Assembly: GCA_032027045.1 (NCBI GenBank)
Contig: JAVSMU010000001.1
Location: 729,846-793,845, forward strand
Direction: 5' to 3'
Source of the DNA: Truepera sp.
GTDB taxonomy: Bacteria; Deinococcota; Deinococci; Deinococcales; Trueperaceae
Length of the DNA stretch: 64,000 nt
A model generated the notes under the pieces. That model saw only the letters and a list, made by a program, of their open reading frames with translations. It had not been told where the DNA came from and ran no database searches. Position numbers and translations under genes: made by a program. This document shows positions 1 through 64,000 of the stretch, one piece after another. Each line of letters starts with the position of its first letter. Within the stretch, counting starts at the first letter, position 1.

Positions 1-18
1 CCGCTCACGCGATGACAT
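1..18 (-). CDS. Start of next gene of thiamine operon (partial, possibly thiP)
   Basis: An ATG at 18 reads off the left edge on the minus strand (six codons, M-S-S-R-E-R). It lies 60 bp after the stop of the thiamine-binding protein gene. In most bacteria the permease gene thiP follows thiB, so this could be its start. Only the position supports the call; the six residues identify nothing. Confidence 0.3.
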
Positions 19-78
19 AGCGGCGCTCTACTTGGGCGTGGCGAAAGACCGGCACTGAGCGACCGAGCCCGAGCTGCG

Positions 79-1173
79 TCAGCGAACGCTTGCCGGGTCA
101 CGCCCCTGCAACACCACCGCCGTCCACTGCCGCAGCCAGCGCGCCTGGTTGGCCTGCACGGTGGCCGCGGGCAGCGGTTCGGCCACCACGTCCTCGCCTA
201 CCTGGGCGTAGAGGTCGAACTCGCGCGGCAGCTCGGTACCCACGACCACCGGGTTCACGAACATGGCGGCGGGTATGGCCGCCTGGACCGCGGGGCTCAG
301 CATGAAGTCCACGAACGCCTCGGCGGCGGCGCGATGCTTCGTGCCCCTCAGGATCCCGACCCCCTCGACCTGGCGGTAGGCGCAGCCGGGGCACTGCAGG
401 TTGGCGGTGGGCGACTCGGTCAACGGTTCGTCCGCGAAGATGACCTCCGCCGCGGGGCTCGTCGCGTAGCTCACGACCAGTGGCCGGTCGCCGCCGTAGC
501 GCGTGAAGAGGGTGTAGTAGGCGTCGGACCAGCCGTCCGCCACCTCGAGGTCGTTGGCCGCCAGCGCGGCCCAGAAGTCGAGCCAATCAGCGTACTTGGC
601 GTCGGCGCCCATCACGCCCGCCTCGTCGTCGCCGAAGCGCACCACGGTGGCCAGCAAGAACGCCAGGCCCGGGCTGGAGGTCGCGGGGTTCTCGACGACG
701 CTCACGCCGCGGTAGGCGGGCGCCGCCAGGTCAGCCAGTCCGGTCGGGAGTTCTAGGCCCTGCTTGGAGAACCACGCCACGTCCACGTTAGGCAGCACGT
801 AGCCTACGTCGACGGGGGTTATGAGGCCCGTCGGGTCGAAGATGAAGTCGGCGCGGACGTCGGCGAGCCGGGGACTCAGGTAGGGCTCGAAGATGCCCTC
901 GGACCGCACCCGCTCGAGGAGGCTCTCGTCGACTCCGAACAGCACGTCGGCAAGAGGTCGCGACTTGGTGAGCACCGCGCGGTTCACTACCTCGCCGGCG
1001 TCACCGGCCTTCAGGAACGAGACTTCGATGCCTGTGCTCTTCGTGAAGTCGGACACGAGTTCGGCGGGCAGGGCGAACGAGTCGTGGGTGAGCACCGTGA
1101 TGCGCTCGGCCGCGCAGGCGCCAAGCAGCGTTGCGAGGATGATCGACACCGTAGTCTTAACGAGTTTCCGCAT
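79..1173 (-). CDS. thiB: Thiamine ABC transporter substrate-binding lipoprotein (ThiB-like)
   Basis: A 364-residue extracytoplasmic binding protein that should capture thiamine or a phosphate ester and pass it to a membrane permease. The N terminus is a lipoprotein signal: basic start, hydrophobic stretch and lipobox L17-G-A-C20. After it comes the type 2 binding-protein opening with a VLTHDSF segment typical of ThiB, then the D-V-L-F-G-V-D region and an S-Y-A-T-S-P segment. The ATG at 1173 is preferred over the in-frame upstream start at 1197 because GGAAGGA lies about 9 nt before it and the signal peptide begins there. A TPP riboswitch lies directly upstream, which independently supports thiamine as the ligand. 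Confidence 0.9.
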   Translation of the reverse strand: MRKLVKTTVSIILATLLGACAAERITVLTHDSFALPAELVSDFTKSTGIEVSFLKAGDAGEVVNRAVLTKSRPLADVLFGVDESLLERVRSEGIFEPYLSPRLADVRADFIFDPTGLITPVDVGYVLPNVDVAWFSKQGLELPTGLADLAAPAYRGVSVVENPATSSPGLAFLLATVVRFGDDEAGVMGADAKYADWLDFWAALAANDLEVADGWSDAYYTLFTRYGGDRPLVVSYATSPAAEVIFADEPLTESPTANLQCPGCAYRQVEGVGILRGTKHRAAAEAFVDFMLSPAVQAAIPAAMFVNPVVVGTELPREFDLYAQVGEDVVAEPLPAATVQANQARWLRQWTAVVLQGRDPASVR

Positions 1174-1224
1174 GGCGGCACGTCCTTCCATCACCACCGG
1201 ACGCGCGGCGCGTTTCGCGGCGCA

Positions 1225-1315
1225 GCGTCACTCTCCCTCCGCCCGCATGACCGGGGTCAGGTTCTAGGGTGTGATCTCAGCCCGGGACGCATGCCCCGGA
1301 CACCCCTGATGACGC
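1225..1315 (-). promoter_or_regulatory. TPP (thiamine pyrophosphate) riboswitch, THI element
   Basis: Read on the minus strand, the segment has the conserved THI-box order: a GGGGTG arm, CTGAGA (1275-1280), a CACCC arm, GAACCTGA (1257-1264), a short hairpin, then GGAGGGAGA. The ends pair as a closing P1 stem, GCGTCA at 1310-1315 with TGACGC at 1225-1230. It should lower expression of the downstream binding-protein gene when thiamine pyrophosphate is abundant. Its 3' end is about 50 nt before the start codon, with the Shine-Dalgarno in between, so control could act on transcription or translation. Confidence 0.95.
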
Positions 1316-1319
1316 TTCG

Positions 1320-1348
1320 AAGGTACCGCCGGCCGGTGAGCGCGTCAA
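1320..1348 (-). promoter_or_regulatory. Promoter of the riboswitch-thiB transcript
   Basis: Minus-strand -35 TTGACG (1343-1348) and -10 TACCTT (1320-1325) are separated by 17 bp. The predicted start of transcription falls within a few bases of the first riboswitch nucleotide (1315), as expected for a riboswitch leader. Confidence 0.75.
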
Positions 1349-1388
1349 GCGGCCAGGAGCGAGTGGCATGGTCCTGTCCTGCCGCGCC

Positions 1389-2618
1389 TCAGTCGCCCGG
1401 CTCCACCGCCCGGCTCGGGAGCCGCCACGCGGCGACCAGGGCCGTCACCAAGAAGAGCGCCGCAGTCACCAAGAAGATGGTCCGGTAGTTGGTGTCGCCG
1501 GGCAGGCTCGTAAGGGTGACGATCACACCGGCGACGATGGGCGCCACGGCCCGCGAGGCGGCCGCCACGGAGGTGTCGATGCCGTACACGGAGCCTGCCA
1601 CCCCCCTCGGGGTGAGGCGGGCGAGCATGGCGCTGATGGAGGGCAGGACGCCGCCGATGGCCAGGCCGATGAGAACGTTGACGGCGATCAGTTGGAAGAC
1701 GTCGGTGACGTACGCCATGGGCACGTAGAAGACCGCGCACGCGAACGCCGACACCACCAGGATCGGCTTGTAGCCGACCCTATCGGAGAGGCGCCCCAAG
1801 ACCACGCCGCTCAGCGTGGAAGACAAGGCGGCGAGGCCGATGGCCAGGCCCGTGTACATGCCGGCCAGCTCCTTGTCGACGGTGATCGTGGCTATGAACA
1901 GTGGCAGGAAGGGCACCAGCATGGTGCGCCCGAGCCAGGCGCTGAAACGGAGGAAGTAGGCGAGGGGCACGCCCGTCGTCTTGATCACCGCGCGCCACGC
2001 GTGGAGCATGCCACTCACGCCGTGTTCGTCGTCCGCGGGCCGCTGGAAGTCCTCCTTCACGCCGAAGAGGACGAGCAGGCCGCCCACGAGGAGCAACCCG
2101 GCCGTGACCACGAACGAGAGGCGGTAGCCGAAGAAGTACTCGAGCGCGCCGCCGATCATGGGGCCTATCGACGCCCCGGCCCAGGACGCCGTCTGCATCA
2201 TCCCCATGGCGTACCCGAGCCGGTTGCGGGGCGCGGCCGCCGCCACCATCGAGTTGCCTGCGCTCGCTACTCCCGTCGTGAGGCCCTGCACGAGCCTGAG
2301 GAAGGTCAGTTCCTCCGCGCTGCGTACGAAGGCCATGAGGAAGATGACGACGGCGCCGCCCACCAACGCCCGCTCGACCATGAGCTTGCGCCCATGGCGG
2401 TCGGCGATGGCGCCCCAGATGGGCGCAGCGACCATCATCGCTATCGCCTGCACGCTGAAAACGGCCGCGACCCAGAAGATGATCGAGCCCGACCCTTTCA
2501 CGCCGAGGAACTCGACGTAGCTGGGCAGGAAAGGGAAGATGGTCGAGAAACCGATGGAGGCAAGCAGCTGCGCGAAGAACATGACGAAGAGGATGCGTTG
2601 CCAGCTGGTTTTCGGCAC
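1389..2618 (-). CDS. Major facilitator superfamily drug exporter (DHA1-like)
   Basis: A 409-residue, 12-helix transporter of the MFS. Motif A of the loop between helices 2 and 3 is clear (G69-A-I-A-D-R-H-G-R-K78), and a repeat of it (GRLSDRVGYK) lies in the second half. This is the layout of proton-driven efflux pumps. The start is a GTG with GGAGG 7 nt upstream. The gene is convergent with nothing and is not obviously coupled to its neighbours; the substrate cannot be told from sequence. Confidence 0.85.
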   Translation of the reverse strand: MPKTSWQRILFVMFFAQLLASIGFSTIFPFLPSYVEFLGVKGSGSIIFWVAAVFSVQAIAMMVAAPIWGAIADRHGRKLMVERALVGGAVVIFLMAFVRSAEELTFLRLVQGLTTGVASAGNSMVAAAAPRNRLGYAMGMMQTASWAGASIGPMIGGALEYFFGYRLSFVVTAGLLLVGGLLVLFGVKEDFQRPADDEHGVSGMLHAWRAVIKTTGVPLAYFLRFSAWLGRTMLVPFLPLFIATITVDKELAGMYTGLAIGLAALSSTLSGVVLGRLSDRVGYKPILVVSAFACAVFYVPMAYVTDVFQLIAVNVLIGLAIGGVLPSISAMLARLTPRGVAGSVYGIDTSVAAASRAVAPIVAGVIVTLTSLPGDTNYRTIFLVTAALFLVTALVAAWRLPSRAVEPGD

Positions 2619-2749
2619 CGGTCGCCTCCGTGACGCGCAGCACCGCGAGGGGCCTCCATGACGCTGGACGGACGGCGGTCACGGGTTCCCGCGGGCGCCG
2701 GTCATGGTAACCCCGTCACGGAAAGCTCGCGGCCGGGTCCGGCAACGGT

Positions 2750-2755
2750 TAGCGT
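2750..2755 (+). promoter_or_regulatory. Leaderless -10 box of the Crp/Fnr-type regulator
   Basis: TAGCGT ends 6 nt before the ATG at 2762; there is no Shine-Dalgarno, so the mRNA should start at or next to the start codon. Confidence 0.65.
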
Positions 2756-2761
2756 AGGCGA

Positions 2762-3439
2762 ATGCCGCTGACCGAAGCCGAGATCCTCGCCCGCTGCCCC
2801 CTGTTCGCGGAGCTCGCGGACGAGGACGTGCAGGCGCTCGCACTCGTTGCCAGGCGGCGCAACCTCGAGTCCGGCGAGTCGCTCTTCATGGCCGGGGAGC
2901 GGGCCAAGGGGCTGGCGGTCGTGGTGAGCGGCCGCGTGAAGGTCTACGTGATCTCGCCCGCCAGCGGGCGCGAGGTCGTGCTGACCATGGAGCACCCGTT
3001 CAACGCGGTGGCCGAGTTGGTGTCCTTGGACGGCGGCCCCTACCCGGCCAGCGCCGAGGCGGCCGAGGCCAGCGAGGTGCTATGGCTCGAGCAGTCGGGT
3101 TTCCAGCGTGTGCTCAGGGAGCGGCCTCAGGTGGCGCTTCACCTGATGGGCATGCTCGGCAGGCGCTTGCGGCGGCTGGTGGCGCTCGTGGAACAGATCT
3201 CGTTCCAGGAGGTAATCCAACGCTTGGCCCGCTACCTGCTGGAGGTCGCCCAGAGCGGGGTTCCCTTCGTGCTGGACACGAACGGCGTCATTGCCGCGCA
3301 GCTGGGGACGGTGCCCGAACTGGTCAGCCGCAACCTCTCGCGGCTTCACGCCGGGGGCATAGTCGAACTGCAGGGACGCAAGGTCACCGGCCTGGACTTC
3401 GCCCAGTTGGAGGAGATGGCGCGGTCGGCGGGGCGCTAG
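2762..3439 (+). CDS. Crp/Fnr-family transcriptional regulator
   Basis: A 225-residue regulator with an N-terminal cyclic-nucleotide-binding-like beta barrel (about 12-125), a dimer helix (about 125-150) and a C-terminal winged helix with the recognition helix near 176-196 (IAAQLGTVPELVSRNLSRL). It has only one cysteine (C12), so it cannot carry the four-cysteine iron-sulfur cluster of true FNR; it is closer in form to DNR/NnrR-type sensors or CRP. It stands next to a redox cluster (3.4-7.1 kb) and is the natural candidate to control it. A 14-bp dyad with FNR-site geometry lies at 5347-5360. The effector is unknown. Confidence 0.85.
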   Translation: MPLTEAEILARCPLFAELADEDVQALALVARRRNLESGESLFMAGERAKGLAVVVSGRVKVYVISPASGREVVLTMEHPFNAVAELVSLDGGPYPASAEAAEASEVLWLEQSGFQRVLRERPQVALHLMGMLGRRLRRLVALVEQISFQEVIQRLARYLLEVAQSGVPFVLDTNGVIAAQLGTVPELVSRNLSRLHAGGIVELQGRKVTGLDFAQLEEMARSAGR

Positions 3440-3443
3440 GTCC

Positions 3444-3776
3444 TCAGTAGAAGCCGAGGGAGCGCTTCGCCTGGTCGCTCATGGCGTCTGGCGTCCAGGG
3501 CGGGTCCCATACCAGGTCGACGCTGATGTCGCCGACCCCCGGCACCTGACCCAGGCAGTGGCGCACGTCGGCCTCTATGCTCCCGTGCAGCGGACACCCC
3601 GGCGTGGTGAGCGTCATCTCGATCGCCACTTGCGAGTCCACCACGGCCACCGTGTACACCATCCCCAAGCTGACGATGTCGAGCCCCAGCTCGGGATCGA
3701 TCACCGCGTGCAGGGCCTCGAGCACGTTGCGCGCTGGGACGGCCGGGTTGATCTCCGTGAACTCCGTTTCGGTCAT
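3444..3776 (-). CDS. MIP18/DUF59-family metal-sulfur cluster assembly factor
   Basis: A 110-residue protein of the MIP18 (DUF59) family, which includes SufT and PaaD and helps mature iron-sulfur proteins. It shows the family core: the D-P-E-L segment (27-30), the D-I-V-S-L-G-M-V strand, and the T-T-P-G-C61-P loop whose cysteine is the functional residue. The start overlaps the stop of the upstream 12-TM gene as ATGA, so the two are probably translated together. Its place in a redox cluster suggests service to the ferredoxin or an iron-sulfur enzyme encoded nearby; that is inference. Confidence 0.85.
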   Translation of the reverse strand: MTETEFTEINPAVPARNVLEALHAVIDPELGLDIVSLGMVYTVAVVDSQVAIEMTLTTPGCPLHGSIEADVRHCLGQVPGVGDISVDLVWDPPWTPDAMSDQAKRSLGFY

Positions 3777-5083
3777 GCGTGTGCGTCCTCCACGCCGGCG
3801 GCCTTGGCCATCTTGCCGGCGGCTGCGGCTGCCAGGCGCCTCTTGGCACGTACGGTAACGCCGACCACGTGGCCGGCCTGTAGTAGGAGCGCGGCGCCCC
3901 CCAGCAGCGTGGCCGCCCCGGATACCGATGCCAGGACGCTAAGGCGCCAGATCGTGGCACCCGCCAGCGCGAGGGCCGCCACCGCCAACCCCCAGGTGAT
4001 GAGCGGTTCGAGTTCGTTCCTCACCAGGTCGCGTAGCAGCGGCGCGCCACCCGACACGCCGCCCGTGGCTGCCCCGGCGAACTGCCACGTCCAGGTGAGG
4101 AACGAGAGGATCTTGACGAGCATGCCACTCACTGCCAGGCCCACGAAACCGACCAGGAAGAGGATGGCGGCGGCGCCTCCTTGGCCGAACAGCAGTGCCA
4201 AGCCGGCCAGCGGCAGGAACGCGTGGGCCAGGACGTAACGCTCTATCGGTGCCTCCAGCTTCTTGCGCAGCCTGCGCTTGAGGATGCCGAGCACCTCCCA
4301 GGCCTGGAAGAAGCAACCGACGGCCAGGAGGGCCAGGGCGACGCCGGGGTCCCTTAGGCGGGTGAAGGCCGTCAGGGCCTCCAACAGAACGGCGGCCGAG
4401 ACGGCGTAAGTGGCGCAGCGAACGCGCCACTGCGGCCCACCCTTCGAGAGCGCGAACATGGAAAGCAGCTTCTGTCCCGAACCGACTATGCCCAACAAGA
4501 AGGCCCCGAACAGGCCGACCGTCAAGTGTAGCTGCACGGGATAGCCGACCCGTGCGGCCAACGCCGGCGTCGTCCGGGCACTGGCAAGGGTGAACCCCAG
4601 CAGCACGGCCAGTGTGAGGAACGCCGCCGAGAGCAGCAGCGCGTGGCTGCCCGGGTCCTTCGGCCACCGTTGCGCCGCCGTCCTGACGAGCTGCACGAGC
4701 ATGGCCAGCATGGCGAGGCTCACGGCGGCTGCGCCCGGCGCGAGCCAAGCTGGGTCGAACGTGCGGAAGAAGCCGACGACCACGGCCACGCCGCCCGCGA
4801 AGAAGAGCGGCAGGGTCGCCCAGCCTAGGCGCGGCCAGGCGAGGCGCGTCACGAACATCACGGCCGGCAGCTGTTGCAGCGTGCCCACGAACACCAGACC
4901 CACGAACAGCAGCGTGTAGACGTGGTTGAGCGCCACCACCCGCGGAGTTCCCAGGTAGGCGGTGAAGGCCCCCGGAGCGAGCAGGACGAGGACCCCGGCA
5001 AACACCAACGCGGCCGCGCCCACAAGCAAGGAAGCGATGGGGAGGACCGGCGGCGCGCCGTCGGCCCCCAAACGGGGCATCAC
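3773..5083 (-). CDS. Polytopic membrane protein, NnrS / oxidase subunit I-like
   Basis: A 436-residue protein of about 12 hydrophobic helices. Histidines sit in membrane contexts that recall NnrS proteins and heme-copper oxidase subunit I: N-H-V-Y-T-L in the second helix region and Q-L-H-L-T-V-G-L in the middle. These suggest bound heme or copper. It lies between DUF2249 and MIP18-like genes on the same strand (6 bp after the former, ATGA overlap with the latter). NnrS-type proteins counter nitric-oxide stress, and DUF2249 genes often accompany them, so a role in nitric-oxide or low-oxygen metabolism is likely. Family membership is by resemblance only; a profile search with heme-copper oxidase and NnrS models would settle it. 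Confidence 0.6.
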   Translation of the reverse strand: MMPRLGADGAPPVLPIASLLVGAAALVFAGVLVLLAPGAFTAYLGTPRVVALNHVYTLLFVGLVFVGTLQQLPAVMFVTRLAWPRLGWATLPLFFAGGVAVVVGFFRTFDPAWLAPGAAAVSLAMLAMLVQLVRTAAQRWPKDPGSHALLLSAAFLTLAVLLGFTLASARTTPALAARVGYPVQLHLTVGLFGAFLLGIVGSGQKLLSMFALSKGGPQWRVRCATYAVSAAVLLEALTAFTRLRDPGVALALLAVGCFFQAWEVLGILKRRLRKKLEAPIERYVLAHAFLPLAGLALLFGQGGAAAILFLVGFVGLAVSGMLVKILSFLTWTWQFAGAATGGVSGGAPLLRDLVRNELEPLITWGLAVAALALAGATIWRLSVLASVSGAATLLGGAALLLQAGHVVGVTVRAKRRLAAAAAGKMAKAAGVEDAHA

Positions 5084-5089
5084 TTGGGC

Positions 5090-5311
5090 TCAGGCCCCTT
5101 TGGTGATCCGAACCTGCGCGCTGCCGTCGTCCTGTTCCAAGACCTCGTACTCGGCGCCGGCATCGGCGAGTTGCGGCAGGAGATAGACGGGCACGCGGTC
5201 GTTGTGGATGGTAAGTACTTCGCCGGGCGCCATCTCGTCCAAGGCCTCGAGGGTCCTGATCATCGGGTTGGGGGGTTCGAGACCCCGGTTGTCGAGGAAC
5301 TTGTCGGCCAT
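5090..5311 (-). CDS. DUF2249 protein (first copy)
   Basis: A protein of 73 residues from the ATG at 5311. It carries the DUF2249 signature: N-R-G-L-E-P-P-N-P-M-I-R-T-L-E-A-L, then G-E-V-L-T-I-H-N-D-R-V-P-V-Y-L-L-P-Q-L, a small TusA-like alpha/beta fold. An in-frame TTG at 5347 would add 12 residues, but it falls on a perfect dyad (5347-5360), and the ATG gives the same length as the second copy at 6302. DUF2249 proteins occur with nitric-oxide and denitrification genes; the biochemical role is not established. First gene of a minus-strand set with the 12-TM and MIP18-like genes. Confidence 0.8.
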   Translation of the reverse strand: MADKFLDNRGLEPPNPMIRTLEALDEMAPGEVLTIHNDRVPVYLLPQLADAGAEYEVLEQDDGSAQVRITKGA

Positions 5312-5346
5312 GCTCCTAGCTTCTGCCTCGAAGGCCGTTCCGGCCA

Positions 5347-5360
5347 ATGACCTACGTCAT
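5347..5360. promoter_or_regulatory. 14-bp dyad ATGAC-N4-GTCAT, candidate Crp/Fnr-type operator
   Basis: A perfect inverted repeat with 5-bp arms and a 4-bp spacer, the same geometry as FNR/DNR sites (TTGAT-N4-ATCAA). It sits in the gap between the divergent halves of the redox cluster, 2.6 kb from the regulator gene. Binding is inferred. Confidence 0.4.
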
Positions 5361-5436
5361 GGTGCCGGCCCGTGCCTCCTTGCGACTCTACGCTCGTGGC
5401 GCACGAGGAACGGCAACAAGCGCAAGTGCAACCGGC

Positions 5437-5442
5437 TAAGGT
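5437..5442 (+). promoter_or_regulatory. Leaderless -10 box of the DUF1858-like gene
   Basis: TAAGGT ends 7 nt before a GTG at 5450. It is the reason for choosing that start over the longer in-frame GTG at 5372. Confidence 0.5.
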
Positions 5443-5449
5443 TTCGGCC

Positions 5450-5803
5450 GTGGAAGAGCCCGCCTCGCCGGCGGGCGGGGCGTCCCCAGCGGTCCCGGCG
5501 GCACGGGGTGCCACCTCCGGGGCCGAGGAGCGCCGTGTGCTACTGGCGGCACGTGTCTCAACCATCATCGATGCCCACGAGGACGCCCTCTCGACCCTGA
5601 TCGCCGGGGGGTTCACCCTCCTGGCGCAGGCGCCGCTCAGGTGGGCCATGGCGCACACCGTGAACCTCGGCCAGGCGTTTAGGCTCAGGGGCCTGGCCCC
5701 GGCGGAGCAGGATCGGTTGCTCGACGCCCTCGCGGCCCTGGGTGTACCCGACCGCCTCGAACGGGGCGTCAGCGGGCTGGGGCCGAACGGAAGCGAGGAC
5801 TGA
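5450..5803 (+). CDS. DUF1858-like small protein
   Basis: A 117-residue protein. The first 35 residues are low-complexity (Ala, Gly, Pro, Ser). The rest resembles DUF1858, a helical domain found beside hybrid-cluster and nitric-oxide genes: V-S-T-I-I-D-A-H-E-D-A-L-S-T-L, then F-T-L-L-A-Q-A-P-L-R-W-A-M-A-H-T and a closing helix. The cysteines seen in many DUF1858 proteins are absent here. It leads a plus-strand operon with cupin, ferredoxin and a second DUF2249 gene. A GTG at 5372 would give 143 residues. Confidence 0.55.
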   Translation: MEEPASPAGGASPAVPAARGATSGAEERRVLLAARVSTIIDAHEDALSTLIAGGFTLLAQAPLRWAMAHTVNLGQAFRLRGLAPAEQDRLLDALAALGVPDRLERGVSGLGPNGSED

Positions 5804-5804
5804 G

Positions 5805-6131
5805 ATGCCGCTCTTCAAGACGTCGGAGGTGGCTCGGTTCTCGGAACGCGGCCCGGTGCCCAGGCCGTTGAACGTGGGCGAGCACATGGCCGTCATGCTG
5901 CTCTGCCTACAGAAGCACCAGCAGATCGTGGCGCCCGAATCGGACGGGGCCGAGACCATCTTCACCGTCCTGGAAGGCAGCGGCACCATCACAGAGGATG
6001 ACCGGGTCTACGAGGTGGCCGCGGGTGACATCGTTCACGTGAAGCCGGGCTCGCAGAAGTCGCTCGAGGCGGGAGAGGGGACCTTCACCGTCGTGGGCGT
6101 CCGGCAGTTGGGGGGCAAGCATGGCGCTTAG
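5805..6131 (+). CDS. Small cupin-domain protein
   Basis: A 108-residue single-domain cupin. The barrel is visible in A-E-T-I-F-T-V-L-E-G-S-G-T-I and the D-I-V-H-V-K-P-G-S turn. The usual metal-binding histidines of motif 1 are not in the normal pattern, so metal binding is uncertain. The start lies one base after the previous stop, behind GAGG, and the end overlaps the ferredoxin gene by 11 bp, so all are one operon. Small cupins of this kind act as sensors or enzymes; no substrate can be named. Confidence 0.75.
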   Translation: MPLFKTSEVARFSERGPVPRPLNVGEHMAVMLLCLQKHQQIVAPESDGAETIFTVLEGSGTITEDDRVYEVAAGDIVHVKPGSQKSLEAGEGTFTVVGVRQLGGKHGA

Positions 6132-6339
6132 ACCGAGCGAGATGTTCGTCGACATGGAAGCCTGCATCGAGTGCGGCATCTGTGAGGAGATAGCGCCGGG
6201 CATCCGCGACTGCACCGAGCACGTGCCAGTCACCAGCCTGACCATCGAAGCTATGGCTAACTGCCCCACTGGAGCCATCAAGTGGGCCGAAGGAGGAACC
6301 GATGAAGACGATAGACGTGCGCACCATCCCGCCGCGTGA
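6121..6339 (+). CDS. Ferredoxin with one [4Fe-4S] cluster
   Basis: A 72-residue protein of the monocluster ferredoxin type. Cysteines C15, C18 and C21 (C-I-E-C-G-I-C) and C48 (C-P-T-G-A) can hold one [4Fe-4S] cluster; an extra C31 lies between. The second cluster of bacterial 2[4Fe-4S] ferredoxins is missing. It overlaps the cupin gene at its start and the DUF2249 gene at its end, so it is tightly coupled to them. It probably passes single electrons to a partner in this cluster. Confidence 0.85.
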   Translation: MALRPSEMFVDMEACIECGICEEIAPGIRDCTEHVPVTSLTIEAMANCPTGAIKWAEGGTDEDDRRAHHPAA

Positions 6340-6526
6340 GCGACACCCGCTGCTGTTCCAGGCGTTCGACGACCTGGAAGCGGGTCAGGCGTTCGAACTG
6401 ATCAACGACCACGACCCCAAGCCGCTCTACTATCAGTTCCAGGTGGAGCGCAGCGGCACGGTCGAGTGGGAATATCTCGAGCAAGGACCCGAAACCTGGC
6501 GCATCCGCGTCGGCAAGGTCGACTGA
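6302..6526 (+). CDS. DUF2249 protein (second copy)
   Basis: A 74-residue DUF2249 protein. It has the typical opening M-K-T-I-D-V-R-T-I-P-P-R-E-R-H, the helix L-L-F-Q-A-F-D-D-L, the strand F-E-L-I-N-D-H-D-P-K-P-L-Y-Y-Q-F and the closing T-W-R-I-R-V-G-K. It is much closer to the family consensus than the copy at 5090. It overlaps the ferredoxin gene by 38 bp, so it is read from the same mRNA. Two DUF2249 genes on opposite strands within 1.5 kb mark the cluster as specialised. Confidence 0.9.
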   Translation: MKTIDVRTIPPRERHPLLFQAFDDLEAGQAFELINDHDPKPLYYQFQVERSGTVEWEYLEQGPETWRIRVGKVD

Positions 6527-6548
6527 CAGAGACCGCCGTGCGTGAGTG

Positions 6549-6578
6549 GGCCGCCGCGCACCCCAGGTCGCGGCGGCC
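6549..6578 (+). terminator. GC-rich hairpin after the ferredoxin-DUF2249 operon
   Basis: A perfect 10-bp inverted repeat (GGCCGCCGCG / CGCGGCGGCC) with a 10-nt loop lies 22 bp after the operon's last stop. There is no T run, so termination is plausible but not certain. Confidence 0.45.
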
Positions 6579-6629
6579 CTCGCGGTGGTGGATCTCGCAG
6601 TGGTGGCCCTAGCCGTGGCGGCAATCGGT

Positions 6630-6635
6630 TAGTTT
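6630..6635 (+). promoter_or_regulatory. Leaderless -10 box of the 4-TM protein gene
   Basis: TAGTTT ends 6 nt before the GTG at 6642, with no Shine-Dalgarno. Confidence 0.6.
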
Positions 6636-6641
6636 GACCCC

Positions 6642-7112
6642 GTGAGCAAGTGGCAGGTCGCGTTCCTCCGCGCCGCGCTGGGTTGGCTGGTGGCCACGGG
6701 CGTCTTGGGCGTGGTGGTGAGCATCTGGCCCGCGCTGGCCGGACCGTTCCGCCCCACCCACGCGCACATGGGCGTGCTCGGCTTCTTCCTCGGCATGGTC
6801 ATGGGAGTGGCCTTCTGGATGCTCCCGCGCCCTGGCGGCATCAAGCAGACGAGCTGGGAGGCCGCCAGCTTCGTGCTGTTGCAGGCGGGGCTCGTGCTGC
6901 GCGTGGTCGTCGAGCCGTGGTGGCGCATGACCGGCGACCGCAACGTTCAGGTGGCGTTCGTCGTCAGCGGCCTGCTGCTGCTTGCCGCCATGGTCGTGTT
7001 CCTGCTTGCCATGAGCAAGCGCGTCGTGACGCTGGCGACCATCCGCGAGAAAGGCCTGGGGCGCCGCCGAGCTGCGGCGCCCCAGGAAGGCGAGTCGGGT
7101 GAGAAGGACTAG
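6642..7112 (+). CDS. Four-helix membrane protein with an oxidase-like H-A-H motif
   Basis: A 156-residue protein with four hydrophobic helices and a basic tail. The second helix opens with R-P-T-H-A-H-M-G-V-L-G-F-F and continues into a G-V-A-F-W-M-L-P segment, which recalls the helix of cbb3-type oxidase subunit I and NnrS-like proteins where histidines bind heme. It may be a small heme protein linked to the redox cluster. The stop codon overlaps that of the convergent RDD gene by 3 bp. Function not known. Confidence 0.6.
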   Translation: MSKWQVAFLRAALGWLVATGVLGVVVSIWPALAGPFRPTHAHMGVLGFFLGMVMGVAFWMLPRPGGIKQTSWEAASFVLLQAGLVLRVVVEPWWRMTGDRNVQVAFVVSGLLLLAAMVVFLLAMSKRVVTLATIREKGLGRRRAAAPQEGESGEKD

Positions 7113-7687
7113 GAGTCGGATTCGATGACGTGCGTGCCCGCGAAGCGGTCGCCGTAGCGGCGCCCGTCCGGAGCGGTGAGGACCAGGTAGATCTCGATGA
7201 GACCGACGATCGCGCCGACCAGGGAGAGCAGCAGCGTCAGGGCGATGATGCCGAGGAACGGGGCGTAGACGACCAAGTAGCCGAGCGAGCCCAGCGCGAG
7301 CGTCCAGTTGCGCTTGATGGAGGTGGTGAGGTCCATCTTGCCGCCGTCTTCGCGCACCACCCGCAGCTTCATCAGCTTCTTGCCCAGCGAACGCCCGTCC
7401 ATGAAGTCGAAATCGAAACCGTCACGGGTGAGGATGTACGCGAAGCCGAGCAGGCTGCCGATCACAGGAAGGGCGCTCAGCACCCCGGCGATGACCGCGT
7501 CGATGATGTACGCGATGGCGCGCTTGCCCACGTCCGGCTTCGACTGGGCCTCGGGTCCGGCGGGGGCGGCGCCTTCGGGAGGCGCTACGGGCGGCACGGG
7601 TGGCACGGGAGGGATGGGTGGAACGGGTGGGGTCTCTTTGTGGTCGTCAGACTCTGGATTGCGGTCTGAAGGCGCTTGGTCCGACAT
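7109..7687 (-). CDS. RDD-family membrane protein with a proline-rich N terminus
   Basis: A 192-residue protein. The N-terminal 60 residues are charged, then proline-rich with repeated P-P-V-P-P units. The rest is an RDD domain with the family's opening R-A-I-A-Y-I-I-D-A-V-I-A and a G-R-S-L-G-K-K-L-M-K-L-R-V segment, with about three helices. RDD proteins have been linked to ion transport, but most have no known role. The ATG at 7687 follows GGAAGGAG; the longer reading frame upstream lacks a ribosome site. Confidence 0.85.
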   Translation of the reverse strand: MSDQAPSDRNPESDDHKETPPVPPIPPVPPVPPVAPPEGAAPAGPEAQSKPDVGKRAIAYIIDAVIAGVLSALPVIGSLLGFAYILTRDGFDFDFMDGRSLGKKLMKLRVVREDGGKMDLTTSIKRNWTLALGSLGYLVVYAPFLGIIALTLLLSLVGAIVGLIEIYLVLTAPDGRRYGDRFAGTHVIESDS

Positions 7688-7896
7688 GAACCGCTCCTTC
7701 CGGGGCGTCCTGGGGTCGTTGCGTGACGTCCTGTGCGCCAGTGTAGGGCAAGCGGGCCTCGGGTGTTGTGGCACATCGGGCACGTGCCGTCGCTCACAGT
7801 CTGCCGGAGGACGTTCTCTGGGAGTGCGTCTCTCCTCGCGCCGGGCGGCCACACTAGTCGTAAGGTAGTCGGGGAGGCGCCCCTCGGCGACCATAC

Positions 7897-10068
7897 ATGG
7901 CATCTGCGCACGGTTTCTTCGTGGTACCGACCGGCCCTGGAGTGGGCCTCACCTCGGTCTGCCTCGGCCTGGTCCGGGCGCTCGAGCGTGAGGGCCTGCG
8001 GGTGGGGTTCATCAAGCCGATCAGGCAACCAGGCGATGACGAGGGCGTGGAGCGCTCCACCGAGTTCGTGCGCCGGAGCACGACGATCGAGCCTGGCGAG
8101 CCCATGCGGTACGCCGAGGCCGAGGCGCACCTCGCGGCCGGGCGGCAGTCCGAGCTCTTGCAGGCCCTGGTAGGGCGCTACGAGAAGGCCGCCGCCGGCG
8201 CCGACGTGATCATCGTCGAGGGGCTCGCGGCCACGGCCGACCACCCGAACCTGGACGGCTTGAACGCCGCGCTGGCGCGCGCGCTCGACTGCCAGTCCAT
8301 CTTCGTGGCGACACCCCAGCCGGACCTGAAGGCCCTCGACGATCGCCTGGAGCTGGCCGCCCAGTTGTTCGGGGGCGCCGGTAGCGCCCGCGTCCTCGGC
8401 GTCGTCGTCAACCAACTCAACGCCCCGAGCATGGCCGTCGTAGGCGCCACTCGCACGGGCATCCGCCTGCCGGACGTACGGCTGGACGCCGAGGCCCTGA
8501 GGACGACGCTCGGAGTCTTCCGCCACGCCGGGTTCTCGCTGTTGGGGGCCATACCGTGGAGCGCAGCCATGGTCTCGCCGCGAACTCTCGACGTGGCCAA
8601 GCACTTGGGGGCCGAGTCCATCAGCGCGGGTGAACTGGCGACGCGCCGCGTAGTCGATGTCTCGTTGGTGGCGCGCTCGGTGGCGCACATGACCCACCGC
8701 CTCAGGCCGGGCGCCCTCCTCATCACGCCGGCGGACCGTGACGACATCATCCTCGCCGCCTGCATGGCGGCGCTCAACGGCGTGCCCCTGGCCGGCCTCG
8801 TGTTGACGGGCGACATCGCCCCCAATCCGAACGTCATGAAGCTGTGTGAGAAGGCCATCGCCACCGGGCTCCCCGTGCTGGCGGTGAAGACCGACTCTTA
8901 CGTCACGGCGGCCCGCGCCGCCGCCATGAACCTCGAGGTGCCCATCGACGACGTCGAGCGCATGGAGCGCGCCATGAACGAGGTCGCGGAGAACCTCGAC
9001 ATCGGTCCGCTGAAGGCGCGCTTGCGCATCAGCCGCGAGCTGCGCCTCTCGCCACCCGCCTTCTTGTACCGCCTGGTGGAGCTCTCACGCGCGGCCGACA
9101 AACGCATCGTGCTTCCAGAGGGCGATGAGCCACGGACAGTGTTGGCGGCCGTCGAGTGCGGCGAGCGTGGCATAGCCACCTGCGTCCTGCTCGGCGATCC
9201 GGCCGAGGTCCACCGTGTGGCCGAGGCACAAGGGGTCGCGTTAGGCAAGGGCGTGGAAGTGATAGAACCCACCGACGACCTGCGGGAACGGTACGTGGCG
9301 GCCATGGTCGAGCTCCGCAAGCACAAGGGCCTCACCCAAGACGGCGCGCGCAACCAGCTGCGCGACAACGTGGTGCTGGGCACCATGATGCTGGCTCTCG
9401 GCGAGGTCGACGGCCTCGTGTCGGGCGCCACGCATACGACGGCGAACACGGTGCGCCCCGCCCTGCAACTGATCAAGACCCACGAAGAAGCCAAGCTCGT
9501 CTCGTCGGTCTTCTTCATGTGCCTCCCGGATCAGGTGCTCGTATACGGCGACTGCGCCGTGAACCCCGACCCCGACGCCGAAGAACTGGCCGACATCGCC
9601 ATCCAGTCGGCCGACTCGGCGGCGGCCTTCGGGATCGAGCCGCGCGTGGCGCTCCTCAGCTACTCGACCGGCACCTCGGGTGAGGGGGCCGACGTCGACA
9701 AGGTGCGCGAGGCCACGCGCATCGCCAGGGAGCGCCGCCCCGACCTCGTGCTGGACGGTCCCCTCCAGTACGACGCCGCGACCGTTCCCAGCGTCGCCGT
9801 CAGCAAGGCACCGGACAGCCCGGTGGCAGGCAGGGCGACGGTGCTCATCTTCCCGGACCTCAACAGCGGCAACGCCACCTACAAGGCGGTTCAGCGTTCG
9901 GCCGGCGTCGTTTCCGTCGGTCCCATGCTGCAGGGGCTGAGACGGCCCGTCAACGACCTGTCGCGCGGGGCCCTAGTGGACGACATCGTCTACACCATCG
10001 CGCTAACGGCCATCCAGGCAACGGCCACGCCGGGAAGCAGTGAGCCCGCTGCCTCGCCGAGCGCCTAG
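7897..10068 (+). CDS. pta: Phosphate acetyltransferase (long form with DRTGG domain)
   Basis: A 723-residue enzyme that interconverts acetyl-CoA plus phosphate and acetyl phosphate plus CoA. Three parts are seen: an N-terminal BioD-like P-loop domain (about 1-220, degenerate), a DRTGG domain (about 225-340), and the catalytic PTA_PTB domain (about 385-705) with V-L-P-E-G-D-E-P-R-T, G-L-V-S-G-A-T-H-T-T and F-P-D-L-N-S-G-N. This is the long form of E. coli-like enzymes, whose N-terminal parts are regulatory. A TAAGGT box is at 7861-7866 and GGGGAGG at 7871-7877, rather far from the ATG. No acetate kinase gene follows. The 3' end overlaps the glycosylase gene by 4 bp. Confidence 0.95.
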   Translation: MASAHGFFVVPTGPGVGLTSVCLGLVRALEREGLRVGFIKPIRQPGDDEGVERSTEFVRRSTTIEPGEPMRYAEAEAHLAAGRQSELLQALVGRYEKAAAGADVIIVEGLAATADHPNLDGLNAALARALDCQSIFVATPQPDLKALDDRLELAAQLFGGAGSARVLGVVVNQLNAPSMAVVGATRTGIRLPDVRLDAEALRTTLGVFRHAGFSLLGAIPWSAAMVSPRTLDVAKHLGAESISAGELATRRVVDVSLVARSVAHMTHRLRPGALLITPADRDDIILAACMAALNGVPLAGLVLTGDIAPNPNVMKLCEKAIATGLPVLAVKTDSYVTAARAAAMNLEVPIDDVERMERAMNEVAENLDIGPLKARLRISRELRLSPPAFLYRLVELSRAADKRIVLPEGDEPRTVLAAVECGERGIATCVLLGDPAEVHRVAEAQGVALGKGVEVIEPTDDLRERYVAAMVELRKHKGLTQDGARNQLRDNVVLGTMMLALGEVDGLVSGATHTTANTVRPALQLIKTHEEAKLVSSVFFMCLPDQVLVYGDCAVNPDPDAEELADIAIQSADSAAAFGIEPRVALLSYSTGTSGEGADVDKVREATRIARERRPDLVLDGPLQYDAATVPSVAVSKAPDSPVAGRATVLIFPDLNSGNATYKAVQRSAGVVSVGPMLQGLRRPVNDLSRGALVDDIVYTIALTAIQATATPGSSEPAASPSA

Positions 10069-11027
10069 CCGACCGGCAGGTCACGCACGCGTGGGTAGGC
10101 CTTCAAGTACCTGAGCCATAGCCCCTGGAGCCAGCCGTACCGCTCCGCCAGCTCCCGGGCCGTGCCCTTCGCCGGGGTCAGTCCGCCGGTGTAGACGGCG
10201 CCGATGGCGTCGAGGGCACCGGTGTCGCGCCAGGGGACGCGCTCGTAGCGCCCGAGGCCGCGCCACGCCACCTGCTCCGCCGACCAGGGCCCCAAGCCCG
10301 GCAGGCCGCTCAGCCACTTGAACAGGTCGTCGTAGGCGGCCGTTCGCAGCCACTGCTCGTCCATCTCCTCGAACGCCTCGGCGAGGCCCCTGAGGCGGTC
10401 GACCTTGCGCAGGTTGTTGGTGGCCGCGAGCAGGGCCGGCCGTGAGCCGTCGTCCAGGGCCAGTGGGGTGGGGAACGCGCCAAGCGTGCCGGCCCCGTCG
10501 GGCGAGGCAACCTGGGTTCCCAGGTACTCCACCAAGCGCTCCGCGCTGGCCCGCGCGAAGGCCGCCGGCGTGCGCTGCCTGATCACCGTCCAACAGGCCG
10601 CCGCGAAGGCCGAGCTGAACAGGGGCGGGTGGAAGCCCGCCAGGCGCTCCACGACCGGCTCGAACGGCGGGTCCGCGGCCGTCAGCAAGGGAGTGGTGTC
10701 GAGGTCGAGGGCGAAGCGCCACGACAACTCGCGGGCCGCGTGCAAGGCGTCCGTTCCCGAGAGCGGCTTAGGGGCGTGGACCGTGGCGCTCAGCGTGGCC
10801 GGGCCACCGGACGCAGGCCGCACCTCGACGGCTACGGGGCCGGCGGCCGGCAGCTCCAGGGCCAGGAACCAACCAGCACCGTCGCTCGCGGGTCGGCCTG
10901 CGTCGCCGGCGCCGGCCCAGCCCCGCAGCGCCAGGAGCGTATGGCGCCAGTTGAAGGGGGGTGTCGCCGTCAGCGTCAGGTGAGAGCTCGAGGCGCCGCT
11001 GCTACTTGTGGGCTCGCTGGTTCGCAC
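10065..11027 (-). CDS. DNA-3-methyladenine glycosylase II (AlkA-like)
   Basis: A 320-residue base-excision repair glycosylase for alkylated purines. The C-terminal half has the helix-hairpin-helix-GPD motif: L-P-G-L-G-P-W-S-A-E-Q-V, followed by R-V-P-W-R-D-T-G, whose aspartate is the catalytic residue. The N-terminal half fits the beta domain of AlkA. The start is a GTG with TAGGCT 6 nt before it. It is divergent from mutS2, so two DNA repair genes share a promoter region of about 40 bp. A second alkylation-repair gene (O6-methylguanine transferase) is at 46.9 kb. Confidence 0.88.
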   Translation of the reverse strand: MRTSEPTSSSGASSSHLTLTATPPFNWRHTLLALRGWAGAGDAGRPASDGAGWFLALELPAAGPVAVEVRPASGGPATLSATVHAPKPLSGTDALHAARELSWRFALDLDTTPLLTAADPPFEPVVERLAGFHPPLFSSAFAAACWTVIRQRTPAAFARASAERLVEYLGTQVASPDGAGTLGAFPTPLALDDGSRPALLAATNNLRKVDRLRGLAEAFEEMDEQWLRTAAYDDLFKWLSGLPGLGPWSAEQVAWRGLGRYERVPWRDTGALDAIGAVYTGGLTPAKGTARELAERYGWLQGLWLRYLKAYPRVRDLPVG

Positions 11028-11033
11028 CCGGGC

Positions 11034-11039
11034 AGCCTA
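11034..11039 (-). promoter_or_regulatory. Leaderless -10 box of the alkA-like gene
   Basis: TAGGCT on the minus strand ends 6 nt before the GTG at 11027. The mutS2 box begins 16 bp away on the other strand. Confidence 0.65.
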
Positions 11040-11054
11040 ACCGGGAGCGGCCCG

Positions 11055-11060
11055 TATACT
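11055..11060 (+). promoter_or_regulatory. Leaderless -10 box of mutS2
   Basis: TATACT ends 8 nt before a TTG at 11069 (11 nt before a second TTG at 11072). It decides the start of mutS2 against a longer in-frame start upstream. Confidence 0.7.
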
Positions 11061-11068
11061 TGGGCGCC

Positions 11069-13384
11069 TTGTTGGTCACGAACTCATCCCTCGAGAAACT
11101 CTCGTTCGATCGCGTGAGGTCGGCCCTCGCCGAGCGGGCAGGGACCTTCATGGGCGCCGAACTGGCGCGCGCCCTCGCGCCTCACCTCGAGGAGGCGGAG
11201 GCGGAGCGCGCCCTGGACCGCGTGGCCGAGGTCGTCGACGGGGGTTACCTGACGCTCGGCGGCATAGAGGACATCCGTGGCGCCTTGCAGCGCGTGCGCG
11301 ACGGCCAGCTGTTAGACGGCACGGAGATCCTCTCGATCGCTTACAGCATGGACGGGGCGGCCACGTTGCGGCGCGCGATCCTCACCTCCCAGCGTGCGGC
11401 CCTGAGCGAGTTGGCCATGGAGATCGGCACGTTCGACGGGGTGCTGCGGCTCGTGCGCGAGCAGCTCGACCCCGACGGCAACGTGCGTGACGATGCCACG
11501 CCCAAGCTCCACGACATCCGCAGGCGCCTCAACCCGATCCGGGGCCGCATCCGCGAGCGGCTCACGCGGCTGCTGCAGCAGTACTCCGAGTACGTCCAGG
11601 ACCCGATCATCACGCTCAGGCGTGACCGCTACGTCATCCCCATCAAGGCCAATCACCAGGCGCGCGTGCCCGGACTGGCCCTCGACCGCTCCGACTCGGG
11701 GGCGACCGTTTTCATGGAGCCCGCGGGCGTGGTGGACCTCAACAACGAGCTCGCGATCCTGGAGATGGAGGAGCGCGACGAGGTCCGGCGCATCCTGTTG
11801 GCCCTCGGAAGGCGGCTAGCCGACGAGCCCCGCCTCGACGAAAGCATGGACGTGGTGGCCCGCCTCGACCTGGTCAATGCCAGCGCGAGGCTGGCCAACG
11901 AGTGGCGGCTCGCGCGGCCCGCCTTCGACCCTGCCGGGCGCGTCAGGCTCATCGGCGCGCGTCACCCCCTCGTGCCCGATTGCGTACCCAACGACGTAAT
12001 GCTAGACGCCAAGCAGCGCCTCCTGATCGTCACCGGACCCAACGCCGGCGGCAAGACGGTACTCCTGAAGACGGTGGGCCTGGCCGCGGTCATGGCCTAC
12101 GCCGGGCTCTTCGTGGCCGCCGCTGCGGCCAAGCAGCCGCTCCTGCCGCGCACGCGGGAGCTACTGACCGACATCGGCGACGAGCAGAGCATCGAAGCGA
12201 GCCTCAGCACCTACGCGGGCCACCTTCGCAACCTTCGCGCCATTGCCGAGAAGGCCGACGAGCAAACGCTGGTGCTGATCGACGAACTGGGCTCGGGAAC
12301 CGACCCCGACGAGGGCGCGGCGATCTCGCAGGCCATCCTCGAGGCGGTCGTGAGGTCGAGCGCCAGGGGCCTGGTCACCACACACCTAGCACCGCTCAAG
12401 GTCTTCGCCAGCGACACCCCTGGCGTTACGAACGCCGCCATGCGCTTCGACGTGGACGCCCTCAGACCCACCTACCAGCTGGTGGTGGGCCAACCGGGAC
12501 GCAGCTACGCCCTCGCCATAGCGGAGCGCCTCGGCCTGGCTCACGACTTGCTGGAACGGGCCTCCGAACTCCTCGGCCCCGAGGGCGAGCGCTTGGAGAG
12601 CCTCCTCCTCACGCTCGAGGCGCAACGCGACGAGTTGCGAGCGAGGTTGGACGAGGCCCGGACCGCGAGCGAGCAGGCGGCGCGGGAGGCCGAGCTGTTG
12701 AGGGAGCAGATCGCGAGGCTGCGAGGCCGCGAGGACGAGCTGATGGCGGCCGCGGCTCAGAGAGCTGAGGCGGTCCTCCAGGACACGCTCCAACAGGCAG
12801 CGAGGCTCAAGCGCAGCGCCCGTGAGGAGCCCGAGTCGCGCTCCAGGGCCCTGGAGGAGATCGGCAAGCTGAAACGCCAGGCGAAGGTGATGGCCGGTGG
12901 TGCGCGCCGGCCGACAACCTCGGATGAAGAGGGTAGAGCCGACCCCTTCGCGGTGGGCGCGCGCGTGCGGGTCGAGAGTTACGGCGCGGAGGGTCCCGTG
13001 CTCGAGCGGCGGGGCGATCAAGTCGTCGTTCAACTGGGGCTCATCAAGGTCGAGGTGCCGTTGAGCGACTGCCGCCCCGTGAAGGCGCCCGAGAAGAAGC
13101 GCACCGGGGCGGCGCCGTTGGCGATGACTCAGGCCGTTGCGCCAAGGGAGCTGAACCTGCGCGGGGAGCGCGTCGAGGCGGGCCTCGAACAGCTGCGCGA
13201 CTTCCTCCTCGAGGCCCACGCGCTGAAGCTCGAATCCGTGCGCATCGTGCACGGCAAGGGCACGGGCGCCCTGCGCGACGCCGTGCGCCACTACCTGAAG
13301 AGTGACAAGAACGTCGAGCGCTTCGAGGACGCCGTGCCGTACGAGGGCGGCCATGGCGTTACCGTGGCGTACCTGCGCCGCTGA
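11069..13384 (+). CDS. mutS2: Endonuclease MutS2
   Basis: A 771-residue MutS-family ATPase that lacks the mismatch-binding domain. It has the helical core, the ATPase domain with Walker A G-P-N-A-G-G-K-T and the D-E-L-G-S-G-T-D-P Walker B, a long coiled coil (about 515-620), and a C-terminal Smr nuclease domain (L-N-L-R-G-E-R-V ... H-G-K-G-T-G-A-L-R). MutS2 has been tied to suppression of recombination and to rescue of collided ribosomes. The TTG at 11069 is chosen because N-S-S-L-E-K-L is where the family starts and a TATACT box lies 8 nt upstream. Confidence 0.95.
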   Translation: MLVTNSSLEKLSFDRVRSALAERAGTFMGAELARALAPHLEEAEAERALDRVAEVVDGGYLTLGGIEDIRGALQRVRDGQLLDGTEILSIAYSMDGAATLRRAILTSQRAALSELAMEIGTFDGVLRLVREQLDPDGNVRDDATPKLHDIRRRLNPIRGRIRERLTRLLQQYSEYVQDPIITLRRDRYVIPIKANHQARVPGLALDRSDSGATVFMEPAGVVDLNNELAILEMEERDEVRRILLALGRRLADEPRLDESMDVVARLDLVNASARLANEWRLARPAFDPAGRVRLIGARHPLVPDCVPNDVMLDAKQRLLIVTGPNAGGKTVLLKTVGLAAVMAYAGLFVAAAAAKQPLLPRTRELLTDIGDEQSIEASLSTYAGHLRNLRAIAEKADEQTLVLIDELGSGTDPDEGAAISQAILEAVVRSSARGLVTTHLAPLKVFASDTPGVTNAAMRFDVDALRPTYQLVVGQPGRSYALAIAERLGLAHDLLERASELLGPEGERLESLLLTLEAQRDELRARLDEARTASEQAAREAELLREQIARLRGREDELMAAAAQRAEAVLQDTLQQAARLKRSAREEPESRSRALEEIGKLKRQAKVMAGGARRPTTSDEEGRADPFAVGARVRVESYGAEGPVLERRGDQVVVQLGLIKVEVPLSDCRPVKAPEKKRTGAAPLAMTQAVAPRELNLRGERVEAGLEQLRDFLLEAHALKLESVRIVHGKGTGALRDAVRHYLKSDKNVERFEDAVPYEGGHGVTVAYLRR

Positions 13385-13444
13385 ACCAGCCTTGTGGCCA
13401 ACCCGGAGGCGCCGCTGACCCTCCGCCATCTGCACCCCATCTGC

Positions 13445-13450
13445 GATACT
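13445..13450 (+). promoter_or_regulatory. Leaderless -10 box of the HAD phosphatase gene
   Basis: GATACT ends 6 nt before the ATG at 13457, no Shine-Dalgarno. Confidence 0.6.
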
Positions 13451-13456
13451 CGGACC

Positions 13457-14101
13457 ATGACCCGCCGCAGCGCCATAGTGTTCGACCTGGACGGGACCCT
13501 CGTCGATTCCCTCGACGACATCCTCGACAGCTTCCTCGCCGCCTTCGACGCCGTGGGCTTGCCCAGACCCGAGCGAGCGGCCGCACGCGCCCTGGTGGGC
13601 AGGCCGCTGGGGGAGATGTACTCCCCGTTCGCCCCGGCGGAGGCGCTGGCCCCTCTCGAGTCCGCTTACCGCGAACATTATCCTCGCCACTTCGTGACAA
13701 GGACGCGGCCGTTCCCCGGGGTGCTCGACCTCCTCGGGCAACTAGGGGAACGGGGCTACTCGCGCGTGGTGGCGACGACCAAGCGACCCGACGCCGCCCG
13801 CGCGCTGGTCGAGGCCGTCGGGCTGGCTGGACTACTCGACCACGTGCAGGGCACGGAGGGCTTCCCTCACAAGCCGGCGCCCGACGTCATCCTGAGGGGC
13901 TTGGCGGCGGTCGGGGGCGCGGGCGAGTGGATGGTTGGCGACACCGTATCGGACATCGAGGCCGGCCGAGCAGCGGGGCTGAAGACCTACGCGGTCACGT
14001 GGGGAACGCACGACGCTGAAGCGTTGGCGAGTGTGGGCCCCGACGCGCTCGAGGCCACCCTCACGCCCCTCCTGCACCTGCTGGACGTCACGGACGGTTA
14101 G
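13457..14101 (+). CDS. HAD-family phosphatase (phosphoglycolate phosphatase-like)
   Basis: A 214-residue haloacid-dehalogenase-type hydrolase. Motif I is V-F-D-L-D-G-T-L-V-D-S near the N terminus, motif II is the A-T-T-K-R-P segment, and motif IV is M-V-G-D-T-V-S-D-I-E-A. The small helical cap after motif I fits the Gph/PgmB subclass, which acts on phosphoglycolate or sugar phosphates; the substrate is not fixed by sequence. The ATG follows a GATACT box by 6 nt. Its stop codon TAG is shared with the -10 box of the next gene. Confidence 0.85.
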   Translation: MTRRSAIVFDLDGTLVDSLDDILDSFLAAFDAVGLPRPERAAARALVGRPLGEMYSPFAPAEALAPLESAYREHYPRHFVTRTRPFPGVLDLLGQLGERGYSRVVATTKRPDAARALVEAVGLAGLLDHVQGTEGFPHKPAPDVILRGLAAVGGAGEWMVGDTVSDIEAGRAAGLKTYAVTWGTHDAEALASVGPDALEATLTPLLHLLDVTDG

Positions 14102-14104
14102 GCT
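14099..14104 (+). promoter_or_regulatory. Leaderless -10 box of the LOG-family gene, overlapping a stop codon
   Basis: TAGGCT ends 6 nt before the ATG at 14111, and its first three bases are the stop codon of the phosphatase gene. Confidence 0.6.
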
Positions 14105-14110
14105 GATCGC

Positions 14111-14797
14111 ATGAACGGCATCGAGAAACAGTACGTCATCGACGCCCTCGCCGAGGACTCATGGCGCATGTTCCGGATCATGGGGGAGTTCGTCCAGGGG
14201 TTCGAGGAGATGGCCGACGTCGGGAAGGCCGTTACTGTGTTCGGCTCCGCGCGCCTGCAGCCCGGCAGTGACCTGTACGAGAAGGCCAGGCGCCTGGGGG
14301 CCGACATGACCAAGGAGGGCTACACCATGCTCACTGGCGGTGGCCCTGGGATCATGGAGGGGGCGAACCGGGGCGCCATGGAGGCCGGCGGCCGCAGCAT
14401 GGGCCTCAACATCGACCTCCCGCACGAGCAGTCGCCGAACCCGTACCAGACGGACACGCTCAAGTTCAAGTACTTCTTCGTCCGCAAGGTGATGCTGGTC
14501 AAGTACTCGACCGCCTTCGTCGTCTTTCCCGGCGGTTTCGGGACCATCGACGAGTTGTTCGAGGCGCTGACGCTCATCCAGACGCACAAGATCAAGCCGT
14601 TCCCCGTCTACCTGGTGGGCGTCGAGTTCTGGCGCGGGCTGCTGCAGTGGCTGCAGGGCACGCTGCTGCGCCTGGGCACCATCTCGGAGGGCGACCTCCA
14701 CCTGTTCAAGGTCGTGGACGACATCAGCACCATCCCGGACGAGATAGAGGCCTATTACCGCAACTCGAACATGGCGGGCTTCAACCTGCCCTGGTGA
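14111..14797 (+). CDS. LOG-family nucleoside 5'-monophosphate phosphoribohydrolase
   Basis: A 228-residue Rossmann-fold protein of the LOG (TIGR00730) family. It has both signatures: G-G-G-P-G-I-M-E-G-A-N-R-G and P-G-G-F-G-T-I-D-E-L-F-E, which form the ribose-phosphate pocket. Members cleave nucleoside monophosphates to a base and ribose 5-phosphate; the cytokinin-type substrate known from plants and some bacteria should not be assumed here. Read from its own leaderless promoter. Confidence 0.9.
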   Translation: MNGIEKQYVIDALAEDSWRMFRIMGEFVQGFEEMADVGKAVTVFGSARLQPGSDLYEKARRLGADMTKEGYTMLTGGGPGIMEGANRGAMEAGGRSMGLNIDLPHEQSPNPYQTDTLKFKYFFVRKVMLVKYSTAFVVFPGGFGTIDELFEALTLIQTHKIKPFPVYLVGVEFWRGLLQWLQGTLLRLGTISEGDLHLFKVVDDISTIPDEIEAYYRNSNMAGFNLPW

Positions 14798-14808
14798 CTT
14801 GTCGGGCG

Positions 14809-15897
14809 TCAGTCGTGATACGGCGGCAATGCCGCCACGCCGAACACCTGGGCCGCCAGGCTCCAGATCTGCTCCGGTTCCATGCCGGCACCCAGGTACT
14901 CGCCGTTCGGCTGCCAGACCTCCACGTGCGGGTGAGGGCCGTCGTGGGTGCCCTGGGCCGCCTCGATGGTGCCTGAGTTGCCGGTCGAGCCGATGATCTC
15001 GCCCTGTCTCACGAAGACGCCCTCGCGGATGCCCTCCGCCACTGCGGAGAGGTGCGCGTAACGCGTGACGAAACCGCCAGCGTGCCGGATCCAGACCTGG
15101 CGGCCCCTGAGGCGGTCGAGGATCTCGGGTGGCGTGTCCAGCATGCTCGAGGCCTCGGCCACCAGTTCGTCGTACGCCTTCAGGTCGTTCTCGACGTAGT
15201 CGCGATCGGCGCGGATGACGACGCCGTCGGCCACGGCGACGATCGGCGTGCCGTAGCCGATATCCACGCTGACCGTGCCGTCGTAGAAGTCGAAGCCCTC
15301 GTGGTAGCCGTTGCGGTAGGCGCGCCGGGCACCGGGTAGGTGGCTGCGGCGTGAGCTGATGGTGGCCCCCTCCACCGGCACTATGTACCCGGTCGGCCAG
15401 CCCTTCACGAAGGGTCGTTCCGCCGCCTCCCGAAGGCGGGGGAGGACTCCGGAGGTGCGCACGGCCGGGTTCTCTTGAGCGCGGTCGGCCGCGTTCTTGC
15501 CGGCGGCGTCCTTCAGGGTCGGATTGGCCCCGGCGTTCATGAGGTAGAGGACCTCCGAGGGCGTGCCCGCAGCGGCGGCCAGCATCAGGGCGGTGGAGCC
15601 GTTGGCGGTGACCTCGTCGATCCCGGCACGCGCGGCCAACAGGGCGTCCATCACCGAGACCGGGGCGTGGTTCCGGACGGCGGCCATGAGGACCGTGTAA
15701 CCGTCCATGTCACGAGCGTTCACGTCGGCGCCGCCCCCCAGAGCCGCAGTTACCGCCTCGACGTCCGCCGACTCCAAGGCGCTGAACAGGCTGGGCTTGG
15801 CAGGTTCCGGCGTACCGCCGAAGGGCGGGAGCCCGAGAGCCCAGAGGGCCACCCCGGCCACCACCACCGACGCGAGCACTGCTGCCACTATCCGCAT
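14809..15897 (-). CDS. Ankyrin-repeat / M23 metallopeptidase fusion protein
   Basis: A 362-residue exported protein. An N-terminal hydrophobic anchor (about 1-25) is followed by about three ankyrin repeats (roughly 35-140; G-A-D-V-N-A-R-D-M-D-G-Y-T-V-L-M-A-A-V is typical) and then an M23 peptidase domain. The zinc site is recognisable as H-E-G-F-D-F-Y-D and the terminal H-P-H-V-E-V, and the G-x-S-T-G-N-S-G-T turn is present. It should cut peptidoglycan cross-bridges outside the membrane. Joining ankyrin repeats to an M23 domain is rare to my knowledge; the repeats may hold the enzyme to a partner. Leaderless start 6 nt after TAGCAT. Confidence 0.85.
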   Translation of the reverse strand: MRIVAAVLASVVVAGVALWALGLPPFGGTPEPAKPSLFSALESADVEAVTAALGGGADVNARDMDGYTVLMAAVRNHAPVSVMDALLAARAGIDEVTANGSTALMLAAAAGTPSEVLYLMNAGANPTLKDAAGKNAADRAQENPAVRTSGVLPRLREAAERPFVKGWPTGYIVPVEGATISSRRSHLPGARRAYRNGYHEGFDFYDGTVSVDIGYGTPIVAVADGVVIRADRDYVENDLKAYDELVAEASSMLDTPPEILDRLRGRQVWIRHAGGFVTRYAHLSAVAEGIREGVFVRQGEIIGSTGNSGTIEAAQGTHDGPHPHVEVWQPNGEYLGAGMEPEQIWSLAAQVFGVAALPPYHD

Positions 15898-15903
15898 GCC
15901 TCA

Positions 15904-15909
15904 ATGCTA
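15904..15909 (-). promoter_or_regulatory. Leaderless -10 box of the ankyrin-M23 gene
   Basis: TAGCAT (minus strand) ends 6 nt before the ATG at 15897. The divergent MATE box begins 5 bp away. Confidence 0.65.
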
Positions 15910-15913
15910 CCGC

Positions 15914-15919
15914 TACACT
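15914..15919 (+). promoter_or_regulatory. -10 box of the MATE transporter gene
   Basis: TACACT ends 9 nt before the ATG at 15929; the two divergent boxes are only 4 bp apart, so the promoters must compete for polymerase. Confidence 0.6.
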
Positions 15920-15928
15920 CGTTCGGTT

Positions 15929-17320
15929 ATGTTTACAGCCGTGTTCGCGCCGCGCAAGAGCGAGTTCCTGAGGCTGTTGCGGCTGGCCGGACCACTGGTT
16001 CTGGCACAGCTCGCCCAGAACGGCATGAGCTTCGTGGATACCTTCATGGTGGGGCGCTTGGGCCCGGGCGCGCTAGCGGCTATGGCCCTGGGAGCCACCA
16101 CCTTCTTCACGACCTCGATAGTCACCTCGTCCGTGCTCTTCGCCGTGGGGCCGGTGGTGGCTCAAGCGATCGGAGCCGGCCGCCGTGACGAGGCGGGTCA
16201 CGTCGCCTCGCAGGCACTCTGGCTCGCCGTGGTGTTCGCCGTCCCCGGCATAGTGATCTTCCACAGCATCGGGCCGCTCCTCTACCTTTTCGGGTTGGAG
16301 CCCGAAACGGCCGCGCTGGCGGCGGGCTACCTCCGGGCCATCTCGCTGGGCTTCCCGTTCTTCCTGGGGTTCCAGGCCCTGCGCGGCTTCCTCGAGGGCA
16401 ACGGTGACGCCCGCCCGATAATGTACATAGCCTTCTTCGGGGTCGCCCTGAACGTTCTTCTATGCGAGGCCCTGATCTTCGGGCACTTCGGGTTGCCGGC
16501 GTTAGGCGTGGTGGGCACGGGTTACGCCACCGCGACCGTTTACCTCGTCATGTTCGTGCTGGTGGCGGCACTGGTCACCTGGCGCTACCCGAAGCAGGCC
16601 GTACTGAGAGGCATGCGGCACCTGGAGTTCCAGGTCATGCGCGAGCTCGTGCGAGTCGGCTGGCCGATTGGCTTCACGACGGGCGCCGAGGTCGGCCTGT
16701 TCACCCTCTCGGCCCTGCTGATGGGGCGCTTCGGCGAGGACATTCTGGCCGGCCACCAGGTAGCCATGCAGTCCGTCTCGATGACTTTCATGGTCCCGCT
16801 CGGCATGTCGATCGCGACCGGCGTGCTGGTGGGACAGGCGGCAGGCAGGGGCGACGATGCGGCGGTCAGACGCATGGGATTCATGGGGATCCTCGCTGCC
16901 ATCGGTTTCATGACCCTCACGGCCTGTCTCTTCGCCTTCGCCCCACGGTACGTGATCGGGATCTACGCGAGCCTCGACGATCCGACGAACGCGAGCATGA
17001 TCGCGACCGCGGCGGGCTTCTTGGGCATCGCCGCCATCTTTCAGCTCTTCGACGGGGTGCAGGTCACTGCCATCGGGGCGCTCCGCGGGCTCAGGGACAC
17101 GCGCATGCCCATGCTTTACACCATCTTCTCGTACTGGCTCGTCGGGGTGCCCGTAGGGCTGCTGCTGGCGTTCAAGCTCGGTTTCGGCCCGCGTGGGCTG
17201 TGGTTCGGGATGGTCGCCGGGCTGGCGACGTCCGCGGTGCTCATGACCGTCCGCTTCGCGCGGCGCTCGAGGCAGGTCGCGCCCGTGGTGCTCGGCAGTC
17301 CGACGACGCGGCCAAGCTAG
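15929..17320 (+). CDS. MATE-family multidrug efflux transporter
   Basis: A 463-residue protein with 12 predicted helices in two similar halves, as in MATE exporters driven by sodium or protons. The first half has L-A-Q-L-A-Q-N-G-M-S-F-V-D-T-F-M-V-G-R-L, the best-conserved MATE segment, and the second half has G-R-F-G-E-D-I-L-A-G-H-Q-V-A. The ATG at 15929 is taken from the TACACT box and the normal family N terminus; longer in-frame starts would run through the divergent promoter. Substrate unknown. Confidence 0.93.
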   Translation: MFTAVFAPRKSEFLRLLRLAGPLVLAQLAQNGMSFVDTFMVGRLGPGALAAMALGATTFFTTSIVTSSVLFAVGPVVAQAIGAGRRDEAGHVASQALWLAVVFAVPGIVIFHSIGPLLYLFGLEPETAALAAGYLRAISLGFPFFLGFQALRGFLEGNGDARPIMYIAFFGVALNVLLCEALIFGHFGLPALGVVGTGYATATVYLVMFVLVAALVTWRYPKQAVLRGMRHLEFQVMRELVRVGWPIGFTTGAEVGLFTLSALLMGRFGEDILAGHQVAMQSVSMTFMVPLGMSIATGVLVGQAAGRGDDAAVRRMGFMGILAAIGFMTLTACLFAFAPRYVIGIYASLDDPTNASMIATAAGFLGIAAIFQLFDGVQVTAIGALRGLRDTRMPMLYTIFSYWLVGVPVGLLLAFKLGFGPRGLWFGMVAGLATSAVLMTVRFARRSRQVAPVVLGSPTTRPS

Positions 17321-17341
17321 GGCGCCGATCGGCGGGTGGGG

Positions 17342-17347
17342 TAGAAT
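17342..17347 (+). promoter_or_regulatory. -10 box of the small membrane protein pair
   Basis: TAGAAT lies 17 nt before the GTG at 17365. GGAGG (17355-17359) lies 5 nt before that GTG, so this gene has a short leader with a Shine-Dalgarno. Confidence 0.55.
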
Positions 17348-17364
17348 CGCCGCCGGAGGTTCAC

Positions 17365-17502
17365 GTGGAAGAGTTCCTCGCCATCGGTAGGAACGCGGCG
17401 ATCATAGTCCTCTCGCTGTCTGCGTTCGCGTCGTTCTTCGTCCTGATCACGCTGTGGCTCGCGCGTAACACCGTCGAACCCGAGCACGAAGCCGGCTACT
17501 GA
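17365..17502 (+). CDS. Single-helix membrane micro-protein, 45 residues
   Basis: A short gene started by GTG behind GGAGG. The product has a short amphipathic start (V-E-E-F-L-A-I-G-R-N), one membrane helix (A-A-I-I-V-L-S-L-S-A-F-A-S-F-F-V-L-I-T-L-W-L) and an acidic tail rich in glutamate. It lies 13 bp before a gene for a 167-residue membrane protein and probably shares its mRNA. Such pairs occur as accessory subunits of membrane complexes, but no family is recognised. Confidence 0.65.
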   Translation: MEEFLAIGRNAAIIVLSLSAFASFFVLITLWLARNTVEPEHEAGY

Positions 17503-17534
17503 ACCCGGGGTTCCGGTGAACCCGGGGTTCCGGG
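17501..17534. repeat. 17-bp tandem duplication across a start codon
   Basis: The unit GAACCCGGGGTTCCGGT is followed at once by a second copy differing only in its last base. The first copy begins inside the stop of the 45-residue gene and ends in the GTG start of the next gene. Each copy holds AACCCGGGGTT, itself nearly palindromic. Confidence 0.85.
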
Positions 17535-18019
17535 CGCTGATCCGCGAGCCGCTGAAGCGCTACCTCGCTGCGCCACGGCTCGATGAGCACGCCGCGGCCG
17601 CGGTTCTCCGGGCCGCGTACGCCACCGCGTTCATGGCGCAGGTCGTCATCGCAGTCTTGGTCGCGATCGTCGTGCGGCTGCTGGCTGCGGGCCAGACTCT
17701 CAGGCCGAACGCAGTCCTGACGTGGACGTTGGTGGCCTTCGCCGTCCTCGAGATGATCGTGGCCGGGGTGCTCGGCAACCGCCTCGGGGTCGTCAAGGGC
17801 AGGCGCGCGGCCCTCTCGACCACGCTATTGGTGGCCACCTTGTACGGCTCGGTAGCCTGGTTCATGGCGCTGGCCCTGGCAACGGAACAGCGCGGCGTCG
17901 CACTTTACGTGTTGCTACTGCTGCTGGCCACGGGCTACGCGCTGGGTTTCCTCGCCGTTGGCCGGCTGGCCAAGGCGGCGGCGGCCGAGCGGGTACCTCC
18001 AGCGTCGGAAGCGGCCTAG
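17516..18019 (+). CDS. Four-helix membrane protein, family not recognised
   Basis: A 167-residue protein started by GTG. The first 35 residues are soluble (L-I-R-E-P-L-K-R-Y-L-A-A-P-R-L-D-E-H), and four hydrophobic helices follow at about 37-58, 68-88, 100-122 and 128-150. It could be an AtpI-like or other subunit, but no signature residues support this. It is probably cotranscribed with the 45-residue protein upstream. The 17-bp duplication at its start is described separately. Confidence 0.6.
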   Translation: MNPGFRALIREPLKRYLAAPRLDEHAAAAVLRAAYATAFMAQVVIAVLVAIVVRLLAAGQTLRPNAVLTWTLVAFAVLEMIVAGVLGNRLGVVKGRRAALSTTLLVATLYGSVAWFMALALATEQRGVALYVLLLLLATGYALGFLAVGRLAKAAAAERVPPASEAA

Positions 18020-18038
18020 GAGCGGACCCAGACGGCGT

Positions 18039-19046
18039 TCAGCGGGCCCGTTCGAAATGTGCGTCCTTGAGGACGTGCACCAGGTCGAGCGCCTGGGCCG
18101 TGCCGAGGACGACACAGTCGGCCGGGTTCGCGGCGACGCCCACGGGGATGGCCGTGATGGTCGAGAGATACGTGTCGAGGTGCCTTAGCAGCGCGCCGCC
18201 GCCGGTGAGGACGATGCCGCGCTCGATGACGTCGGACACGAGCTCGGGTGGACCCTGCTCGAGTACCTTGCGCATGCCCTCGGCGATCCTCTCGAGCGAG
18301 GACCGCAGCGCCTGGACCACGTCCTCCGTAGTGATGGTCACGCTCTTGGGCATGCCGTCGATCAGGTCGCGGCCCCGCACTTCCATGCTCTGCCGGTCCG
18401 CCTCCGACATGATCTTCGCGGCCCCTATCTCGCGCTTGATCTCCTCGGCCGTGCGGTCGCCGATGAGCAGGTTGTGCTTGGCCTTGACGAAGGCCATGAT
18501 GTCGCGATCGAAGGTGTTGCCGGCGATGCGGAGGCTGTGGGAGACCACGATGCCCCCCATGCTGATGATGGCCAGGTCGGTGGTGCCGCCACCGATATCG
18601 ATGACCATCGAGCCGATCGGCTCGGCGATGTTGATACCGGCACCGATGGCGCCCGCCACCGGTTCCTCGATCAGGTACGCCCTGCGCGCCCCGACCTCGT
18701 GGACGGCCTGCACCACCGCGCGGCGCTCGACGTCGGTGATGCCTGAGGGGATGCAGACCATGATGTTGGGGCGGATGAAGCGCGAGGGCCCCGTGAGCAC
18801 CTTGCGGATGAAGGCCTTCAGCATCCTCTCCGTCAGGGTGTAATCGGCGATGACGCCATCGGCCATGGGCCTCACGGCAGTGATGGTCCCGGGCGTGCGG
18901 CCGAGCATGCGGTAGGCCTCCTGCCCGACCGCCTTTATCTCGGTCGTGCCCTTGAGCACCGCGATGACTGCCGGCTCGCGCAGCAGAACGCCCTTGCCCT
19001 TCACGTGGATCCTGACGTTCGTCGTGCCTAGGTCTACGCCGATCAT
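18039..19046 (-). CDS. mreB: Rod-shape protein MreB (bacterial actin)
   Basis: A 335-residue actin-fold ATPase that forms filaments under the membrane and guides cell-wall elongation. Actin-family motifs are present: phosphate 1 G-V-D-L-G-T-T-N, phosphate 2 V-I-D-I-G-G-G-T-T-D, and the adenosine loop G-I-V-L-T-G-G-G-A-L-L. No mreC or mreD is next to it, so this is a stand-alone copy. The start follows TAGCGT by 6 nt and diverges from the quinone reductase gene. Confidence 0.93.
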   Translation of the reverse strand: MIGVDLGTTNVRIHVKGKGVLLREPAVIAVLKGTTEIKAVGQEAYRMLGRTPGTITAVRPMADGVIADYTLTERMLKAFIRKVLTGPSRFIRPNIMVCIPSGITDVERRAVVQAVHEVGARRAYLIEEPVAGAIGAGINIAEPIGSMVIDIGGGTTDLAIISMGGIVVSHSLRIAGNTFDRDIMAFVKAKHNLLIGDRTAEEIKREIGAAKIMSEADRQSMEVRGRDLIDGMPKSVTITTEDVVQALRSSLERIAEGMRKVLEQGPPELVSDVIERGIVLTGGGALLRHLDTYLSTITAIPVGVAANPADCVVLGTAQALDLVHVLKDAHFERAR

Positions 19047-19052
19047 GGCACC

Positions 19053-19058
19053 ACGCTA
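19053..19058 (-). promoter_or_regulatory. Leaderless -10 box of mreB
   Basis: TAGCGT on the minus strand ends 6 nt before the ATG at 19046. Confidence 0.65.
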
Positions 19059-19091
19059 CCAGTTGGACCGCTCGCGTTGGGTGGGAACTCG

Positions 19092-19097
19092 TAGCAT
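19092..19097 (+). promoter_or_regulatory. Leaderless -10 box of the quinone oxidoreductase gene
   Basis: TAGCAT ends 6 nt before the ATG at 19104. Confidence 0.65.
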
Positions 19098-19103
19098 GAT
19101 CCC

Positions 19104-20144
19104 ATGGCAGAAGTCGCGGACTCCAAGCAGATGACGGCGCTCATCCCGAACGCGAGCGGGGCGTTGAAGCCGGCAAGCGTCGCACGTCCGGTTCCGGGTG
19201 AGCACGAGGTGCTCGTGCGCGTGCGGGCGGCCGGCATCAACCGTGCCGACCTTGCTCAGCTGGCCGGGCTCTACCCGCCGCCGCCGGGCGCTTCCGACGT
19301 GCTCGGCCTCGAGGTGGCTGGGGAGGTAGCGGGCTTCGGACCGGGGCTCTCCGAGGCCGACGAGGCGGACCCCGAGGCGGGCCCGTACGCGCGGCTCGGG
19401 TTGGACGTGGGGACGCCCGTCTGCGCGCTGCTCCCAGGCGGCGGTTACGCGGAGTACGTGAGCGTGCCGGCGGCGATGCTCATGCCGGTGCAGCCGGGCT
19501 GGACGATGCTCGAGGCGGCGGCCTGGCCCGAGGTCGCCTTCACGGCGTTCCTCAACCTGTTCCTGGAGGCGCGCCTGCGGCCGGGGGAGCGGCTCCTGGT
19601 GCATGCGGGTGCGAGCGGCGTGGGCACGATGGCGATTGCGATGGCGAAGGCCGCCGGGGCCGCCGTCTACGCCACCGCGGGCGGCCCGGCCAAGGTCGGG
19701 GCCTGCCTCGCACAAGGCGCCGACCTGGCGTTCGACCGTTACGACCAGGAGTTCGCCGCGGCACTGGCCGAGCACGGGGTGGACGGGGTGGACGTCGTGC
19801 TGGACGTGGTGGGCCGCGCATACTTCGACTCGAACATCGACAGCCTGAGGCCGGGTGGGCGCCTGGTCGTGATCTCGACCCTGAGTGGCGGGAGCGTCGA
19901 ACTCGACCTGCGGCGGCTGATGGCGAAACGCTTGCGCTTGATAGGCTCGACGCTGCGGGCGAGGCCGGTGCCGGAGAAGGTCGACATAAAACGCGCCCTC
20001 TTCGGCCGCTTCGGCTCCCGCCTTGCCGCCGGTGAGCTGAAGCCGGTGATCGACAGCACCGCGCCGTGGACGGACGTTTCCCGCCTGCACGCTAAGATGT
20101 CGGAGAACCTGAACATCGGCAAGCTGGTGCTCGAGGTCGCGTGA
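19104..20144 (+). CDS. NAD(P)H-quinone oxidoreductase (zeta-crystallin/PIG3-like)
   Basis: A 346-residue medium-chain dehydrogenase/reductase without catalytic zinc ligands. Features are the N-terminal G-I-N-R-A-D-L-A-Q-L-A-G-L-Y-P-P-P segment typical of the PIG3 quinone reductase branch, the G-G-Y-A-E-Y strand, and the nucleotide-binding H-A-G-A-S-G-V-G-T-M-A-I. It should reduce quinones with NADPH in the cytoplasm. Its own leaderless promoter lies in a 57-bp gap shared with mreB. Confidence 0.9.
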   Translation: MAEVADSKQMTALIPNASGALKPASVARPVPGEHEVLVRVRAAGINRADLAQLAGLYPPPPGASDVLGLEVAGEVAGFGPGLSEADEADPEAGPYARLGLDVGTPVCALLPGGGYAEYVSVPAAMLMPVQPGWTMLEAAAWPEVAFTAFLNLFLEARLRPGERLLVHAGASGVGTMAIAMAKAAGAAVYATAGGPAKVGACLAQGADLAFDRYDQEFAAALAEHGVDGVDVVLDVVGRAYFDSNIDSLRPGGRLVVISTLSGGSVELDLRRLMAKRLRLIGSTLRARPVPEKVDIKRALFGRFGSRLAAGELKPVIDSTAPWTDVSRLHAKMSENLNIGKLVLEVA

Positions 20145-20330
20145 GTTGGCCGCGGAGTTCTAGCGCGTGCGAGTGGGCCGCGGTACTCGGGGCCCAGTGA
20201 GTGGGCCGCGCCGGCTGCCGCTTGCGGGGGCGGGTTGGTCGACTACCGGCGCGACAGACGCACCTTACGCGGGCCGGGCGACCGGCGGGGAGGGGACCTA
20301 AGCTATACGCGAGCCGGTCTAGGCCGGCGG

Positions 20331-20336
20331 TATCAT
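20331..20336 (+). promoter_or_regulatory. -10 box of the methyltransferase gene
   Basis: TATCAT lies 9 nt before a GTG at 20346 and 27 nt before the ATG at 20364, which has GAGGAG at a 6-nt spacing. Nothing coding is seen in the 185 bp upstream (20145-20330), which carries three partial copies of a GTGGGCCGCG-like motif. Confidence 0.5.
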
Positions 20337-20363
20337 CGAGCGGTCGTGAGCGAGGAGCCACAC

Positions 20364-21110
20364 ATGGACACGCTCGAGGCCCCGCGGGTGGCGCCCTACA
20401 CGGCGCTTGCCGACGTCTACGACGTCATCATGGCCGAGGTCGAGTACGACGAGTGGGCGGAGTTCATCCTGAGAGTCGCCGAGGAGCGAGGGTTCCGTGG
20501 CGGGCCGCTGCTGGACCTCGGCTGCGGCACAGGCAACGCCACGCTACCGATGTGGGAACGCGGTCACGAGGTGGAGGGCCTCGATGCCAGCGCGGCCATG
20601 CTGAGGGTGGCGCGGCGCAAGCTGCCCGGAGTCGGGTTCACCCTCGGTACCTTCGAAACGTTCGAGCTGACGAGGCGCTTCGGTCTCGTGTACTCGGTTT
20701 TCGACGCCCTCAACAACCTCCTCAGCGACGAGGCCTTCGCGGCCTGCTTGCGGCGCGTGCATGAGCACCTGACCCCCGGGGGCGTGTTCGTCTTCGACGT
20801 GAACACCCCCACCGGGCTGAGGGAGCTGTGGCACGGTGGCGTTGCCGAGGGCTGGGCGGACGACGTCTACTACCGCTGGAACCACGCCTACGACGAGACG
20901 ACCGGGCTGGCCACGGTGTCGGCCTTCTGCGAGACGGAGGGCGCCGCGTTCACGGAGGTGCACCGCGAACGGGGTTACGACGAGCCCCACGTGCGCCGCT
21001 TGCTGGAGGCCGCGGGATTCGAGGGGGTGGCGGCGCTCGCCTTCCCAGAGGCCGGACCGCCGCCGCCGGGCGCCGAGCGGATCTGGGTGGTGGCGCGTAA
21101 GCCCCAGTGA
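20364..21110 (+). CDS. SAM-dependent class I methyltransferase
   Basis: A protein of 248 residues with the class I methyltransferase fold. Motif I is L-L-D-L-G-C-G-T-G-N-A-T, the acidic residue of motif II is in V-E-G-L-D-A-S, and the post-I region F-D-A-L-N-N-L-L is typical of the Methyltransf_25 type acting on small molecules. The ATG at 20364 is taken because GAGGAG lies 6 nt upstream; a leaderless GTG at 20346 would add six residues. The substrate is not predictable. Confidence 0.88.
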   Translation: MDTLEAPRVAPYTALADVYDVIMAEVEYDEWAEFILRVAEERGFRGGPLLDLGCGTGNATLPMWERGHEVEGLDASAAMLRVARRKLPGVGFTLGTFETFELTRRFGLVYSVFDALNNLLSDEAFAACLRRVHEHLTPGGVFVFDVNTPTGLRELWHGGVAEGWADDVYYRWNHAYDETTGLATVSAFCETEGAAFTEVHRERGYDEPHVRRLLEAAGFEGVAALAFPEAGPPPPGAERIWVVARKPQ

Positions 21111-21135
21111 CAACGCGGATAGCGTGGCGCGCGGC

Positions 21136-21207
21136 GCGGCCCAGCGCGGATAATCGGCCTTGCTCGGATCATCGGACCTGCTCGGATCATCGGCGCCGCT
21201 CGGATCA
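21136..21207. repeat. Four tandem 18-bp repeats next to a stop codon
   Basis: The consensus, plus strand, is TCGG-N4-GCTCGGATCA. Units lie at 21136-21153 (diverged), 21154-21171, 21172-21189 and 21190-21207. The last unit ends in the TGA stop of the minus-strand dehydrogenase gene, so read from that gene every unit begins TGATCC and the array repeats its stop codon in frame. It fills most of the 94-bp gap between two convergent genes. Confidence 0.9.
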
Positions 21208-22092
21208 GTCGTTGCGGCCCTTCAGCCCGGCCTGCTCGCGCACGACTCTCGCGATGTTCGACACGTCCTCGTCGCCCAGGCCGCGCGACACGAGGCTCGT
21301 CTCCAGCTGCTCCACGTAGGCCGACACGGGCATGCTCACCCCGAGCTCGCGCGCGGCGTTCAGGGCGATGCCCAGGTCCTTGCGGTGCAACCGCGTGCGG
21401 AAGCCGAGCGGGTACTGGTCCTCGATCATGTTGCGGGCCCGGTTGGCCAGCACCCATGAGCCCGCGGCGCCGCCCTCGAGGGCAGTGAGCGCGGCGTCGA
21501 CGTCGATGCCCGCCGCCATGGCCAACGTCATGCCCTCGGCCACTGCTGCGTAGGTGCCCGCGATGACCACCTGGTTCACGGCCTTGGCGACCTGGCCGCT
21601 CCCGACCGGGCCCACGTGCGTGATGGTCTTGCCCAGATGCTGCAGTACGGGGCGCATCCGCGCCAGCGCGACCGAGTCGCCGCCCACCATGATCGAGAGC
21701 GTGCCGCTCTTGGCGCCTTCGCTGCCGCCCGACACGGGTGCGTCGAGCATGGTCACGTCGTGATCCGCGAGCGCGGCCGCTATGCGGCGGGTGGTGGCGG
21801 GGCTGATGGTGCTCATGTCCACGAGGATGCCGCCCGGCTTCATGCCCAAGGCGGCCCCTTGATCGCCCAGCACGATGGCCTGGACGTCGGGAGTGTCGGA
21901 CACCATGGTGAAGACGGCGTCCTGACCCTCGGCGCAGGCTAGCGGGCTGGCGGCCCGCGCCGCTCCCAGGGCGGCGAGCGGTTCCTCCCGCTCGCGCGTT
22001 CGGTTGTGGACCGTCACCTCGAAGCCGGCGGCGAGCAGCCGTCCGGCCATGGGGGCGCCCATGGTGCCAAGGCCTATGAACCCGATGCGCAT
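21205..22092 (-). CDS. 3-hydroxyisobutyrate dehydrogenase-family reductase
   Basis: A 295-residue beta-hydroxyacid dehydrogenase. The N terminus has the NAD-binding G-F-I-G-L-G-T-M-G-A-P-M-A, followed by the D-A-P-V-S-G-G substrate segment and the catalytic lysine region G-S-G-Q-V-A-K-A-V-N-Q. It should oxidise 3-hydroxyisobutyrate or reduce tartronate semialdehyde; succinic-semialdehyde-type reductases of this family are also possible. The ATG has GGAGGG 6 nt upstream. Read as its own unit, 17 bp after acuC. Confidence 0.9.
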   Translation of the reverse strand: MRIGFIGLGTMGAPMAGRLLAAGFEVTVHNRTREREEPLAALGAARAASPLACAEGQDAVFTMVSDTPDVQAIVLGDQGAALGMKPGGILVDMSTISPATTRRIAAALADHDVTMLDAPVSGGSEGAKSGTLSIMVGGDSVALARMRPVLQHLGKTITHVGPVGSGQVAKAVNQVVIAGTYAAVAEGMTLAMAAGIDVDAALTALEGGAAGSWVLANRARNMIEDQYPLGFRTRLHRKDLGIALNAARELGVSMPVSAYVEQLETSLVSRGLGDEDVSNIARVVREQAGLKGRND

Positions 22093-22108
22093 GCCAGACC
22101 CTCCAGAC

Positions 22109-23311
22109 TCAGCGAGAGGTTACCCCGCGGCCTAGTCCGGTGTCCTGCCATATCTCGTCCAGAGCGGCGACCACGCGCGCGACGACCACCGCGTTGCGGC
22201 GGGCGACCTGCTCGCGGTTGCGGCTGGGTGCGAAGTCGGAAGGCCCGTCGAGGGCGCGGTCGGGCAGGGTCGTGCCCGCGGGTAGCCGGCCCCGCCACGT
22301 CTCGGCCCACGCCGGCGGCAGCTCCGCGGGAAGCTCGCGGCCCGTCATGGCGGCCCACAGGTGGGCCCATGCGCGCGGCACCGTGCGGTACGGGTCGTAG
22401 CCGCCGCCGCCGGTGGCGACCAGCCGGCCGCCCGTCAGTTCGTCGGCCAGCGCCACGACGCGTAGGTACGCCTGGCGCATCCCCTCGAGCGTCTGAGACA
22501 GGTCGGCGAGCGGGTCGAAGTGGTGCGAGTCGGCGCCCGCTTGCAGCACGATGACGTCGGGAGCGAAGGCGCGCAGCGCCCTGGGCGCCACGGCGTCGAA
22601 CGCCGCCAGGTACGACTCGTCATCGGTGTAGGGCTCCAGGGGGACGTTCACGCTCAGCCCTCGCCCGGGACCCTTGCCGGTCTCGTAGACATGACCCGTC
22701 CCGGGGAAGAGGTACTCACCAGATTCATGGAGACTGATCGTCATGACGTTCGGGTCCTCGTAGAAGAGCCACTGCACGCCGTCCCCGTGGTGCGCGTCGA
22801 GGTCGACGTAGGCGACGCGGAGCCCGTAGCGGTCCACGGCGCGGCGTATGGCCAGGGCGAGGTCGTTGTAGACGCAGAAGCCGGAGGCGCGGTCTTGCAG
22901 CGCGTGGTGTAGCCCGCCGCCAAGGTTGAGGGCCCTCGTAGCGGCTCCGGAGGCAACGGCGTCCAGCGCCGTCACCGTGCCGGCGCAGACCAGTCTGACC
23001 AGCTCGTGCATGCCGGCGAAGATCGGGTTGTCCGCGGTGCCAAGGCCCCACCGGGCCGCGCCCGTGGTGGGGCCCCCGGCGGAGAGGGCCTTGACGGCCT
23101 CCACGTAGGCCCGGTCATGCACGGCAAGCAGGTCGTCGTCGGTGAGGGGGGTAGGGGGCACGACCTCCGGGTCGGCCAGCAGTCCGGCGCTGGTCAACAG
23201 GGAGCGCGTGAGCTCCACGCGTAGGGGCTTGAACGGGTGGTCCGGGTGAAGCTCGAACCGCGCCATGCGCGGGTCGTAGACGAACACGACCCGCTGCGCG
23301 CCCTCGCTCAC
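22109..23311 (-). CDS. acuC: AcuC-like histone-deacetylase-family deacetylase
   Basis: A 400-residue zinc deacetylase of the class I HDAC fold. The active site is seen in Y-V-D-L-D-A-H-H-G-D-G-V, the zinc ligands D and H there, and the A-G-A-D-S-H-H-F-D-P segment with the third ligand. In Bacillus subtilis AcuC removes the acetyl group that AcuA places on acetyl-CoA synthetase. Here the gene follows acuA and acuB in the same order. The GTG at 23311 overlaps the acuB stop as GTGA, which decides the start over a GTG 24 bp upstream. Confidence 0.92.
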   Translation of the reverse strand: MSEGAQRVVFVYDPRMARFELHPDHPFKPLRVELTRSLLTSAGLLADPEVVPPTPLTDDDLLAVHDRAYVEAVKALSAGGPTTGAARWGLGTADNPIFAGMHELVRLVCAGTVTALDAVASGAATRALNLGGGLHHALQDRASGFCVYNDLALAIRRAVDRYGLRVAYVDLDAHHGDGVQWLFYEDPNVMTISLHESGEYLFPGTGHVYETGKGPGRGLSVNVPLEPYTDDESYLAAFDAVAPRALRAFAPDVIVLQAGADSHHFDPLADLSQTLEGMRQAYLRVVALADELTGGRLVATGGGGYDPYRTVPRAWAHLWAAMTGRELPAELPPAWAETWRGRLPAGTTLPDRALDGPSDFAPSRNREQVARRNAVVVARVVAALDEIWQDTGLGRGVTSR

Positions 23312-23961
23312 GCTTCCGTCGTCTCCGGCGGCCACAAGACGTTGTAACCGAGACCTCGCAGGTGTGCCGCGAGGCCGTGCCCGTCGAGCGTCCCGACGCG
23401 CAACACGAACGTCACGCTGGCCTCGTCCGCGCGGGCGGTCAGCACGCTGGAGACGTTGATGTTGCGGCTGGCCACGCGGTCCAGCAGCCCGGCCAGCGCC
23501 CCGGGCCGGTCCACCAGCTCGACCTCTAGACGGCTGGACGCGCCCTTCACGCCCGACATCCGGACGAGCGCGTCCAGCATGTCGATGCCGGTCACGATCC
23601 CGACCAACCGGCCGTCGTCCATCACGGGCATGGCGCCGATCTTGTTGTCGCGCAGCACCTTGGCCGTCTCCTCGACGGGGTCCTCGGGGTGCGCCACCAG
23701 GACTTCCGGCACCATGACGTCCCTCACGGGGTGAGAAGCGGTCACTCCCTTCGGGGCCTTGGGGTGATCGGCGCCGACCAGCCGTAGGTCGCGGTCGGAG
23801 ACGATCCCCAGGAGGTGGTCCGAACCGGCGCCGCCACTACGCCCCTCGAGGATCGGGAAGTGGCGGATGTTGCGTTGCTCCATCAGCGCTTGCACGTCCC
23901 GGATCGGCGTGTCAGGGCCGATGGCAACGACGTTGCGGGTCATGATCTCCTTCACCAACAT
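23308..23961 (-). CDS. acuB: AcuB-like CBS-CBS-ACT protein
   Basis: A 217-residue protein with two CBS domains (about 1-65 and 75-135; M-L-V-K-E-I-M-T-R-N-V-V and V-R-D-V-M-V-P-E-V-L) and a C-terminal ACT domain (about 143-210, V-E-L-V-D-R-P-G-A-L-A). This is the AcuB layout. It is thought to sense adenine nucleotides and amino acids and to modulate acetyl-CoA synthetase control, but its function is poorly known. Start preceded by GAGGAG at 6 nt and by a TAGCAT box; stop overlaps the acuC start. Confidence 0.9.
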   Translation of the reverse strand: MLVKEIMTRNVVAIGPDTPIRDVQALMEQRNIRHFPILEGRSGGAGSDHLLGIVSDRDLRLVGADHPKAPKGVTASHPVRDVMVPEVLVAHPEDPVEETAKVLRDNKIGAMPVMDDGRLVGIVTGIDMLDALVRMSGVKGASSRLEVELVDRPGALAGLLDRVASRNINVSSVLTARADEASVTFVLRVGTLDGHGLAAHLRGLGYNVLWPPETTEA

Positions 23962-23982
23962 GCGGTTCTCCTCTGTGGTCCG

Positions 23983-23988
23983 ATGCTA
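23983..23988 (-). promoter_or_regulatory. -10 box of acuBC, overlapping the acuA stop codon
   Basis: TAGCAT (minus strand) begins with the TAG stop of acuA and ends 21 nt before the acuB ATG, which has its own Shine-Dalgarno. acuBC may thus be read both from this promoter and through acuA. Confidence 0.5.
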
Positions 23989-24585
23989 CCAGGCCCCCGC
24001 GGCGGTCACCGGCTGCGCCCTCCTCAGGCGGTGGAACTCCTCGACGACGCGTGGTGGGGCCAGCGGCCCGATCCGCGCCATGAGAGCGTTGGCCGCGCTA
24101 CTGCGGATCTCTTCGTCGCTGGTGGGGAACGAGTCCATGCCCGCGGAGTGGTAAAGCCGCTCGAGCATGCGCCGGTACGCCAGGTCCGTGAGGCCGCTGC
24201 GGACCAGGTCGTAATGCCAGACGTAGAGCGTGGCGAACACGACGGTGTGATCGAAGCGCCCACCTTCGAAGCTCGCCTGGAGCAGCCGCCTGGCGAGGTT
24301 CTGGCTGCGGTACTCGGGGGCCACCTCGATGGCGCCCAGCTCGATGAGTTCCCCGGTGGCGTCGGCGCCCCACGACTCCACCTCGGTGGGCGGATGGAAC
24401 GCGACGTAGCCGACCAGCGTGCCGCCGTCCGTGGCGCTCACGACGCAGCCCCGCGCGTCAGAGGCGATGTCCACCAGCGCCGCCAGCTGCTCGGCGGGCG
24501 GACGGAAAAGGGCCAGGCGCTCATGGGGTGCCAGGGCCGCGAGGACGCTCGGGTCAGCGCATGCGGTGATGATCGCCGCTGCCAT
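23986..24585 (-). CDS. acuA: AcuA-like GNAT acetyltransferase
   Basis: A 199-residue acetyltransferase with the GNAT acetyl-CoA site I-E-V-A-P-E-Y-R-S-Q-N-L-A-R-R-L-L near residue 95-110 and the following H-T-V-V-F-A-T-L-Y-V-W-H-Y strand. AcuA of Bacillus acetylates the active-site lysine of acetyl-CoA synthetase and shuts it off. The gene order acuA-acuB-acuC on one strand makes this assignment firm by context. The target gene (acsA) is not in the window. Confidence 0.88.
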   Translation of the reverse strand: MAAAIITACADPSVLAALAPHERLALFRPPAEQLAALVDIASDARGCVVSATDGGTLVGYVAFHPPTEVESWGADATGELIELGAIEVAPEYRSQNLARRLLQASFEGGRFDHTVVFATLYVWHYDLVRSGLTDLAYRRMLERLYHSAGMDSFPTSDEEIRSSAANALMARIGPLAPPRVVEEFHRLRRAQPVTAAGAW

Positions 24586-24628
24586 CAGCTCTCGCCCGGG
24601 GCGCTGTCAGGCGCCACGCCGCGCCCGC

Positions 24629-27600
24629 CTATGCCACGGCCATGCGGATGCGCGTGCGCCAGGAGGCGACCAGGGCGTCGGGCAGGCGGGCGGGGGTCGA
24701 GGGCCCCGTGCCGTCGACTCCGAGGAGCGACCTGAGGCGCCGGTGCGACTTCCAGGCGTCGCCCACCTGCCGCTCGTCGGCGGACTCCCCGAACGCGCGT
24801 AGCAGCCCCTCGTGGTACGGGAACAGTGCTTCGTCCTCCAAGGCATCCGCCAACGTCTCGGCCGCTTCCCTGGCGCCGTCGAGCAGGAAGTGGACCTCGA
24901 TGGCCAGGGCCTTGAGTTGGGCGCGTAGGCCCGTGTCGCCGCGCTCCTCCGGGCCGAACTCGCCCAAGAGCCTTTCCGCCCCCTCGAGGTCTGCGAGGGC
25001 CTCCGCCGGCCGCGCCAGACGCATGTTCGCGGCGGCGCGCGCGCCGCGCGCCAGAGCTCGCTGATAGTCGAAACCCGCCTCGTCCAGTGCGGCTTGGGCG
25101 TACTCGTGGGCCGACGCTCCGTCGACGGCGAACTGGCTCGCGAGCAGGAGCGCTTGGAGGCGCAGGGAGGCGCTTTGCGGCCCCAGGGTGTCTACGGCCG
25201 CAAGGACCTCGTCGATGCGTTGCCGGGCGTGGCGTAGGTCGGGGGAGTTCAGGTTGTCGCGCAACGCCGGAAAGGGCCGGCGGTAGGGCAGGGCGAGGCC
25301 GCGGCAGGCGTAGGCCACCGCAAGGCGAAGAGTGCCGCGCAGTACGCGGTAATCGGAGCCGGCGTTCTCGGACCGTGCGTGTTTCCGGAAGCTCGCCAGT
25401 GACTGCGTGATCGCGTACGTTGCCTCCTCGTAGTCGCCCATGGCAAGCGCCGTGAGGGAGGACTCGTCGTCGATCTTCGCGCGCCAGAACTCCGCCTCGT
25501 CGCCAACGACCCCGTCGGCCCCCAGCTGCTCTCGCGCCGCCGTGAAGTCGTCCACGGAACCGGCCAGGTCGCCGCGCAGCCGCAACAGGCTGCCGCGGCG
25601 CGCGAGGTAACGCGTTCGCTCCTGGGGCAGGGCTTCGGAGCGTTGCGACAACTGAACGGCGCTGTCGAGCGCCCCTAGCGCCGCGTCGAGCAGCCCCAAG
25701 CGCATGGCGATGTCGCCGCGCTGGAAGTCGATGCGCGCACGGACCAGGTCGTCGTCTGCGTCGGCTTCGTCGAAGAGTCGGAGCGCCTCCTCGAGGTCAC
25801 CCCTGTCCTTGGCGATCAGTCCTTCCCATACCTTGGCCTTGGTGAACACGAGCCGCGACTCGTTGGCATGGCCACTGAAGCGGCCGAGTTCCTTACGTAC
25901 CGGGCCCGTGACGAGCCGAGCGGCCTCCGTCAGGTCTCCGCGCCAGCGCGCGATGCTCGCCCGTGCCAGCAGGTATTCGGCGCGCAGGAGGGGAGAGTCG
26001 GGGCTCGGTGCGGTGTCGAGGAGCACCTCGGCGCGGTCGAAGCGGCCGGCGAGGGCCTCGCCCTCCGCCCGCTTTATGAGGGTCCACGCTCGCAAGGCCT
26101 GGTCGCTCGAAGCGGCGGCGGCCTCGAACGCCCGGACTGCCTCCGGATGTTCGTATGCGCCCAACTTGACGTAATGCGCCGCGACTTCCTTGGCCACGGC
26201 GTCGAAGGCCGGGCCCTTGCCGAGCTCGGCGACGGCGGCGTGCCACACCTGGCGCACCTGCGCGTGTGAGACCGAGTGCGTGGCCAGCCAGCACGTCAGC
26301 GCCAGCCATTCACGCGACTCGAAGAGGTGGTGGAAGTAGCGAGCGGCCGCTTCGCCGGTGGGGTCGGCGTTGGCCTCGGCCTCGTAGGCGCAAGCGGCCG
26401 CGTGTTGCGTGCGCCGGTAGACCTCCGGCTCGGCCGCCATCAGCCGCGCCTGCAGGGCCCGGGCGAGTTGCCGGGAGAACGGGCGGTACTGCCCGGGCTG
26501 CCCCGGGACGGCGTCCAAGAAGGAGAGCTCGAAGGTCCCGAGCTCGCGGCCGACGTCCCTAACTCGCTGCATGACGTCCGCCCCGAACACCATGAACTCG
26601 GGCGGCGACAGCACCGCCAGGGCGGCCAGGAACTGGCGCAGCTCGGCGTCGCCGGCGACCACGAGGCGCGAGAGCTGCTCGATGTACTGCTCGTCGGGCT
26701 GCTCGCCCGCCTCCTGAGGGGCCCTGGCCTGGGCGAGGAGGGTGAGGGTGCGCAGTTCCTCGAAGGACCTGCCGGCACGCCTAACGATCTCCTCCTGTTG
26801 GGCGGCGCCCAGGTGCGGCACCCTGGCCTTGACGAAGCGCCGCGCCTCGGAGGCCGTCGGCGGGGTCAACCTGAAGGGAGCGGTGAAGCTGCCAAGCCGC
26901 TGCATGGCCCGTGCCGGCAGATCGGTCATGGTCACGAAGAGTGCCGCATGCGGCTGCCGGGCGAAGGGTTCGAACAGCGTCACCCACAGCCATTCACTCG
27001 CGCTTACGCGGGGCACCTCGGGGGTGTTGAGGCGCAGCGGCACCAGGCCCAGGGCGTCTTGGTTGGTGAACGACTGTGAAACGTGCAGCATGAGCAACAC
27101 CCTCGACTCGCGGCTTCGCAGGGCGTCGAGGATCAGGCGCGCCACCTCGGCCTGGGCATCGGCCTGTACGGCGTATGCGCTCGCGGTGGCGATGCGGACG
27201 AGCCGCGATTCCATGACCTCGCTCGGCACCCCAAGCAGAGTCGCCAGTCGCGTTAGCGCCGTTGCGAGGTCCGTGCTACCGAACTCGAGCCTGACGATGT
27301 CGAGGTCCAGGCCATCGATCAACTCGACGCCCTGGCGCACGTAGTCGGTGAGGAGCGTCTTGCCGGAGCCGGGGCGGCCGGTGACCAGCACCTTGGGCAT
27401 CTCTCCGTCGCGCAGCCCGCCGACCAGGGCGCGGTACGCCTTGCGCTTGTCGCGCCCCAGGAGCTGCAAGACCTCCTGTTCGGCGCTGGCCGTCGGCGAG
27501 AGGATGGCCTGCAGGTCGGGCATGTCGAGGGGTGGGTTGCCGGCTTCGCGCCACAGCGTATCGAGGATGGAGAACAGCGCGCGCTTGTCGGGTATACGCC

Positions 27601-27787
27601 CCTTGTCGCGGTAGATGATGTTGCGCACGACGTTGGGGTTGGCGCCGCGGGCCTCCATGGTGCCACGCAACCAGTTGATGCTGCCGACGACACCCAGTTC
27701 GTCGCGCCGCTGGCCGATTGCCTGGCGCACGCTCTCGAACAGCGGGCGCCAGGGACTAGCCGCGTCTTGCGGCACCTTGCTGGACAT
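24629..27787 (-). CDS. Large P-loop/TPR protein (STAND-like NTPase)
   Basis: A 1052-residue cytoplasmic protein. Residues 1-100 are a helical domain (V-V-R-N-I-I-Y-R-D-K-G-R-I-P-D-K-R) that may be DNA- or protein-binding. A P-loop ATPase follows with Walker A G-R-P-G-S-G-K-T (137-144); the expected Walker B strand R-V-L-L-M-L-H-V-S (229-237) lacks the usual acidic residues. A sensor-like strand A-A-L-F-V-T-M-T-D lies at 281-289. From about 450 to the end it is all helical with TPR-like repeats of 30-40 residues. This is the arrangement of STAND signal NTPases (MalT, NACHT, Avs types). It stands alone with a leaderless promoter; no known family is certain. Confidence 0.7.
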   Translation of the reverse strand: MSSKVPQDAASPWRPLFESVRQAIGQRRDELGVVGSINWLRGTMEARGANPNVVRNIIYRDKGRIPDKRALFSILDTLWREAGNPPLDMPDLQAILSPTASAEQEVLQLLGRDKRKAYRALVGGLRDGEMPKVLVTGRPGSGKTLLTDYVRQGVELIDGLDLDIVRLEFGSTDLATALTRLATLLGVPSEVMESRLVRIATASAYAVQADAQAEVARLILDALRSRESRVLLMLHVSQSFTNQDALGLVPLRLNTPEVPRVSASEWLWVTLFEPFARQPHAALFVTMTDLPARAMQRLGSFTAPFRLTPPTASEARRFVKARVPHLGAAQQEEIVRRAGRSFEELRTLTLLAQARAPQEAGEQPDEQYIEQLSRLVVAGDAELRQFLAALAVLSPPEFMVFGADVMQRVRDVGRELGTFELSFLDAVPGQPGQYRPFSRQLARALQARLMAAEPEVYRRTQHAAACAYEAEANADPTGEAAARYFHHLFESREWLALTCWLATHSVSHAQVRQVWHAAVAELGKGPAFDAVAKEVAAHYVKLGAYEHPEAVRAFEAAAASSDQALRAWTLIKRAEGEALAGRFDRAEVLLDTAPSPDSPLLRAEYLLARASIARWRGDLTEAARLVTGPVRKELGRFSGHANESRLVFTKAKVWEGLIAKDRGDLEEALRLFDEADADDDLVRARIDFQRGDIAMRLGLLDAALGALDSAVQLSQRSEALPQERTRYLARRGSLLRLRGDLAGSVDDFTAAREQLGADGVVGDEAEFWRAKIDDESSLTALAMGDYEEATYAITQSLASFRKHARSENAGSDYRVLRGTLRLAVAYACRGLALPYRRPFPALRDNLNSPDLRHARQRIDEVLAAVDTLGPQSASLRLQALLLASQFAVDGASAHEYAQAALDEAGFDYQRALARGARAAANMRLARPAEALADLEGAERLLGEFGPEERGDTGLRAQLKALAIEVHFLLDGAREAAETLADALEDEALFPYHEGLLRAFGESADERQVGDAWKSHRRLRSLLGVDGTGPSTPARLPDALVASWRTRIRMAVA

Positions 27788-27792
27788 GCCCT

Positions 27793-27798
27793 AGTTTA
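27793..27798 (-). promoter_or_regulatory. Leaderless -10 box of the STAND-like gene
   Basis: TAAACT (minus strand) ends 5 nt before the ATG at 27787. Confidence 0.65.
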
Positions 27799-27870
27799 CC
27801 TGCGATCGGCCACCGAGTACACAGGTGCCGCTCGGCCCCGTGGCTACCCGGCGCGCCTCGGGGCCGGTGC

Positions 27871-27876
27871 TATGCT
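27871..27876 (+). promoter_or_regulatory. Leaderless -10 box of mqnC
   Basis: TATGCT ends 6 nt before the ATG at 27883. Confidence 0.65.
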
Positions 27877-27882
27877 TCCGCC

Positions 27883-29064
27883 ATGAGCCTGACCGGCAAG
27901 GCGGCGTCCGGCACGCGCCTCACACCAGACGAAGCCCTGCAGCTCTTCGACGTGCCGCTGTTCGACGTGGCCGCGGCCGCCGACTCGGTGCGCAACCTGC
28001 GCACGGATCCGACCACCGTCACGTACCTGATCGATCGGAACATCAACTACTCGAACGTCTGCTCCGTCGGCTGCTCCTTCTGCGGCTTCTACCGCACGCG
28101 GCGCCAGGACGATTCCTACACCCTCAGCTACGAGCAGATCTCGCAGAAGATCGTCGAACTGGAGAACGTCGGCGGGAGCCGCATCCTCATGCAGGGCGGC
28201 GTGAACCGTTACCTCCCCTTCGAGTGGTACCTCGACCTCATGCGCCACCTCAAGGCGCACCACCCGGACATCAGGGTGGAGGCCTTCAGCCCCGAGGAGG
28301 TCAAGGGCATGGCTGGGCTCACGGGGATGACCACGCGCGAGGTGCTGATTGAACTGCAAGCAGCCGGTCTCGACGGCCTGCCTGGCGGCGGCGGCGAGAT
28401 CCTCGTCGACGAGGTGCGGCTCGCTCGTCACGTCTCTCCCGGCAGGATCTCGGCGGATGACTGGATCAGGGTCATGGGCGAGGCGCAGGAGTTGGGCCTC
28501 TACACGACGGCCACCATGGTCATCGGCTTCGGGGAGACGCCCGCCCAGCGCGTCGAGAGCCTGCTGCGCGTGCGCGACCAACAGGACCGGGCACTGGCCA
28601 CCCACGGCAACGGTTTCTCGGCGTTCATCTCCTGGACGTTGCAGACGCAAGGGGTGCGCATAGCGGGCAAGGCACCCGGTGCCGGAGCCCACGAGTACCT
28701 CCAGAACGTGGCCGTGAGCCGCGTCCTGCTCGACAACGTCGTCAACTTCCAGGCGTCGTGGCCGACGATGGGCTACAAGGTGGCGCAGACCGCCTTGTAC
28801 TTCGGTTGCAACGACTTCGGGTCGACCATGCTCGAGGAGAACGTCGTGTCGCAGGCGGGCGCCAAGCACAGCAACACGCCCGAGAGCGAGATAGTGCGCC
28901 AGATCGTGGACGCCGGCTACCTCCCGGCGCAGCGCGACTCGCTCTACGGCATCTTGCGCCGGGTCGACCCCCGCGAGTTCCAGCTACCCCGGTCGGCCGG
29001 CGTGCCCTCCGGGCAGCTGACGGGTCAGGCCGCTCAGGCGGCCACGGACGCCTCCGCGGGTTAG
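27883..29064 (+). CDS. mqnC: Cyclic dehypoxanthinyl futalosine synthase MqnC (radical SAM)
   Basis: A 393-residue radical-SAM enzyme of the futalosine route to menaquinone. The cluster motif is C60-S-V-G-C64-S-F-C67, and the usual MqnC/MqnE context follows (G-F-Y-R-T-R, then G-G-S-R-I-L-M-Q-G-G-V-N). The domain order and the G-Y-K-V-A-Q-T-A-L-Y-F-G-C-N-D-F-G-S-T region are those of MqnC rather than MqnE. It implies menaquinone is made without MenA-F-type chorismate chemistry. Followed 11 bp later by an amidohydrolase gene that probably belongs to the same pathway. Confidence 0.92.
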   Translation: MSLTGKAASGTRLTPDEALQLFDVPLFDVAAAADSVRNLRTDPTTVTYLIDRNINYSNVCSVGCSFCGFYRTRRQDDSYTLSYEQISQKIVELENVGGSRILMQGGVNRYLPFEWYLDLMRHLKAHHPDIRVEAFSPEEVKGMAGLTGMTTREVLIELQAAGLDGLPGGGGEILVDEVRLARHVSPGRISADDWIRVMGEAQELGLYTTATMVIGFGETPAQRVESLLRVRDQQDRALATHGNGFSAFISWTLQTQGVRIAGKAPGAGAHEYLQNVAVSRVLLDNVVNFQASWPTMGYKVAQTALYFGCNDFGSTMLEENVVSQAGAKHSNTPESEIVRQIVDAGYLPAQRDSLYGILRRVDPREFQLPRSAGVPSGQLTGQAAQAATDASAG

Positions 29065-29075
29065 GCGACCAGCCA

Positions 29076-30311
29076 GTGTCGACGCGCCCCCTCGACAGGG
29101 TCGTCGCCGGGGAAGGCAACGCCGAACTGGGCCGCGTGATGGCCACGGCGAGCGTCGTGTACGACGGCCTGGGCCTGCCCCGAGCCGACGCCGCGATCGT
29201 CGTTCAGCGCGCGCCGGGTGTCTCGAGCGTGGTTCGCGTCGCTGGCGCGGCCGACGCCCGCACCGCCTACCCGGACGCCCAGGAGATCGACTGCGGGTTC
29301 GCGGTATCGCCGCCGGTGGTCAACGCCCACACGCACCTGGACCTCTCCGACATGCCGTTCACGCCCGGCGGGTACGTCGGCTTCATCGGCGCCGTGATCG
29401 CGCACGGCCGCTCCGGGGGTCGGGGGCCCGAAGCGGCCGAGCGGGGCCTGGCCGAGCTGGTGGCGAACGGCACGAGCGTGGTAGGCGACATCGTGGCGAG
29501 CGAAGGCACCATGCGGCTCCTGCTGCGGCAGGACTCGCTGGCGGGCGTGGCCTACTGGGAGGTGTTCGCCCCCAGGCTAGAAGACGCCGAGCCCGCGTTC
29601 GAGGCCGCGATCAGGGACGTCGAACGCTTCCGCGCGCTGGAACGGCCGGGCGGGATGCGGGTCGGGATCTCGCCGCATGCGCCGCACACCGTGAGCGCCC
29701 CCCTGCTGGTGAGGCTCGCGGCTTACGCCCGCGCCGAGGGCCTGCCGATCGCCATCCACTTGGCCGAGAGCCCGGCCGAGCGCGAGTTGCACGTGAAGGG
29801 CACCGGGGAGCTGGCCCGCTCGCTGGCCGCCGCCGGCTTCCCCTTCGCGGCCAAGGGCGTGTCACCCGTCCGTTACCTGTACGACCTCGGCGTGCTGGAC
29901 GGGGCCCCCACGCTCATACACATGGTGCAGGTCGATGAGGAGGACGTCCGACTAGTGGCGCGGGCGGGGTCGGTGGTGGTTCATTGCCCCCGGTCGAACG
30001 CCGCCCTTGCCTGTGGCGAGTTCCCGTGGTTGCTCTACGCCCGCCACGGCGTGGAGCTGGCGTTCGGCACGGACTCCCGTGGGTCGAGCCCCGACCTCGA
30101 CGTGACCAACGAAGTGGCGGCCGCACTGGCTGCGCAGGGCGCGCGGCTCAACGCGCGCGCGGGCGTAAGGGCCGCCGTCAAGGGTGGCTACAAGGCGCTG
30201 TCCATGGTCCCCCCGCGGGTCGTGAGGGGCGCACCGGCGCGGTCGTTGGTGGCTTGGGCCCCAACGGGCGCGGACGAACTGCCTGAGGGTGTCGAGGCGA
30301 CGGGTGTCTAA
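29076..30311 (+). CDS. Amidohydrolase, candidate aminofutalosine deaminase
   Basis: A 411-residue metal-dependent hydrolase of the amidohydrolase superfamily. The first metal site is N-A-H-T-H-L-D-L-S-D, then the H-A-P-H-T and I-H-L-A-E-S segments, and the last metal aspartate in G-T-D-S-R-G-S-S-P. This order matches the SsnA/TrzN/adenosine-deaminase-like subgroup. Some futalosine organisms need a 6-amino-6-deoxyfutalosine deaminase of this type, and mqnC lies 11 bp upstream, so that role is the best guess. The GTG at 29076 is taken; an ATG at 29139 is possible. The stop lies inside a 20-bp duplication. Confidence 0.75.
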   Translation: MSTRPLDRVVAGEGNAELGRVMATASVVYDGLGLPRADAAIVVQRAPGVSSVVRVAGAADARTAYPDAQEIDCGFAVSPPVVNAHTHLDLSDMPFTPGGYVGFIGAVIAHGRSGGRGPEAAERGLAELVANGTSVVGDIVASEGTMRLLLRQDSLAGVAYWEVFAPRLEDAEPAFEAAIRDVERFRALERPGGMRVGISPHAPHTVSAPLLVRLAAYARAEGLPIAIHLAESPAERELHVKGTGELARSLAAAGFPFAAKGVSPVRYLYDLGVLDGAPTLIHMVQVDEEDVRLVARAGSVVVHCPRSNAALACGEFPWLLYARHGVELAFGTDSRGSSPDLDVTNEVAAALAAQGARLNARAGVRAAVKGGYKALSMVPPRVVRGAPARSLVAWAPTGADELPEGVEATGV

Positions 30312-30340
30312 CCAACTACGCGGGTGTCTAACCAACTACA
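30301..30340. repeat. 20-bp tandem duplication spanning a stop codon
   Basis: CGGGTGTCTAACCAACTACG at 30301-30320 is repeated at 30321-30340 with one change at the end. The TAA stop of the amidohydrolase is in the first copy; the second holds a non-coding copy of it. Confidence 0.9.
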
Positions 30341-30368
30341 TTGCCGGGTTCGGCGTGCCCCGTATCCT
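30341..30368 (+). promoter_or_regulatory. Promoter of the thioredoxin gene
   Basis: TTGCCG (30341-30346) and TATCCT (30363-30368) have a 16-bp spacer, and a leader of about 45 nt with GAGGAG precedes the ATG at 30420. The -35 starts right after the 20-bp duplication. Confidence 0.5.
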
Positions 30369-30419
30369 GAGGGCAGCAGGACGAGCGGCGCTTCGGCGCC
30401 ACGATGAGGAGACCCACTT

Positions 30420-30749
30420 ATGAGCAAGACCACAGAGTTGACCGACGCCAACTTCGCTTCCGAGATCGGTTCGGGCCTCGTGCTCGTCGACTTCTGGGCG
30501 CCTTGGTGCGGCCCGTGCCGCATGGTGAGCCCCGTGCTCGAGGAACTCGCGTCCGACTACGCCGGCAAGGTCAAGGTCGGCAAGCTTAACGTCGACGACA
30601 ACATGCGCGTGGCGCAGGAGTTCCGCGTGATGAGCATCCCGACCGTCATGTTGTTCAAGGACGGCCAGGCCGTCGAGGTCATGATCGGGGCGCAGCCCAA
30701 GTCCGCTTACCAGGCAAGGCTGAACAAGCACGTTCCCGTCGACGCCTGA
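30420..30749 (+). CDS. trxA: Thioredoxin
   Basis: A 109-residue cytoplasmic thioredoxin with the active site W29-C30-G-P-C33, the cis-proline segment S-I-P-T-V-M-L-F, and the buried aspartate in the V-D-F-W-A-P strand. It keeps protein thiols reduced and supplies ribonucleotide reductase and other enzymes. GAGGAG lies 8 nt before the ATG. Length and motif are standard. Confidence 0.96.
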
Positions 30750-30751
30750 GC

Positions 30752-30800
30752 GGTAAAGCACTCCTCAGGCGAGGCGGCCCGGGTTCCCGATCGGTCCGGG
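30752..30800. terminator. Weak bidirectional hairpins between convergent genes
   Basis: The gap between thioredoxin and the convergent lipoprotein gene holds a CCTC/GAGG hairpin and a GCCCGG/CCGGGC inverted repeat with a 13-nt loop. No T run is present on either strand. Confidence 0.35.
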
Positions 30801-30805
30801 CTGGA

Positions 30806-31204
30806 TCAGCCGGGGTTGAAGGACGTCACGCCGCGGGGAGAAACGCGCCACGCCCTCTCGGGCAGCCGCGAGGACGTGAGCACCAGCAAGTAGCTGGAGC
30901 CGTCCGAAGCGAACTCCTGTAGCGTCCAGCGCGCGCCCTCGGGCAGCTTCACGTCGATGAGCGCGTTCGTCGTGTACACGCCCGTCTCCAGGTAGCCCAA
31001 CTCCATGCGGTGGTAGAGCACCTGGGCGGTGCGTTCCAACTCGGCGGCCACCGGGTCGGCCGAGGCCGCAGGGCCGAAAGCGCCCGGCGCGCAGGCCGCC
31101 AGTAGCAGGACCAGGAGTGCCGGGGCGAGGATGGTCGGGCGCAGTGAGGCCTTGCGGCCCCGCGCCACGTTGCCGGGACGCGCGAGGTGAGTAGGGTTGA
31201 CCAT
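30806..31204 (-). CDS. Small lipoprotein of unknown function
   Basis: A 132-residue protein with a lipoprotein signal (lipobox L-L-A-A-C, cysteine near residue 38, after a basic start) and a mature domain of about 90 residues. That part has alternating strands and reads like a small fold with a long helix (A-A-E-L-E-R-T-A-Q-V-L-Y-H-R-M-E-L-G) followed by a strand-rich half, pilin-like in outline but without a pilin cleavage site. The ATG at 31204 follows TAGCAT by 5 nt. Confidence 0.65.
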   Translation of the reverse strand: MVNPTHLARPGNVARGRKASLRPTILAPALLVLLLAACAPGAFGPAASADPVAAELERTAQVLYHRMELGYLETGVYTTNALIDVKLPEGARWTLQEFASDGSSYLLVLTSSRLPERAWRVSPRGVTSFNPG

Positions 31205-31209
31205 GCCCA

Positions 31210-31215
31210 ATGCTA
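31210..31215 (-). promoter_or_regulatory. Leaderless -10 box of the small lipoprotein gene
   Basis: TAGCAT (minus strand) ends 5 nt before the ATG at 31204. Confidence 0.6.
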
Positions 31216-31275
31216 ACCGCCGACCGCGTGAGCAGCGTGACCAGCTCCGCCGCCGGCGAGCCGGCAACGGCGCCC

Positions 31276-31986
31276 TCACCCGACGTCCTCCAGGATCGGC
31301 GCCAGGCCCATGCGGATCACGTAGCGTTGGGCTCCCGTGCGGCGCTGGTAACGCTGGACGAGCGCGAACATCTCGCGCTGCAGTTCCTTGGCGTCTGCGA
31401 AGTCGAGCATGAGCTGGTCGCGCCACAAGGAGAGCGTGGCCGGAGCGTCGGCGTCGAGCGTGGAGGCGTTGGCGTCGGGCGTAACGGCCGTCTGCACCTG
31501 CAAGCGCCCCCGCGCGTCACGGTAGAAGCGCGTGCCCCACTCGCCCAGGGCCTCGCGCCTGCCCCTAACGACGTTGCGCCTCAGCAGGCGTTCCCAGTAC
31601 GCGTCGCGCTCGGCCAATGCCACTTCCAACGACTCCGAGTGAGTGACCTCGAAGGGTACGAAGAACACGTCGGCGGTGGAGCGGTAGAGCTTGATGCCGC
31701 GACCGGCACGGGGCCGGGTGCCCACCACCTCGAGGAGTCCCAGGGCAACGAACCGCTGGGCCCGCTTGAGGGTCGTGTTGGGCTTCTCGCCCGTCTCGCG
31801 AGCGGCTTCCGACACGCTTCGGGTGCGCCCGAGGAACGGCATCAGGTGCCGTAGGCTCGCGCTGTTCGTCAGCGCATCGGCGGCGCGCTGGTCCGTGATT
31901 ATGAGGGTTCGCGCCTGCGCCGGTGACGTTCTGGTTTCTTCCGCCACCGGCTCCGCCGGGTTCCTATGTGATTGTGAGCCTGTCAT
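31276..31986 (-). CDS. Winged-helix (ArsR-like) DNA-binding protein
   Basis: A 236-residue protein. After about 35 polar residues comes a winged helix-turn-helix ([22 protein letters not shown] then [17 protein letters not shown]) of the ArsR/MarR kind, and then an uncharacterised C-terminal domain. It is divergent from aconitase, so it may control acnA or itself. The start at 31986 follows TAATCT by 7 nt. A GTGAT/ATCAC inverted repeat (14-nt spacer, 31969-31992) surrounds the start codon and could be its operator. The ligand is unknown. Confidence 0.7.
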
Positions 31987-31993
31987 ATCACCT

Positions 31994-31999
31994 AGATTA
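31994..31999 (-). promoter_or_regulatory. -10 box of the winged-helix regulator gene
   Basis: TAATCT (minus strand) ends 7 nt before the ATG at 31986, inside the 106-bp gap shared with acnA. On the plus strand a TATAGG box (32018-32023) may serve acnA. Confidence 0.6.
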
Positions 32000-32092
32000 G
32001 TCGCAAACTGGAAGGGGTATAGGCGCTGGACGCCGGCGTTGGACGGCGTCTCGAACGTTCCGTTCCGGATCTTAGACAAGGAGCAAGTGACC

Positions 32093-34822
32093 ATGACCAG
32101 CAATCAGGCCAACTCGTTCGGCGCCAAGTCGACGCTCGACACGGGCTCCGGCGAAGCCTACTACTACCGCCTCGCCGCCCTGCAGGAGCAGGGCCTGGGC
32201 AGCGTGGACAAGATGCCTTTCTCGATCAAGGTCCTGCTCGAATCGCTGCTGAGGAACGAGGACGGCTTCCTCGTGACGCGCGCGGACATCGAGCGACTGG
32301 CCGGCTACGATCCGAAGAAGCGGTACGAAGACGAGATCCCGTTCATGCCGTCACGGGTGATCCTGCAGGACTTCACCGGCGTGCCCGCCGTCGTCGACCT
32401 AGCGGCCCTGCGCAGCGCCATGCACCGCCTGGGCGGCGACCCGGAGAAGATCAACCCGCAGGTGCCCGTCGACCTGGTGATCGATCACTCCGTGCAGGTC
32501 GACGAGTACGACAACCCGCTCGCGCTGCTGAAGAACTCCAAGATCGAGTTCGAACGCAACCGCGAACGCTACGAGTTCCTGCGCTGGGGCCAGTCGGCCT
32601 TCGACAACTTCAACGTCGTGCCGCCCGCATCCGGCATCGTCCACCAGGTGAACCTCGAGTACCTGGCTCGGGGCGTGCAGCACAAACCCCACGGCGACAA
32701 GGAAGTCGTGTTCCCCGACTCGCTCGTCGGCACCGACAGCCACACGACCATGATCAACGGCCTCGGCGTCCTCGGCTGGGGCGTCGGTGGCATCGAGGCC
32801 GAGGCGGTCATGCTCGGCCAGCCCTACTACATGGTCATCCCACAGGTCGTCGGCTTCAGGCTCAAGGGCAAGTTGCCCGAGGGCGCCACGGCCACCGACC
32901 TCGTGCTCGTGGTCACCGAGCAACTGCGAAAGCACGGCGTCGTCGGCAAGTTCGTCGAGTTCTTCGGCCCGGGCATGGCCACCATGACCGTTCCCGACCG
33001 CGCCACCCTCGGCAACATGGCGCCCGAGTACGGCGCCACGGTGGGCTTCTTCCCGGTCGACGCCGAAACGCTGCGCTACATGCGCCAGACCGGGCGGCTG
33101 CCCGACGAGGTCGAGGCCCTGGAGCGCTATTGCCGGGCGAACGGGATGTTCCACGAGGCCGGCTTGACGGAGCCGGAGTTCAGCGAGGTGTTGGAGCTCG
33201 ACCTCGGCACCGTCGTCCCCAGCGTGGCAGGGCCGAAGCGCCCGCAGGACCGCATCGCGCTCACGGACATGCAGCCGGAGTTCAGGGAGAACCTGCGCCG
33301 CCCCATCGAGAAGCGGGGGTTCGCGCTTTCGGACGAGGACCTCGCGCGGACCGGCCACCTCTCGTTCCGGGGCGTGGAGAAGGACCTCACCCACGGCGAC
33401 ATCGTCATCGCGGCCATAACGTCGTGCACCAACACGAGCAACCCGTCGGTGATGCTGGCCGCCGGCCTGGTGGCCAAGAAGGCCGCCGAGCGCGGCATGC
33501 GCGCCAAGCCATGGGTGAAGACGAGCCTGGCACCCGGTTCCAAGGTCGTGACCGAGTACCTACGCGACACCGGCCTCCTGCCGTACCTCGAGCAGGTCGG
33601 CTTCTACGTCGTGGGCTACGGCTGCACCACTTGTATCGGCAACTCCGGGCCCCTGCCCCCCGCGGTCTCCAAGGCCGTCAACGAGGGCGACATCGTCGCC
33701 GTGTCGGTGCTCAGCGGGAACCGCAACTTCGAGGGCCGCATCAACCCCGACGTGAAGGCCAACTACCTGGCCAGCCCACCGCTGGTGGTCGCCTACTCGT
33801 TGGTCGGCAGCGTTGACCACGACATCGTCAACGAGCCGTTGGGTGAGGACCAGGACGGCAACCCCGTCTACCTCCGCGACCTGTGGCCAACCTACGAAGA
33901 CGTGACGGAGCTGCTCGAGGCCGCCATGAACCCGGAGACGTTCAAGCGCATGTACGACGGCATCGAGCGGTCCAACGAGGCGTGGAACGCCATCCCCGTG
34001 AAGGGCGGCCAGCTCTTCGACTGGGACGACGCCTCCACCTACATCCAGGAACCGCCCTTCTTCATCGACATGCCGGAAGAGCCGGCCGCGATAGCCCCGA
34101 TCGAGGGGGCGCGCGCGCTCGTCATGGTCGGCGACTCGGTCACCACCGATCACATCTCACCGGCCGGTTCCATCGCGCTCAACAGCCCCGCGGGCCAGTT
34201 CCTCATCGACAGCGGCGTGGCCAAGGCCGACTTCAACTCCTACGGCTCGCGCCGTGGCAACGACCGCGTCATGACGCGCGGCACCTTCGCCAACATCAGG
34301 CTGAAGAACCAGCTCGCGCCCGGTACCGAAGGCGGTTACACCACCGACTTCACTAGCGGCGAGGTCACCAGCATCTACGAGGCGGGTCTCAACTACGCCG
34401 CCAAGGAGGTGCCCACCATCGTGATGGCCGGGAACGACTACGGCATGGGATCGAGCCGCGACTGGGCGGCCAAGGGCACGTACCTCCTCGGCGTCAAGGC
34501 AGTGATCGCCAAGAGCTACGAGCGCATCCACCGTTCGAACCTGGTGGGCATGGGCGTGTTGCCGCTGCAGTTCCTCGCCAAGGACGACCCCACCAGCCTC
34601 GGGCTCGACGGCACCGAGACCTTCGACATCCAGGTCGACGAGAACGTGACGCCCCGCCAGCGCCTGGCAGTCACGGCCACGAAGGGGGACGGTAGCCGGG
34701 TCCAGTTCGAGGTGGCCTGCCGCCTCGACACCCCCGTCGAGTTGGAGTACTACCGCAACGGCGGCATCCTCCACACGGTGTTGCGCAACCTGCATAAGGC
34801 CACGGCAGGGGCCGAGGCCTGA
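32093..34822 (+). CDS. acnA: Aconitate hydratase A
   Basis: A 909-residue aconitase that converts citrate to isocitrate in the TCA cycle. The [4Fe-4S] cluster ligands are in S-C-T-N-T-S-N and [11 protein letters not shown], and the substrate motif S-S-R-D-W-A-A-K-G is in the C-terminal swivel domain. Length and domain order are those of the AcnA (IRP-like) class. AAGGAG lies about 9 nt before the ATG at 32093. It is divergent from a winged-helix regulator gene. Confidence 0.97.
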
Positions 34823-34870
34823 CCCAGGGGCCCCACTGGCCTCCTCGCCTACCCATCCGCGCATGCCCGT

Positions 34871-34876
34871 TATACT
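34871..34876 (+). promoter_or_regulatory. Leaderless -10 box of the 139-residue protein gene
   Basis: TATACT ends 6 nt before the ATG at 34883. Confidence 0.7.
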
Positions 34877-34882
34877 CCTGGC

Positions 34883-35302
34883 ATGCGCGGTTTCATCGGG
34901 TTCTTGGTAATAGTCGCCATCGTGTTCTTCGCCGTGGGCGAGACGCGCGGCTGGTACTTGGGCATCCCAGGCCAGACACCCATATTGGTCTACAAGAAGG
35001 ACTTCACGTCGACCACCACCCGCAGGACCATGCAACGGACCGACATGCCGGTACGCTTCACGGGCGACGTGCGCAACGGCACCGTCAAGGTCGAGGTGCA
35101 TTACCAGCGGCCGAGCAGCTTCCAGACGAACACCCCTGCCGGCCAGGACTCCAGGATCTTCGAGGGCACGTACGTCAAGGGCCAGCGGGTAGCCCTCGAC
35201 CGGATCTTCGAGAACGGCGGAGGCGTCTACACGGTGAAGGTCACGTACCAAGACGCCACCGGCATCTTCAACCTGAAACTCCCGGGGGGCCCGGACCTCT
35301 AG
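34883..35302 (+). CDS. Anchored or secreted protein of unknown function
   Basis: A 139-residue protein. An N-terminal hydrophobic stretch (2-19) can be a signal anchor. The mature part is beta-rich with several alternating strands (V-K-V-E-V-H-Y and Y-T-V-K-V-T-Y) and resembles small extracytoplasmic sandwich domains. No cysteines or lipobox are seen and no family is recognised. The stop overlaps the convergent reductase gene by 4 bp. Confidence 0.6.
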   Translation: MRGFIGFLVIVAIVFFAVGETRGWYLGIPGQTPILVYKKDFTSTTTRRTMQRTDMPVRFTGDVRNGTVKVEVHYQRPSSFQTNTPAGQDSRIFEGTYVKGQRVALDRIFENGGGVYTVKVTYQDATGIFNLKLPGGPDL

Positions 35303-36147
35303 CCGCGCTTCCTGGCGGCTTCCAGGGCGTCCCACTGCTCGGGGGTCACCGCGTCCAGCAGGTTGAACTCGCCGGCGTTGAAGGCGCTCTCACCGCCGTC
35401 GATGTAGATGAGGTCGCCGCTGATGAACCCCGCCTCGTCCGACAGCAGGTAACTGGCCAGGTTCGCCAGCTCCAGGTGATCACCCACGCGGCCCAGCGGC
35501 ACGCGGCTCTCGAAGAGCCGCTCGATCTCCTTGGTGGGTAGCAGGCGGCTCCAGGCGCCCGGCGTAGGGAAGGGGCCCGGGGCTACGGCGTTGAGCCTGA
35601 TGCCGTACTTGCCCCACTCGCCGGCGAGGGAGCGCGTGAGGGAAACGACGCCGGCCTTGGCCACCGCCGAAGGCGCCACGTAGCCGGAGCCGTGTTCGGC
35701 GTAGGTGGCGGCGATCGAGAGCACGACGCCCTTGGTGCCCTCGGCGATCCAGCGCTTGCCCAACTCCAGGGTGGCGTAGACGGTGCCGTGCAAGACGATG
35801 TTGAGTACGGCGTCGAACGCCCGATGCGACAGCCTCTCGGTGGGCGAGATGAAGTTGCCCGCCGCGTTGTTCACGAGCGCGTCGACCTTGCCGAAGCGCG
35901 CGTACGCCTGGTCCAGGGCCGCCGTCACGGCTTCCGGGTCGCGCACGTCGAGGGCGACCGGCAACACCTGGCGACCCGTTTCGGCCTCGAGCGCCGCGGC
36001 CTGCTCCTGGAGGAGTTCGAAGCGCCTGCTCGCGATGACGGCGTTGGCTCCCAGCTCCAGGAACCTGCGCGTCATGGAGAGCCCCAGGCCGCTCCCGCCC
36101 CCGGTGACGAAGACGACCTTGTCTAGCAACAGATCGGTTCTGAACAT
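35299..36147 (-). CDS. Short-chain dehydrogenase/reductase, 2,4-dienoyl-CoA reductase-like
   Basis: A 282-residue SDR enzyme. The cofactor site is V-T-G-G-G-S-G-L-G-L-S near residue 18, and N-N-A-A-G-N-F lies near 95. At the active site the usual Y-x3-K reads P-S-A-V-A-K, with serine in place of tyrosine; this is the pattern of the 2,4-dienoyl-CoA reductase branch, where other residues do the acid-base work. It should reduce unsaturated CoA intermediates in fatty-acid oxidation. The ATG at 36147 fits the family N terminus. Confidence 0.85.
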   Translation of the reverse strand: MFRTDLLLDKVVFVTGGGSGLGLSMTRRFLELGANAVIASRRFELLQEQAAALEAETGRQVLPVALDVRDPEAVTAALDQAYARFGKVDALVNNAAGNFISPTERLSHRAFDAVLNIVLHGTVYATLELGKRWIAEGTKGVVLSIAATYAEHGSGYVAPSAVAKAGVVSLTRSLAGEWGKYGIRLNAVAPGPFPTPGAWSRLLPTKEIERLFESRVPLGRVGDHLELANLASYLLSDEAGFISGDLIYIDGGESAFNAGEFNLLDAVTPEQWDALEAARKRG

Positions 36148-36212
36148 GACCCATAGTCGCATGGGCCGCGCACGCTGTGGAGTACTTCTGGCGAGCCCGG
36201 CTACTCCAAGGT

Positions 36213-36218
36213 CATACT
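36213..36218 (+). promoter_or_regulatory. -10 box of the SpoIID-like gene
   Basis: CATACT ends 9 nt before the ATG at 36228. Confidence 0.5.
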
Positions 36219-36227
36219 TGACCAGCG

Positions 36228-37367
36228 ATGTGTTTCCGCCTTCCACCCGCGAACCGCGTGGCCCTCTTGGTAGCACTGATAACCCTCGTCAGCTCGCTGC
36301 AGTCGGCAGCCGCTCAGACGTACTTCGCCGCGCCCACCCCGGTGCGGGTCCTGCTCGCGGTGGTGCCCTTCGTCGACGTGGAGGCCACGGGCGCCCACCA
36401 CGGCGCGGTCGGCAACCAGCGCTTCTCCACCCGGACCGGCCTCAGCTGGCCCGTTACTGCCAGTGAGGGCATGCTGTACGTGGACGGTCACGAGTTGGCC
36501 GAGACGCTGACCATCGCGGCCGACGCCGGCACGCTGGGGGTCCTGGGACGGCACTACCGCGGCGCCATCCGCCTGAGCGCCGTGGGCGAGCAGGTGGAGG
36601 TCGTCAACGTGCTCGACCTGGAGTCGTACCTGAGGGGCGTCGTGCCCTCGGAGATGGCGGCGTCGTGGCCCATGGAGGCCCTCAAGGCGCAGGCGGTGGC
36701 CGCGCGCTCGTACACCCTGGTGTCGCTTGACGCGTCCGCTCGTTACGACCTCTGCGCCACGGTGGACTGCCAGGTATACCGCGGGGTGGAGGCCGAACAG
36801 CCGCGCAGCGACGCCGCCATCGCGGCGACTGCCGGCGTCGTCGTCACCTACGGCGGCCTGACCGCGCGCACCTACTACCACTCCGACTCGGGGGGAACCG
36901 TGGCGTCCAGCCGCGAGGTCTGGGGCTCGAGCATCCCGTACCTGGTAGCCCTGCAGGACGTGCCGTCGTCCACTCCCCACCGGGCGTGGACGACGAGGCT
37001 CGATGCGGGTACCCTCACGGCCAGCCTCGACGCCGCCGGCCTCGGCGTGGGCACGGTCGGCTCGTTGCGCGTGGTCGCGATCAGCGAGTCGGGGCGAGTC
37101 GCCGAACTGGAGGTCTCGGGCAGCGCCGGGTCGCGCGTCCTGCGGGGCCGGCAACTGAACTCGCTCGCGCGCGGCTGGGGCCTCAAGTCCATGCGCTTCT
37201 CCGTGCAGGGCGGTCTGACGGTGCGTGGAGACGGCTGGGGCCACGGGGTGGGCATGAGCCAGTACGGCGCCAGGGCACTGGCGCTCGCCGGCTACGACTA
37301 CGGTCGGATCCTAGGCTACTACTACCCGAGAACGTCTCTCACGCGCTTCGTTGCCGGCGCGCCGTAA
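36228..37367 (+). CDS. SpoIID/LytB-domain protein
   Basis: A 379-residue exported protein with a signal peptide (about 1-28, ending A-A-A-Q-T). It carries the SpoIID/LytB domain: N-V-L-D-L-E-S-Y-L-R-G-V-V-P-S-E-M, then A-L-K-A-Q-A-V-A-A-R-S-Y-T-L, S-D-S-G-G, and the C-terminal G-W-G-H-G-V-G-M-S-Q-Y-G-A motif. SpoIID cuts glycan strands in Bacillus sporulation, but this family is also common in non-spore formers as a lytic transglycosylase or amidase helper in cell-wall turnover. Nothing near it suggests sporulation. Confidence 0.9.
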   Translation: MCFRLPPANRVALLVALITLVSSLQSAAAQTYFAAPTPVRVLLAVVPFVDVEATGAHHGAVGNQRFSTRTGLSWPVTASEGMLYVDGHELAETLTIAADAGTLGVLGRHYRGAIRLSAVGEQVEVVNVLDLESYLRGVVPSEMAASWPMEALKAQAVAARSYTLVSLDASARYDLCATVDCQVYRGVEAEQPRSDAAIAATAGVVVTYGGLTARTYYHSDSGGTVASSREVWGSSIPYLVALQDVPSSTPHRAWTTRLDAGTLTASLDAAGLGVGTVGSLRVVAISESGRVAELEVSGSAGSRVLRGRQLNSLARGWGLKSMRFSVQGGLTVRGDGWGHGVGMSQYGARALALAGYDYGRILGYYYPRTSLTRFVAGAP

Positions 37368-37397
37368 GGGTCGGGCTCGATCCGGGGCGCTACGCTC

Positions 37398-37676
37398 TCA
37401 GCCGCGCGCCAGCTTGATGACGGTGAGCAACTCTTCTACGTCCTGCTCGCCCTGCGCCAGCGCCGACCGGCACTCGGTCAGGTAGTTCGCGAGTATCTCG
37501 TCCCCGGCAGCGTCGAGGGCCTTGCGCGTGCCCGCCACCAGCGTCAGCACCTCGCGGCAAGGTCGCTCCTCCTCGATCATGCGCTGTAAGCCACGCACCT
37601 GGCCCTCCAGGCGCTTGAGGCGATTCACGATCTTGCGACGCGCCTCGAGTGCGTTGGGTTCTATCGACGTCGGCAC
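37398..37676 (-). CDS. CsoR-family repressor with altered metal site
   Basis: A 92-residue all-helical repressor of the CsoR/RcnR/CstR family (I-V-N-R-L-K-R-L-E-G-Q-V-R-G-L-Q-R-M-I near 16-34). C40 and C69 match the two cysteines of CsoR and CstR, 29 residues apart, but the copper-binding histidine four residues before the second cysteine is Y65. That fits a persulfide-sensing CstR-type or another non-copper sensor better than CsoR. The GTG start follows AAAGGAGGAG. A CsoR-type operator overlaps its promoter, so it should repress itself. No clear target gene is next to it. Confidence 0.85.
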   Translation of the reverse strand: MPTSIEPNALEARRKIVNRLKRLEGQVRGLQRMIEEERPCREVLTLVAGTRKALDAAGDEILANYLTECRSALAQGEQDVEELLTVIKLARG

Positions 37677-37685
37677 CGCTCCTCC

Positions 37686-37702
37686 TTTACCCCCGGGGAG
37701 TA
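37686..37702 (-). promoter_or_regulatory. CsoR-type operator over the repressor's -10 box
   Basis: TACCCCCGGGGAGTA (37686-37700) is a GC-centred near-palindrome like known CsoR/CstR operators. The minus-strand -10 GATACT (37697-37702) lies on its edge, so bound repressor would block it. Confidence 0.65.
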
Positions 37703-37785
37703 TCGTACCGCCCCGGAGCCGGGGGCGCCGTCCGCCGGACAGCTCCTCACAACTGGTAGCCTCTAAGGATGCTTGGCGGGACCCG

Positions 37786-37986
37786 GTGAACTACGCCGCC
37801 CTCCTTGGGCTTCTGGCTGCGGTCACGTTCACGCTGCCGCTCCTCGCGCGCTTGGCCGAGTCGCTGGGCCTGCACCGCAGTGCCGGTGTGGGGGTGAGCC
37901 TGGCCATCGCCTTGGCGGTAGCCTTGGGCTGGTTCGTGCGCGCCAGGGCGGCAGCGCGCAAACGCCCGGGCAGCCAGGACCCGTGA
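37786..37986 (+). CDS. Small two-helix membrane protein
   Basis: A 66-residue protein with two hydrophobic helices (A-A-L-L-G-L-L-A-A-V-T-F-T-L-P-L-L and G-V-G-V-S-L-A-I-A-L-A-V-A-L-G-W-F) and a basic tail with many arginines and lysines. Its GTG start is preceded by a TAAGGAT stretch about 17 nt upstream. The stop overlaps the rsmI start as GTGA, so the two are coupled. No family is recognised. Confidence 0.6.
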   Translation: MNYAALLGLLAAVTFTLPLLARLAESLGLHRSAGVGVSLAIALAVALGWFVRARAAARKRPGSQDP

Positions 37987-38828
37987 GCAGGGCCGCAGCG
38001 CACCTCACGCTCGTACCCACGCCCATCGGCAACCTGGGCGACATTACCTTCCGCGCCGTGGAGGCCCTGAAGGCGGCCGACGTCGTTGCCGCCGAGGACA
38101 CGCGGCATAGCCGGGCGCTCTTGGAGCATTACGGCATCGGCACGCCCCTGACGCGGCTGGACGTGCACACCATCGCCGCCCGCGGCCCCGGCCTGCTGGA
38201 ACGTCACGCCAACGTGGCATACGTGACCGACGCCGGCAGCCCCGGCATCTCCGACCCAGGGGCGGAGCTGGTGCGCCTCGCCATCCAGTTGGGGCTGCGC
38301 GTCGAGGCGCTCCCGGGCCCCACCGCCGTGATACCCGCCGTCGTGCTCTCGGGGTTGCCGACGGCCAGGTTCACCTTCGAAGGGTTCCTGCCCCGCAAGG
38401 GCGGCGACCGCGACCGGCGGCTCCATGGGGTGGCCGCGTCGAGCGCCACTTCGGCGCTCTACGAGGCGCCAGGGCGCCTGAGCGCCACGCTTGCCGATCT
38501 CGTCCGGGCCTGCGGGGGCGACCGCGGGGCCAGCGTGAGCCGTGAGCTCAGCAAGCTTCACGAGGAGACCATCAGGGGCAACCTTGCCGAGTTGGAGGCC
38601 CACTTCCGTGCCCGCGACGTTAGGGGCGAGATCGTGATCGTGGTGGCGCCCGCTCCCGAGGCCGCGGCGGGTGACGGCGCCGGACCCAGGCGAACGGCCG
38701 AGGCACTGGCGGGCGCCGGAGTTCGCGGTAGGCTGTTGCGCGATGCGCTGATCGCCCTGGACGTGCCCAGGAACGAGGCGTACCGTCTGGCCCTGGAACA
38801 CCCGGAGCGCCCCCTCACGGAGGAGTGA
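37983..38828 (+). CDS. rsmI: 16S rRNA 2'-O-methyltransferase RsmI
   Basis: A 281-residue enzyme that methylates the 2'-oxygen of cytidine 1402 in 16S rRNA. It has the family opening L-T-L-V-P-T-P-I-G-N-L-G-D-I-T, A-E-D-T-R-H-S, V-T-D-A-G-S-P-G-I-S-D-P-G, and the P-G-P-T-A segment of tetrapyrrole-methylase-type folds. The GTG start overlaps the previous stop. It stands just before mfd. Confidence 0.95.
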   Translation: MSRAAAHLTLVPTPIGNLGDITFRAVEALKAADVVAAEDTRHSRALLEHYGIGTPLTRLDVHTIAARGPGLLERHANVAYVTDAGSPGISDPGAELVRLAIQLGLRVEALPGPTAVIPAVVLSGLPTARFTFEGFLPRKGGDRDRRLHGVAASSATSALYEAPGRLSATLADLVRACGGDRGASVSRELSKLHEETIRGNLAELEAHFRARDVRGEIVIVVAPAPEAAAGDGAGPRRTAEALAGAGVRGRLLRDALIALDVPRNEAYRLALEHPERPLTEE

Positions 38829-38873
38829 CGCTCGCGGGCGTTCGTGCGTGCCGCCCAACCGGAAGGTCGAAGC

Positions 38874-41975
<3,102 letters not shown>

Positions 41976-42049
41976 GCCTGCGTTCCGGGGCCGAATCGAG
42001 GGGGCCCGCCTACGACGCCCCGGGCTCACGACCGAAGCCGCGGATACGA

Positions 42050-42085
42050 AGTGGCGCCCCGCGGCCGAAGCTGCGGGGCGCCACT
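42050..42085. terminator. Strong bidirectional hairpin between mfd and the convergent gene
   Basis: A perfect 13-bp inverted repeat (AGTGGCGCCCCGC / GCGGGGCGCCACT) with a 10-nt loop sits between the mfd stop and the stop of the minus-strand membrane-protein gene. T runs are short, but stem length favours termination in both directions. Confidence 0.7.
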
Positions 42086-42104
42086 AGTTCTTAGGGTCTA
42101 GCGC

Positions 42105-42563
42105 TTAGAAGTGGTAGTTGAAGCCGAGGCGGCCGGTGACGCCGAAGTTGAAGGTCGGGACGACGGCGATGGACGGACCTACTTCGAGGAACACGCCGCC
42201 TTCCGGCAGGCCGGCGCTGGCAAGGCTGAACTCGCCACCGACGAAGGTGTTGATGCCGACTGCCACTCCGGAGCCGAGGCCGAGGCCAACGCCCCCGCCG
42301 ACGTACACCTGAATGGGCGCGTCACCCATGTCGACCGCGAGGTCGTAGAGGACGTCGGCGCCGATGGCGAAGCCACCCGTGCCGATGTAGTTGTAGCCCG
42401 CGTTGAGGCGGACGGCCAGGTTGGGCGCCACGTTGTCGATACCGAAGTGCAGCGCGGCACCTGGGTACCCGGCGCTGACGCCGGCCCACATACCACTCTG
42501 TGCGAATGCTGCACCCGCACCAAGGGTGGCTACAGCGATCAGGGTGACCAGAAACTTGCGCAT
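42105..42563 (-). CDS. Small outer-membrane-like beta-barrel protein
   Basis: A 152-residue protein with a signal peptide (M-R-K-F-L-V-T-L-I-A-V-A-T-L-G-A-G-A-A-F-A, cut after A-F-A) and a mature part of alternating glycine-rich strands (A-V-R-L-N-A-G-Y-N-Y-I, V-Y-V-G-G-G-V-G-L-G-L, R-L-G-F-N-Y-H-F). The C-terminal phenylalanine after alternating residues is the usual outer-membrane barrel end. This fits a diderm envelope. GGAGGG lies 5 nt before the ATG. Confidence 0.75.
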   Translation of the reverse strand: MRKFLVTLIAVATLGAGAAFAQSGMWAGVSAGYPGAALHFGIDNVAPNLAVRLNAGYNYIGTGGFAIGADVLYDLAVDMGDAPIQVYVGGGVGLGLGSGVAVGINTFVGGEFSLASAGLPEGGVFLEVGPSIAVVPTFNFGVTGRLGFNYHF

Positions 42564-42710
42564 GCGAACCCTCCAAACCGATCTGAGAAGAGAAAGTAGT
42601 GTTCTCCTCGCCTGCCCGGTTATATCATGCCTCTGTAAAAGCAACAAGTCAGGTGTTTCACTCTAATCCGATGGGAATCGGGGTTTCTCGGCGGCGTCTT
42701 CCTCCGCGGT

Positions 42711-43076
42711 TCATTCTTGCCCGTTGCCGCCCCCGAACCTTTCGCTCGCCCTACGCCGAGCGTCCCGAACGAGGGGCGTGGCGCGGTTGCAGCGCGGCAG
42801 CGCACCACTGTGTGCGGCGCGGTAGTCGTCGAGCAGGCGCGCCTCCTCGGCCTGGGGCACGGCGCTGTAGGCGTAACGCCAGAAGCCCGCGTTCGTGGCC
42901 ACGCAGCCGCCCTTCGCCAGGTGCTGCCGGATGCGGTTCGGGACGTCGACGGCCGACTGGCCGATGTAGATCACACTGCGCCGTTCGTCGGCGATCTCGT
43001 ACACGCCCGGCATGGCGTCCCGCCCCCTGACCGGCGGTAACCGGTCGAGGGAGCGCCAGCGGGCGGCGATGGGCAC
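42711..43076 (-). CDS. GIY-YIG-domain protein
   Basis: A 121-residue protein whose middle part is a GIY-YIG nuclease-like domain: M-P-G-V-Y-E-I-A-D then V-I-Y-I-G-Q-S-A-V-D-V-P-N-R-I-R-Q-H-L, with the arginine of the motif in N-R-I-R. It has no fused helicase or zinc part, so it is of the small UPF0213-like kind. It lies 14 bp after era on the same strand, behind GGGAGA, and so is probably cotranscribed. The function is unknown. Confidence 0.75.
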   Translation of the reverse strand: MPIAARWRSLDRLPPVRGRDAMPGVYEIADERRSVIYIGQSAVDVPNRIRQHLAKGGCVATNAGFWRYAYSAVPQAEEARLLDDYRAAHSGALPRCNRATPLVRDARRRASERFGGGNGQE

Positions 43077-43090
43077 TCGGTCTCCCTAGC

Positions 43091-44038
43091 TCACGGCTCG
43101 TAGCCGAGCTCGCGTAGGGCCTCGCGGTCCTCGCGCCACGAGGGCCGCACCACCACCTCGAGGTCCAAGTAGATCTTCTCCTGCAAGAAGATCTCCAGCT
43201 GCTTTCGGGCCATCTTGCCGATCTCCTTGATCATGGCTCCGCCCTTGCCGATCACCATGCGGCGGTGGCCTGTCTTCTCGACCCAGATCTCCGCCGTTAA
43301 CACCAGCGGACGACCGTCCTCCGCGTCCTCCCACGACACGACCTGCACGGCAACGCTGTAAGGGAGCTCCTCGCGCAGGTGGATCATGGCCGCCTCGCGG
43401 ATGAGCTCGCCGGCCCACTGCTCGCGCGACTGGTCCGAGCGGACGTCGGTAGGGAAGTAGAAGGGGCCCTCCTGAAGGGTCTCCATGAGGTCGTCCCTGA
43501 GCGCGTAGACGGCTTGCGGGTCGTTCAGTGCCGACAGCGCCACGACGCGCTGGGCCTGCGGGGCGAGGTCGGAGTAGAGCTGCAGCGCCTCCTCCGGGTA
43601 CTTGGCCGCATCGACCTTGTTGCCGACGACGATCAGGGGCGTCTCGTCCAGCGCGCTACCCAGCAGCCTGGCCACCGACTTGTCCTCTTCGGTGGGTGGG
43701 TGGCGCAGGTCCACGACCCACAGCACGGCGTCCACGTCGACCAGGGCGTCGCGAATCTCGCGACGCATCGCCTGGTCGAGGGCGCTGCCACCGCCCTTGT
43801 GGAAGCCAGGCGTGTCGACGAACACGAGCTGGCGGTCGTCCGCCGTGTAGATGCCGCGCACGCCGCGCCGCGTGGTCTGCGGTTTGGGGGTTATCGGGGC
43901 CACCTTCACGCCCAGCATGGTGTTGAGCAGCGTGGACTTGCCCACGTTCGGCTTGCCGACGATGACCACGAAGCCGCTCCTGGTCTGCGGGGCGTCGCCA
44001 GGCTGCGGGCCGGCGCCGTCTAAGGGTTCGTTGTTCAA
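43091..44038 (-). CDS. era: GTPase Era
   Basis: A 315-residue GTPase needed for 16S rRNA maturation and 30S assembly. It has the P-loop [10 protein letters not shown] (about 27-36), the D-T-P-G-F switch II, N-K-V-D specificity motif, and a C-terminal KH domain ([15 protein letters not shown]). The start is a TTG at 44038 with GAGAGGA upstream; TTG starts of this kind give weak translation, common for a low-copy GTPase. A GIY-YIG gene follows. Confidence 0.95.
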
Positions 44039-44090
44039 GCTCGTCGTCCTCTCGTGGCCGGTCCCGGCCCCTGGTCTAGATGCTAGTGCG

Positions 44091-45350
44091 TCAGCGCTTG
44101 GCGCGCGAGTGGCGCGCGGGCCGGGAAGGCCCCAAGGCCCACAGGTGCGCGGGGTAGGAGAGCACGGCGAGCACCGCCAGGCCCAGGGCGAGGGGGAGCG
44201 GGCCCCTGTCCGCGAAGCTGGCGATGATGGTGCCGAGCGCGGTACCCAGCGACAGTTGTGCGAACCCCATTAGCCCGGACGCCATGCCCGCGCGCCCCTG
44301 GTGCGGGTCGAGGGCGACTGTCGTCCCGTTACCGAGGGTCAGCGAGAAGGCGGCGAAGAACGCCATCAGGTTGATCACGAAGGATGGGAGCGTGACGACG
44401 CCGAGCACCACCTGCGCCAACAAGGCGAAGCTCGCGACCATGAAAGCGGGCACCGCCATGCGTAGGATCTGGGCGGGGGCGTAGCGCCGCAGGAGCCACA
44501 CGTTGAGCGGCTGGGCGAGGAAGGTGGTGGACGCCACCGCGGCGAACACCAGCGCGAAACCGCCCTCGCTCAGGCCGAAGTAGCCGATGTAGATCGCCGG
44601 TGCGGAGAGCAGGTAGCTCATCAGGCCCGCGTAGGCCAGGGCCATGAGGAGCACCGTCCAGCCGGAGCGCGGGTCCGTGAAGATGAGGCGGGCGTTGCGC
44701 CAGATCCCTCCGAGCCTGAGGGCGTCGCGGTCGCGCTCCAGCACGGTCTCGGGGAGCACGAGCCACACGAGCAGCGCGAGCACCACGGCCACCAGCACCA
44801 AGAAGACGAAGATGGCCCGCCACTGGCCGATGCTTAGCAGCAGGGCACCCACGGCGGGCGCCAGTAGTGGCGCTGCCGCGAAGAAGATCATCGCGAACGA
44901 CAGCATGCGCCCGAGTTCTCGGCCCTGGTACAGGTCGCGCAGCACCGCGCGCGAGAGTATGGGCCCGGAGGAGGCGCCCAGGCCCTGAACGAAGCGGCCG
45001 ACCAGGAGCAGCGGAAGCGTCGGCGCGGCCCACGAGATGAGACCGCCGACGAGGTAGACCCCGAGCCCGAACAGCAGCACCGGCCTGCGCCCGAAGCGGT
45101 CGGCAAAAGAGCCGACGACCAGGTGCGGTATGGCGTAGCCCAGCATGAAAACGCTTACTACTAACTGGATGGCCGCGTCCGTCACGCCGAAGTGAGCGGC
45201 CATCGCGGGGAAGGCGGGCAACATGGCGTCCGTGGCGAGCGCGCTGACCGTCATGAGCGCCCCCACGACCACCAGCAAGGTGAGTGGGGCCAGCTTGCGT
45301 TTACCGGCCGCCTTGCTGGTGCCCAACGCGGTGGTCTGGTCGCTGCTCAT
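44091..45350 (-). CDS. Bcr/CflA-type MFS multidrug exporter
   Basis: A 419-residue 12-helix MFS exporter of the Bcr/CflA type. The marker T-D-A-M-L-P-A-F-P segment in helix 1, motif A ([10 protein letters not shown]), and the G-L-G-A-S-S-G-P motif C of antiporters are present. The ATG at 45350 has GGAAGG 4 nt upstream. The longer reading frame to 45419 runs into the tRNA terminator, so it is not used. Confidence 0.9.
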
Positions 45351-45402
45351 GAGGCCTTCCCGGGTCGTCCTCGGTCGGTAGCCATCACCTTCCGAGGTCG
45401 TG

Positions 45403-45439
45403 AAAACGCACAGGACCACTGCTTAGGTGGCCCTGTGCG
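45403..45439 (-). terminator. Intrinsic terminator of the initiator tRNA
   Basis: On the minus strand, CGCACAGGGCCAC and GTGGTCCTGTGCG form a 13-bp stem with one G-U pair and a 7-nt loop, followed by TTTT. It is 7 nt after the tRNA CCA end: a classic rho-independent terminator. Confidence 0.9.
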
Positions 45440-45445
45440 TGCGGT

Positions 45446-45522
<77 letters not shown>

Positions 45523-45573
45523 CCGATTTTGCCCGTTGGAAGCGGCCCGAGGACCGCCGACGACGCAAAAGCA

Positions 45574-45603
45574 AGTCTACCCGTGAAGGCGCGGGCGTGT
45601 CAA
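45574..45603 (-). promoter_or_regulatory. Promoter of the initiator tRNA
   Basis: Minus-strand -35 TTGACA (45598-45603) and -10 TAGACT (45574-45579) have an 18-bp spacer. Transcription should begin near 45567, about 45 nt before the tRNA. Confidence 0.85.
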
Positions 45604-45624
45604 CAAGGGCCGTAACGAAGGGCC

Positions 45625-46752
45625 TCACCCGAGCAGCAACGCCGACGCCAGGGCGAGGCAGTCCCTCGCCGTCACGCCCTCTTCACTCGCCAGGAGGTAA
45701 ACGCTCTCCCAGCCGTCGGGCTGGAACTTGCCCTTGAAAGCGTACAGCCCCTCGAAGTCGTAAAAGCGTGAGCACCACCTAAGGGCGAGGCGCTCGGCCC
45801 TGAGTAGCCAGGCCGGCGCGTCGTCGGCGCCGGCGGCCGGCTCGGCGCGGCGAGCCAAAGGCGCCAGGCCCAGCGTGATCCGCGTGGAGTCCTCGCCCAA
45901 CGCCCTTACGGCAGCGTCCAGCAGCAACTCGGTCGTCCCGTTGGGCGCGCGGGGGTGGCGCACCACCTTGTCGATGAGCCAGCCGTTGCGAAGGGGGATC
46001 GGTGCCGCCGTGAGGTAGCCCAACACGGTGGGGGCGGGACCCCTCGTCGGTGCACCGCCGCCGGCTTGGGAAAAGGCCGCGTCCGCGGTGGCGAGGAACA
46101 ACCGCTTGTCGTTCAGCGCCCCGGGCCCGGCCGCGTGAGGGTCGGAGTGGGCCAGGAAGCCCAGTAGGGGCAGTCGTTTCGAGGCGAGCCACGCGCGGTG
46201 GCAGGCAGTAAGGCCCGCCGCGAGCTCGGTACAAGCGAGCGCCTCGAGCACGTGTACCCCCTTGTTCATGGCGCGGTTGCGTTGCGCCCTCAACGACGAG
46301 TTGCCGTCGAAGCGTTGGCTCCATGACCGGACGGTCCAGGTGGGCTGCTTGCCGACCACGTGGGCAGCGTAGTTCCCCGACCCCTTCAGCCGGTCCTCGG
46401 CCAAGAAGTAACAGACTCTCTTGTGCCGTTTGCGCGACTCCTCTTCGAACTCCGCCGCCACGCTCGCGAGGCGCTCGCTGGCCGCGACCGGCGCACCCGC
46501 TACCAGGCGCACGCCGGCGAACTGTGCGTAGCCGACGACGGCGTCCCCGGCGGCGCTGAACCAGTGCCGCATGCCGCGGTCGAGCACCTGGTGCGAGGTT
46601 GAGTTCCAGCCGTGTTCGAGGACGAGTGACCTTGCGCGACGCAGCCGCGCTTCGGCGGCTGTGGCTGTTCGGGGGTTTCGGGGGCGCCGTAGCGACCGCC
46701 AGTGGGGTCGGTCGAGCATCGTGAGGGGAAGTGAACGTGAAAGAGGGCGCAC
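45625..46752 (-). CDS. DUF2156 / lysylphosphatidylglycerol-synthase-like acyltransferase
   Basis: A 375-residue protein made of two GNAT-like halves of the DUF2156 family, the catalytic region of MprF-type aminoacyl-phosphatidylglycerol synthases. Seen are L-V-L-E-H-G-W-N-S-T-S-H-Q, G-Y-A-Q-F-A-G-V-R-L-V-A-G-A-P-V-A and, near the end, F-Y-D-F-E-G-L-Y-A-F-K-G-K-F-Q-P with the typical K-x-K-F motif. The MprF membrane domain is absent, so it may be a soluble transferase. The GTG at 46752 follows TACCCT by 6 nt, next to a strong initiator tRNA. Confidence 0.75.
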   Translation of the reverse strand: MRPLSRSLPLTMLDRPHWRSLRRPRNPRTATAAEARLRRARSLVLEHGWNSTSHQVLDRGMRHWFSAAGDAVVGYAQFAGVRLVAGAPVAASERLASVAAEFEEESRKRHKRVCYFLAEDRLKGSGNYAAHVVGKQPTWTVRSWSQRFDGNSSLRAQRNRAMNKGVHVLEALACTELAAGLTACHRAWLASKRLPLLGFLAHSDPHAAGPGALNDKRLFLATADAAFSQAGGGAPTRGPAPTVLGYLTAAPIPLRNGWLIDKVVRHPRAPNGTTELLLDAAVRALGEDSTRITLGLAPLARRAEPAAGADDAPAWLLRAERLALRWCSRFYDFEGLYAFKGKFQPDGWESVYLLASEEGVTARDCLALASALLLG

Positions 46753-46758
46753 CGGCGA

Positions 46759-46764
46759 AGGGTA
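46759..46764 (-). promoter_or_regulatory. Leaderless -10 box of the DUF2156 gene
   Basis: TACCCT (minus strand) ends 6 nt before the GTG at 46752. The rest of the 133-bp gap to the next gene shows nothing. Confidence 0.5.
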
Positions 46765-46885
46765 ACGCCGTTCGGCCCAAGGGCCCGTGACGCGGCGGGC
46801 GTACTGGGCAAGGTCGTCGGCGCGGCCGAGCGTTGCGTCGGAGCCGTCGGCGGAGCCGTGGAACCGTGCGTGGGCTTATGCGTGC

Positions 46886-47458
46886 CTAGAAGCCCGGCAG
46901 TGGGTCCTGGACCGTGCCGCGGGCGGTGGAAAGGCGTTCGCGCTCGAGCAGCGCCCGCTTCCGGCCGACACCCCAGCGGTACCCCCGGAGGCCGCCGTCC
47001 TTGCCGATCACGCGGTGGCACGGCACGAGGACCGCCACCGGGTTCGCGCCGCACGCGGCCGCCACTGCCCTTACCGCACTGCCAGAACCGATGCGCCGCG
47101 CGAGTTCCGAGTAGGTCACCCGCTCGCCCGGCGCCACCTGCTGCAGGGCCCGCCACACGCGCAGTTGGAACGAAGTGCCTTGCAGGTCGAGGGGCAAACC
47201 GGGCTCGGTCGAGGGATCTTCCAGGACGGCCCTCACGCGGGCAGCGATGCCGGACGCGATGCCGGACGCGACGCCGCTAGGGTCCACCTGGCCGGCGTCG
47301 GCCCGCTCGGCCTCGGGGTAACGGGCGCGGAGCTCTTGGGTGAGTGGCCCCGGCGCATCGCTCAAGGTCAGCGCGCAGATGCCCCGTTCGGTCGTAGCAA
47401 CGAGGAAGCTGCCCAGCCAACACTCGCCCGTGCTGAAGCGAACCGGAGACGGTGTCAT
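46886..47458 (-). CDS. ogt: O6-methylguanine-DNA methyltransferase
   Basis: A 190-residue suicide repair protein that takes methyl groups from O6-methylguanine. The active-site motif is V-P-C-H-R-V-I-G; the helix-turn-helix DNA-binding region (V-T-Y-S-E-L-A-R-R-I-G) and the asparagine hinge region G-A-N-P-V-A-V-L are in place. The start overlaps the stop of the pentapeptide-repeat gene as ATGA, so they are translated together. A glycine-alanine-serine repeat (A-S-G-I-A-S-G-I-A) lies in the linker. Confidence 0.92.
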   Translation of the reverse strand: MTPSPVRFSTGECWLGSFLVATTERGICALTLSDAPGPLTQELRARYPEAERADAGQVDPSGVASGIASGIAARVRAVLEDPSTEPGLPLDLQGTSFQLRVWRALQQVAPGERVTYSELARRIGSGSAVRAVAAACGANPVAVLVPCHRVIGKDGGLRGYRWGVGRKRALLERERLSTARGTVQDPLPGF

Positions 47459-48063
47459 TCGATTATCAACCCGACGGCGAGGAGAACCCCGGCCGCCTCG
47501 GGCAGCGAGACCCGTGCGCCACGAAGGTTGTTGTCCAGGGGCGACAGCACGTAGTTGCGCGACGTGCGCAGGTCGGCGCCGGAGAGGTCGTTGCGGGCGA
47601 ACGTGCAGCGCGCGAAGTCGGTGGCGCTGAAGTCGACGCCGTTGAGTTGGCAACCGAGGAACTCGGCCTCCCAGGCCCTGCAGGCAACGAACGCACAGGC
47701 GGTGAGATCCATGTTCCGGAAGGAACAGAAGCTCAGGTCGCAGCCCTCGAAGGAGGCGTCCGGGACGAGCGGCAACTGGTTGAGGAACTCGAAGCGGACG
47801 CCGCTCAGACGGCAGGTGTCGAAGTGTACGGCGCTGAAGGCCGCGTCCGTCAGGTCGATCATGCCTAGCTCGCAGCCTTCGAAGCGGCAGTCGGAAAGCT
47901 GGGAGTCCTTCAGCGACGCGCCGGTCAGGTCGCAGCGGACGAAGGTGCAGCCGGAGACTATGGCGCCCGCCAGGTTCAGGTCGTCAGCGGTCAGGCCCTC
48001 GAACCTCACAGCGGTATGCCGGGTTGCATGCGAGTAGTCGTGCGCCCGGGACCTACGGGTCAC
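47455..48063 (-). CDS. Pentapeptide-repeat protein (Qnr/MfpA-like outline)
   Basis: A 202-residue protein made of pentapeptide repeats of the A(D/N)LXX kind, e.g. T-F-V-R-C-D-L-T-G-A-S-L-K-D-S, C-E-L-G-M-I-D-L-T-D-A and A-R-C-T-F-A-R-N-D-L-S-G-A-D-L. Such proteins form a right-handed quadrilateral beta helix that mimics B-DNA; some (Qnr, MfpA) protect gyrase. A break in the repeats near the middle (F-E-F-L-N-Q-L-P) matches Qnr length. The GTG start at 48063 is coupled upstream to a short ORF; the 3' end overlaps the alkyltransferase start. Confidence 0.85.
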   Translation of the reverse strand: MTRRSRAHDYSHATRHTAVRFEGLTADDLNLAGAIVSGCTFVRCDLTGASLKDSQLSDCRFEGCELGMIDLTDAAFSAVHFDTCRLSGVRFEFLNQLPLVPDASFEGCDLSFCSFRNMDLTACAFVACRAWEAEFLGCQLNGVDFSATDFARCTFARNDLSGADLRTSRNYVLSPLDNNLRGARVSLPEAAGVLLAVGLIIE

Positions 48064-48093
48064 GGTGAGTTGGAAGGTGCGGCATTCTCGTCC
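48061..48093 (-). other. 10-codon micro-ORF upstream of the pentapeptide gene
   Basis: An ATG behind GGAGG opens a short frame (M-P-H-L-P-T-H-R-D-P) whose TAG stop lies just past the GTG start of the pentapeptide gene. It could feed ribosomes to that weak start; a TAGAAT box lies about 40 nt upstream. Coordinates of the frame are approximate to a few bases. Confidence 0.3.
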
Positions 48094-48125
48094 TCCTGGG
48101 GCGACGGCAGTGCACCTGCCATTCT

Positions 48126-48157
48126 AGGCGCCGCACCCTTTCGTGGGTGCGGCGCCT
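48126..48157 (-). terminator. Hairpin terminator of the small-gene unit
   Basis: A perfect 13-bp inverted repeat (AGGCGCCGCACCC / GGGTGCGGCGCCT) with a 6-nt loop lies 5 bp after the stop of the 81-residue protein gene. A T run is lacking, but the stem is long and GC-rich. Confidence 0.7.
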
Positions 48158-48162
48158 GAGCT

Positions 48163-48408
48163 TCAATGCGCCCTGCCGAGCCCGCCCCGGTGGACCCTTG
48201 GTCTCCCGAGGGCTGCCTTCCAGGCGGTGGCCGCGCGCGCTTCCATCTCGGCGAGCTCGGCCCGGACGGCTTCTAGCGCGGCCTCGCGAGCGCGTTCGCG
48301 GTGATGCGCCCTCACGGCCTTGAGTACGGAGTGGTGAGCGGCTCGAGCCCTAAGGTCGTCTACGCGCTCCAGGCCTGCGCGGAGTTTGGTGTGACTCAGA
48401 TCGAACAT
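48163..48408 (-). CDS. Small basic, helical, histidine-rich protein (81 residues)
   Basis: An 81-residue protein with a predicted long helix rich in alanine, arginine, glutamate and histidine (L-R-A-R-A-A-H-H-S-V-L-K-A-V-R-A-H-H-R-E-R-A-R-E). It is highly charged with a basic end (H-R-G-G-L-G-R-A-H). The ATG has GGGAGGG 7 nt upstream, a strong ribosome site for this genome. It is the second gene of the unit started by the sigma-70 promoter at 48904. No known family is recognised. It could bind nucleic acid or ribosomes. Confidence 0.65.
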   Translation of the reverse strand: MFDLSHTKLRAGLERVDDLRARAAHHSVLKAVRAHHRERAREAALEAVRAELAEMEARAATAWKAALGRPRVHRGGLGRAH

Positions 48409-48471
48409 GTGGTTGCCCTCCCGGGGCGGGGTGGTCCTTGCGTGGGCAACCTCGGACTCGGCTTGGCCTCG

Positions 48472-48618
48472 TCAGCGGTTCGCCCGGTGGTGTAGTTCTC
48501 GGTGTTCTAGCTCGTGCGCGGTTTGTTGATTCAGGGGTTCCACGCTTCGAATGTGCGTGGTCGGAGCGTTGACTGCCCCTAACTCCATGACGTCACGCGC
48601 ATAGGTGTTCGGTGCCAT
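48472..48618 (-). CDS. 48-residue small protein with strong Shine-Dalgarno
   Basis: A 48-residue reading frame from an ATG with AAGGAG 5 nt upstream. The product begins M-A-P-N-T-Y-A-R-D-V-M-E-L-G and ends in a charged, histidine-rich helix (H-E-L-E-H-R-E-L-H-H-R). It lies 63 bp before the 81-residue gene and after a roughly 280-nt structured leader. No known family. The H-E-L-E-H pattern resembles a zinc-protease motif but the protein is far too small for that. Confidence 0.6.
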   Translation of the reverse strand: MAPNTYARDVMELGAVNAPTTHIRSVEPLNQQTAHELEHRELHHRANR

Positions 48619-48897
48619 GACTCTCCTTCCCGGTCCGGTTCTCGGCTTGGGTGGGGACTTGCGGGGCCAGGCGGCTCAGGCGCACCATAGCGGTGCGACG
48701 TGAGGCGCGGGCCTACGGTTTTTAGGGTTCCGTCGTTGGGCGGCGCTCGTGGCCCGGACTCAGGCGCAGCGCGCGGCGAGGCCGATGGCGACCGGAACCG
48801 CCCAACGAACGGAAGTGCTTGCTCGTTCAGTTCTCAATGTCGCTCACCTCCTCACGTCTCGGGCTTGAGCCTCGAGCCTGGGAGTCTCGACTCCCAG
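48619..48897 (-). promoter_or_regulatory. Long structured leader RNA of the small-gene unit
   Basis: A roughly 280-nt 5' leader between the promoter at 48904 and the ATG at 48618. It begins with a 10-bp hairpin, contains a TTG-started upstream ORF (48760-48837), and then inverted repeats 48734-48743 / 48798-48807 (10 bp, perfect). A second pairing, 48726-48732 / 48793-48799 (7 bp), overlaps the first and excludes it. The arm at 48798-48807 lies in the codons of the ORF. This is the layout of a ribosome-position sensor. The leader also has a TTGAGAACTGAAC element (48825-48837), similar to rRNA antiterminator boxA surroundings. Confidence 0.55.
48760..48837 (-). CDS. Leader peptide uORF, 25 residues
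   Basis: A TTG at 48837 opens a 25-codon frame ending in TGA at 48760. AGGAGGTGA (48844-48852), nine bases complementary to the 16S rRNA tail, is well placed for it. The peptide (R-T-E-R-A-S-T-S at its start, then V-R-W-A-V-P-V and L-A-A-R-C-A at its end) is small, basic at first, then hydrophobic. Codons for V-R-W-A-V form one arm of the main hairpin. It is likely to regulate the genes downstream rather than to have its own function. Confidence 0.5.
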   Translation of the reverse strand: MRTERASTSVRWAVPVAIGLAARCA

Positions 48898-48899
48898 GC
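48876..48899 (-). promoter_or_regulatory. 5' terminal hairpin of the small-gene leader
   Basis: A perfect 10-bp inverted repeat (GCCTGGGAGT / ACTCCCAGGC) with a 4-nt CTCG loop lies at the predicted transcript start. A hairpin at the very 5' end usually protects mRNA from decay. Confidence 0.55.
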
Positions 48900-48903
48900 G
48901 GGG

Positions 48904-48932
48904 ACATTAGCAGAGTGGAACCCGCTTGTCAA
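48904..48932 (-). promoter_or_regulatory. Near-consensus sigma-70 promoter of the small-gene unit
   Basis: Minus-strand TTGACA (48927-48932), 17-bp spacer, TAATGT (48904-48909): the closest match to the consensus in the window. An AAGC tandem run (48931-48946) overlaps the -35 region on the plus strand. Confidence 0.85.
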
Positions 48933-48963
48933 GCAAGCAAGCAAGCGGCGGCGGCAAGCAAGC
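48931..48963. repeat. AAGC microsatellite
   Basis: Four AAGC units at 48931-48946 and two more at 48956-48963, split by a GCGGCGGCGG stretch. They abut the -35 box, so changes in copy number would not change the spacer but could move upstream contacts. Confidence 0.75.
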
Positions 48964-49022
48964 AGCGCGGCGGAGGCGGCCCACGCCTCTCTACGGACCA
49001 GTCTTGAGTTGACACGGCGCCG

Positions 49023-49058
49023 GCCGCAGCAGCATGTCACGCCGCCAGCAGCTGCGGC
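49023..49058 (-). terminator. Possible terminator hairpin after deoA
   Basis: GCCGCAGCAGC and GCAGCTGCGGC pair with one mismatch around a 14-nt loop, 19 bp past the deoA stop. No T run. The rest of 48964-49076 shows nothing coding. Confidence 0.4.
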
Positions 49059-49076
49059 AGCGGCTACGGCGCACGC

Positions 49077-50374
<1,298 letters not shown>

Positions 50375-50378
<4 letters not shown>

Positions 50379-50416
50379 GCGGGCCACCGCCTCGGGTCCA
50401 GCGGACGTTCGTTCAT
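50375..50416 (-). other. 13-codon leaderless micro-ORF overlapping the deoA start
   Basis: An ATG at 50416, 6 nt after a TACAGT -10 box, opens [13 protein letters not shown] and stops at a TGA shared with the deoA GTG start (GTGA overlap). This would let ribosomes that load on the leaderless ATG restart on deoA. Confidence 0.45.
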
Positions 50417-50422
50417 GGGAAG

Positions 50423-50428
50423 ACTGTA
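50423..50428 (-). promoter_or_regulatory. Leaderless -10 box for deoA micro-ORF
   Basis: TACAGT (minus strand) ends 6 nt before the ATG at 50416. It lies in the 88-bp gap after murE. Confidence 0.6.
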
Positions 50429-50466
50429 GCGAATCGAGGGCCCTCGCGTACGTGCAGGTTGCCCCG

Positions 50467-52035
50467 TCAGGGGCGCTCGCGGAGCTCGGCCAGGGCGAGG
50501 CGCGCCTCGGCAGCCTCGTCCCAGGCGAGGGTCTCGGCGGCCCTCTCGAGCGTGCGCTCGTGGCCCTTGCCGGCGAGCAGGACCACGTCACCCGGCCGGG
50601 CGTGCCGTAGTGCCCAACGGATCGCTTCGCGCCGGTCCGGCACGAGAGCGAAGCCGTCGCCCTCCCGGGCGCCGGTGGTGGCGGCCCCGGAGGCGAGGGC
50701 CCTCAGGATCTGGCCGGTGTCCTCCGAGCGCGAGTCCTCCTCGGTGAACACGGCCAGGTCGGCGCCCAGCGCGGCCTCGCGGCCGATGGGCCGGCGCTTG
50801 CCGGGGTCTCGTTCGCCGGCGGCGCCGACCACGACGATGGTCCTGCCGCCGGGGCGCCTCACCGCCGCCAGCGCCTTCGCCAGGGCCGGCGCGGTGTGGG
50901 CGAAGTCGGCGATGACGGTTACCGGCTCCGCCTGCACGACCTGCATGCGCCCAGGCACGCCCGGGAAGCTCTCGAGGCGCTCCGCGGCCTCCCCCAGGGG
51001 AACGCCTTCCAGGTGCGCCGCCGCTACGGCGGCAGCGGCGTTCCAGGCGTTGAAGCCTCCGACCATGGGCAGGCGAACGGTTGCCAGCTCGCTGCCGAAG
51101 CTCAGCTCGAACTCGAGGCCGCCCTGCCGGGGCTTGACCTCGCCTATGCGCACGTCGGCCTCGGCGGCCGAACCGTAGGTGAGCGCCTCGCGGCTCGCGG
51201 CCAGGAAGTAGGCATGATGTTCGTCGTCGAGGTTGACGACCGAGCGTCCTGCTCGTCGCACGAGGGTGGCCTTGGCCTCCCGGTACGCCTCCAGGCTGCC
51301 GTGGTGGTCGAGATGTTCCGGCGTCAGGTTGGTGAGGACGCCGGTGGCGTAGGCGACGGCGTCCAGGCGGTTGAGGGAGAAGCCATGCGAGCTCGACTCG
51401 AGCACCACGTGGCTGGCGCCGCCGCGCAGGAAACGCCCCAGCAGGGCCTGCACCTCCGTGGCCTCAGGCGTCGTGAAGTGCCCCTCGAGGGGCTCGAGTG
51501 TGCGGTTGCCTACCTTCTTGATGCCCGCCGTGCTCAGTAGCGCCGCCTCGTGCCCCTGTGAGAGCAGCCAGTGGAGCAGGTAGCTCGTGGTGGTCTTGCC
51601 GTCCGTGCCGGTCACGCCCAGCACGCGGAGGTGCTCGGAGGGGCGGCGCTCGAGGGCGGCAGCGAGGTAGGGCAGAGCGCGGCGGGCATCTCGGACTTGC
51701 AGGTATGGCACAGTCAGCGTCACCGGGAGCGCGCCTAAGGGCACCTCGCCGACGACCGCCACGGCGCCGGCGGCCACGGCGGCGGGGACGTGGGCGTGAG
51801 CGTCGACCTTGGCGCCGCGGCGCGCCACGAAGAGCGTGCCGGGCGTCACGAGCCGATGGTCCTGGGCCACGCGCGTGATCCAGGGGTTGGCGCCATCCAA
51901 CCTGGATAGAGCGGTCAGTATAGCCGTAGGCCTTCCCGTTCCTGCCGGGAACAGTTCCGGAGCCGCGTCGACGGCGTCGGCGAACAGGTCGAGCAGCCGA
52001 AGGGGGGCGGCCGAGCCCGACTCCACTTCACTCAC
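50467..52035 (-). CDS. murE: UDP-MurNAc-tripeptide synthetase MurE
   Basis: A 522-residue Mur ligase that adds the third amino acid to the cell-wall precursor. It has the ATP loop [11 protein letters not shown], the central E-S-S-S-H-G and the C-terminal G-K-G-H-E motif. The residue-3 specificity motif, D-N-P-R in meso-diaminopimelate ligases, reads E-D-S-R-S-E-D here, so the added residue (diaminopimelate, lysine or ornithine) cannot be read off. Deinococcus walls use ornithine. The GTG start overlaps the kinase stop as GTGA; the three genes form an operon. Confidence 0.92.
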
Positions 52036-52670
52036 CCCACGACCGGCGCGCTCAGGCCACTTCGTTCGAGCAGGTCGAGGACCTTACGCAAGTCGCCCTG
52101 GTCGTTGACGAAGTCGAGGTCGTCGCCGGGGACCACCACAACCGGCGAGAGGCTGTAGTCCTCGATCCAGTTCTCGTAGAGGTCGTTCAACCGCTGCAGG
52201 TAGCCGTCGTCCATGGTCGCCTCGTAGGGGCGGCCGCGCTGGGCGATGTGCCGTTTGAGCGTCCCCAGGCTCGCCCTCAGGTAGATGAGCAGGTCGGGCG
52301 GCCTGAGCGCGGCCAGGACCGCGTGGTAGAGCGTGCGGTAAGAGGCGTGGTCGCGATCGTCCATGAGGCCGTCGTCGTGCAGCAGGCGCGCGAAGATGGC
52401 CGCGTCCTCGTACACGGTGCGGTCCTGGATAACGCGCCGCCCCGGGTTCACCTCGCGCAAGTGCTGCTTCAGTCGCGCCGCCAGGAAGAAGACCTGAGAG
52501 TGGAACGCGTAGCGCGGCATGTCGGCGTAGAAGTCCTCGAGGTACGGGTTCTGGTCCACGGCCTCGTAGACGGGCGCCAGGTGATAGCGCGCCGACAGGA
52601 CCCTCGTCAGGCTCGACTTGCCGGCGCCGATGTTGCCGGCAACCGCCACGTAGATGCCCCCGGCGCTCAC
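52032..52670 (-). CDS. Deoxynucleoside kinase (second gene)
   Basis: A 212-residue member of the dNK/dAK-dGK family, which phosphorylates deoxynucleosides for DNA synthesis. The P-loop is A-G-N-I-G-A-G-K-S-S-L, the D-R-T-V-Y-E-D segment holds the catalytic D-R-x motif, and the lid arginine motif is K-R-H-I-A-Q-R-G-R. Start and stop overlap the neighbour genes as GTGA. With the paralogue upstream it probably covers different bases (deoxyadenosine and deoxyguanosine, or deoxycytidine). Confidence 0.88.
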   Translation of the reverse strand: MSAGGIYVAVAGNIGAGKSSLTRVLSARYHLAPVYEAVDQNPYLEDFYADMPRYAFHSQVFFLAARLKQHLREVNPGRRVIQDRTVYEDAAIFARLLHDDGLMDDRDHASYRTLYHAVLAALRPPDLLIYLRASLGTLKRHIAQRGRPYEATMDDGYLQRLNDLYENWIEDYSLSPVVVVPGDDLDFVNDQGDLRKVLDLLERSGLSAPVVG

Positions 52671-53269
52671 TTTGCGCCCGCCCAGTCGCGGATCTCGGCC
52701 AGTAACCGCGCCCGCTGCTCCGCGTCGGTCACGAAGTCGATGGCGCCGGCGTCGACGACCCTCACGGGCGTGTGGGAGCGCGCGAAGAAGTCGTCGTAGG
52801 CGGCCGTGATGCGCCGCAAGTAACCGGCTTCGATCTCCGCCTCGAACGGGCGTCCACGCTTTGCGATCCGTTCCAGCAGTACCTCGGGCTGCGCCCGCAG
52901 GTAGACGACCAGATCGGGTAGCGGCAGGCGCGAGCGCAACTGTTCGAAGAGCTCACGGTAGAGCTGGAACTCGTCACCCGCGAGGGTGAGCGATGCGAAG
53001 AGGAAAGTCTTGTCGAACACGTAGTCGGCTACGGTATGGCTCTGGAAGAGCGGGGCCTGCGCCAACTCGGTATGCTGCCTGAAGCGAGACAGCAAGAAGA
53101 ACGTCTCGGTCTGGAAAGCGTAGCGCTTCGGGTCCTCGTAGAAGCGCGGAAGGAACGGGTTCTCTTCGACGACCTCGACCACCAGCCGAGCGGGCAGGTC
53201 CTCCGCCAGGTAGCGCGCCAGGCTCGTCTTCCCAACGCCGATGGGTCCTTCCACGACGATCGTTGCCAT
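52667..53269 (-). CDS. Deoxynucleoside kinase (first gene)
   Basis: A 200-residue kinase of the same family. The P-loop is E-G-P-I-G-V-G-K-T-S-L; the D-R-S position is replaced by Q-S-H-T-V-A-D-Y-V-F-D-K, the form seen in Bacillus-type deoxyguanosine kinases; the lid is E-R-I-A-K-R-G-R. The ATG at 53269 lies 10 nt after TATGCT. The pair of tandem kinases is the arrangement known from lactobacilli and Deinococcus. Confidence 0.88.
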   Translation of the reverse strand: MATIVVEGPIGVGKTSLARYLAEDLPARLVVEVVEENPFLPRFYEDPKRYAFQTETFFLLSRFRQHTELAQAPLFQSHTVADYVFDKTFLFASLTLAGDEFQLYRELFEQLRSRLPLPDLVVYLRAQPEVLLERIAKRGRPFEAEIEAGYLRRITAAYDDFFARSHTPVRVVDAGAIDFVTDAEQRARLLAEIRDWAGAK

Positions 53270-53279
53270 TCCGTGCCGG

Positions 53280-53285
53280 AGCATA
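53280..53285 (-). promoter_or_regulatory. -10 box of the deoxynucleoside kinase-murE operon
   Basis: TATGCT (minus strand) ends 10 nt before the ATG at 53269, so the leader is only a few bases long. Confidence 0.55.
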
Positions 53286-53338
53286 CCGTGCACCTATACG
53301 GCCCGCGGCACGTACCGGGACGGTCGGGGCGCGCGTGC

Positions 53339-53344
53339 TACAAT
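53339..53344 (+). promoter_or_regulatory. -10 box of the CNNM-family gene
   Basis: TACAAT ends 11 nt before the ATG at 53356, with no Shine-Dalgarno. Confidence 0.55.
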
Positions 53345-53355
53345 CCCCCCAACCG

Positions 53356-54789
53356 ATGGAAGACAACCCTCCGGAACGATCATCGCGCTCGAAGCGCGCC
53401 CTACCACTCCTGCTCTTCGCCCTCCCAACCAGTCTCGCCATGGCACAAGGCGGCGTGGCGCCCTCCGGTGGCGTCACCGCCGTCCAGGTCGTGGCCCTCG
53501 TGCTGCTGCTGGCCTTGTCGGCGTTCCTCTCTACGGCCCACACCGCGCTGACCACCGTGGGCGAGTGGCGGCTTCGGCGCCTGCGCGAGGAGGGGGGCGG
53601 TCCGGCCGGAGCGCTGAGCGTTCTCGAGGACAATCCGGCGCGCTTCATGAGCACGCTCCTTATCGGCAACACGGCCGTCAACGCTGCGATAGCGGTGCTC
53701 ATCCTCGACCTCCTGCTGCGCAACGCCAGCGCGCTCGGCATCGGCCAGGCACTGGCCATCGCCATCGCCATCGCTGCGGCCAGCGTCGCCATCCTGCTGT
53801 TCTGCGAGTTGGCCCCCAAGTCGATCGCCGTCCAGGACCCGTTGCGGGTCACCAAGCTGGTCCTCAGGCCCGTGTACACGCTCTCGATAGTCCTTTACCC
53901 CCTCGGCCTGGCGTTCAACTGGTTGTCCAGCCAGTTCCTGCGGATGTTCCGCATCGAGCCCACGCGGGCCGCGCTCATGTCGGAGGGAGAGCTGAGGCTC
54001 ATGCTCCAGACGGCCGAGGAGTCAGGCGTCATCGAGGCGCAGGAGCGCGCCATGATCAAGGGCGTCATCGACTTGGAGGAGACCGTCGTGCGCGAGGTCA
54101 TGACACCGCGGGTTGCCGTGGTGGGCATCAGCGGCGACGCCGACCTCAGGGAGCTCCAGGAAGTCGTCACCGCCCACGGCTACAGCCGCCTGCCCGTCTA
54201 CGGCGAGGGGGTCGACGACATCGAAGGCATGGCCTACGCTCGCGACCTGCTGCCTTACATCGGGCGCTCCGAGACACTGGCGAAGACGAAGGTCAGAGAC
54301 CTCATGACCCCCGTGCAGTACGTGCCGGAAACGCTTTCGGTACTTAGCCTGCTGCGCGAGATGCGCATGCGGAAGAACCACATAGCCGTAGTGGTAGACG
54401 AGTTCGGCGGCACGGCCGGCGTGGTGACTCTCGAAGACATCATCGAGGAGATCACCGGCGAGATCTACGACGAGACCGACGAGGACGAGGTAGAGGACAT
54501 AGTGGAACTCGAAGACGGCAGCTTCCGCCTGCAGGGCGGGACGCACATCGAGGCGATGGCGTCCAAGTTGGGCCTCGTCTTCGATCCGAACACCGATTAC
54601 GACACGGTGGCCGGGTTCCTCATCGACGAGTTCGACCACATCGCGCAAGTCGGGGAGGAAGTCACGGTCCAGGGCATGCGCTTCACGGTGGAGGAGGCCG
54701 ACGAGCGCCGGGTGATCAGCGTCAGGGCCACGCCGGTAGCGCCCGCCGTGCCGGAAACCGAGGCACTTCCTGAGCCCGCGGAGGGTTGA
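53356..54789 (+). CDS. CNNM/CorC-family transporter with CBS pair
   Basis: A 477-residue hemolysin-C-type membrane protein. It has a signal-like first helix, a DUF21/CNNM membrane domain (about 40-180, with S-A-F-L-S-T-A-H-T and the E-L-A-P-K-S segment), two CBS domains (about 200-330, opening V-R-E-V-M-T-P-R), and a C-terminal CorC_HlyC domain with an F-G-G-T-A-G-V-V-T-L-E-D-I-I-E-E-I-T-G-E-I stretch. Members export magnesium or cobalt. An acidic insert (D-E-T-D-E-D-E-V-E-D) follows the CBS pair. Confidence 0.92.
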   Translation: MEDNPPERSSRSKRALPLLLFALPTSLAMAQGGVAPSGGVTAVQVVALVLLLALSAFLSTAHTALTTVGEWRLRRLREEGGGPAGALSVLEDNPARFMSTLLIGNTAVNAAIAVLILDLLLRNASALGIGQALAIAIAIAAASVAILLFCELAPKSIAVQDPLRVTKLVLRPVYTLSIVLYPLGLAFNWLSSQFLRMFRIEPTRAALMSEGELRLMLQTAEESGVIEAQERAMIKGVIDLEETVVREVMTPRVAVVGISGDADLRELQEVVTAHGYSRLPVYGEGVDDIEGMAYARDLLPYIGRSETLAKTKVRDLMTPVQYVPETLSVLSLLREMRMRKNHIAVVVDEFGGTAGVVTLEDIIEEITGEIYDETDEDEVEDIVELEDGSFRLQGGTHIEAMASKLGLVFDPNTDYDTVAGFLIDEFDHIAQVGEEVTVQGMRFTVEEADERRVISVRATPVAPAVPETEALPEPAEG

Positions 54790-54814
54790 CCGCGGGGCCT
54801 GCTCGAGCAGTGCC

Positions 54815-55921
54815 TCAGCCCAAGTAGTTGCGCTCCACGCGCGGCATGAGGCCGGTCAGGAGCTCGTATGACACCGTGCCGACGGCGCGCGCCAGGTCCT
54901 CGGCGTCGGGGCCGTCGCCGCCCCAAAGGGTAGCCGCGTCGCCGGGCCCGACCGGTCCGGCGGCGCCGACGTCCAGCAGCATCTGGTCCATGCAGACCCT
55001 GCCGACCACGGGGCAGCGCTCGCCGTTCACGCTCGCCCAGCCCTTGCCCGTGAGCGCACGCGGGTAGCCGTCGGCGTAGCCCATCCTCAAGCTCGCAAGC
55101 GTGGTGTCATGCGGGGCTTGCCAGAGCCGCCCGTAAGACACGCTCGTGCCGGCGGCTACCCGCTTCACGAAGGTTATAGGCGCCCTCAGGCGCATGACCG
55201 GGGCCACGCGCGGCTCCATGGCGGCCACGTGGTCGCTCGAGTGGTAGCCGTAGAGCACGATCCCAGGACGCACCATGTCGTAGTGCGCCTCCGGGTAGGC
55301 CAGTATGGCGGCGGAGTTGGCCGCGTGGCGGAGGGGTGCCTGCAGCCCGTCGCGGGCAAGTTCATCCAGGGCGCTCTCGAACGCCTCGACCTGGGCGAGA
55401 GTGGCGGCCCTGGACTCCTCGTCGGAATCCGAGAAGTGGGTCCAGACCCCCTGAAGCTCGAGTTGCGCCGCGGCCGCGATGCGGCGGGCGACGCTAGCGG
55501 TGGCGGTCCACGGCAGCCCGAGACGGCCCATGCCCGTGTCGACCTTGAGGTGCAGCCTGAGCTTGCGCGGCAGGTCGGCGGCCAGGTAGCGGTCGACCGA
55601 CGCCTCGTCGGTGGCCACGAGCGCCACGCCCAGGTCGCACAGCTCCGTGATCACGGCGCGGTCCCTCACCGGGATCAGCAGGAGCACGCCTGCGGCCGAG
55701 GCGGCGGCGCGGACGGCTCGCGCCTCGTCCGGCGTGGCCACCCCGAACCACTGCGTGCCCTCGGCGGCGAGCCTGTGCGCGACCTCGGGCAGCCCGTGGC
55801 CATAGGCGTTGGCCTTGACCATCGCCATGGTCATGACCTCGGGGGCGACGTGCGTCCTCACGTAGGCGAGGTTCCTGGCGAGCACGCCCAGGTCGACGTC
55901 CGCGACGGGATTCTCAGACAT
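54815..55921 (-). CDS. alr: Alanine racemase
   Basis: A 368-residue PLP enzyme that makes D-alanine for peptidoglycan. The PLP lysine is K36 in M-V-K-A-N-A-Y-G-H-G, the second catalytic tyrosine is in V-S-Y-G-R-L-W, and the G-Y-A-D-G-Y-P-R segment is complete. It stands near murE (2.8 kb), the other cell-wall gene here. The ATG at 55921 follows TAGACT by 5 nt. Confidence 0.95.
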   Translation of the reverse strand: MSENPVADVDLGVLARNLAYVRTHVAPEVMTMAMVKANAYGHGLPEVAHRLAAEGTQWFGVATPDEARAVRAAASAAGVLLLIPVRDRAVITELCDLGVALVATDEASVDRYLAADLPRKLRLHLKVDTGMGRLGLPWTATASVARRIAAAAQLELQGVWTHFSDSDEESRAATLAQVEAFESALDELARDGLQAPLRHAANSAAILAYPEAHYDMVRPGIVLYGYHSSDHVAAMEPRVAPVMRLRAPITFVKRVAAGTSVSYGRLWQAPHDTTLASLRMGYADGYPRALTGKGWASVNGERCPVVGRVCMDQMLLDVGAAGPVGPGDAATLWGGDGPDAEDLARAVGTVSYELLTGLMPRVERNYLG

Positions 55922-55926
55922 GCGGG

Positions 55927-55932
55927 AGTCTA
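55927..55932 (-). promoter_or_regulatory. Leaderless -10 box of alr
   Basis: TAGACT (minus strand) ends 5 nt before the ATG at 55921. Confidence 0.65.
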
Positions 55933-55985
55933 TCAGGAGGGCGTGGCGCGGTGACGCCGGTCGTAGGTTTCCGGGACGAGCGCCC

Positions 55986-57176
55986 TCAGCGGGTCCAACT
56001 GGTGCGCCGCTCGGCCGTCTTGGCCACGGAGGACGCCATGAGGGTGAGGATTATGTAGAGGATCGCCACCGTGTTGAACGGCGGAAACACCTCGAAGTTG
56101 GCCGCCTGGAACTCCCTCGCGCGCTGCGTGATGTCTCGCACCGAGAGCACCGAGAGGAGCGAAGTGTCCTTGAGCATGGCGATGAACTCGTTGCCCAGGG
56201 GCGGAACCACGATGCGCAAGGCTTGCGGCAGCACGACGAAGCGCGCCGTCTGCCAGGTGCTCAGGCCGAGGCTGCGGGCCGCCTCCGTCTGGCCCCTGCC
56301 GATGGCCTCGATGCCGGCCCGGAAGATCTCGGCCATGTAGGCCGCGTAGCCGAGGCTGATGCCCACGATGCCGCGCGTGACGCGCGACATGTCGATGAAG
56401 CCGCCCGTGGCGTCACGGATGGCGCCCTGAAGCGGGAAGCCGACGTAGAGGATCACGACCAGCATGGGTATCCCGCGGAGCACGTCGACGTAGAGCTCGG
56501 AAACGAGCCTGAGTGGGTGGGAGCCGCTCTGCCAGCTGGCGAAGGTGAGCGACAGGCCCAGACCGCCCAGGAACAGCAGCAGCATCGCCGGGCGTTGCAG
56601 CGCCGGCGTGAGGAACGACGTGCGCCACAAGACGTTGGCGCCGGCCGGCACGTCTGCCACCGGCAGGAGCGCCGCGGTCACCTGACCGGACTCGAGGCGC
56701 TCGAGGGCGGCCGCGGAATCGACCACGGCGCGGACCGCCTGGGAACCCTCGGCGCCCGGGTACTGCCCACGCTTCACGGGGTCGGAGGCGCTGGCCGGGG
56801 TGCCTTGAAGGATGGCCACGCGCCCCTCCGTGTTGCCGATGAGGACGTACTGCTCGTGCGGCCTCGTCAACAGCGCGGCCGCCCCGATCAGCAGGACGGC
56901 CGAGCCGATCAGGAAGTTGCGCACGGTGTGTTCGCCCAGCTTCAGGAGCTGCAGGCCCGCCAGCACCAGGCCCAGCGCAGAGGCCGCCAGGTAGGCGACC
57001 ACGGTGACGAACACCGTGGTCCCGATGCCTGGGACGAGGAACTTGAGCGCGTCTTGGTAGCGGTCCGACGAGGCGAAGAGGTAGACGACGAACGGGAGCG
57101 CCGTCAGCAGGATCAGGTAACTCGGCCTGATGTTGCTGAGAACGCCGCGGCGCCGGGCCGTGGGCGAGGGGTTCAC
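55986..57176 (-). CDS. Polar amino-acid ABC transporter permease with inserted domain
   Basis: A 396-residue permease of the HisM/GlnP type. The conserved EAA-loop region E-A-A-R-S-L-G-L-S-T-W-Q-T and the R-G-I-P-M-L-V-V-I-L segment are in place in the C-terminal half. Family members are about 220 residues; this one is larger because, after the first helix pair, it carries an added helix (about 87-104), about 90 extracytoplasmic residues (104-196) and a return helix. The insert has a substrate-binding-protein-like look (A-A-L-E-R-L-E-S-G-Q-V-T-A-A-L-L). It follows the binding-protein gene by 64 bp; no ATPase gene is here. Confidence 0.85.
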   Translation of the reverse strand: MNPSPTARRRGVLSNIRPSYLILLTALPFVVYLFASSDRYQDALKFLVPGIGTTVFVTVVAYLAASALGLVLAGLQLLKLGEHTVRNFLIGSAVLLIGAAALLTRPHEQYVLIGNTEGRVAILQGTPASASDPVKRGQYPGAEGSQAVRAVVDSAAALERLESGQVTAALLPVADVPAGANVLWRTSFLTPALQRPAMLLLFLGGLGLSLTFASWQSGSHPLRLVSELYVDVLRGIPMLVVILYVGFPLQGAIRDATGGFIDMSRVTRGIVGISLGYAAYMAEIFRAGIEAIGRGQTEAARSLGLSTWQTARFVVLPQALRIVVPPLGNEFIAMLKDTSLLSVLSVRDITQRAREFQAANFEVFPPFNTVAILYIILTLMASSVAKTAERRTSWTR

Positions 57177-57240
57177 CTGGGCCCCTCGACGTGCCTGACC
57201 CGGCGCCGATGACGTTTCATGAACTTGGCGGAACTAGCCC

Positions 57241-58014
57241 TTACGGGGCTTCTTCGCCAGTGAACCACTTGGCGCCGAGCGCCGCGAGGGTGCCGTCGGC
57301 CTTGATCATCTCGATGCCGGCGTTGAGGGCGTCCACCAGCTCGTTGCCCTGCTGCACCGCGAAGCCGAGCTTGTCGCCGGACTCGACGTTGCGGATGGGC
57401 GCGGCGATCTGGCCGGCGTACTGCTGCACGAAGGCGTCGGCCGAGGAGTCGTCGATCATCACGCCGTCGACGTCACCGTTGATGAGCGCCAGGATGGCGG
57501 CGTTGAAGTCGTCGTAGATGCGCACGCGGTCACGGCCGACGAGCTCTTGGGCGAGATCCGCGTTGGTGGTGCCGTTCTGGGCGCCGAGGATGAGCTTGCT
57601 GTCGGTGACGGTGAAGTCGGCGAGGGTCAGGTTCGAGTCCTCGGTGCGCACGGCGACGGCCTGGTTGACCTCGTGGTACGGCTCTGTGAACTCGACGACC
57701 TTGGCCCGCTCGGGGGTGATGCTGATGCCCGAGGCGATCATGTCGAACTCGCCGTTGGCCAGTGCCGCGAAGATGCCGTCCCAGGCAGTGGTCTGGAACT
57801 TGGCGACGCAGTTGACGCGCTCGCAGATGGCGTTGACCACGTCGACGTCGAAGCCGACGATGTCGCCGTTCTGATCCACCGTCTCGAACGGCGGGTAGGT
57901 GGTGTCGGAGCCGACGATTATCGTGCGACCGCCGAGATCGGGCGTTTGTGCCAGCGCCATCGTCCCGGCGAGGGCGAGGGCGAGTACCACCAGGCTTGAG
58001 AGTAACCGCTTCAT
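57241..58014 (-). CDS. Polar amino-acid substrate-binding protein
   Basis: A 257-residue periplasmic binding protein for a polar amino acid (arginine, glutamine, histidine or like). It has a signal peptide (A-L-A-G-T-M-A-L-A-Q, cut after A-Q or A-L-A), then I-I-V-G-S-D-T-T-Y-P-P-F-E, G-F-D-V-D-V-V-N-A-I, the F-D-M-I-A-S-G-I-S-I-T-P-E-R segment typical of the family. The ATG at 58014 has GGAGG 8 nt upstream; an in-frame TTG 6 nt upstream is less likely. Sequence alone does not fix the ligand. Confidence 0.92.
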   Translation of the reverse strand: MKRLLSSLVVLALALAGTMALAQTPDLGGRTIIVGSDTTYPPFETVDQNGDIVGFDVDVVNAICERVNCVAKFQTTAWDGIFAALANGEFDMIASGISITPERAKVVEFTEPYHEVNQAVAVRTEDSNLTLADFTVTDSKLILGAQNGTTNADLAQELVGRDRVRIYDDFNAAILALINGDVDGVMIDDSSADAFVQQYAGQIAAPIRNVESGDKLGFAVQQGNELVDALNAGIEMIKADGTLAALGAKWFTGEEAP

Positions 58015-58071
58015 TTGCAACCTCCGCTTGAGCGCCGCGGGCGCTCACCTATGAGTAATGCCGACCACGCG

Positions 58072-58101
58072 AGCATAAGCGCGCGCCGCGGGCTCTTGCA
58101 A
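58072..58101 (-). promoter_or_regulatory. Promoter of the amino-acid binding protein and permease genes
   Basis: Minus-strand -35 TTGCAA (58096-58101) and -10 TATGCT (58072-58077), 18-bp spacer. The 5' leader of about 50 nt carries a perfect 7-bp GAGCGCC/GGCGCTC hairpin (58030-58046) before GGAGG. Confidence 0.7.
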
Positions 58102-58153
58102 CAGAGTACCTTCGGGAGTCGCCCGACGGTTAAGAAGAAGTAAGTGCCCGGCG

Positions 58154-58159
58154 TACACT
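58154..58159 (+). promoter_or_regulatory. Leaderless -10 box of recG
   Basis: TACACT ends 8 nt before the ATG at 58168. Confidence 0.65.
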
Positions 58160-58167
58160 TACGCAGC

Positions 58168-60231
58168 ATGAGCACGGTCCTCGACCTGGACGCGCCGGTT
58201 GCCTCCAAGGCGGTCGACCTGGGGGCACAGGCCCCGAGCAAACTCGCCGAGGTAGGTATCGGGACTTACCGCGACCTCCTCGGTTACCTGCCGCGGCGCT
58301 ACGAGGACAGGCGGGCCCTGCCAGATTTCGCCAACCTGACGGACGGGCAGACGGCCACGATATCGGGACGGGTGATGAGCCGCGTCGGCAACCGCACGCG
58401 CCGCGGCCTGCACGTCATGCGCGCGAGCCTCGAAGGCGGGCAGGGTCAACGCGTGACGGCCGTCTGGTTCAACCAGCCATGGCTCGAGCGGCAGATCTTC
58501 CCCGGCGTCAGGCTCATCCTCACGGGCCGAGTGAAGCGCCTCGGCCGCAAGCTGGAGGTAGCCGTCCAGGGCTTCGAGGTCGATGACGACACGGAGTCGC
58601 TGTCGTTCAACCGCATCGTGGGCATCTACCCCAGCACTCCCGGGCTCAGCCAGGCGTACCTGCGGCGCGCCGTGAAGCGGCTGCTCGACGCCCTGCCGAC
58701 GCTGCCCGATCACCTGCAGCGCTCGATCCTCGAGACCAACGACCTGCTGTCCCTCGACCGGGCCATGCGCGCGGCTCACTTCCCGGAGAGTGAGGAGGCG
58801 CTCCAGGCCGCGCTAAAGCGGCTCAAGTTCGACGACTTCCTCTTCCTCCAGCTGGCGCTGCTGCGGAGCCGGGACCCCGGCAGGGTGGCGCGCAGCTTCG
58901 ACGTGCGCCGGGAACAGTTGGAGGAGTTCGCCTCCAGCCTGCCCTTCGCGCTCACGCCCTACCAGGAGCGCGCCTTGAACGAGATCCTTGCCGACCTGGC
59001 GGCGCCCAGGCAGATGGCGCGGCTGCTGCAGGGCGACGTGGGGTCGGGCAAGACGGCGGTCGCCGCCGCCGCGGTTTACGTGGTGGTCAAGAACGGCTCG
59101 CAGGCGGCCCTGATGGCGCCGACCGAGATCCTCGCCCGGCAGCACTTCCTCAACCTGCAGCGCTACCTCTTCCCCTTGGGGGTGCGGATGGAGCTGCTGA
59201 TCGGTGCCATGACCGCCGGCGAGCGCCGGAGCGCCAAGGCCCGGATAGCCACGGGGGAGGCCGAGTTCGTGGTGGGCACGCACGCGCTCATCCAGGAGGG
59301 CGTCGAGTTCGCCGACCTCGGGTTGGCCGTGATCGACGAGGAGCACCGGTTCGGGGTCGACCAGCGGCGGAGCCTCATCAAGGACATGCCCGACGTCTTG
59401 GTCATGAGCGCAACGCCCATCCCCCGGTCGCTGGCACTCACGAGCTACGGCGACCTCGACCTCACCACCATCGAGGGGTTGCCCCCCGGCCGCCTGCCGG
59501 TCAAGACGCTGCTGGTACCGGCAACGAAGCGGCTCGACGTCTACCGCTTCGCCTGGGAGCAGGTCAAGCAGGGGCGGCAGGTCTACGTGGTCACGCCGCT
59601 GATCGAGGACTCGGAGGCCCTGGACGAGGTGCTCGCCGCCACCACGCTCGAGGCGGACCTGCGGCAGATACTGCCCGAGGCCGCGCGGATAGGGCTGCTT
59701 CACGGCCGGCAGTCACCCGCCGAGAAGGACGGCGTGATGGCCGCGTTCCGCGATCACCGGCTCGACGTGCTCGTGTCTACCACCGTCATAGAGGTCGGCG
59801 TGGACGTTCAGAACGCCACGGTCATGATCATCGAGAACGCCGAGCGCTTCGGGCTGGCCCAACTGCACCAGCTGCGCGGCCGGGTCGGGCGCGGCGCCCA
59901 CGCCAGCCACTGCGTCCTGGTGGCGGGCGACGCCGGCCGCAAGACGCGCGCGAGGCTCGGGGTGCTGGTCAAGCACGCGGACGGCTTCACCATCGCCGAG
60001 ATGGACCTGCGGCTGCGCGGGCCTGGGGACCTCAGGGGCACGCGCCAGTCGGGGCTCCCCGAGCTGACGATAGGCGACGTCTTGAACGACGGTGAGATCA
60101 TCGAGGCCGCGCGTGCTCTCGCGCAGCGCATGCTTGCCGCCGACCCGGAACTCGAGGCCCCGTGGGCGGCGCGTCTGGTGACCGAGCTACGCAGCCGCAG
60201 CCGGGCGGTGATGGTGCGTGAGGTCATCTGA
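58168..60231 (+). CDS. recG: ATP-dependent DNA helicase RecG
   Basis: A 687-residue helicase that remodels stalled forks and branched DNA. It has the wedge domain with an OB fold (about 60-160), helicase domain 1 with Walker A G-D-V-G-S-G-K-T and D-E-E-H-R-F-G, and domain 2 with Q-L-R-G-R-V-G-R-G. The C-terminal T-R-Q-S-G-L-P segment is the RecG hook. The ATG is fixed by the box above. Confidence 0.96.
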   Translation: MSTVLDLDAPVASKAVDLGAQAPSKLAEVGIGTYRDLLGYLPRRYEDRRALPDFANLTDGQTATISGRVMSRVGNRTRRGLHVMRASLEGGQGQRVTAVWFNQPWLERQIFPGVRLILTGRVKRLGRKLEVAVQGFEVDDDTESLSFNRIVGIYPSTPGLSQAYLRRAVKRLLDALPTLPDHLQRSILETNDLLSLDRAMRAAHFPESEEALQAALKRLKFDDFLFLQLALLRSRDPGRVARSFDVRREQLEEFASSLPFALTPYQERALNEILADLAAPRQMARLLQGDVGSGKTAVAAAAVYVVVKNGSQAALMAPTEILARQHFLNLQRYLFPLGVRMELLIGAMTAGERRSAKARIATGEAEFVVGTHALIQEGVEFADLGLAVIDEEHRFGVDQRRSLIKDMPDVLVMSATPIPRSLALTSYGDLDLTTIEGLPPGRLPVKTLLVPATKRLDVYRFAWEQVKQGRQVYVVTPLIEDSEALDEVLAATTLEADLRQILPEAARIGLLHGRQSPAEKDGVMAAFRDHRLDVLVSTTVIEVGVDVQNATVMIIENAERFGLAQLHQLRGRVGRGAHASHCVLVAGDAGRKTRARLGVLVKHADGFTIAEMDLRLRGPGDLRGTRQSGLPELTIGDVLNDGEIIEAARALAQRMLAADPELEAPWAARLVTELRSRSRAVMVREVI

Positions 60232-60271
60232 CGTGCCTGCGCTAGGCTGGCTACCAGGTCCGGCCGCCGGC

Positions 60272-60310
60272 ATGCCGGACGCGCATCAGGGAAGGGCGGC
60301 CCGCGCGTGA
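60272..60310 (+). other. 12-codon micro-ORF overlapping the next start
   Basis: An ATG at 60272 opens M-P-D-A-H-Q-G-R-A-A-R-A and ends at TGA 60308-60310, overlapping the GTG at 60307 (GTGA). No clear Shine-Dalgarno or -10 is next to it. It is the same geometry as the deoA micro-ORF, but may be chance. Confidence 0.25.
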
Positions 60311-60792
60311 GGCTGTTACTGCGATTCGGGATCTTCGCCGCGCTGCTCGGCCTGGCTGTCGGGCTGGTGCTGCGCGTGAGCCTGGGCCGGCGGCGCTTCG
60401 CGCTGCTGGCGGGCCTCGCGCTGGTGCCGCTGGCGCTGCACGCGACTTACCTGCTCGTGCTTGCCGGGCGCGCCGGGTTGTCGACGTTGCCCACGGCTGC
60501 CTTCGCTGGCACGGCGCTGGTCCTACTGCTTCTGGGGGTGATGCTGGGGCGGGCGTGGAGCACCTCCCGGCCGTGGTTGACGGTCCTGGTGCCGCTCGGG
60601 GTCGCCGTGCTCTACGCCATCGTCGCGACCCTGCTCCTCACTCCGGCTTGGGAGGCGCACGCGTACGCGCCCGACGCGGTCGCCGGAGCCGTCTACGGCC
60701 TGGCCAGCCTGTTCGCCGCCGCGCTGCTCGTGCCGTTCGCCTTCGGCGAGCGGGTCTCCGGGCCGCCCCGGCTCCCGGGCGGGCCTGGGTAG
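60307..60792 (+). CDS. Five-helix membrane protein, family not recognised
   Basis: A 161-residue protein with about five hydrophobic helices separated by very short loops and rich in leucine, alanine and glycine. It is started by GTG, with AAGG about 12 nt upstream. It ends with a proline- and glycine-rich tail of 12 residues. No motif, charged residue or neighbour identifies its role. It lies between recG and a LEA-like lipoprotein gene, 12 bp before the latter. Confidence 0.55.
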   Translation: MRLLLRFGIFAALLGLAVGLVLRVSLGRRRFALLAGLALVPLALHATYLLVLAGRAGLSTLPTAAFAGTALVLLLLGVMLGRAWSTSRPWLTVLVPLGVAVLYAIVATLLLTPAWEAHAYAPDAVAGAVYGLASLFAAALLVPFAFGERVSGPPRLPGGPG

Positions 60793-60798
60793 TAGACT
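60793..60798 (+). promoter_or_regulatory. Leaderless -10 box of the LEA-like lipoprotein gene
   Basis: TAGACT ends 6 nt before the GTG at 60805; its first bases overlap the end of the upstream gene region. Confidence 0.6.
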
Positions 60799-60804
60799 CT
60801 GGTC

Positions 60805-61737
60805 GTGCACCGACGAGGCCCAAAGCTTCCTCGCCACGCGCTCCTGCTGGCGGCCCTCGCAGCGGCGCTGGTGGCTTGCGCCCCACGGACGGAAGTCCGC
60901 ACGGTCGAGGCGATCGGTACCACCCTGGCGGTCGAGTTCGAGCTGGTGCCCGGGCAGACGAGCATCGAGCGCTTCGACCCCCCCGGGGCGGGCGGGCGGC
61001 TCGAGCTCACCGTCGGCACGCTGGCCCGGAACCCAAACGAGTTCGGGGTGCGCCTGCAGAACGTCACCTACGTCGTCTACCTCGAGGGCAAGTCGGTCGT
61101 GAGGGGCGCCCTCGCACCCGACATCTACCTCGAGAGCGGCGCTACCGCTCCGCTACGCTTCGACATCTCGACCAGCCTGGCCGGCCAAGCCGACTTGCTC
61201 AAGGCCGCCGCCCGGGCGTTCGCCGACAGGCCCCTGCAGTTCCGCGTCGAGGGCACGCTCCGCTTCGCGACCGCCACTCACGTGTACGAAACGCGCAACA
61301 AGGTGCTGGTAAGCGGCGCCACCCTGGCGCGTCAGACGGTCCAGGCGCCGCTCCTGCGGCTTACGGAGGCCGAAAGTAGGATCTTCATGCTCAGGCCCGA
61401 CGTGCCGGTGGTGCAGCTGGTGCTCCAGGCCGTGAACCCGGGCGACATCGGCTACTTCCTCTACGGCAAGGACCTGGCGCTCACGCTCGGCAACTGGCCC
61501 ATGGCCACGGAGGACATGAGCCCGGTGCCGCTCGCGGCCGGGCAGAGCTCACGCATCGACATCCTCTTCTACCCCAACCTGAAGGAGCTTCCCGACGAGG
61601 CACGCCTGTCGCTCGAGGCCACGCTCGCCGGCTACACCACGCTCGTCCGGCTGGAGGGCGAGCTGTTCATGGACGTTCTCGGCGTCGACAGCTTCCCGGT
61701 GCCCGGCGGCTGGTCGGTAACCGGCTTCGTGCGTTGA
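60805..61737 (+). CDS. LEA type 2-like lipoprotein with two repeats
   Basis: A 310-residue lipoprotein (lipobox L-V-A-C-A after a hydrophobic stretch). The mature part has two similar halves of about 130 residues with the pattern of LEA type 2 (WHy) domains: a strand with asparagine in L-T-V-G-T-L-A-R-N-P-N-E-F-G-V and again in V-L-Q-A-V-N-P-G-D-I-G-Y. Such domains occur in proteins tied to desiccation tolerance, and this lineage is known for that, but the link here is inference. Confidence 0.7.
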   Translation: MHRRGPKLPRHALLLAALAAALVACAPRTEVRTVEAIGTTLAVEFELVPGQTSIERFDPPGAGGRLELTVGTLARNPNEFGVRLQNVTYVVYLEGKSVVRGALAPDIYLESGATAPLRFDISTSLAGQADLLKAAARAFADRPLQFRVEGTLRFATATHVYETRNKVLVSGATLARQTVQAPLLRLTEAESRIFMLRPDVPVVQLVLQAVNPGDIGYFLYGKDLALTLGNWPMATEDMSPVPLAAGQSSRIDILFYPNLKELPDEARLSLEATLAGYTTLVRLEGELFMDVLGVDSFPVPGGWSVTGFVR

Positions 61738-61832
61738 GGCCGGCGCGCGTGGCGGGGGCCCGCAGCGCGCCCGCGCGCTCCTCGCTTCCGGGTCGGTGCG
61801 GCCGGGTCGGGGCAGTAGCGGTCGGTGGGTGC

Positions 61833-61838
61833 TACAGT
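61833..61838 (+). promoter_or_regulatory. Leaderless -10 box of serA
   Basis: TACAGT ends 8 nt before the ATG at 61847. It decides this start over a GTG 51 nt upstream. Confidence 0.7.
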
Positions 61839-61846
61839 CGCGCTCT

Positions 61847-63418
61847 ATGACGCGTATTCTCGTCACTGACTCCATCCAACTAGGCGAGCCGAAAGACCCT
61901 GCGGTCAGCCTCGACGATCGACCCGGGATCGGCCGCGAGGAACTCCTCGCCATCATCGGGACGTACGACGCCATCATCACGCGCAGCCGCACGCAGGTGG
62001 ACGAGGAGCTGCTGGCTGCGGCCACGCGCCTCAAGGTCGTCGGGAGGGCGGGCGTCGGCGTAGACAACATCGACCTTGACGCAGCGAGCCGCCGTGAGAT
62101 CCTGGTCGTGAACGCCCCCGAGGCCAACAACGTCTCGGCAGCCGAGTTGGCACTGGCCCTCATGCTCGCCGCCGCCCGCGGCGTGGCCCGCTCCGACCGG
62201 CTCGTGAGGAACGGCAAGTGGGAGCGCGCCTACCTCGGCCGCGAGGTCGAGGGCGCCCGGTTGGGGGTCGTGGGTCTTGGGCGCATCGGCTCGCTGGTGT
62301 CGCGCCGCGCCCAGGGCCTGGGCATGCACGTGGCGGCCTACGATCCCTACATCAACCGCCGGCGCGCGGACGAGCTCAAGGTCGAGCTGTTCGACGACCT
62401 CCACGAGATGCTGGCCAGGTCCGACTTCTTGACCGTGCACACGCCGCTGACGGAAGAGACGATCGGGATGATCGGGCAGGGCGAACTGGCCGCGCTGCCC
62501 GACGGGGCGGTGGTGGTGAACGCAGCCCGCGGCGGCATCATCCAGGAGGACGCGCTACTCGCCGCGCTGGAAGCGGGCAAGCTCTTCGGCGCCGGACTGG
62601 ACGTGTTCACGCTCGAGCCGCCCCGCGCCGACCACCCCCTCCTGCGCCGCGACGACGTCGTCCTCACGGCACACTTGGGCGCCAACACGCGCGAGGCGCA
62701 GCGCAGGGTGGGCACGCAGATCCTCGACCGGACGCTTTCCGCCCTGGCGGGCGACTACTCCGTGGGCATCGTCAACGCCCCGGCGCTGGCGCCCGAGGTC
62801 ATGTCCGCCCTCGGCGTGCACCTCACGCTGGGAGAGCGGCTGGGCAGCATGGCCGCGCAACTGGCGCAAGGGCGCGTGCACGAGGTCGAGGTCGAGTTCT
62901 CCGGCGACTTCCCGCTCGACCCCGACCCCATCGCCACAGCAGTGATAAAGGGCCTGATGGAGCCCTTCCTCGACACGCCGCCCAGCTACGTGAACGCCCT
63001 GTCGCTGGCGAAGGACCGCGACATCCGCGTCAGCAAGGTCAGCTCGGCGAGGAGCCACGGCTACACGTCGCACGTGCTCGTCAGCGTCGCCGGCACCGAA
63101 GGGCGAACCCGCGTGGGCGGCACCGTGCTGGCCGGTCAGCCGCGCGTCACCAGCATCGACGGGTACAACCTCGAGATCCGCCCCGAGGGCGCCATGCTCG
63201 TGTGCACCAACTACGACCGGCCCGGCGCGGTGGGCCGCGTGGGCACCGTCCTCGGCGACGCCGGGGTGAACATCAACAGCATGCAGCTCTCCAGGGTCGG
63301 CGAGGGCGGCGTCGCCATGTTCGTGCTGACCCTCGACTCCGCACCCGGCGACGACGTCCTCGAGGTGCTGGCGGGCCTCAGCGACGTCATCCGCAGCCTC
63401 AGGCCGGTGCGGCTGTGA
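61847..63418 (+). CDS. serA: D-3-phosphoglycerate dehydrogenase
   Basis: A 523-residue enzyme for the first step of serine synthesis, oxidising 3-phosphoglycerate with NAD. The NAD motif is G-L-G-R-I-G, the active-site H is in L-T-A-H-L-G-A-N-T, and the R and E are in the usual places. The long form has an extra intervening domain (about 310-440) and a C-terminal ACT domain (about 450-520, N-Y-D-R-P-G-A-V-G-R-V), which binds serine for feedback control. Its stop overlaps the start of the next gene. Confidence 0.95.
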   Translation: MTRILVTDSIQLGEPKDPAVSLDDRPGIGREELLAIIGTYDAIITRSRTQVDEELLAAATRLKVVGRAGVGVDNIDLDAASRREILVVNAPEANNVSAAELALALMLAAARGVARSDRLVRNGKWERAYLGREVEGARLGVVGLGRIGSLVSRRAQGLGMHVAAYDPYINRRRADELKVELFDDLHEMLARSDFLTVHTPLTEETIGMIGQGELAALPDGAVVVNAARGGIIQEDALLAALEAGKLFGAGLDVFTLEPPRADHPLLRRDDVVLTAHLGANTREAQRRVGTQILDRTLSALAGDYSVGIVNAPALAPEVMSALGVHLTLGERLGSMAAQLAQGRVHEVEVEFSGDFPLDPDPIATAVIKGLMEPFLDTPPSYVNALSLAKDRDIRVSKVSSARSHGYTSHVLVSVAGTEGRTRVGGTVLAGQPRVTSIDGYNLEIRPEGAMLVCTNYDRPGAVGRVGTVLGDAGVNINSMQLSRVGEGGVAMFVLTLDSAPGDDVLEVLAGLSDVIRSLRPVRL

Positions 63419-64000
63419 GCGCCGCGTTCTTCAAACCGCGGCTGCTGGCCCCTGGCCCCGTCGAGGTGCCGCCGGCCGTTCTCGAGGCCTTGGCGCGGCC
63501 CGTGACGCACCACCGCGCGCCCGCCTTCCGCGAGACCTTCCTGCGTGCACGCGAACGCCTGGCAACGGTCTTCTCCGTACCAGGCGACGACGTGCTGATC
63601 GTTACCGGCAGCGGCACAGCGGGTTTCGAGGCGGCCCTCGTCAGCGCCGTTCCCGCGGGTGACCGCGTGTTGGCCCTGCACGCCGGCAGGTTCGGGGAGC
63701 GTTGGGCGGCGATGGCCGAGAGCCTCGGCTACCAGGTCGAGCATCTCGAGGCGGCGCCGGGCGCGGAGTTCGACCTGTCGGAGGTGGCAGAGAGACTGGA
63801 CGCCACCTCGCAGCTCGCCGCGGTGACGTTGGTCCAGAGCGAGACGTCGACCGGCGCGCTGCACGACGTGCGCGCGGTGGCGGAACTCGTGCGCCGCGTC
63901 AGGCCCGAGGCGCTCGTCCTCGTGGACGCCGTCACCAGCCTGGCCTGCGCCGAACTCAGACCGCTCGAGTGGGGCCTGGACGCCGTAGTTTCGGGTTCGC
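63415..64000 (+). CDS. Class V aminotransferase (partial, runs off the window)
   Basis: The first 195 residues of a PLP-dependent class V aminotransferase. The GTG at 63415 overlaps the serA stop as GTGA. The sequence begins with the family opening L-L-A-P-G-P-V-E-V-P, then P-V-T-H-H-R-A-P-A-F, G-S-G-T-A-G-F-E-A-A and L-V-D-A-V-T-S-L, as in serine-pyruvate or alanine-glyoxylate and archaeal-type phosphoserine aminotransferases. Next to serA, the second step of serine synthesis (making phosphoserine) is the most likely role. The PLP lysine is beyond the window edge. Confidence 0.88.
   Translation, partial: MSAAFFKPRLLAPGPVEVPPAVLEALARPVTHHRAPAFRETFLRARERLATVFSVPGDDVLIVTGSGTAGFEAALVSAVPAGDRVLALHAGRFGERWAAMAESLGYQVEHLEAAPGAEFDLSEVAERLDATSQLAAVTLVQSETSTGALHDVRAVAELVRRVRPEALVLVDAVTSLACAELRPLEWGLDAVVSGS

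Follow-up and report, generated by a model that had tools for sequence, protein, structure and literature searches.

A minus-strand unit in the 64,000-nt stretch of Truepera sp. DNA analyzed here (the window) is probably a small-gene operon under transcription attenuation controlled by a leader open reading frame (uORF). By comparison with related genomes, the unit is a diverged copy of an operon present in 22 Trueperaceae genomes, in which a strong promoter is followed by a short decoy reading frame and then by one or two genes for tiny Arg-rich proteins. The proposed control is of a known kind; the products are undescribed. The initial annotation had described a real, leadered and unrecognized minus-strand unit, and we agree that it is leadered, conserved and of no known family; what had been missed is the leader ORF and hence the attenuator reading. 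The computed parts of this reading are the promoter, the position of the leader ORF, the terminators, the competing stems, purifying selection on the two small genes (ORF2 and ORF3) and the unit-specific promoter block of the relatives. The features of the unit, with window coordinates, are as follows.

48927..48932, minus strand: -35 element TTGACA; the spacing of exactly 17 nt to the -10 element is kept in 22 of 22 aligned units
48904..48912, minus strand: extended -10 element TGC TAATGT (TAATGT at 48909-48904); TGCTANNNT in 22 of 22 units
48877..48898, minus strand: 5'-terminal hairpin CCTGGGAG..CTCCCAGG, from folding; most relatives have a GC hairpin of other sequence at the same place
48858..48876, minus strand: second small hairpin, from folding
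48847..48852, minus strand: Shine-Dalgarno AGGAGG of the leader ORF; GAGGAGGTGAGCGA is identical in G002 and G003
48760..48837, minus strand: leader ORF (ORF1), putative TTG start, 25 codons, MRTERASTSVRWAVPVAIGLAARCA; position and Shine-Dalgarno match the ATG-started leader ORFs of relatives
48728..48814, minus strand: long interrupted stem, from folding, with its 5' arm within ORF1 and its 3' arm past the ORF1 stop codon; geometry as in the antiterminator stems of relatives
48697..48705, minus strand: CCTCACGTC, complementary to GACGTGAGG (48850-48858), which overlaps the ORF1 Shine-Dalgarno; from sequence and folding
48648..48707, minus strand: stretch rich in C and poor in G that may load Rho; C minus G is 0.23 in 60 nt (p 0.10 versus the locus, a weak signal)
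48472..48618, minus strand: ORF2, 48 aa, ending in HHRANR (HHWANR or HWANR in relatives)
48409..48424, minus strand: ORF3 ribosome binding region (GGGAGGGCAACCAC); GGAGGGCAACCAC also in G002 and G003
48163..48408, minus strand: ORF3, 81 aa, predicted single helix 2-68 (AF2 pLDDT 88); orthologues in G001-G004 and G009
48126..48157, minus strand: perfect 13-bp end hairpin with no U tract, from sequence; G001-G003 likewise have long GC hairpins, with no U tract, after ORF3

The promoter and its conserved block

The TTGACA-17-TAATGT promoter named in the initial annotation is present in the sequence, with TTGACA at 48932-48927, and it is additionally extended by the TGC just before TAATGT. Three sites in the 64 kb match TTGACN-N16..18-TANNNT, and this promoter is the only one to combine TTGACA, a 17-nt spacer and the extended TG. 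Its ranking as the strongest promoter of the window holds with the TANNNT consensus but not with a strict TATAAT scan, which omits it and favors the tRNA-Met promoter (10/12). The initial annotation had proposed orthologous loci as a check on whether the promoter is kept; because 21 related units share the 17-nt spacing, the TG and the -10 element, and because ORF3 is conserved, the unit is not a product of chance. CTTG repeats (GCTTGCTTGCTTGCTTGACAAGC; window 48927-48955, minus strand) run into the -35 box.

Most promoters outside the genus of this genome and G009 carry an extra, partly dyad symmetric block, G.ATA..C.CTTGCATA..C, which overlaps the -35 element. Searched together with the -10 element, CTTGCATA was found once per genome in 16 of 39 genomes (zero with the reversed control), and 14 of these 16 matches are this unit. 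The block alone matched this unit in 11 genomes; its four other matches are confined to two genomes, lie in AT-rich sequence and look like chance. The promoter block is thus all but restricted to this unit, with essentially one occurrence per genome. This genome and its congeners lack it and have TTGACA-type -35 boxes instead; the genus has lost it.

A partly symmetric block (G.ATA..C.CTTGCATA) that lies over the -35 element and is essentially restricted to this unit is what would be expected if a DNA-binding repressor were the main control and the leader secondary. We consider this somewhat unlikely, as neither this genome nor its congeners have the block, which may be an RNA polymerase contact; moreover, leader control can coexist with a repressor.

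Leader ORF, terminators and competing stems

ORF1 is a third frame, absent from the list of two in the initial annotation. It presumably starts at TTG, and its near-perfect Shine-Dalgarno is the best in the unit. As in uORF-dependent attenuators, a short ORF with its own Shine-Dalgarno lies near the 5' end. Because ORF1 sits behind AGGAGG where relatives have an ATG-started leader ORF, an attenuator is the best reading of the leader, rather than merely a structured untranslated region. A leader ORF is present in nearly all of the 22 units, with ATG in the units of the congeners and G009. Its peptide drifts, with scattered pairwise dN/dS values of 0.3 to 2. The individual dN/dS values are rough. 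Selection leaves the leader peptide largely unconstrained but preserves the small proteins, the pattern to be expected if the leader need only be translated, whatever its sequence.

The relatives have the remaining parts of an attenuator. Twelve genomes, from six genera, have a GC hairpin and then a U run between the leader ORF and the next gene; in 8 of these 12 it lies 22-24 nt past the leader ORF stop. If the terminator is barred from closing, its 5' arm instead forms a stem with the final ~10 leader ORF codons, and this stem encloses the stop codon. The minimum free energy of this alternative stem beats shuffles in most of the genomes (Stouffer z -4.9 over six genera); the excess stability is strongest in G022, G015, G021 and G010, while G020/G033 have none relative to shuffles. 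The folding test was used instead of a search for a contiguous complement of the terminator arm, which was not significant alone. A mutually exclusive antiterminator overlapping the uORF is accordingly seen in relatives, whereas this genome has only a stem of like geometry. Attenuation is not universal in the family, since G017, G025 and G012 are without the leader ORF and the internal terminator.

In this genome, the 5'-terminal hairpin folds, and the ~279-nt leader is more stable than dinucleotide shuffles (z -2.7, 2/200; second run, z -3.1, 1/200), which bears out the earlier description of a 5' hairpin and a structured leader. Scanning this leader revealed no U-tailed terminator, and there is no U run between the leader ORF and the small genes in the congeners, G009 and G030 either. 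Since U-tailed terminators in the scanned part of the window are no commoner than in shuffles, their loss from the leader may belong to a genome-wide habit. The C-rich spacer (p 0.10 in this genome, 0.004 in G001 and 0.035 in G002/G003) could serve Rho in this leader, the signal being weak here. With Rfam covariance models at gathering scores, only a tRNA was found in the window, and no riboswitch or leader family.

Taken by itself, a leader without a U-tailed terminator, behind a consensus TTGACA and starting with a hairpin that would stabilize the mRNA, fits a plain, constitutively expressed operon with three genes for small proteins, of which ORF1 would be the first and in which the hairpins would be stability elements. 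We regard this as unlikely, given that 12 relatives have U-tailed terminators and competing stems in the ORF1-ORF2 interval and that the sequence of ORF1, unlike those of ORF2 and ORF3, is not conserved.

According to the attenuation reading, transcription would start at ~48897 from the extended -10 promoter, and the leader ORF with its near-perfect Shine-Dalgarno would be translated at once. Ribosomes reading the leader ORF to its stop would cover the last codons and block the antiterminator stem, so that transcription would end before the small genes. With an early stall in the leader ORF, or with no ribosome loading, the antiterminator would form and ORF2 and ORF3 would be made. In this genome, the terminator signal would be a changed one, presumably of a Rho or hairpin type.

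ORF2, ORF3 and their neighborhood

The 48- and 81-residue frames and the closing 13-bp hairpin of the initial annotation were recovered at the same coordinates, with AAGGAG and GGGAGG as Shine-Dalgarnos of the two frames. That the proteins match no family also stands: searches of Pfam, NCBIfam, PADLOC and PHROGs with the small proteins gave nothing credible, and neither ORF2 nor ten ORF3 proteins matched the Pfam family DUF1127 (YjiS-like). ORF2 and ORF3 are under purifying selection. For pairs with enough changes, dN/dS is 0.05-0.27 for ORF2 and 0.15-0.45 for ORF3, with values of ~0.6-0.7 for ORF3 in the pairs G035/G029 and G020/G033; the pairs are short, each value is rough, and very close pairs are uninformative. 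For ORF3 of this genome against that of the congener G003, dN/dS is 0.31, in line with the earlier expectation that synonymous-site bias would reveal frames conserved as proteins.

Of five congeners sampled, four have an ORF3 orthologue, as does one further genus (G009), and their units have the promoter, the two hairpins, the Shine-Dalgarno and the ATG-started leader ORF at matching places. In G001 and G009, an ORF2 ending in HWANR lies between the leader ORF and ORF3, and a profile of this ORF2 retrieves the same ORF2 in many more genomes of the family. The ORF2 of this genome shares the position of its stop codon with that of the relatives; the remainder has diverged, and a profile built without it does not retrieve it. 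It is a diverged member of a family that is better preserved in relatives. Three further units, retrieved by the promoter alone, have a leader ORF, a terminator and an ORF3-like gene and no ORF2. Profile comparison of ORF3 from this genus with ORF3 from other genera was marginal (23 columns, probability 7%); the link across genera is drawn because G001 and G009 carry both the ORF3 family of this genus and a clear HWANR ORF2.

A tblastn search of plasmids and phages gave nothing credible, and these searches, which were weak, showed no spread outside Deinococcota. In the contig search, one congener was the only Deinococcota metagenome-assembled genome among the matches listed; DNA matches outside the genus (e.g., at genome position 780569-780626) look like chance matches of GC-rich coding sequence and were rejected. 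A second ORF2-like gene, beside a likely transporter gene and with a longer product in which the motif is embedded (..HYWANQPTTV..), occurs in four congeners (G004 C33, G002 C43, G005 C11 and G003 C10; L056-L059), in G002 with a TTCACAAG..CTTGTGAA dyad in its promoter region; none was found in the genome studied here. In G025 (L054), a second promoter of the TTGCATA..TGCTA type and a further small reading frame lie ~350 nt past ORF2.

In 12 genomes of other genera, the unit lies behind proS, on the same strand and with the end of proS 184-495 nt upstream. In seven genomes, an ABC-2 type exporter (which we take to be an ATPase and a permease) lies downstream of the unit and on its strand; several of them (among L089, L103, L104 and L105) have a TTGAC.. 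to TACAAT-like promoter before the ABC-2 exporter or before a further small gene. In this genome, G002 and G003, the unit is near deoA. A gene for a Qnr-like pentapeptide repeat protein, which scores below the NCBI Qnr cut-off (57 versus 240 bits), lies just downstream (window 47455-48063, minus strand) and is near the unit in G003 too. We rejected it as a part of the unit because a hairpin intervenes and the neighbor varies among congeners.

The position behind proS and the several prolines in many leader peptides would fit amino-acid-specific attenuation, e.g., by a prolyl-tRNA sensor, but this is very unlikely: the GC content alone would lead one to expect prolines, the one Pro codon of the G022 leader falls within the antiterminator segment, the genes under control have no biosynthetic role, and the unit is not beside proS in this genome or its congeners.

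Relation to known attenuators

The closest known system is duf1127-1 of Sinorhizobium meliloti, in which a 29-aa uORF in a 279-nt leader precedes the gene for a small Arg-rich protein and attenuation is relieved by tetracycline and chloramphenicol (PMC12218461). The unit shares with it a short uORF close to the 5' end and preceded by a strong Shine-Dalgarno, a leader of ~280 nt, a small Arg-rich protein encoded downstream and, as proposed here, transcription that ends early, past the uORF but ahead of the gene, according to whether the uORF is translated. The two differ in that duf1127-1 has no intrinsic terminator, probably uses Rho and has its key element at the uORF start (PMC12218461), and in that its product is a DUF1127 protein, to which ORF2 and ORF3 have no Pfam match. 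In the whiB7/wblC leader of Actinobacteria, too, stalled uORF translation turns on the downstream gene via transcription attenuation (PMC13236596), but no WhiB is involved here: PF02467 is absent from the whole genome, with a positive control genome, and the products are small helical proteins of no known family. By analogy, the unit would work like duf1127-1 or whiB7 control, with proteins that belong to neither family.

In the amino-acid attenuator of Mycobacterium tuberculosis ilvB1, a ribosome at the stop codon of the uORF covers RNA and thereby prevents the antiterminator, leaving the terminator to form (PMC13236596). We propose the same effect of a ribosome reaching the uORF stop; unlike in attenuators of the ilvB1 type, the leader peptides here share no run of regulatory codons and the downstream genes are not biosynthetic. 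The Escherichia coli toiL-topAI uORF similarly acts as a general translation-stress sensor, but toiL targets the ribosome binding site, with an indirect effect via Rho (PMC12121999), and it has no parts homologous to those of the unit.

For the family, the proposed mechanism is well supported by comparison. For this genome, in which the absence of a U-tailed terminator, the TTG start of the leader ORF, the lost promoter block and a mostly unrecognizable ORF2 count against attenuation, we infer that the same control logic still works, perhaps in a Rho-dependent manner. The signal would be the state of translation, and translation inhibitors would be inducers. From their Arg-rich helices, the ORF2 and ORF3 proteins may bind RNA or ribosomes. 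We tentatively suggest that Trueperaceae have a dedicated translation-stress operon, in which a unit-specific promoter and a uORF attenuator would allow two undescribed families of Arg-rich helical micro-proteins to be made only when ribosomes falter, that these proteins act on RNA or ribosomes, and that the operon evolved independently of the WhiB7 and DUF1127 circuits.

In the literature, no sensor of translation trouble was found described for Trueperaceae. The earlier statement that most other genes in the window are leaderless would agree with published work on the Deinococcota (PMC12340547); in a phylum known for leaderless mRNAs, this operon has a full leader, a conserved leader ORF and competing stems. 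It would follow the same logic as in Alphaproteobacteria, a uORF and then a tiny Arg-rich protein, with proteins of another family. If the unit senses translation, it would provide the Deinococcota with a general switch for ribosome stress, and adding a ribosome inhibitor would be enough to test what two orphan micro-protein families do.
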